Below the pieces are notes generated by a model that saw only the letters and a program-made list of their open reading frames with translations, was not told the DNA's origin and ran no database searches. Position numbers and translations under genes: made by a program. A DNA stretch of 11,276 bases, from positions 1 through 11,276 of the forward strand of contig JAFYRC010000012.1 of NCBI GenBank assembly GCA_017547065.1, written 5' to 3'. The stretch is from Tidjanibacter sp. Lineage in GTDB: Bacteria > Bacteroidota > Bacteroidia > Bacteroidales > Rikenellaceae. Each line of letters starts with the position of its first letter. The stretch's first letter is position 1. Below, one piece after another: positions 1 through 11,276 of this stretch.

Positions 1-498
1 ACCATTGATCATAAAGATGTTCTCGCTAGCCTGGAGAGTAATGTTCTCACCCTCTGCCTCAACTACCAAGAGTGCCTGCTGGGGGGTGAAGTGGAGCTCG
101 GTGCCGGTAGCCGAAATGGGGCCAGTTGCGCCAAACTCTACACCTTTGAGGCCTTTGGTCGAGTCGAACTTGCCGCAGAATGCATAGCAGTATTGACCGA
201 TAATGTTCTCTACGTTATCGTCGTTGCATTTGAAAACGCCAGCGCTCTCCTGTTTGAAGGTGAAAGCCAACTCTTTGCTGGTTGCCTCATCCCAGTGCCA
301 AATAACAATCTCGTCGTTGTCATCCCAAGCAGCGGTGAAGTCGTTCTCGTTCACAGCAACCCTATCGATGTCGGCAAGCGAAGCGGTGATGGTAAGACCC
401 TCGCCAGCGGGGGTTGTGTTATCCAAATTCTGATTGTCACAAGCTACTGCGCCCAAAGCAACAATAGCAGCAGTCAAAATGTAAAAAATCTTTTTCAT
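1..498 (-). CDS. Fimbrillin-like surface lipoprotein, partial (runs off left edge)
   Basis: The minus-strand frame is open from an ATG at 498 to the left edge, giving 166 residues without a stop, so the C-terminus is missing. It begins MKKIFYILTAAIVALGAVAC: a short basic start, a hydrophobic stretch and a lipobox (AVAC, Cys20), so it is probably an outer-membrane-directed lipoprotein. The mature part is acidic and looks all-beta. It carries a segment AAWDDNDEIVIW (about residues 47-58), which resembles the W-x-x-(G/N)-D-x-I strand common near the N-terminus of Bacteroidales fimbrillin/Mfa-like lipoproteins. It has no catalytic motif that I recognise. A 46-aa peptide gene lies 37 nt upstream on the same strand, probably co-transcribed. 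Lipoprotein status is well supported by the sequence. Membership in the fimbrillin-like superfamily is inference from short pattern similarity. It could instead be another Bacteroidales beta-sandwich lipoprotein. Confidence 0.8.
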   Translation of the reverse strand, partial: MKKIFYILTAAIVALGAVACDNQNLDNTTPAGEGLTITASLADIDRVAVNENDFTAAWDDNDEIVIWHWDEATSKELAFTFKQESAGVFKCNDDNVENIIGQYCYAFCGKFDSTKGLKGVEFGATGPISATGTELHFTPQQALLVVEAEGENITLQASENIFMING

Positions 499-535
499 CT
501 CTTTTCTCTTTTTGCTTTTGTTAAACTTTGGTTAA

Positions 536-676
536 TTACTGCCAGTCGTCCGAATAGTCGCCACCATTCTCGAAACCGCCAACGGTGAAGCCATCAGATG
601 TAACACTCTGTGCGATACCCTGCTCTACCTCCAACTCGACGAGGTCAATTGCAGGCTCTGTGTACTGTTTTTTCAT
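536..676 (-). CDS. Small acidic MKKxYxxPxI peptide (46 aa), unknown function
   Basis: This is an intact 46-codon ORF with ATG at 676 and TAA at 536-538. Residues 1-20 read MKKQYTEPAIDLVELEVEQG; the rest continues as IAQSVTSDGF, then a Gly/Asn/Asp-rich end finishing in GGDYSDDWQ. It has no signal peptide or membrane segment. The N-terminus (M-K-K-x-Y-x-x-P-x-I, then V-E-L-E) and the glycine/acid-rich tail match a type of short hypothetical protein I have repeatedly seen in Bacteroidales next to fimbrillin-like lipoproteins; its function is unknown to me. A TAAATTTG -7 box lies 36 nt upstream, and a lipoprotein gene starts 37 nt downstream on the same strand, so this is probably the first gene of a small operon. 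Codon sense and the match to a recurrent pattern argue against a chance ORF. A role as secreted peptide, chaperone, regulator or modified peptide cannot be chosen from sequence. Confidence 0.75.
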   Translation of the reverse strand: MKKQYTEPAIDLVELEVEQGIAQSVTSDGFTVGGFENGGDYSDDWQ

Positions 677-711
677 TGTGTTTTTTAGTTGAAATTTATT
701 TGGTTTATTGA

Positions 712-719
712 CAAATTTA
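712..719 (-). promoter_or_regulatory. Bacteroidetes-type -7 box for the small peptide/lipoprotein genes
   Basis: On the minus strand this reads TAAATTTG, an exact match to the Bacteroidetes primary sigma -7 consensus TAnnTTTG. It would place transcription start around 705, giving a leader of about 30 nt before the ATG at 676. No clear TTTG -33 element sits 19-21 nt upstream; that position reads GAAGAAAA. The call therefore rests on the -7 box and its position. The rest of the 171-nt gap to the next gene (677-847) shows only a weak 4-bp hairpin. Confidence 0.45.
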
Positions 720-847
720 TCCGTTTGTATTGTCTTGTTTTCTTCCTTCTATGTGTTAAATATAGGTGTATTTTGCCAAAAAGGCACTTTTAGCCCTCCA
801 ATGTTGCATATTTTCACGACAAGTGGTGAGTTTTTTGCGACCAATGG

Positions 848-1396
848 CTACAGAATGGTAACCTCTTGTGTGGGCTGTGGAAGCTCTTTTTGTTCTGCAG
901 GGTTGGAAGTTGCCTCTTGCTCAGAGGGTTTGGGCGCGGGGCGCGCAATGATTCCCTCCACGGGAATGTCGGCCATTACGATGAAGGCCTTGGGGAAGTG
1001 TATTCTCACACTGCGCAACATCATCATTGCCTCCTCCTGCGACAGGCAGTTGCCGCAGGTTACCAGAAAATATGGGTTGTCGTAGGTGAAGTAGGCGGGG
1101 GCTACGTAGTTCTCCTCAAAGAGGGCCTTTGCGGCCTCTGCCTCCGAGCGAGCCAACTGGTGGTTGCCGCTATAGATGCGGATACGGTAGCCGGGGAGGG
1201 TTGCCGTAGGGGTGGTCTGGGCGTCGAACTTGGCTACAGCCTCCGCTGCGCTACCAAACTCCACACACTCCACCTTTGCACCCGAAAGGCTATCTGCCAC
1301 AGCAAGGGCATTTTTGAACTCTGCAATGGTTTGTCCCTTCGCACCGAAGGTGGCGCAAAGCAGAAAAAAAATGGTTGTTACTATTCCTTTCCTCAT
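848..1396 (-). CDS. Exported SPOR-domain protein
   Basis: A 182-aa protein. I chose the ATG at 1396 over the longer frame (open to 1492) because it gives a clean Sec signal peptide (MRKGIVTTIFFLLCATFGAKG, cleavage near residue 21-22) and overlaps the upstream stop as ATGA. After a helical stretch (about 22-65), residues 69-145 look like a SPOR domain (PF05036): the opening strand YRIRIYSG, PYFLVT, the EEA helix, and a closing FPKAFIVMADI. SPOR domains bind denuded septal peptidoglycan, so a periplasmic or envelope role is likely (family knowledge). The position that usually reads V-G-D/N-(F/Y) here reads C-G-N-C (Cys114, Cys117), an unusual CxxC pair. The C-terminal 35 residues are Pro/Glu/Gln-rich and probably disordered. 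It is translationally coupled to the LEA14-like lipoprotein gene and downstream of the permease. Confidence 0.82.
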   Translation of the reverse strand: MRKGIVTTIFFLLCATFGAKGQTIAEFKNALAVADSLSGAKVECVEFGSAAEAVAKFDAQTTPTATLPGYRIRIYSGNHQLARSEAEAAKALFEENYVAPAYFTYDNPYFLVTCGNCLSQEEAMMMLRSVRIHFPKAFIVMADIPVEGIIARPAPKPSEQEATSNPAEQKELPQPTQEVTIL

Positions 1397-1884
1397 AATG
1401 TTTTCCCCGACAAATAGTCGGACGGGGCGCCAAAGATACTGATAAATTTGGAAATGGGTACGTTTTCGTGCGAAATTTTTTTGCTGAACCACAGCACTTT
1501 ACCCTCGCCATAGCCCGAAATGGTCAATCGCTCGGGCGACTTGGTGAGTGTGCCCAGGGCTCGCAGGGCCGCCATGGGTGAGGCAAAGCGTAGGCCCACT
1601 TTGAGGGTCACGGTTGTGGTTTTGCGTCCGGGTAACACCACAGGCTCCTGCATGTAGATCTCGCCAATGGGGTTTTCGCCGTCGTAGGCTTTGAGCACTC
1701 CGTCTGCGATTGTAACCTTGAATAGCGACTTGTTGCGAATGGTCATTGTAACCTCCGCTCCGCTCATATCGAAGCGCACCACCTCGGCGCTCTTCAGTTC
1801 AAAATCCCGCAGCGAAATGATGTTGCACGCCGACATCAGGCCCGCAATCAGCACCAATATGTGTATTTTCAAAAAACTTTTCAC
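1393..1884 (-). CDS. LEA14-like (LEA type 2) lipoprotein
   Basis: 163 aa, starting at GTG (1884). No ATG is available: an in-frame TAA lies seven codons upstream, and the next downstream Met is at the end of the signal peptide. The N-terminus is a lipoprotein signal ending L-M-S-A-C (Cys20). Residues about 28-125 resemble the LEA14/WHy fold found in bacterial LEA type 2 lipoproteins: alternating strands with the pattern VTMTIRNKSLFKVTI, then VVLPGRKTTTVTLKV. These domains are beta-sandwiches of uncertain role, usually tethered to a membrane (family knowledge). The stop overlaps the start of the SPOR gene by 4 nt (ATGA), so the two are coupled. The gene follows the permease by 35 nt in the same orientation. 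No catalytic residues are recognisable. Confidence 0.75.
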   Translation of the reverse strand: MKSFLKIHILVLIAGLMSACNIISLRDFELKSAEVVRFDMSGAEVTMTIRNKSLFKVTIADGVLKAYDGENPIGEIYMQEPVVLPGRKTTTVTLKVGLRFASPMAALRALGTLTKSPERLTISGYGEGKVLWFSKKISHENVPISKFISIFGAPSDYLSGKTL

Positions 1885-1919
1885 CTTGTGGCTATTTACT
1901 AATTACTCTTTACTCTCTA

Positions 1920-3164
1920 CTAATTAACACGCAGCGTGAGGTCGGGTTTGATGCGCGACACGATGGCCACGGGGATTGCCAGTAGGGCCACAAGCACAAC
2001 GGGGGTGCCGATGTTCAGGGCGAGCCACCAATCCCAGCCCCACTCCACGGGTACGGCCGAGAGTAGGTAGGCCTCGGGATCGAGGCGCACAAGCCCCGTG
2101 AGCTGTTGCAGCACCACGATGCCCACACCCACAAGGTTACCCCACAGCATGCCTCTGAAAATTACACCCAGCGATTGCCAAAGGAATACTCTTTGTATGG
2201 CCGCATTGCGCATGCCGAGCGTTTTGAGTGTGCCAATCATGCGGATGCGCTCGAAGATGATGATTAGTAATGACGTGATCATGTTGAGCAATGCCACGGC
2301 CAGCATTATCACGATGATAACCACCGCATTAACGTCGTGTGTGGCAAGCCAGTTGAATATCTGCGGATAGGTCTGCGTGAGGTCGCTCGTGCGCCACAAC
2401 TCCTTGCCTCCGGCGTGGAGTGCCTCCACACGCACCTCGGCTCCCAGCAGCTCCATATTCTTCATTCGGTCGGCCGAGATATGGTAGCCGCTCACCTCCT
2501 CCTCGCTCCAATCGTTGAGCCTTTGCACATTGCGCAGGTCGGTGATGGCTAGGTGGCGCTCGAAGCTCTCCATGCCCGTGGAGTAGATACCACACACCTT
2601 GTAGGCATCCCTGCGGGTGGGTGTTCCGTTGCCCACAAAGACAACCTCTACCTTGTCACCAACGCCCACCTCCAAGAGCTTGGCCATGCTCTGCGATACC
2701 AATAAGTCTTTGCGTCTCTGCTCGCCGCCGATGCGGGGCAGGACTCCTTCGGTGAGGTTGCGCTTGAAGAAGAGCGAATCATAGCCCCTCTCCTCGCCAC
2801 GCAACAGTACACCCTGCATTGCTGTGCGACTCTTCAAAACACCCATTTTGCCGGCCCATGCCGATATTGACCCAAAGTGGTCCAGCTCGGCCACTCGGCT
2901 CTCAAAGTCGGCATTGCGCACAATGGGGCGTTGCTCGGCGTCGCCACCCAGAGCAAGTTGTTCGACGGTGAGGTGACCCGTCATTCCGGTCATCTTCTCC
3001 ACCAGCGCACGCTCGAAGCCTCCAACCACGGCCATGGCCACAATCATCACGGCCACACTCACAGCCACAGCCACCTTGGCGACGCCCTGCATTGCGCCAC
3101 CTCGCTCTTTGTGTCGGCCACCCATACGGCTCGCCAAGAGTATTTCCACCCGTCGTCGAAGCAT
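1920..3164 (-). CDS. ABC transporter permease, FtsX/LolC-LolE type
   Basis: 414 aa with the layout of LolC/LolE lipoprotein-release or MacB-like permeases. The cytoplasmic N-terminus is short and includes ERGGAMQGVAKVAVAVSVAV. TM1 lies about 28-50, followed by a large extracytoplasmic MacB-PCD-like domain (about 51-278). Three C-terminal membrane segments (about 280-304, 330-352 and 382-404) form the FtsX domain (PF02687). The signature ERIRMIGTLKTLGM (305-318), after TM2, is the coupling region that contacts the ATPase in this family. No ATPase gene is in the window, so the partner must be encoded elsewhere. In Bacteroidetes this type is usually annotated as a lipoprotein-releasing permease and is often a single gene (family knowledge). 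Downstream genes encode a lipoprotein and a SPOR protein, consistent with an envelope role. The ATG at 3164 is close behind a -7 box. Confidence 0.88.
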   Translation of the reverse strand: MLRRRVEILLASRMGGRHKERGGAMQGVAKVAVAVSVAVMIVAMAVVGGFERALVEKMTGMTGHLTVEQLALGGDAEQRPIVRNADFESRVAELDHFGSISAWAGKMGVLKSRTAMQGVLLRGEERGYDSLFFKRNLTEGVLPRIGGEQRRKDLLVSQSMAKLLEVGVGDKVEVVFVGNGTPTRRDAYKVCGIYSTGMESFERHLAITDLRNVQRLNDWSEEEVSGYHISADRMKNMELLGAEVRVEALHAGGKELWRTSDLTQTYPQIFNWLATHDVNAVVIIVIMLAVALLNMITSLLIIIFERIRMIGTLKTLGMRNAAIQRVFLWQSLGVIFRGMLWGNLVGVGIVVLQQLTGLVRLDPEAYLLSAVPVEWGWDWWLALNIGTPVVLVALLAIPVAIVSRIKPDLTLRVN

Positions 3165-3183
3165 AAAAACTCGTTTATCGGCT

Positions 3184-3191
3184 CAAATGTA
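3184..3191 (-). promoter_or_regulatory. -7 box for the permease operon in a divergent intergenic region
   Basis: Minus strand TACATTTG, an exact TAnnTTTG match, 20 nt ahead of the permease ATG at 3164. The leader would be short, roughly 10-15 nt. A TTTG lies further upstream, but 26 nt from the box, longer than the usual 19-21, so the -33 element is uncertain. For the divergent plus-strand dehydrogenase, the best candidate in the same 80-nt region is TACTTTTA at 3204-3211 (seven of eight positions). The two promoters would then lie back to back about 20 nt apart. Confidence 0.45.
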
Positions 3192-3244
3192 CGAAAAAAT
3201 TGGTACTTTTACACTTTCAAACACTCATTACATCCGTTTTGACA

Positions 3245-4009
3245 ATGAAAAAGACAGTTCTAATTACGGGCGCAACCTCGGGAATTGGCGAGGCTACAGC
3301 CAAAGCCTTCGCAGCTGCGGGGGATAACATTATAATCACCGGTCGTAGGGTCGACCGCTTGCTGGCTCTCAAAGCCGAACTCGTAGCCACCTATGGCGTG
3401 GAGGTCTGTGTGGCCGCCTTCGATATCAGGGAGGAGGCATCGTGTGTGGCTGCTGTGGAGGGGCTGCCCGAGGAATTCCGCAGGGTGGATGTGCTGGTTA
3501 ATAACGCCGGACTCGCATCGGGCTTGGAGCACCTCAATGAGGGCTGTGCCGACGACTGGAACGCTATGATTGACACCAACATTAAGGGCCTTCTCTACAT
3601 CTCCAAGGCGGTGGCCAACCTGATGGTGGAGAGTGGCATTAAGGGTCACATTGTCAACATTGGCTCCATCGCGGGCACGCAGGTCTATGAGAATGGTAAT
3701 GTTTACTGCGCCACCAAGCACGCCGTGCACGCCCTGAGCCAGGGTATGCGCATCGACTTCCTACGCAACGGTATTCGCGTTACGGAGATACGCCCCGGCA
3801 TGGTCGAAACAGAGTTCTCCATTGTTCGCTTCCACGGCGACAAACAGCGTGCCGACGGTGTTTATGCGGGCCTGAAACCCCTCACGGGTGAGGATGTGGC
3901 TGAGGCTATCGTGTGGGCCACCTCGCAACCCGACCACGTACACATCAACGAGATTGTGCTCACCCCCACTGCCCAGGCCGACTCGTTCTACAATGTGCGC
4001 AACAAGTAA
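3245..4009 (+). CDS. Short-chain dehydrogenase/reductase, YdfG-type
   Basis: 254 aa; I chose the ATG at 3245 because the NAD(P)-binding strand starts immediately (MKKTVLITG), whereas the upstream in-frame start at 3200 only adds a non-homologous leader. Classical SDR features are present: the TGATSGIG nucleotide loop (8-15), an Arg pair after strand 2 (GRR, 33-35) that suggests NADP(H), NNAG (86-89), Asn112, catalytic Ser141, and Tyr154 with Lys158 (YCATK). The C-terminal half, with IRPGMVETEFSIVRF (about 182-196), then LTGEDVAEAI and a closing HVHINEI, resembles E. coli YdfG, which oxidises 3-hydroxy acids such as serine and L-allo-threonine (family knowledge). The substrate here is inference. 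It is the first gene of a plus-strand group and diverges from the permease. It is probably a cytoplasmic tetramer. Confidence 0.9.
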   Translation: MKKTVLITGATSGIGEATAKAFAAAGDNIIITGRRVDRLLALKAELVATYGVEVCVAAFDIREEASCVAAVEGLPEEFRRVDVLVNNAGLASGLEHLNEGCADDWNAMIDTNIKGLLYISKAVANLMVESGIKGHIVNIGSIAGTQVYENGNVYCATKHAVHALSQGMRIDFLRNGIRVTEIRPGMVETEFSIVRFHGDKQRADGVYAGLKPLTGEDVAEAIVWATSQPDHVHINEIVLTPTAQADSFYNVRNK

Positions 4010-4066
4010 TAAATCTGCGTTTGGAACGTTTAGACTTATAGAAAAACAGACAAGAACAAAACGATT

Positions 4067-4744
4067 ATGAATACAAACTTTCTGCTCATTATCATCATTG
4101 GTATTGTCGGCATGGTCGTTCAGGGCCGCCTGCAATCGGTGTTTCGCAAATACTCGCGTGTGATGTTTTCGGGTGGCCTCACAGGTCGTGAGGTTGCCGA
4201 GAAGATGCTCCGCGACCATGGCATTCACGATGTGAAGGTTGTGTCGACACGAGGACACCTCACCGACCACTACAATCCCACAACTCGCACCGTAAACCTC
4301 TCGGAGAGTGTCTATTCGAGCAACTCGGTGGCGGCAGCTGCTGTGGCTGCCCATGAGTGTGGCCACGCCGTTCAGCACTCCTTTGGGTATGCTCCACTGC
4401 GTATGCGTTCGGCGCTGGTGCCCGTCATTCAGTTCACCTCGTCGATGTCCACCTGGGTTATCATCATTGGCCTAGTGCTCATCAACACCTCGCCTGTGGT
4501 TTTTTGGTTGGGTATTGCAATGATTGCCGCCTCGGCACTCTTCTCTATCATCACGCTGCCCGTGGAGTATAACGCTTCCGACCGTGCGCTCCAGTGGCTC
4601 GAGAGGAGCGGAACACTCTCACCCTACGAAATGGAGGGTGCGACCATATCTCTGCGTTGGGCCGCTCGCACCTACCTTGTGGCTGCGTTGAGTGCCATTG
4701 CAACACTCCTCTATTATGTGGGCTTGGCTCGCAACAACGACTAA
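4067..4744 (+). CDS. Membrane neutral zinc metallopeptidase (YugP/Zn_peptidase_2 family)
   Basis: 225 aa, the usual length for PF04298. A first membrane segment (about 4-19) is followed by a conserved stretch: SGGLTGREVAEKML, then HLTDHYNP, then VNLSESVYSS. Next comes the zinc motif HECGH (96-100), which supplies two His ligands and the catalytic Glu. Three further hydrophobic segments lie about 115-140, 143-165 and 203-219. The segment LPVEYNASDRAL (164-175) contains Glu168, the probable third zinc ligand by analogy with the family. These proteins are predicted integral membrane peptidases of unknown substrate. The gene lies 57 nt after the dehydrogenase and 34 nt before the PAP2 gene, all in the plus direction, so co-transcription is plausible. 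The leader before the ATG is A/C-rich with no Shine-Dalgarno sequence. Confidence 0.92.
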   Translation: MNTNFLLIIIIGIVGMVVQGRLQSVFRKYSRVMFSGGLTGREVAEKMLRDHGIHDVKVVSTRGHLTDHYNPTTRTVNLSESVYSSNSVAAAAVAAHECGHAVQHSFGYAPLRMRSALVPVIQFTSSMSTWVIIIGLVLINTSPVVFWLGIAMIAASALFSIITLPVEYNASDRALQWLERSGTLSPYEMEGATISLRWAARTYLVAALSAIATLLYYVGLARNND

Positions 4745-4778
4745 AAGACTCGCAACTCTCTAACCCACCCTCACAACG

Positions 4779-5369
4779 ATGACAACACTCACCCAACTCG
4801 ACTACTCTATCTTCGGGGCGCTCAACTTCGACGGTGGACTCTTTCTGGATCGCCTGATGTGGCTCTTCTCCGCTAAGGCGGTGTGGGCTCCGCTCTATCT
4901 GTTCCTGTTGTGGATGATTTGGCGTCGGTATGGCTGGCGCTACCTGCTGGTGGTGTTGCTGTCGGTGGTTGTAGGAATTGCCGCCGGCGACCAGATTTGC
5001 AACTTCTTTAAGGATACTTTCCAGATGCCACGACCCAATAGGGTGGAGGCGCTGCGTGAGGGTATGCACTTGGTGTGGGACCCCATCAAGGAGCGACACT
5101 ACATCGGTGGACACTACGGCACCGTGTCGGCTCACGCCGCAACAACTATGGCCCTCTACCTCGTCGTTGGACACGCTCTGAGGGACAAGAAAGCCTACTG
5201 GTGGCTGATGGGTCTGTGGGTTGTGATGGTCGGCTTGTCGAGAATCTATATGGCTGCCCACTTCCCCTCGCAGGTGCTCTTCGGTTGGGTGCTTGGAGCG
5301 GTGTTGAGTGCGGTGATTTTGTGGCTTGCCGGTCGACTTTTCGGAAGAGTTGTAAGGGTGCAAAAATAG
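4779..5369 (+). CDS. PAP2-family membrane phosphatase
   Basis: 196 aa with about five or six membrane segments and the three phosphatase motifs of the PAP2 superfamily. Motif 1 is K-x6-R-P (Lys78, Arg85, Pro86). Motif 2 is V-S-A-H (116-119, replacing the usual P-S-G-H, with His119 as acid/base). Motif 3 is S-R-x5-H (Ser154, Arg155, nucleophile His161). The acidic residue normally four after the nucleophile (H-x3-D) is Gln165, in the context HFPSQV. A Gln here also occurs in glucose-6-phosphatase-type members, so this need not mean loss of activity. Likely substrates are undecaprenyl pyrophosphate or phosphatidyl phosphates, with the active site facing the periplasm; the specificity is inference. 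It is the last gene of the plus-strand group and is followed by a strong hairpin terminator. Confidence 0.9.
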   Translation: MTTLTQLDYSIFGALNFDGGLFLDRLMWLFSAKAVWAPLYLFLLWMIWRRYGWRYLLVVLLSVVVGIAAGDQICNFFKDTFQMPRPNRVEALREGMHLVWDPIKERHYIGGHYGTVSAHAATTMALYLVVGHALRDKKAYWWLMGLWVVMVGLSRIYMAAHFPSQVLFGWVLGAVLSAVILWLAGRLFGRVVRVQK

Positions 5370-5383
5370 ACACCCAGCAGAAT

Positions 5384-5439
5384 AGAAATAAGGTTAATTT
5401 TAGGGTAAAACTATTACCTTAAAATTAACCTTATTTTTT
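5384..5439. terminator. Strong hairpin terminator between convergent operons
   Basis: Arms 5387-5408 and 5414-5435 pair over 22 bp around a 5-nt loop (AACTA), with one G-T wobble (5403/5419). Pairing can extend outward to 5384/5438. On the plus strand the stem runs into TTTTTT (5434-5439), a classic intrinsic terminator for the phosphatase operon. Read on the minus strand it has one A-C mismatch and a weaker tail (TTATTTCTATT), but it could still stop transcription arriving from yidD. Confidence 0.92.
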
Positions 5440-5471
5440 GTTGTCTTGCGCTCCTAATCTGCGCAGTATCA

Positions 5472-5732
5472 CTATGGTACGGGATCGTAGCCACTTCCGC
5501 CCCACGGATGACACCTCAGTAGTCTTTTCAGAGTGAGCCAACCGCCCTTCAAGGGGCCATATTTGCGTAGTGCTTCGATGGCATACTGGGAGCACGTCGG
5601 GGTGAACCTACACGATGGCGGTTTGAGGGGCGAAATGCAGATCTGGTAGAACCTTACAAGCGCCACAAAGGGTAGGCTCAAAACCTTCCTACAACCCGCG
5701 CGAAATTTTTGCCAACACACTTTCGACTCCAC
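5472..5732 (-). CDS. yidD: Membrane protein insertion efficiency factor YidD
   Basis: 86 aa, typical for YidD (PF01809, formerly DUF37). The signature is complete: [19 protein letters not shown] (33-51) and [14 protein letters not shown] at the C-terminus (73-86), with the conserved Cys residues 41, 47 and 74. The N-terminus (about 16-32) is an amphipathic/hydrophobic helix that attaches to the inner membrane. The family assists YidC-dependent membrane protein insertion (family knowledge). The ATG at 5732 gives a 44-nt overlap with the end of rnpA. No later ATG precedes the conserved core, so the overlap appears real and suggests translational coupling. The gene ends about 33 nt from the convergent terminator. 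Confidence 0.95.
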
Positions 5733-6081
5733 GGCTCACAACTTTGTAGTCAACAATCTCCTTGGTGCTATAAATAAGGCCCATATCAACGTGCAGGCCT
5801 TTCTGCTTGGCAGCTTCGATGAGAGGGTGCTTTGCCAGGCGGTAGGCTTCGCGGGTGCGACGTTTGAGCAGGTTGCGCCCCACGGCCCTCTTGATGTTCC
5901 TCTTTGGTACCGCCACCAACACACTCACCTCGGCCTTGTCCTCGGGCCTCATCGGACGGCACTTCCACACAAAGCGGTAGGGGTAGGAAAAGCCACTCTT
6001 GCTATCCCTAAACAGGGCGTCGGCAGCTCCTCCTTTCAACCTCTCGGCCTTGGGAAATCCATATTTGGGTGTATTGGTCAT
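5689..6081 (-). CDS. rnpA: Ribonuclease P protein component
   Basis: 130 aa. The diagnostic RNR motif reads [16 protein letters not shown] (66-81), preceded by the strand [15 protein letters not shown] (50-64). This is the conserved core by which the protein binds the RNase P RNA and the pre-tRNA 5' leader during tRNA maturation. The N-terminus fits family openings with a K-x-x-R-L-K-G-like element (11-17). The gene is not next to rpmH or dnaA, as is usual in Bacteroidetes. It begins 103 nt after the hemD stop, beyond an intergenic hairpin. I found no exact TAnnTTTG box in that gap, so expression may come from read-through or an undetected promoter. The 3' end overlaps yidD by 44 nt. Confidence 0.94.
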
Positions 6082-6140
6082 CTCTTTTTTGCGGTTTCTT
6101 ATCGGTTGCTCTCCCCGCTATCTCAAATAGTGGAAAAGCA

Positions 6141-6171
6141 AAGGGGTACCTCCATGTGGTCGGCACCCCTT
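6141..6171 (-). terminator. Intergenic hairpin after hemD (terminator or attenuator)
   Basis: Arms 6162-6171 and 6141-6150 form a 10-bp stem with an 11-nt loop, beginning 13 nt after the hemD stop. On the plus strand one position is an A-C mismatch (6148/6164). In minus-strand RNA the same position is a G-U wobble, so the full stem exists only in the hemD transcript. The stem is followed by UGCUUUUCC, an imperfect U-tract. Leaky termination between hemD and rnpA is the likely role. Confidence 0.7.
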
Positions 6172-6184
6172 GTTTTGTTGTTTG

Positions 6185-7102
6185 TTATTTTGCTGCGCTC
6201 ACACTCTTGCGAACACAAGTCTTGCGGGGTGCAACGACGGGTGCGGACTCCTCGGCAGGCTTGCGTTTTGCGCGGGTTTTCTTCACGGGCTTGGCCTCTT
6301 GTGCTTTGATGAACTCCTCGGCCTCGTGGTTCTCGCTCACGGTGATGGGCTCCAGGGTCTTACCGCTCTTGGCAGCCGCTACAAGCAGCTCCACAGCCTT
6401 GGTCATGCTTGGAACGCCGGGCATGGGTGCCTTGGCATAGATGGGCAAGCCTGCCTCTGCGGCGGCAGCTGCGGTCTTGTCGCCAAACACGGCAACCATG
6501 GGGATTTCCTCCTTCTTGAAGTTTGCCACAAGGGTTGCAATCTCGTTGGGGCTGTAGAATGTCAACAAGTCGTAGTCGGAGATTTTCACGTCGCTCAGGT
6601 CGGCGCTCACACTGCGGGCAAACACAACGCTCTTGAAGTTAACCTTCAAGCGCTCCAAGGTTTCGGGCACCTGTGGGTTGTGTGGCTCGGCCAGTGCGAG
6701 GATAAATTTCTCGTCCTTGTGTTTGAGAATCATCTCCATAAAGTGGTCGAAGTGTCCGTCGGCGAAGAAAATTTTGCGCTTACGGTAGATGATATATTTC
6801 TGAAGGTAGAGGGCGATGGCCTCGGTGATGCAGAAATACTTCATTGTTTCGGGCACAGTGATGCGAGCCTCTTCGCAGATGCGGAAGAAGTTGTTTACAG
6901 TTGTGCGACTTGTGAAAATGATTGCGGTATGTTCGAGAATTTCGGTACGCTGCGAGCGAAATTCTTTGAGTGAAACGCCTTCGATTTTGATGAAGGGTTT
7001 GTAAGTTACCGTCAGTTTGTTCTTTGTTGCTACTTCGTAGTAGGGGGCTTTTTCAATCACAGCGGGTTGGGGCTGTGACACCAGTATTTTCTTAATCTCC
7101 AA
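6185..7102 (-). CDS. hemD: Uroporphyrinogen-III synthase with basic C-terminal tail
   Basis: 305 aa. The start is TTG at 7102: an in-frame TAA lies just upstream and the next Met is at residue 87, inside the domain. Residues about 1-250 match the two-lobed HemD fold in its divergent Bacteroidetes form: KKILVSQPQP at the start, AIIFTSRTTVNNFF (60-73) as the first lobe motif, LLTFYSPNEIATL (179-191) as the second, and VAVFGDKTAAAAAEAG near the end. HemD closes hydroxymethylbilane to uroporphyrinogen III with ring-D inversion, leading to haem and related tetrapyrroles. Residues about 255-305 are an added Lys/Ala/Pro-rich tail (for example KPVKKTRAKRKPAEE), unlike the enzyme core. No other haem genes are in the window. 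The gene is 24 nt after the DUF4271 gene and is followed by a hairpin. Confidence 0.88.
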   Translation of the reverse strand: MEIKKILVSQPQPAVIEKAPYYEVATKNKLTVTYKPFIKIEGVSLKEFRSQRTEILEHTAIIFTSRTTVNNFFRICEEARITVPETMKYFCITEAIALYLQKYIIYRKRKIFFADGHFDHFMEMILKHKDEKFILALAEPHNPQVPETLERLKVNFKSVVFARSVSADLSDVKISDYDLLTFYSPNEIATLVANFKKEEIPMVAVFGDKTAAAAAEAGLPIYAKAPMPGVPSMTKAVELLVAAAKSGKTLEPITVSENHEAEEFIKAQEAKPVKKTRAKRKPAEESAPVVAPRKTCVRKSVSAAK

Positions 7103-7126
7103 TGTTTTACTATTTTTTGGTTCTAC

Positions 7127-7966
7127 TTAAATGGAGCTGTTGCGCACGATTGTCGTAACAACAACACCCAAGGGAATCAAAACGACGGTGCAAAGGTACA
7201 AAAACCAAAGTAAAATTGAAATTTTTTGTTCAACAAAGAAGATAAAACTTTTTACCACATAGGTTACGACCGCCAAGGCGGCCACGCAGGCTATGATTGT
7301 GCCCACAATCTGGGCCGAAAAACCATCGTTGATGACAAAAAGTAGCACACAAGGGGTTGCCACTGCGGCCACCAAACCCATTATGGCGCACGCAATTATG
7401 CTCAAACCTTGTGCCACCTCGCCTCGTTCCACCAGGCGACACATCGCCTCTGTGAGTAACCACGCCACCGCTCCGGCACCCACAATGGCGAGAGTTACCA
7501 TTGGTGCCGACCACTCCGGCGCTATGCCTGCAACCTGTTCTGCACCCGACATTTCGAGAACTTTCACTGCCGAAAGAGCCATGCCAATCACTCCCATGGC
7601 GGTGAGTGTGAGCATTGCCCTGACGAACAGATAGCTGAGCTCATCTGCAACCTTTATGCCAAGATTGCGTCCCACCACAATTTTCCACATTCCGCCGATG
7701 TGTCCGCCATAGGTGAGCATTAGGGCTGCATAGCCAACAAAAAGCAACAGCAGGGTTGTTCTCACAACCCAATTCTCCGTGAGGGGCGAGCCCCCAAGAG
7801 TTTCCAACAACTCCTCCATCACTCCCGACTGGGAAAAGTGGGCCTCAGCGCCAAACACACCTCGGAGAGCCTCGGCGCTGTGTAGTGCAAGGCTGTCGGT
7901 CGCGGAGGTGTTGAGTGTGTCGGCCGCGAAGGTGGGTTGTGTGAGTATGTCGGTTGCCTGTATCAT
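7127..7966 (-). CDS. DUF4271 family multi-pass membrane protein
   Basis: 279 aa from an ATG at 7966. The N-terminal 60 residues are polar. Then come about six hydrophobic segments: roughly 67-86, 111-136, 153-175, 186-210, 217-238 and 248-274. The last part, VKSFIFFVEQKISILLWFLYLC, then IPLGVV, resembles the conserved C-terminus of DUF4271 proteins, which in Bacteroidetes commonly sit beside hemD. That neighbour relation holds here: hemD begins 24 nt downstream and the kinase ends 21 nt upstream. The function of the family is unknown. The link to hemD is positional, and a role in tetrapyrrole metabolism would be inference only. The segment is unusually Ala/Val-rich, but the membrane topology is intact and there is no sign of decay. 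Confidence 0.8.
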   Translation of the reverse strand: MIQATDILTQPTFAADTLNTSATDSLALHSAEALRGVFGAEAHFSQSGVMEELLETLGGSPLTENWVVRTTLLLLFVGYAALMLTYGGHIGGMWKIVVGRNLGIKVADELSYLFVRAMLTLTAMGVIGMALSAVKVLEMSGAEQVAGIAPEWSAPMVTLAIVGAGAVAWLLTEAMCRLVERGEVAQGLSIIACAIMGLVAAVATPCVLLFVINDGFSAQIVGTIIACVAALAVVTYVVKSFIFFVEQKISILLWFLYLCTVVLIPLGVVVTTIVRNSSI

Positions 7967-7987
7967 TATGGTTTTCCTCTTGCGGGG

Positions 7988-9148
7988 TTAGCTTTTGCGT
8001 ATGGATATGCGAATGGTGGTGCCACTGCCGAGTTCGCTCTCGACCACTCCGATTTTACCATCGTGGTACTCTTCAATTATGCGTTTACTGAGCGAAAGAC
8101 CCAGGCCCCAACCGCGTGTTTTGGTGGTGTAGCCCGGCTCGAAAATGGTTTTCCAATTACTCTTGGCAATACCCTTGCCGGTGTCGCGCACGTCCACATA
8201 GGCATTGTCGTGATCCTCACTCAATATCACCTCGATGTTGCCAAAACCCTGCAATGCATCGAGGGCATTTTTGAGTAGGTTTTCCACAACCCACTCAAAG
8301 AGTGCACCATTGAGGCGCACGGTGATGGGGGCCATTGCCAGGCCGTTGTAGGTGAGGGTTACTTTGCGTGGTATGCGAGTCTTGAAGTAGTGGACACAAC
8401 TACCCACAACCTCGTTGAGGTTTGTCTCTGTGAGGGTTGTTTCGGAACCAATCTTTCCAAACCTGTCGGCCACCTTAATGAGCCTTGTCAGGTCGTTGCT
8501 CATCTCCTCCACGGCGCTCTGGTCGATGGGCTGACTGCGCAGATACTCCATCCATCCCATCAGCGACGAAATGGGGGTGCCGAGCTGGTGGGCGGTCTCT
8601 TTGGCGAGTCCGATCCACACGCGGTTTTGCTCGTCGCGCTTGCCGATGCGGAAGGTCACAAAGGTGAATATAACAAACACCGCCACTACGGCCAGCTGTG
8701 CATAGGGGAAGATAATTAACCAGTTCAGCAACTGTGAGTTGCCATAGAAGAGGATATACTTACCACTGCGCGGAGTGTTGATCTCGATAGGTTGGTTTTG
8801 TCGTGCCAACTTCATGATTGCCTTCATGCGCAACTCGGGGTGATCAACAACTTTGCTCGGTATGAGGTGCGAGCGCTGGATGCGACCACTCTCGTCGGTG
8901 AGTATGTAGGGAATCTTTTGGTTGTGGATAATCTGGAACACAATGGGGTCGTTGTGGGCCGACTCACCGATGCGTTCCATCGCAAACGACCACAGAGCCA
9001 TCTCGTTCATCTCCTTGTGCTGCAACAATTGCGACATTCGGAAACTGAACAGCAACGATATGCCGGCAATGACAATCGCCAATAAATAGGCCACAAGCCT
9101 CTTGCGATAGGGGGCTTGGCGGAGTCGATTTTTGAGCGATTGTTTCAT
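7988..9148 (-). CDS. Sensor histidine kinase (orphan)
   Basis: 386 aa. TM1 (about 17-37) and TM2 (about 143-166) flank an extracytoplasmic sensor region of about 105 residues with no family I recognise. There is no HAMP domain. The catalytic part has an H-box AKETAHQLGTPISSL (182-196; phospho-acceptor His187), an N-box ENLLKNALDAL (289-299; Asn290, Asn294), a G1 box DVRDTGKGI (319-327), an F-box FEPGYTT (336-342) and a G2 box GWGLGLSLSKRI (346-357). The C-terminal GSGTTIRI closes the HATPase_c fold. All residues for ATP binding and autophosphorylation are present. No response regulator is encoded in the window. It lies 30 nt after the S41 protease gene and 21 nt before the DUF4271 gene, so it is probably in the same operon. 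Confidence 0.93.
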   Translation of the reverse strand: MKQSLKNRLRQAPYRKRLVAYLLAIVIAGISLLFSFRMSQLLQHKEMNEMALWSFAMERIGESAHNDPIVFQIIHNQKIPYILTDESGRIQRSHLIPSKVVDHPELRMKAIMKLARQNQPIEINTPRSGKYILFYGNSQLLNWLIIFPYAQLAVVAVFVIFTFVTFRIGKRDEQNRVWIGLAKETAHQLGTPISSLMGWMEYLRSQPIDQSAVEEMSNDLTRLIKVADRFGKIGSETTLTETNLNEVVGSCVHYFKTRIPRKVTLTYNGLAMAPITVRLNGALFEWVVENLLKNALDALQGFGNIEVILSEDHDNAYVDVRDTGKGIAKSNWKTIFEPGYTTKTRGWGLGLSLSKRIIEEYHDGKIGVVESELGSGTTIRISIRKS

Positions 9149-9178
9149 TGTCGTGTGTTTTGTGTGTGACCGTTTTGT

Positions 9179-10855
9179 CTACTTACGGGCGGTGTCCTGC
9201 GAGCTTACAATGGTGCGGTAGCGCTCGGGTTGTGTTAGTAGCTCGACAGCAATTTTCAGCTCACTGTCGTCTTTGAGCGAGTGCTGAATGCCACCCTCGT
9301 TGTAGCAGTAGCGACCAACAATATTGTCCTCGATTATCTCGGAGAGCTCCTTTTTGTAGAGGTAGAGATTCTCCTTTGTGTCGTTGGAGATATTTTGCTC
9401 AATGGCTTCCATCTGTGCGGCCATATCCTCGTTCCAACGCTCCTTTTCGGCAGCCTCCTTGAAACGCTTCCAATGGCGCTGGGCGTCGCTCTCCCAAGCA
9501 ACCTCCTTGCCATCCATCCACGCTACAAACTCCTCGTATGCACCCTCGTCGAAACGATACTCGCCGGGTATCACATGGAGTTCGTTGTAGTGTTGCTTGC
9601 AGTAGTCGTTCACAAAGTCGTCCACGTGGCCCATTCCGTAGACCACATAGGCAAAACTGCTCACATACTGGGGATCCAGTACCACGTCGGGCATCACGCC
9701 ACCACCATCATACACCTTGCGACCTGCGGTGGTCTTGAATTCCGTGATGAGTGAGTCGGGTAGCGAGGCCACGCTGCCGTCGTCATTGCGGTGGGCATAG
9801 TCGATGGCCTGTACACAGCGTCCGCTGGGGAGGTAATATTTGGCGGTTGTGATTTTTGCATAGGCGTTGTAGCCCAAGGGTAGTGTGCTCTGTACAAGAC
9901 CCTTACCGAAGGTACGCTGGCCAACCAACACGGCCCTATCGGTGTCTTGAAGTGCTCCGGCCACAATCTCCGCTGCCGAGGCTGTTCCGCTGTTGGTCAA
10001 CACAACGATGGGTAGGTCGAGCGATAGGGGAGTGTTTTCGGTCTTGTATGCTTTGTTGTTTGCGGCGTTCTTAGGCGAGCGGGTGCTAACCACCTCGGTG
10101 CCTTTGGGCAGGAAGATGGAGAGGATCTTCACAGCCTCTTGGAGAATACCTCCCGAGTTGCTACGATAGTCCAACACGAGGCCCTTCATGCCGAGTGAGT
10201 CGAGGGCTTTGTAGGCGGCCAGAAGGTCGGCGCTGCACCCTTCCGTAAAGTCGGTGTGGGTGATATATCCAATGCTGTCGGCCACCATTCCGTAGTAGGG
10301 CACTCCGGGGATGGCAATCCTGTCGCGCTTGATTTTAAGATCCACATCCTCGTCGGTGGGGAATTTCCTCACGGTGAGCTTCACGCTACTGCCGGGGTCG
10401 CCTTTGAGTAGTGAGCTTACCTGCTGGGTGGTCATACCTTTGGCACTCTTGCCGTCAATCTTCACGATGCAGTCGCCAGGGCGTATGCCGGCATTGTCGG
10501 CAGGCGAGCCTTTGTAGGGGGCAGTAAACTCAACCCACTCGCCCCTCTGGCGAATGAGCGAGCCCACACCGCCATATTTACCCGTGGTCATCCTTGTGAA
10601 GTCGTCCATGCTCTCGGCGGGCAGATAGGTAGTGTAGGGGTCCAAAATGCGGGTCATGCCGTGTGCTGCGGCTTCGAGGAGCTTATCCGACTCCACCTCG
10701 TCAACGTAGAAGAGGTTTATGCCCCTGAGCATACTGACCAGCACCTCCACACTCTTACCGAGCTTGTAGGTACTGTCGCTGGCGGCCGAGCCCAACAGCA
10801 GGATGGTTGCTGTGGCACCCACTACGAGGACTATGTGTTTGATACTCTTTTTCAT
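9179..10855 (-). CDS. S41 C-terminal processing peptidase with PDZ domain
   Basis: 558 aa. The N-terminus is a signal peptide or anchor (MKKSIKHIVLVVGATATILLLGSAAS). A helical N-terminal domain follows, then the conserved LDPYTTYLP segment (71-79). A PDZ domain spans about 92-165 (YGGVGSLI, then GSPADNAGIRPGDCIVKIDG). The S41 protease core is about 190-395. The catalytic Ser-Lys dyad is recognisable: Ser293 in NSGTASAAEIVAGAL and Lys318 in GQRTFGKGLVQ, 25 residues apart as in CtpA/CtpB. The region after about 400 is a helical, charged extension typical of Bacteroidetes members. It acts in the periplasm, cleaving C-termini of exported proteins; its substrates are unknown. The gene starts 39 nt after the partial gene at the right edge and ends 30 nt before the histidine kinase. 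Confidence 0.94.
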   Translation of the reverse strand: MKKSIKHIVLVVGATATILLLGSAASDSTYKLGKSVEVLVSMLRGINLFYVDEVESDKLLEAAAHGMTRILDPYTTYLPAESMDDFTRMTTGKYGGVGSLIRQRGEWVEFTAPYKGSPADNAGIRPGDCIVKIDGKSAKGMTTQQVSSLLKGDPGSSVKLTVRKFPTDEDVDLKIKRDRIAIPGVPYYGMVADSIGYITHTDFTEGCSADLLAAYKALDSLGMKGLVLDYRSNSGGILQEAVKILSIFLPKGTEVVSTRSPKNAANNKAYKTENTPLSLDLPIVVLTNSGTASAAEIVAGALQDTDRAVLVGQRTFGKGLVQSTLPLGYNAYAKITTAKYYLPSGRCVQAIDYAHRNDDGSVASLPDSLITEFKTTAGRKVYDGGGVMPDVVLDPQYVSSFAYVVYGMGHVDDFVNDYCKQHYNELHVIPGEYRFDEGAYEEFVAWMDGKEVAWESDAQRHWKRFKEAAEKERWNEDMAAQMEAIEQNISNDTKENLYLYKKELSEIIEDNIVGRYCYNEGGIQHSLKDDSELKIAVELLTQPERYRTIVSSQDTARK

Positions 10856-10894
10856 TTCGTGTGATTCTTTGTGTGTTGAGTGTTGTGGGTTCCT

Positions 10895-11276
10895 CTATTG
10901 CTGTCCCTTGCCGATGAGGTAGCTTGTGATGCGGAACTCACACTGGACAACCTCTTTGCGGATGCCATAAAGGTCGATGTTGAAGCCGTCGATGGGCCTC
11001 ACAACAATCCTGTCGTCGCCCAGGTGCCACAACCTTTTGAGAGGAGCCGAGGCGTGAAATACCATCTCTCCCTCGCTCTCCTTGCGGAGCGAATATCCAT
11101 TCTGGCGGAAGGCCTCCAAAATCTCTTCCCTATCGGCCACCATCGAGGCCTTCACCGTGCGGTGTACAAAACCATAGGAGGGGTAGGCAATCGAGAGGGC
11201 AATCAGAGCAACTGCCAAGATGATGCCTTTGGTACCCAACAGCTCCTCGGTGGTGATGCCGAGTGTGCCGGTGAGG
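10895..11276 (-). CDS. Unrecognised membrane-associated protein, partial (runs off right edge)
   Basis: The minus-strand frame is open from the right edge to a TAG/TAA-class stop at 10895, giving at least 126 residues. The only internal near-start (TTG at 11239) is unlikely to be the true start, because good coding sequence continues upstream of it, so the N-terminus lies outside the window. One membrane segment is visible (GIILAVALIALSIAYPSYGF), followed by a soluble domain of about 85 residues with alternating strand and helix character. It contains EEILEAFRQNGYSL, VFHASAPLKRLWHLGDDRIVV and a closing YGIRKEVVQCEFRI. I recognise no motif. It resembles in outline the small two-part membrane proteins of Bacteroidales that lack an assigned function. 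It is 39 nt ahead of the S41 protease gene and in the same direction. Confidence 0.75.
   Translation of the reverse strand, partial: LTGTLGITTEELLGTKGIILAVALIALSIAYPSYGFVHRTVKASMVADREEILEAFRQNGYSLRKESEGEMVFHASAPLKRLWHLGDDRIVVRPIDGFNIDLYGIRKEVVQCEFRITSYLIGKGQQ

Follow-up and report, generated by a model that had tools for sequence, protein, structure and literature searches.

The open reading frame at positions 536–676 (minus strand) of the window, which is the whole 11,276-nucleotide stretch of DNA analysed here, probably encodes an LPP-like (linear polyphosphorylated peptide-like) RiPP precursor, which would act jointly with the lipoprotein whose gene starts 37 nt downstream. Comparison of sequences across genomes established a family of such putative precursors, their common leader motif, their pairing with lipoprotein genes, and their co-occurrence and partial physical linkage with genes for a stand-alone RiPP recognition element (RRE), an HprK-like kinase, a signal-peptidase-like protease and an MsbA-like exporter.

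The peptide gene and its promoter

The ORF is intact, starts with ATG and encodes, stop codon included in the coordinates, a peptide of 46 amino acids, MKKQYTEPAIDLVELEVEQGIAQSVTSDGFTVGGFENGGDYSDDWQ. A promoter box of the Bacteroidales −7 type, TAAATTTG, which is an exact TAnnTTTG, lies at 712–719 (minus strand), with its first base 43 nt 5′ of the ATG. No −33 element was visible, TTTG being absent from the 30 nt preceding the box. The window contains seven exact −7 boxes against a shuffle mean of 4.6, with 34 of 200 shuffles reaching seven, and a single exact box is weak evidence on its own. At the homologous loci, a −7 box was found at most 120 nt upstream of the peptide gene in 26 of 92, while about 4 were expected from mononucleotide shuffles. 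The intact frame, the exact box and a two-part design, with a charged head and an acidic, Gly/Asp-rich tail, had been put forward in the original prediction and were all confirmed.

The proposed leader comprises residues 1–21 (614–676, minus strand) and contains Y5-x-x-P8-x-I10, the predicted RRE-binding motif, and V17-E18-x-G20-I21. The proposed core comprises residues 22–46 (539–613, minus strand), from AQS to SDDWQ; the boundary at residue 21/22 was placed by comparison with LppA. The codon of Ser24, the candidate phosphorylation site and counterpart of LppA S3, is at 605–607 (minus strand). Pfam, NCBIfam and Rfam gave no match for the peptide or the window, and the peptide profile had one match among solved structures, with an E-value of 0.84 that is not meaningful. 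The predicted structure of the peptide was uninformative (mean pLDDT 62, pTM 0.15, no secondary structure assigned). Elsewhere in the window, at 5472–6081 (minus strand), there are overlapping small genes resembling yidD and rnpA by eye.

Distribution and conservation of the peptide family

The window is one contig (C180) of a 1.73-Mb assembly in 322 contigs. A single-sequence protein search returned two matches only, and profiles were needed to find relatives; within the own genome, seven members were detected by single-sequence search and eleven by profile. With profiles, 16 of the 61 family genomes and 13 of 392 order-level genomes proved to have members, as did G244 outside the order. Six loci were also present in five Tidjanibacter MAGs, which suggests a Tidjanibacter or a near relative within Rikenellaceae as the host. 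Homologues thus extend well beyond the strain, as the original prediction had supposed. Up to 12 detected precursors are scattered over one genome (G068), which has one RRE.

The head is conserved as Y-x-x-P-x-[IV]-E...V-E-x-G-[IF]-A-x-S, and the consensus drawn by eye is Y-x-x-P-x-[IVL]-E-x-x-x-[VI]-x-[VL]-E-x-G-[IF]-A-x-S. Y5, P8, E18 and G20 are invariant in 38/38 aligned sequences, which for Y and P is in part a consequence of how profile searches select sequences; the seeding of profiles on exact words also inflates the conservation of VEQGIA in the resulting lists. The 92 parsed loci were chosen by a looser form of the consensus motif, and in them the A-x-S position has Ala in 78 cases and Ser in 80. 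The tails are variable, yet net acidic in all 92 loci (median −5), with 497 D/E versus 29 K/R in 2085 residues, and 73 of them have an aromatic residue among the last four. Pooled pN/pS was 0.27 for heads and 0.55 for tails, as uncorrected proportions from nine close pairs sharing members. The heads are more constrained than the tails. With this constraint and homologues outside the strain, the results that would have contradicted the original prediction did not appear.

The downstream lipoproteins

The partner lipoprotein gene of the window is at 1–498 (minus strand), beginning 37 nt past the peptide stop, and is cut by the window end, so that its N-terminal 166 codons are present, with the lipobox AVAC. 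This 166-aa fragment has no significant match in Pfam, PF13149 included, but it aligns with the 81 other downstream proteins considered below, with Cys20, Trp58 and Asp62 in common.

Neighbours were considered at 93 loci, namely all the profile matches in the own, family, order and beyond-order genomes, plus five of the six loci of the Tidjanibacter MAGs. Ninety-two loci were parsed, three of them at contig ends. A lipobox protein encoded at most 120 nt downstream on the same strand was found at 79 of the 89 parsed loci away from contig ends (80 by script, minus the wrongly flagged G016), versus 50 of 457 other ORFs of at least 100 aa in long stretches. This difference bears out the original prediction that such genes recur in Bacteroidales next to surface lipoproteins. 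The gap between peptide and lipoprotein had a median of 20 nt, and the genes overlapped or abutted in six counted cases. Two loci, L105 (183 nt) and L130 (80 nt), have lipoprotein-like neighbours that fall outside the rule. At L026 (G016:C54), a P-loop protein, zeta-toxin-like by eye, is encoded at 111 nt in place of the lipoprotein.

In the own genome, the lipoprotein gene is the next gene, 15–53 nt on, in all ten members with downstream sequence, the eleventh being cut off, and four of the ten partner lipoproteins are fimbrillin-like by profile. Taken from the other side, 4 of 12 PF13149 matches of this genome are preceded by a peptide gene; one of the others (C82) begins at a contig end and so cannot be judged in this respect. 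One own-genome partner lipoprotein (L073:4157-6202(+)) looks by eye more like an enzyme of the DUF4962/lyase type than like a fimbrillin.

Of the 86 downstream ORFs, 82 were aligned, with the omission of L026, L053, L122 and L141, which were not lipoproteins by eye. Of the aligned proteins, 81 retain the Cys of the lipid anchor, 75 Trp58, 74 Asp62 and 74 Phe89, and 32 of the 82 N-domains match PF13149 (Mfa_like_1) with E ≤ 0.01. One of the 82 matches DUF4962. Compared to fimbrillin-like PF13149 lipoproteins, the partners found here differ in that they come with a putative precursor gene in front, and some of them bear other C-terminal domains, such as a BspA-type LRR.

A match of each tail to its own lipoprotein was considered and is unsupported, as tail and lipoprotein similarities, compared for every pair among 80 loci, gave a raw Spearman coefficient of 0.033. 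This lack of co-variation argues against a strict lock-and-key interaction, and leaves capping, tagging or signalling as candidate roles.

Two adjacent peptide genes, L228 and L229 (G052:C21), have nearly identical tails, and the first 45 printed residues of the lipoproteins that follow them are identical. Judged from these sequences, the pair is evidently a recent duplication of the whole peptide–lipoprotein cassette.

Association with the RRE, kinase, protease and exporter genes

Co-occurrence was considered in a chosen set of 24 genomes. Twelve were peptide-positive, 8 from the window's family and 4 from others; the 12 peptide-negative ones were all from the window's family and at least 98% complete. 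The RRE (PF05402) was found in 12/12 positive versus 0/12 negative genomes, and the HprK-like kinase profile gave the same result in the same genomes. In the unselected family sample (n = 61), the RRE was present in 15/16 peptide-positive versus 3/45 peptide-negative genomes (Fisher 1.7e-10), and in the order sample (n = 392) in 12/13 versus 45/379 (Fisher 3.5e-10), both values being uncorrected for kinship. Within genera, the presence of peptide and RRE agreed in 2/2 genomes of g3, 5/5 of g16 and 4/5 of g22, and the agreement was weaker in g11 (1/2) and g14 (2/4).

A peptide without an RRE match was seen in G610 (99% complete) and G030 (54% complete). An RRE match without a detected peptide was recorded for three genomes from the family sample (G033, G038 and G051) and for 45 from the order sample. 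Similar RRE clusters, most of them with kinase and protease, were also observed in order genomes at L200-L207, L211, L213 and L215, where the peptide profile was negative, and candidates for more divergent precursors are present at L204:1197-1325(-), L207:4792-4929(+) and L211:2531-2728(-). The system therefore probably extends beyond the counts given here.

Twelve RRE loci were inspected for the other genes: the protease was found in 10, the kinase in 10, the MsbA-like exporter in 9 (a count that omits 26%-identity ABC matches in L163), and all four genes in 8. An NTP transferase (PF14907) adjoins the RRE in 2/12 loci, as seen with one query, and in further clusters, and it was not seen at the loci of genus g1. 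In the own genome, the genes are split between two contigs: C101 carries RRE, protease and exporter, whereas the kinase gene is truncated at the end of C148. The gene after the own-genome RRE (L158:211-1122(-)) looks by eye like a GH16-like glycosidase, while in several relatives the kinase occupies that place.

In three genomes of three different families, a precursor gene lies in or beside the cluster. In G019, of the same genus as the window, the order on one strand is peptide, lipoprotein, ABC exporter, protease, RRE, an ORF of 246 aa and kinase. In G573 it is peptide, a 1086-aa lipoprotein, RRE, NTP transferase and ABC, also on one strand, with kinase and protease not seen in the sequence retrieved. 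The G079 peptide is encoded 38 nt before a kinase–protease–RRE–NTP transferase–ABC series on the same strand; this is the unparsed locus of the 93, at which the next gene is the cluster kinase.

These data bear on the reading that the peptide is an unmodified small partner of the fimbrillin-like lipoprotein, and that the RRE cluster acts on some other substrate, being associated with the peptide by shared ancestry only. The pairing with lipoproteins is the strongest single regularity found (79/89), and there are clusters without a detected peptide, both in favour of such a reading. It is nevertheless improbable, given the agreement of peptide and RRE gain and loss within g3, g16 and mostly g22, and the three families in which a precursor gene is part of the cluster or adjoins it.

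It is similarly unlikely that the ORF is a regulatory uORF, with its translation tuning lipoprotein translation or mRNA stability and the peptide itself being inert. The short distance to the lipoprotein start, the six overlapping or abutting cases and the −7 box upstream of 26/92 loci would be in agreement with a uORF, but the conservation resides in the amino-acid pattern of the N-terminus and not near the stop, and the heads are constrained. Besides, a uORF leaves unexplained both the co-occurrence with RRE and kinase and the G079 copy placed directly before the kinase gene.

Features of the enzymes

Concerning the enzymes that would act on an LPP-like precursor, the RRE residues N35, D73 and W77 are invariant in 12/12 sequences. 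Their spacing is like that of LppB N33, D70 and F74, reported in PMC13381572 to contact the Pro and Tyr of the leader; the residues were matched by spacing alone, with LppB unaligned. In the protease, the Ser and His are invariant in 13/13, and in L162 they are 39 residues apart, as in LppS S29/H68. Its best NCBIfam match was TIGR02228, below the cut-off, and with Pfam Peptidase_S24 the own-genome protein was over the cut-off and L162 below it. The kinase sequences GESGTGKST, NDD and PWSGK are invariant in 10/10, and the match to HprK-related models is weak (TIGR04352, E 1.4e-3 and 5.8e-4, far below the cut-off). For the exporter, the best NCBIfam match was TIGR02203, below its cut-off.

Only two solved structures matched the RRE profile, TfuB1 (E 7.8e-5) and TbiB1 (E 0.37), both of them lasso B1 proteins, and Y-x-x-P-x-L is the lasso leader motif, so that the peptide could be thought of as a lasso-peptide precursor. 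Lasso peptides have a [Y/W]xxPx[L/V/I] leader motif, and the paeninodin group, as described in PMC13381572, also an HprK-like kinase and an NTP transferase. To that extent the system found here is like the paeninodin type, with an RRE leader motif, an HprK-like kinase and, in some loci, an NTP transferase. A lasso precursor is, however, very improbable. The lasso leader peptidase PF13471 (B2, transglutaminase-like) was over the cut-off in none of the 24 chosen genomes, with two weak matches below it. The peptidase found here is of a different class, and acidic residues have, by eye, no fixed place 7–9 residues past the conserved Gly/Ala. No Asn-synthetase-like cyclase was seen by eye among the ORFs listed around the RRE loci. 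An arrest peptide was rejected because the conserved part is N-terminal.

Proposed mechanism and comparison with LPPs

In the mechanism proposed for an LPP-like precursor, the Y-x-x-P-x-I leader would dock as a β-strand on the stand-alone RRE, encoded by one gene per genome. The HprK-like kinase would likely phosphorylate the conserved Ser of A-x-S (Ser24), and the signal-peptidase-like Ser/His protease would likely cut near G-[IF]-A, at residue 21/22. The MsbA-like ABC exporter would then carry the acidic core, some 25 residues long, out to the periplasm or the cell surface, where it may bind, cap or become attached to the adjacent fimbrillin-like lipoprotein. The peptide and lipoprotein genes would be co-transcribed. 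The leader-plus-cargo layout guessed in the original prediction gains support from the leader motif and the co-occurring RRE, protease, kinase and exporter, from which processing is predicted.

A broader proposal is that one RRE–protease–kinase–exporter set matures a dozen dispersed phosphopeptides, and that each core caps or decorates the neighbouring fimbrillin-like adhesin on the surface; this we regard as tentative and somewhat doubtful. If true, it would mean a RiPP class aimed at the surface proteins of the producer itself and not at competitors. Should the LPP-like reading itself hold, scattered, unannotated small ORFs of Bacteroidales would become RiPP precursors, LPP-like machinery would extend to another phylum, and many surface proteins might come under the simultaneous control of a single small enzyme cluster. 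As each precursor names a surface lipoprotein as its likely partner, the pairing would provide a genetic lead to the role of the phosphopeptide.

No paper joining fimbrillin and RiPP was found in a search of mainly openly accessible literature. Among the papers listed on HprK, signal peptidase and Bacteroid-, the term RRE appeared only in PMC13381572. The portions available of the main text of a Bacteroidales RiPP survey (PMC10352776) contain no HprK, signal peptidase or fimbri- terms, and those of an RRE survey (PMC12710340) no Bacteroid- term.

LPPs (lppAKBSDN) were described in 2026 as confined to Bacillota and frequently located close to capsule loci, and their biological role was called unknown. 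The RREs of lasso peptides and LPPs bind the leader motif YxxPx[L/V/I/F/A]; LppA is cut to a core starting AQSNWK, of which LppK phosphorylates S3, and cleavage by LppS requires the RRE (PMC13381572). Compared to that account, the system found here is similar in having a putative precursor with a conserved YxxPx[V/I] head and a variable C-terminus, a discrete RRE, an archaeal-type signal-peptidase-like leader peptidase, an HprK-like kinase, an MsbA-like exporter and, in some loci, an NTP transferase. It is also similar in the A-x-S at the predicted leader–core border (AQS in the LppA core, GI-AQS in the window). On the other hand, it differs in its Bacteroidota host, in the dispersal of the precursors, most of them followed by a lipoprotein gene, and in the uniformly acidic tails. 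The leader ends in VExG[IF]AxS and not in FET|AxS, with the distance from Tyr to Ser one residue longer. Since the leader end FET is not present, the system is called LPP-like and not LPP. Furthermore, 7 of the 92 parsed loci have Thr at the proposed phosphosite, whereas the S3T variant of LppA was not phosphorylated (PMC13381572).
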